Assembly: GCA_900554725.1 (NCBI GenBank)
Contig: USII01000073.1
Coordinates: 1-5,875, forward strand
Length of the DNA: 5,875 nt
DNA from: an uncultured Eubacteriales bacterium
GTDB lineage: Bacteria > Bacillota > Clostridia > Christensenellales > Christensenellaceae
Direction of reading: 5' to 3'
The position numbers and the translations under genes are program-made. Below the pieces are notes generated by a model. It was not told where the DNA came from, searched no databases, and saw only the letters and a list, made by a program, of their open reading frames with translations. Below, in pieces: positions 1 to 5,875 of the stretch (positions are counted from its first letter, which is position 1; each line of letters starts with the position of its first letter).

Positions 1-2
1 GC

Positions 3-1220
3 CTGATGATAGCCATTTCAGATGTTCCAAGCGAAATTTTTCTCATGGACGGGAACTCTCAAACTTTGCAGGTAGGGTTCCCTTTTGAGCTGGAGCTGGA
101 AGAGGGAGAACAGAGCGTATCTGCGGTAACTGTGCAGGGCGATTCCCTTAAGGATAAGAAAAGCTATTCCCTAAGCGAACCTCTGGTCATTTCCGGGCAA
201 GAGGAAGGAAAGTGCAATGCCGCTCTGAAGGTCTTTGGCGTCAAGGTGAAGGATATTCAAATTACTGTGTTGGAAGAGGTGATGCTCGTTCCGGGAGGGC
301 AGAGCATCGGTGTTATGCTGCATACAAAAGGCGCGCTGGTAGTTGGCAGTATGAATATCACTTCTAAGACGGGTGAACCCGTCAATCCGGCGAAGGTCGC
401 GGGGCTGCAGGCGGGCGATATCATAGAAAAATACAACGGCGAGGAGATTAAGGATGCAGCACACCTCTCAGAGCTGATCAACCAAGATGAGGAGGGCGCT
501 GCGCGCCTTTCCGTGCGCCGGGGTGATCAGAATTTGGAGCTCACCATCTATCCCGTTCAGGATGCGGAGGATGGACTTTGGAAACTGGGCGTTTGGGTGC
601 GGGATAGCACGCTTGGCGTAGGGACGCTTACCTTCTATGATCCGGCAAGCGGCAAATTCGCTGGCCTTGGGCACGCGATTACCGATGTGGATACTGGAAA
701 GCTGCTCACGGTAAAGGATGGAGAGATTGTAAAATCCGATATTCTGGAAGTTGTAAAAGGAGAAGAGGGGGAACCGGGCGAGTTGCGAGGAAGCTTTGGG
801 CAGAATGACGAGGTGATCGGGACCATTTCCAAAAATACCGAATATGGCCTGTATGGAAATACGCAAAAACAAATGCAAAACGGCATTTATGGGGCACTGC
901 CCGCGGCCAAGCGGGATGAAGTAAAAGTTGGAGAGGCGACGCTTCTGTGCACGCTGGACGATTCGGGCGTGAAGGAATATTCCTGTAAGATTGTGAAAGT
1001 AAATTCCCAGGACTCTCCTGAACAGAAGAGCTTTGTCGTCCAGATTGACGATGAACGCCTGCTTGAAACGACAGGGGGAATTGTGCAGGGGATGAGCGGA
1101 AGCCCCATCATCCAGAACGGGATGTTTGTCGGTGCGGTGACCCATGTTTTTATTAATGATCCGACGCAAGGGTATGGCATATATCTGGATTGGATGCTAA
1201 GCGAGATGTATTCTTTTTAA
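3..1220 (+). CDS. spoIVB: SpoIVB, PDZ-containing serine peptidase of the sigma-K checkpoint (5' partial)
   Basis: SpoIVB is secreted from the forespore into the intermembrane space and cleaves SpoIVFA, which releases processing of pro-sigma-K. Numbering here starts from the Met codon at 6. A PDZ domain covers about residues 95-180, opening with VPGGQSIGV and containing AGLQAGDII. The S55-type peptidase domain follows. The catalytic triad is recognisable by comparison with the B. subtilis protein (His236, Asp363, Ser378): His223 in GLGHAI, Asp349 in DDERLL and Ser364 in GMSGSPIIQNG. The C-terminus (GAVTHVFINDP, then YGIYLDWMLSE) is typical of the family. The frame is open to the left edge and the segment beginning SDVPSEIFLMDG normally follows the N-terminal membrane helix. 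The Met at 6 is therefore probably internal, and the real start with its anchor lies outside the window. spo0A follows 110 bases downstream, the common sporulation gene order. The identification is secure. Confidence 0.97.
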   Translation: MMIAISDVPSEIFLMDGNSQTLQVGFPFELELEEGEQSVSAVTVQGDSLKDKKSYSLSEPLVISGQEEGKCNAALKVFGVKVKDIQITVLEEVMLVPGGQSIGVMLHTKGALVVGSMNITSKTGEPVNPAKVAGLQAGDIIEKYNGEEIKDAAHLSELINQDEEGAARLSVRRGDQNLELTIYPVQDAEDGLWKLGVWVRDSTLGVGTLTFYDPASGKFAGLGHAITDVDTGKLLTVKDGEIVKSDILEVVKGEEGEPGELRGSFGQNDEVIGTISKNTEYGLYGNTQKQMQNGIYGALPAAKRDEVKVGEATLLCTLDDSGVKEYSCKIVKVNSQDSPEQKSFVVQIDDERLLETTGGIVQGMSGSPIIQNGMFVGAVTHVFINDPTQGYGIYLDWMLSEMYSF

Positions 1221-1258
1221 TGCTTTTAGAGATTTAAGGAAACCTTGCGTTAAGCATA

Positions 1259-1287
1259 TTGTGAAATGCGGTTGCTTGCTGTATAAT
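1259..1287 (+). promoter_or_regulatory. Sigma-A-type promoter of spo0A
   Basis: A perfect -10 hexamer TATAAT lies at 1282-1287, preceded after 17 bases by TTGTGA at 1259-1264, which matches 4 of 6 bases of the -35 consensus. Transcription would start near 1294, giving a leader of about 35-40 bases before the spo0A start. No clear terminator separates spoIVB from this promoter, so read-through from spoIVB could add to spo0A expression. The call rests on sequence match only. Confidence 0.7.
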
Positions 1288-1313
1288 AAAAAAGGTTTGT
1301 GATTACTTTATTT

Positions 1314-1327
1314 AAGGTGGAGGGAGG
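1314..1327 (+). promoter_or_regulatory. Ribosome binding site deciding the GTG start of spo0A
   Basis: A purine-rich stretch, AAGGTGGAGGGAGG, precedes the GTG at 1331. Its GGAGG core (1319-1323) lies 7 bases from the start codon. This supports GTG as the true initiator although it is not ATG. The protein start then aligns with the usual beginning of the receiver domain. Confidence 0.8.
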
Positions 1328-1330
1328 CCC

Positions 1331-2116
1331 GTGCTTTCCGATCAAAAATATAAGTTACTCGCTGTCAGCGGCAACCGAGATTTTCTGCTTGTGATAAAAA
1401 ACTATGCAGAAAGGTGCCAGCTTTTCTCCAATTTGGAATTTGCCTTTAACGGAAGAGAAGCCATTGAGCGATTCTGTGTGGTTCGGCCGGATCTCATGAT
1501 CATTGATATGATTTTGCCCGTGATCGATGGAATTGGTGTGTTGGAGCAGATACGCGAGCAGGGAGCGAAGGGGAAATCTAAAATTATCATGGTTTCGGGT
1601 GTAAGCGAGGATTTCTTTATCCGCAAAAGCTTTGAGAGCGGAGCGGATTATATCCTGCAAAAGCCCATTGCATACGAGGCATTCTATGGTAGAACGCGGG
1701 ATCTGCTGGAAAAGGATGAAAAGGATGCGCCGTTTGTCAGCCTGAATGGAAATGGGGAAGAGGCATATTTGCCTATCATTACAAAAGTGTTGCTTCGGCT
1801 GGGCCTTTCTCCAGATTTAAAAGGTTATTCCTATGCGCGTCAGGCAATACGCCTCGTTCTTGAGGAACCGGATATGCTAAAATCTATCACAGGCAGGCTG
1901 TATGGCGCTGTCGCAGAGACGAACCATACCAATACAAAGTGCGTGGAACGCAATATCCGCCATGCCATCGAATCTGCATGGAGCAAAGGAAATCTCTCCT
2001 ATATTGAAGAGCTCTTTGGCTATACGGTGGATGCAGAGAAGGGAAAGCCGACCAATGCGGCTTTTATTGCGACTGTCGCCGACTATATCAATATCAACTT
2101 GTTGCGCATCGACTAG
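1331..2116 (+). CDS. spo0A: Spo0A, sporulation master response regulator with atypical receiver pocket
   Basis: This is the DNA-binding response regulator that starts sporulation, 261 residues long (normal for the family). The receiver domain (about 1-120) has the phospho-acceptor Asp59 in IIDMILPVIDG, Ser89 at the conserved Thr/Ser position (MVSG) and Lys111 in QKPI. The Spo0A-specific DNA-binding domain (about 145-261) is well conserved. It includes the recognition-helix region CVERNIRHAIESAW, then GNLSYIEELFGYTV and KPTNAAFIATVAD, which closely resemble B. subtilis Spo0A. Oddity: the acidic pair that follows beta-strand 1 (ADDN in B. subtilis) reads VSGN here, with Ser13 and Gly14 replacing both Mg2+-binding Asp residues. 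Phosphorylation could be weakened, different or unnecessary; this is inference. The gene has its own promoter and ends in a strong terminator, so it can form a single-gene unit. Confidence 0.96.
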   Translation: MLSDQKYKLLAVSGNRDFLLVIKNYAERCQLFSNLEFAFNGREAIERFCVVRPDLMIIDMILPVIDGIGVLEQIREQGAKGKSKIIMVSGVSEDFFIRKSFESGADYILQKPIAYEAFYGRTRDLLEKDEKDAPFVSLNGNGEEAYLPIITKVLLRLGLSPDLKGYSYARQAIRLVLEEPDMLKSITGRLYGAVAETNHTNTKCVERNIRHAIESAWSKGNLSYIEELFGYTVDAEKGKPTNAAFIATVADYININLLRID

Positions 2117-2123
2117 AATAATC

Positions 2124-2165
2124 AAAATCCCCATCTCATAGGATAACATGAGGTGGGGATTTTTT
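2124..2165 (+). terminator. Strong intrinsic terminator of spo0A
   Basis: The left arm at 2124-2139 pairs with 2148-2163 over 16 positions, including one G-U pair (2134 with 2153). The loop is 8 bases and the T-run spans 2160-2165. It begins 8 bases after the spo0A stop codon. The right arm contains GAGGTGG and the T-run contains the TTG that is the likely start of the next gene, so terminator and translation start overlap physically. Confidence 0.92.
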
Positions 2166-2769
2166 GCTGCAGAAACTGGAAGAACTGAAAAGGAAATGGC
2201 CTGTTTTTGCATTCACATTTCTAATGGCAACACTGGCTTTGGCGGCGGGCATTTCCAGCGCGGGGCTGTTTGCGGAGTCTGTGCAGCTGCGCATGCTGAG
2301 CGCCGTGCTTGGGTATGGCATGGGAGTTTCCCTGTTTGCCAGGTTTTTCCGCTTGTGCATGCAGCGGCTGGCCGCCTGCATGCTTTTTTACTGTGCCGGC
2401 AGTTTTTTTCTTGGCATGGTTTTTGCCGTTCTTTTCAGCTTCGCGCTTCTGTGTGCATATGGATGCGCATGGGGGTGCATTTTTCGCGGGTTAAAAGGGC
2501 TGAAAATCCTGTTAGGCGGTGCGGTCTTTCTGATACAGATGTTGATGCAGGTGTTGCCGCTCTGCATGCTTTTGATTGCAGGTGCGCGCCGCCTTCGCCA
2601 GCAGGTTTTGGAACGCAATATCCCAAAGAGCAGTATAGAGGTCACGAGAGATTCTTTTCCGCATATGAAGGAATGTATGCGCGCCTTTGGCTGCTGGGCC
2701 GCGTTTGCATTTCTGGAATCGGTTTTTTTGGATGGCATTTTCGAGCTGTTGGAATATACGCTGTTTTAG
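2164..2769 (+). CDS. Multi-pass membrane protein, probable divergent SpoIIM (stage II sporulation)
   Basis: The protein has 201 residues, close to the roughly 210 of SpoIIM, which works with SpoIID and SpoIIP in septal peptidoglycan thinning and engulfment. A short charged cytoplasmic N-terminus (residues 1-12, LEELKRKW) precedes a membrane helix at about 14-36. Hydrophobic segments follow at about 44-62, 69-107 (long enough for two helices) and 115-141, with a final one near 177-195. Resemblance to SpoIIM is in topology, length, an LP-(x)-LLLI-like segment at 131-138 and the aromatic/acidic C-terminal end, not in any diagnostic motif. Placement after spo0A and before a PBP5-family gene also fits. 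The start is uncertain. TTG at 2164 has GAGGTGG (2150-2156) 7 bases upstream, but that site lies in the spo0A terminator stem. The next in-frame ATG, at 2224, has no ribosome binding site and would cut into the first helix. Nine cysteines are present, mostly within membrane segments. Confidence 0.62.
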   Translation: MLQKLEELKRKWPVFAFTFLMATLALAAGISSAGLFAESVQLRMLSAVLGYGMGVSLFARFFRLCMQRLAACMLFYCAGSFFLGMVFAVLFSFALLCAYGCAWGCIFRGLKGLKILLGGAVFLIQMLMQVLPLCMLLIAGARRLRQQVLERNIPKSSIEVTRDSFPHMKECMRAFGCWAAFAFLESVFLDGIFELLEYTLF

Positions 2770-2796
2770 CGCAGTAAGATAAAAAAAGCGGTGTTT

Positions 2797-2801
2797 AGGA
2801 G
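2797..2801 (+). promoter_or_regulatory. Ribosome binding site choosing ATG 2809 for the PBP5-family gene
   Basis: AGGAG lies 7 bases before the ATG at 2809. This favours that codon over the in-frame GTG at 2791, which has no purine-rich site at a suitable distance. The ATG start also begins directly with the charged n-region of the signal peptide (MKKSRK). Confidence 0.8.
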
Positions 2802-2808
2802 AAATGAT

Positions 2809-3978
2809 ATGAAGAAAAGTAGGAAAGTCATCAGTACCCTGCTTGTGGGAATTTTTTTGGCAGCCGCGTTCCCGGCAGGGGTGCGGGCAGAGCAGTTTAA
2901 CTCCTCAGCAAAAGCATATGCACTTATCGAAGCAAATACGGGGCAGATTATCGCCGCAGAGAACGCAGAGGAAAAGCTCCATGCGGCAGGTTTGACGAAG
3001 CTGATGAGCTATCTGCTGTTCTATGAGGCTATTGGGGAAGGCAAGGTGAAGCCGGAGGACAGCGTGCGCGTATCCCAGGAAGCTGCCGCAAAGGGAGGCA
3101 CCAGCGTATTCCTGGATGCAGGGGCAAGCTATTCCTTTGAAACGCTGTTGAAGCCGGCCATCATGTGCAATGCCAACGATGCGGTGACTGCCCTTGCAGA
3201 GCATGTGGCGGGAACAGAGGAAGCGTTTGTCGCCCTGATGAACGAGCGTGCCAAGCAGCTTGGCCTTTCCTGCACATTTGCGGATTGCACTGGCATTTCC
3301 CCTGAGTCCCAGGTTTCGGCGCAGGACCTTGCAGTCATCGCCGCAGAGCTTTCCAAACACAGCGGTTTTTTTCAGTATAGCGCCATCTGGCTGGATACTT
3401 TTGTCCATGAGAGCGGCAGGCAGACTGAAATGAACAATGCAAATGTCCTTATTAAAAATGAACTGTACGATGGTATGTCTACCGGCTCTACGCCCAGCTC
3501 CGGATACAGCGCGGCAGTTTCGGCCCAAAGCGGCGGAGGGCGATTTATTGCCATTGTGGTGGGAGATAAGGATACGAGCAGCCGCTTTCGTCTGGCGGAG
3601 GATCTCATTGGATATGCCATTGCATCCTATGGTGTAAAACAAATTGCCCGGCAAGGGGGAAAAGTAAAGACGGTGCCCGTGGCAAATGGAAATCTCAAAG
3701 AAGTTGGCGTATATGCCAAGGAGGATTTGAGCATCCTGTATAAAAAGGGTGAAGAGAGCAGTATCTCCACTGAAGTACAGGTGCCCGATCTCGTTGCGCC
3801 GCTGGAAGAGGGGCAGGTAGTAGGCAAAATTGCCGTCACAACCCCACAGGGCGAGCTTTCCGTGGCTCTGGCAGTAGAACAGCAGGTGCAGGAACAATCC
3901 TTTAGCTCAGGGTTGCACCGCCTTTTAAAGAGCTACCTTGGGCTGATGAGCACCGGCGATGAGAATGCGCTTTCCTAA
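2809..3978 (+). CDS. PBP5-family (DacF/DacB-type) D-Ala-D-Ala carboxypeptidase homologue, probably catalytically inactive
   Basis: The product has 389 residues, normal for DacF-type proteins. A signal peptide runs from MKKSRK through a hydrophobic core to VRA, with likely cleavage after Ala27. The peptidase S11 domain spans about 30-270 and a PBP5 C-terminal beta domain about 275-360. A short amphipathic tail (about 366-382) could hold the protein at the membrane. Active family members remove the terminal D-Ala from peptidoglycan stem peptides using SxxK, SxN and KTG motifs. Here these positions read GLTK (Gly61-Lys64, in HAAGLTKLMS), NAN (121-123, in CNANDAV) and STG (224-226, in DGMSTGSTP). 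The nucleophilic Ser, the second-motif Ser and the third-motif Lys are all replaced, while flanking family sequence is intact. The frame is unbroken, so this looks like a maintained pseudoenzyme and not a decaying gene. It starts 39 bases after the SpoIIM-like gene and is probably co-transcribed with it. Fold assignment is secure; loss of activity is inferred from motifs. Confidence 0.93.
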   Translation: MKKSRKVISTLLVGIFLAAAFPAGVRAEQFNSSAKAYALIEANTGQIIAAENAEEKLHAAGLTKLMSYLLFYEAIGEGKVKPEDSVRVSQEAAAKGGTSVFLDAGASYSFETLLKPAIMCNANDAVTALAEHVAGTEEAFVALMNERAKQLGLSCTFADCTGISPESQVSAQDLAVIAAELSKHSGFFQYSAIWLDTFVHESGRQTEMNNANVLIKNELYDGMSTGSTPSSGYSAAVSAQSGGGRFIAIVVGDKDTSSRFRLAEDLIGYAIASYGVKQIARQGGKVKTVPVANGNLKEVGVYAKEDLSILYKKGEESSISTEVQVPDLVAPLEEGQVVGKIAVTTPQGELSVALAVEQQVQEQSFSSGLHRLLKSYLGLMSTGDENALS

Positions 3979-3989
3979 ATTGGTTACGC

Positions 3990-4010
3990 ACGCCTAGAGC
4001 GAGGCGTTTT
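3990..4010 (+). terminator. Weak candidate terminator after the PBP5-family gene
   Basis: ACGCCT (3990-3995) can pair with AGGCGT (4002-4007) around a 6-base loop, followed by a run of only four T (4007-4010). It lies 12 bases after the stop codon. The short stem and T-run make it a weaker candidate than the other two terminators in the window. Confidence 0.45.
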
Positions 4011-4020
4011 CCCGGGAAAA
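4007..4020. repeat. Perfect 14-bp palindrome TTTTCCCGGGAAAA
   Basis: This self-complementary sequence lies between the PBP5-family gene and the secG promoter, with its right edge 13 bases before the -35 element. It could be an operator, part of a second terminator structure or chance. Its left half also belongs to an 18-bp sequence that recurs inside rnr. No known regulator binding site is recognised. Confidence 0.5.
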
Positions 4021-4032
4021 GCGAAAAAGCAC

Positions 4033-4061
4033 TTGCAATCCGCGATATTTCATGTTATAAT
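4033..4061 (+). promoter_or_regulatory. Sigma-A promoter with extended -10 for secG (and probably rnr)
   Basis: A perfect TATAAT lies at 4056-4061, preceded by TGT at 4053-4055, which makes an extended -10. TTGCAA at 4033-4038 (4 of 6 consensus matches) is separated from it by 17 bases. Transcription would begin around 4068, leaving a leader of just under 30 bases. It is the strongest-looking promoter in the window, as expected for a housekeeping gene. Confidence 0.8.
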
Positions 4062-4095
4062 TTCTTCCGTTGTATGATATTGGAGGTAGTTATTG

Positions 4096-4332
4096 ATGGA
4101 TGTCGTATCCCTCGTTATCAAGATAGTGCTTTGCCTTTGTTCTTTGTTTCTTATCGTGGTGGTTCTGCTTCAGTCGGATGAAAACGGGGCAAACAGCATG
4201 CTCTCCGGAATGCAGGCGAGCCGTTCCAAGGCCAGGGGCATGAATGCAATGCTCGCGAAGTTGACCAAAATCGCGGCAGTTATCTTTATGATTTTGGCGG
4301 CCGCCTTGGTGCTGATTCAGAGGTTTTTCTAA
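4096..4332 (+). CDS. secG: SecG, preprotein translocase subunit
   Basis: SecG is the small auxiliary subunit of the SecYEG channel and assists SecA-driven protein export across the cytoplasmic membrane. The 78-residue product has the normal length and two-helix layout: a membrane helix at about 5-26, the characteristic VVLLQSDE motif and a Gly/Ser/Met-rich cytoplasmic loop (NGANSMLSGMQASRSKARG), then a second helix at about 57-76. ATG 4096 is chosen because GGAGGT (4082-4087) lies 8 bases upstream; an in-frame TTG immediately before it is not needed. The gene has its own extended -10 promoter, ends in a strong terminator, and is followed by rnr, a common Firmicute neighbour. Confidence 0.97.
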   Translation: MDVVSLVIKIVLCLCSLFLIVVVLLQSDENGANSMLSGMQASRSKARGMNAMLAKLTKIAAVIFMILAAALVLIQRFF

Positions 4333-4339
4333 ACGAGAT

Positions 4340-4371
4340 AAAAACGCCCTTCCAATCAGGGGCGTTTTTTT
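4340..4371 (+). terminator. Strong intrinsic terminator after secG
   Basis: AAAAACGCCC (4340-4349) pairs with GGGCGTTTTT (4360-4369), and the stem can extend by one T-G pair at its inner end. The loop is about 8-10 bases and seven T fill 4365-4371. It starts 8 bases after the secG stop codon. No separate promoter is visible in the 47 bases between it and rnr, so rnr probably depends on read-through. Confidence 0.92.
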
Positions 4372-4418
4372 ATGCGAGCAACAATATCGCTAGAAGGATG
4401 CGCAAAAGAAGAGGTTAT

Positions 4419-5855
4419 ATGCAATATTATGAAGAAATAAAGGAATATCTAGCCAAAAAGGGGGTCGCCGATAGGCAGGAATTAGAAAGCGCATTTCCCG
4501 GCGCGGAATTATCCCCCGTTTTGGAACAGCTGCTGGAAAACGCGGATGCTCTATTGACGCGCAAGAAGAAATACGCGAGCCTGGCCTATATGAACTGCCT
4601 GAAGGGCCCGCTGGAAATTAAGCGGGGCGGATTTGGCTTTGTGCGGGCGGCAGAAGGTGGAGATATTTTTGTGGGCGCGGCGCAATTGGGAGGCGCCTTT
4701 CATGGGGAAACCGTTCTGGTTAAAATCCGAAAGGAGGGCGAGAGGAACCGGGAAGGCGAGGTGATCCGGGTGCTGACGCCGCTGCCGTATCGGGTAACGG
4801 GCACATTTGAAAAGACGGGTAACGCTGCGTTTGTCCTTTGCGATAACGGAATAACGCCGGATATCTATATCCCGCGCCAGGAGTTTCACGGCGCGAAAAA
4901 CGGGCAGAAGGTGCTGGTAGGCATCTACAGGCGCGCAGTAGGTAACAGTGCTCCAAAGGGCAGCGTGCAGGAGGTTCTTGGCTATCCTGGGCAGCCGGGC
5001 GTAGATATTCTAAGCGTGGCAAGAAGCTTTGGCCTCTATGCGGCTTTTCCCGAGGAAGTGCAGAAAGAAGCCGAGGCTCTGGGAGATACAGTAGATCCAA
5101 AAGATCTGCAGGGCCGGGAACTTTTGTTTCATCAGCGCATATTTACAATTGATGGAGAGCATTCAAAAGATTTCGATGATGCTGTTTCTATCGAGCTTGC
5201 CTCCAACGGCAATTGGAAGCTGGGCGTGCATATTGCGGATGTGAGCCATTATGTGCGAAAAGGAACAGCGCTTGATCGCGAGGCGTTTTCCCGGGGGACC
5301 AGCGTATACCTGCTGGATCGCGTTGTACCCATGCTGCCGGAGGGGCTTTCCAATGGGCTATGTTCCCTAAACGAGGGGGTTGAGCGGCTGACGCTCTCCT
5401 GCTTTATGGAAATCTCACCCGAGGGCAAGGTGGTTTCGCATCGCATTGCCAAAACGGCTATCCGCTCCTGCCATCGGCTGACCTATACCAATGTCAACCG
5501 GATGTTGGAGGAAGGGGATGAAGCGCTGATTGAAAAATACCAGGATATCATTTGGGATCTGCGCCAAATGCAGGAATTAGCGCAGATCATGCGCAAGCTG
5601 CGCTTCCAGAAGGGCAGCATCGATTTTGAAGTGGGAGAGGCGGAAATAGAGCTAAACGATGCGGGAAAGCCGGTGGCAATCCATGCGAGGAAACAGCGCA
5701 CTGCGGAAAAAATGATAGAAGAATTTATGGTGACTTGCAATAATGTGGTGGCCGAGGTGTTTGCCCAATCCGAGCTTCCCTTTATTTACCGGATCCATGA
5801 AGTTCCAGACGACGAGCGTATCCGGGAGCTTTCCGTGTTTCTGAGCAACTTTGGC
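4419..5855 (+). CDS. rnr: Ribonuclease R (RNB-family 3'-5' exoribonuclease), 3' truncated
   Basis: RNase R degrades structured RNA processively from the 3' end and works in mRNA and rRNA quality control, often with tmRNA/SmpB. About 479 codons are present of the 700 or more usual for the family. An N-terminal winged-helix-like region (about 1-60) is followed by a cold-shock domain starting near residue 63 (GPLEIKRGGFGFV) and a second OB region (about 140-200). The RNB catalytic domain starts near 237. The metal-binding signature IDGEHSKDFDDAV gives Asp245, Asp251, Asp253 and Asp254, matching the D-x5-D-x-D-D pattern of active RNase II/R. RGTSVYL (292-298), the segment from VVPMLPEGLSN to CSLNEG (302-320) and IEEFM (433-437) are also family hallmarks. 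ATG 4419 is preceded by GAAGAGG (4408-4414) at a short 4-base spacing. ATG 4398 is an in-frame alternative with a poorer site. Genomic sequence ends at 5855, where adapter begins; the S1 domain and stop are missing. Confidence 0.96.
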
Positions 5856-5875
5856 CTGTCTCTTATACACATCTC
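5856..5875 (+). other. Nextera/Tn5 mosaic-end sequencing adapter (artefact)
   Basis: Bases 5856-5874 read CTGTCTCTTATACACATCT, the exact 19-bp Tn5 mosaic-end complement used in Nextera libraries. The following C at 5875 agrees with the i7-side adapter continuation and not with the i5-side one. It lies at the extreme end of the window and interrupts rnr. Read on the minus strand it yields the tell-tale peptide start MYKRQ. It is not genomic and any protein sequence reading through it is wrong after Leu479 or earlier. Confidence 0.97.

Follow-up and report, generated by a model that had tools for sequence, protein, structure and literature searches.

E. coli PBP5 and PBP6 and P. aeruginosa PBP5 are enzymes with intact SxxK, SxN and KTG motifs, and the Ser, Ser and Lys of these motifs mark an active S11 D,D-carboxypeptidase. 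MEROPS flags non-peptidase homologues in many families. As far as we know, a naturally occurring clade of S11 penicillin-binding proteins (PBPs) without catalysis has yet to be described, and none appeared among the titles and abstracts listed from open-access literature on inactive or pseudo-PBPs, S11 pseudoenzymes and inactive DacF, most subscription journals lying outside the scope of that search. Rv2911 was considered as a dead S11 precedent and dropped, its motifs being intact (PMC4281109).

The closest studied equivalent of the protein described here is an engineered one, E. coli PBP5 with Ser44 replaced by Gly. The substitution is reported to abolish penicillin binding and carboxypeptidase activity; PBP5(S44G) is spread round the envelope and not placed at septa, does not complement and seemingly renders the mutant cells more aberrant, and its substrate affinity may be greatly reduced, findings that speak against a pocket of this kind still recognising substrate (PMC2909392). 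The inactive S. aureus PBP4(S75C) leaves the isolated tetrapeptide stem unbound (dissociation constant >110 mM), but binds larger peptidoglycan fragments round the catalytic pocket in the range of hundreds of µM to a few mM (PMC6346638), so that an inactive PBP may still bind the wall weakly. Inactive variants of E. coli PBP4 still reach midcell, whereas a form lacking domain 3, which is non-catalytic, fails to do so (PMC9166362).

Certain proteins of sporulation are described as one-time enzymes in which substrate binding alone could have been retained (PMC3533761). The degenerate LytM domains of SpoIIQ and SpoIVFA are former peptidoglycan hydrolases with substituted active sites that were kept in sporulation; they belong to the unrelated peptidase family M23, and the role of SpoIIQ is known, whereas that of the present protein is a proposal. 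A scaffold function for SpoIID and SpoIIP has been proposed for SpoIIM (PMC9600426), and a list of core sporulation genes assigns dacF to sigma F/G (PMC3416734).

The gene examined here, termed pseudo-DacF, lies in a stretch of 5,875 nucleotides (the window, meaning the whole of the DNA analysed) with the order spoIVB, spo0A, a SpoIIM-like open reading frame (ORF), pseudo-DacF, secG and rnr. Its features are as follows.

6–1220, + strand: spoIVB, 5′ end cut by the window (TIGR02860, 436.9 bits)
1331–2116, + strand: spo0A (TIGR02875, 208.7 bits)
2164–2769, + strand: SpoIIM-like membrane protein, highly diverged, separated by a 39 bp gap from pseudo-DacF (hhalign probability 94.1, E 1.3e-7)
2809–3978, + strand: pseudo-DacF, with signal peptide, degenerate S11 domain, PBP5_C domain and C-terminal helix
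2989–3000, + strand: former SxxK motif, now GLTK (Gly61; Lys64 kept)
3169–3177, + strand: former SxN motif, now NAN (Asn121; Asn123 kept)
3478–3486, + strand: former KTG motif, now STG (Ser224; Thr225 and Gly226 kept)
3583–3585, + strand: Arg259 codon, which by hand count aligns with residue 244 of the E. coli PBP6 chain; the Arg is shared by 38/38 clade members
3901–3936, + strand: C-terminal helix (residues 365–376 in the predicted structure), candidate membrane anchor by comparison with PBP5
4093–4332, + strand: secG, downstream neighbour (TIGR00810)

Translation of pseudo-DacF gives 389 residues, which match Pfam Peptidase_S11 at 169 bits (cut-off 27.6) and PBP5_C at 50.1 bits (cut-off 21.2). 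The predicted two-domain fold is PBP5-like, and the E. coli and P. aeruginosa enzymes named above are among the solved structures that match it best in fold and sequence. The putative signal peptide was read by eye from the sequence, and the protein would be secreted and anchored in the membrane. Unlike those enzymes, pseudo-DacF lacks all three diagnostic residues. As the preliminary description had stated, retranslation gives G61-L-T-K, N121-A-N and S224-T-G, with the codons ggt (2989–2991), aat (3169–3171) and tct (3478–3480) at the replaced sites. An alternative alignment with intact motifs is ruled out, since phmmer aligns all three without a gap to the solved PBP5/PBP6 structures shown (4k91 and 3it9). 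Nor are the replacements a sequencing or single-contig artefact, in agreement with what had been claimed, because they recur in independent sequences: P0002, a cluster of 99%-identical proteins with 72 member sequences, shares Gly61, Asn121 and Ser224. Since the identical Ser-to-Gly change is reported to abolish activity in E. coli PBP5 (PMC2909392), a DacF with Gly61 and without Lys224 should be dead; the loss of catalysis previously suggested is upheld by this analogy, and pseudo-DacF is predicted to be inactive.

A protein search returned 414 relatives; among the best 120 of the 414, the KTG Lys is missing from the 37 nearest (P0002–P0038) and present from P0039 to P0121. The relatives, together with the S11 genes of 80 loci and L001, gave 207 rows of at least 280 residues, and removal of near-copies (≥90% identity) left 160 rows for the first tree. 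In this tree, for which the columns of the motifs were taken out, the 38 rows that lack the Lys all fall into one group (SH-aLRT 98). In a 96-row tree, comprising the 38 pseudoenzymes, 53 of the 106 active rows (taken alternately) and five DacB-type rows, from which 13 columns around the motifs were removed, the clade has bootstrap 99 and SH-aLRT 86 and appears in 100% of 200 bootstrap trees. That the Lys was lost more than once, independently, is unsupported, one change being sufficient on a tree free of motif columns.

Residues were counted in the 38 clade rows and 106 active rows, with P0113 and 15 paralogues excluded; P0034 is a fragment without the first motif, so that n = 37 at the SxxK positions. 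All 106 active relatives have Ser, Ser and Lys at the three motifs, whereas Lys is absent from all 38 clade members. The Ser nucleophile is gone in 30/37 (position 61: Gly 28, Ser 7, Asn 1, Thr 1), the SxN Ser is lost in 8/38 (position 121: Ser 30, Asn 5, Gly 3), and position 224 is occupied by Ala (16), Ser (6), Met (5), Leu (3), Thr (3), Gln (2) or, once each, Arg, Ile and Cys. Lys64 is kept in 35/37 and is Arg in the other two. The loss of all three motifs, as originally described, therefore stands for the window protein and not for the clade at large, which is defined by the KTG Lys and keeps the SxN Ser in 30/38.

Parsimony on the 96-row tree assigns one change to Lys224, seven to Ser61, four to Ser121 and two to Lys64, and residue 224 has switched at least 19 times inside the clade, with Lys in 0/38. 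Because all seven members that bear Ser61 already lack Lys224, the simplest order is that the KTG Lys was lost first; judged from these sequences, the clade lost the lysine once, and the nucleophile Ser was replaced later and recurrently. One of the seven, L038 (genome G014), is placed within a Gly group, possibly by reversion to Ser or by separate retention. The most advanced members are L039:4962–6095 and P0033, in which the SxxK Lys is Arg and the KTG Gly is Ala (ATA) in an open frame, and the clade member L043:3745–4938 has an unusual pair, its nucleophile being replaced by Asn and its KTG Lys by Arg. Outside the clade, the distant S11 protein P0113 keeps the Ser but has the motifs NAN and KAG; it sits on a long branch and is perhaps an independent degenerate lineage.

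By gene neighbourhood and tree, pseudo-DacF appears as a DacF orthologue and a member of an old clade. It has the S11 and PBP5_C architecture of DacF, and its relatives lie after deoB–punA beside spoIVB–spo0A–spoIIM, which we take to be the place of dacF in B. subtilis; the locus of the window and its own lineage differs in that deoB–punA is absent. Within 6 kb upstream, punA and/or deoB are found in 8/13 pseudoenzyme rows, spoIVB or spo0A in 8/13 and any of the four in 12/13, as against 27/57 active rows (some loci are short); L001, a near-copy of the L036 neighbourhood, was left out of this count. By NCBIfam, the dead-form locus L053 has deoB, punA and spoIIM (the last below cut-off), the dead-form locus L061 has punA and spoIIM (above cut-off), and the active locus L045 has deoB and punA. 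The S11 gene is followed by secG/rnr in 4/13 pseudoenzyme rows vs 0/57 active rows. In four dead-form loci (L050, L053, L061 and L088), scpA/scpB lie downstream, with NCBIfam naming scpA, GerW/ytfJ and an RluB-type gene in L061 and ytfJ in L088; behind scpA/scpB is a second S11 gene with intact motifs, presumably DacB-type by the gene order of B. subtilis. The DacB-type genes form a separate group of ten in the 160-row tree, and in both trees the dead clade sits beside the active orthologues of the dacF position, apart from these paralogues.

The ORF at 2164–2769 gave zero matches to Pfam (up to E 1) and NCBIfam. A four-row profile of it matches the profile of proteins in the SpoIIM position across 116 columns (probability 94.1, E 1.3e-7), so the label "SpoIIM-like" given in the preliminary description holds. 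A terminator-like hairpin and T run follow spo0A (2123–2165), and the SpoIIM-like ORF starts at a TTG right behind the T run; a similar hairpin, T run and TTG occur at about 6090–6126 of L036. A scan for sigma F/sigma G consensus sequences ahead of 13 S11 genes and three upstream ORFs gave few matches, confounded by the ribosome-binding site.

The order to which G001 belongs is probably Christensenellales, by the source name of P0036; in a draw of 396 of its genomes, a clade profile identified the dead form in 13, at 466–577 bits. This draw gave 318 matched genomes, and motifs were read in the best 30 of 318 loci (13 dead, 17 intact) and in other loci; below the dead forms the scores resume at 435 bits, and KTG is intact in each of the 17 loci read just under this gap. 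In a draw of 391 genomes from the class of G001, the dead form is present in G001 and G019 only, both of that order; in G620, which was the third match, KTG is intact. Five of the 13 dead-form genomes belong to the family of G001 and eight lie outside it, the clade thus occurring in at least two families. The dead form is a full-length open frame in all 13, and erosion of the gene in relatives, which the preliminary description had raised, was not borne out.

SpoIVA is present in 11/13 dead-form genomes (not in G040 and G068) and in 334/396 of the order draw, so that an enrichment of SpoIVA with the dead form is absent at the level of the order. SpoIIP is found in 12/13 (not in G014) and SpoIID above cut-off in 10/13 (not in G012, G068 and G040), compared with 7/8 and 5/8 of eight active-form genomes; the gaps in some dead-form genomes perhaps come from incomplete assemblies. 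Within the family of G001, SpoIVA occurs in 5/18 genomes, exactly the five with the dead form, a match with a chance of 1 in 8568 under random placement, though the genomes are related. The other 13 have only other S11 genes (frame length 471–631 aa; the two genes of G010 were read), and G010 has SpoIIP and SpoIID and neither SpoIVA nor the dead form. The sporulation neighbourhood proposed earlier is seen in spoIVB and spo0A at the locus, and within this one family the dead form co-occurs with spoIVA. SpoIVA is missing from 13/18 genomes of the family, and the nine with sizes of 2.3–3.2 Mb carry one long S11 gene apiece, which suggests that sporulation was lost once or more inside the family. 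Other S11 genes with intact motifs accompany the dead form in 13/13 genomes, and a DacB-type paralogue, assigned by tree or motif, in 12/13 (in G043 the contig ends ahead of the SxxK of the copy, and none was seen in G068); an intact paralogue, for which the preliminary description had proposed to look, is therefore found in related genomes.

Between its nearest relatives, pseudo-DacF is under purifying selection, as had been supposed. The dN/dS of the window gene to those of G001 and G013 is 0.081–0.101 (NG86 and YN00), at a dS of 1.4–1.7 that is near saturation, and that of the close pair G001 and G013 is 0.075, from few changes. The same window pairs give 0.08–0.12 for spo0A, 0.06–0.12 for secG and 0.17–0.19 for the SpoIIM-like ORF, about twice the value of the S11 gene; more distant pairs give 0.20–0.29 for the S11 gene and 0.33 for spo0A, or no estimate. 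The mean site entropy over residues 30–345 is 1.59 in the clade vs 1.76 in the 106 active rows, a larger and more diverse set. Many of the 41 positions conserved to at least 95% in active rows are invariant (38/38) in the clade, among them Asn123, Asp124, Asn145, Asn212, Thr225 and Arg259, whereas others are swapped clade-wide, Thr67 to Ser (36/38), Ser98 to Thr (32/38), and Thr155 and Thr211 to other residues. On the sequences, this pattern of keeping some residues and swapping others reads as remodelling rather than general decay. Because several residues of the former active site vary no more than in the enzymes and others have been exchanged throughout the clade, the pocket is likely still in use; the conserved residues, which show the same invariance in active rows, may alternatively serve folding only.

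We favour, with a probability of roughly 0.55, the reading that pseudo-DacF is a DacF-type S11 protein of PBP5 fold, dead through replacement of its Ser and Lys, which acts as a membrane-anchored sporulation scaffold touching the forespore wall or its remodelling proteins. The replaced motifs, the DacF-type neighbourhood, the single Lys loss, the purifying selection and the intact paralogues in the genomes of relatives are its observed basis. Inactive itself and expressed in sporulation, pseudo-DacF would be held in the membrane of the forespore envelope as a non-catalytic scaffold comparable to the dead LytM domain of SpoIIQ, with SpoIIM–SpoIID–SpoIIP or DacB as candidate partners and a pocket remodelled for some ligand or partner; the step from a dead and selected protein to a scaffold is one that we infer. 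A further account, in which a whole spore-former clade turned DacF into a pseudoenzyme by losing, in a fixed order, the KTG Lys and then the Ser, and reused the remodelled pocket as a non-catalytic reader or organiser of the peptidoglycan of sporulation beside a diverged SpoIIM, is tentative, and we place it well short of an even chance.

The pocket might instead hold uncleaved D-Ala-D-Ala stems non-covalently, shielding or marking sporulation pentapeptides until DacB acts. Thr225, Ser227 and Arg259, which align with ligand contacts of PBP6, are kept in 38/38 clade members; docking to S. sonnei PBP6 makes T208 and R240 important in ligand recognition (PMC9320039), and these correspond to Ser227 and Arg259 in a hand-counted alignment. 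Peptidoglycan binding by the old pocket, put forward in the preliminary description, is nevertheless weakened by the mislocalised PBP5(S44G) with its possibly much reduced affinity (PMC2909392); what survives of it is the weak binding of larger fragments by PBP4(S75C), a protein that does not bind the isolated tetrapeptide (PMC6346638). With Lys224 lost too, we regard the holding of stem peptides as doubtful. Were the protein to compete with or inhibit DacB or a DacA-like enzyme for wall sites or partners, and so tune cortex cross-linking, intact-motif paralogues should be at hand, and they are, in 13/13 genomes; PBP5(S44G), moreover, seemed to worsen the aberrance of mutant cells (PMC2909392). 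Such co-occurrence is, however, expected under any role, active-form genomes also having two to four S11 genes, and this dominant regulation is unlikely.

A different catalytic site, built from Lys64 and another side chain (Ser67 or Ser227), would account for a Lys64 that persists without its Ser partner in most members, alongside Ser67 in 36/38 and Ser227 in 38/38; yet Lys64 is Arg in P0033 and L039, both also without the KTG Gly, and we consider residual or new chemistry very improbable. Least credible of all is neutral decay of a dacF made redundant by dacB. The stepwise loss of three motifs and a longer root-to-tip distance (3.71 in the clade vs 3.21) are in line with it, but the frames are open and full-length in 13 genomes, dN/dS is 0.08–0.10 between near relatives, site entropy is no higher than in active rows, and a single old clade spans at least two families.

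What is new is the dead clade, and what is known is the DacF/PBP5 family; the evolutionary case is strong, the mechanism one that we infer. If the scaffold reading is true, a non-enzymatic role of a spore-wall carboxypeptidase outlives its chemistry, and the clade gives a natural series of intermediates in which the Lys is lost and the Ser kept. It would also be a warning that the label "D-alanyl-D-alanine carboxypeptidase", carried by the clade members P0032 and P0036, is likely wrong for the clade.

In two dead-form loci, genes for Core-2/I-branching-type glycosyltransferases lie between the dead S11 gene and secG (L037:3943–5873 and L038:8321–10185); L038 has two of them with near-identical N-termini, and L037 has a carbon-nitrogen hydrolase on the opposite strand. 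At the other end of the present locus, the last 20 bases of the window (5856–5875) are ctgtctcttatacacatctc, which to our eye resembles a Nextera transposon adapter, and an artefact is therefore the probable source of the window's 3′ end and of the final residues of the RNase R frame.
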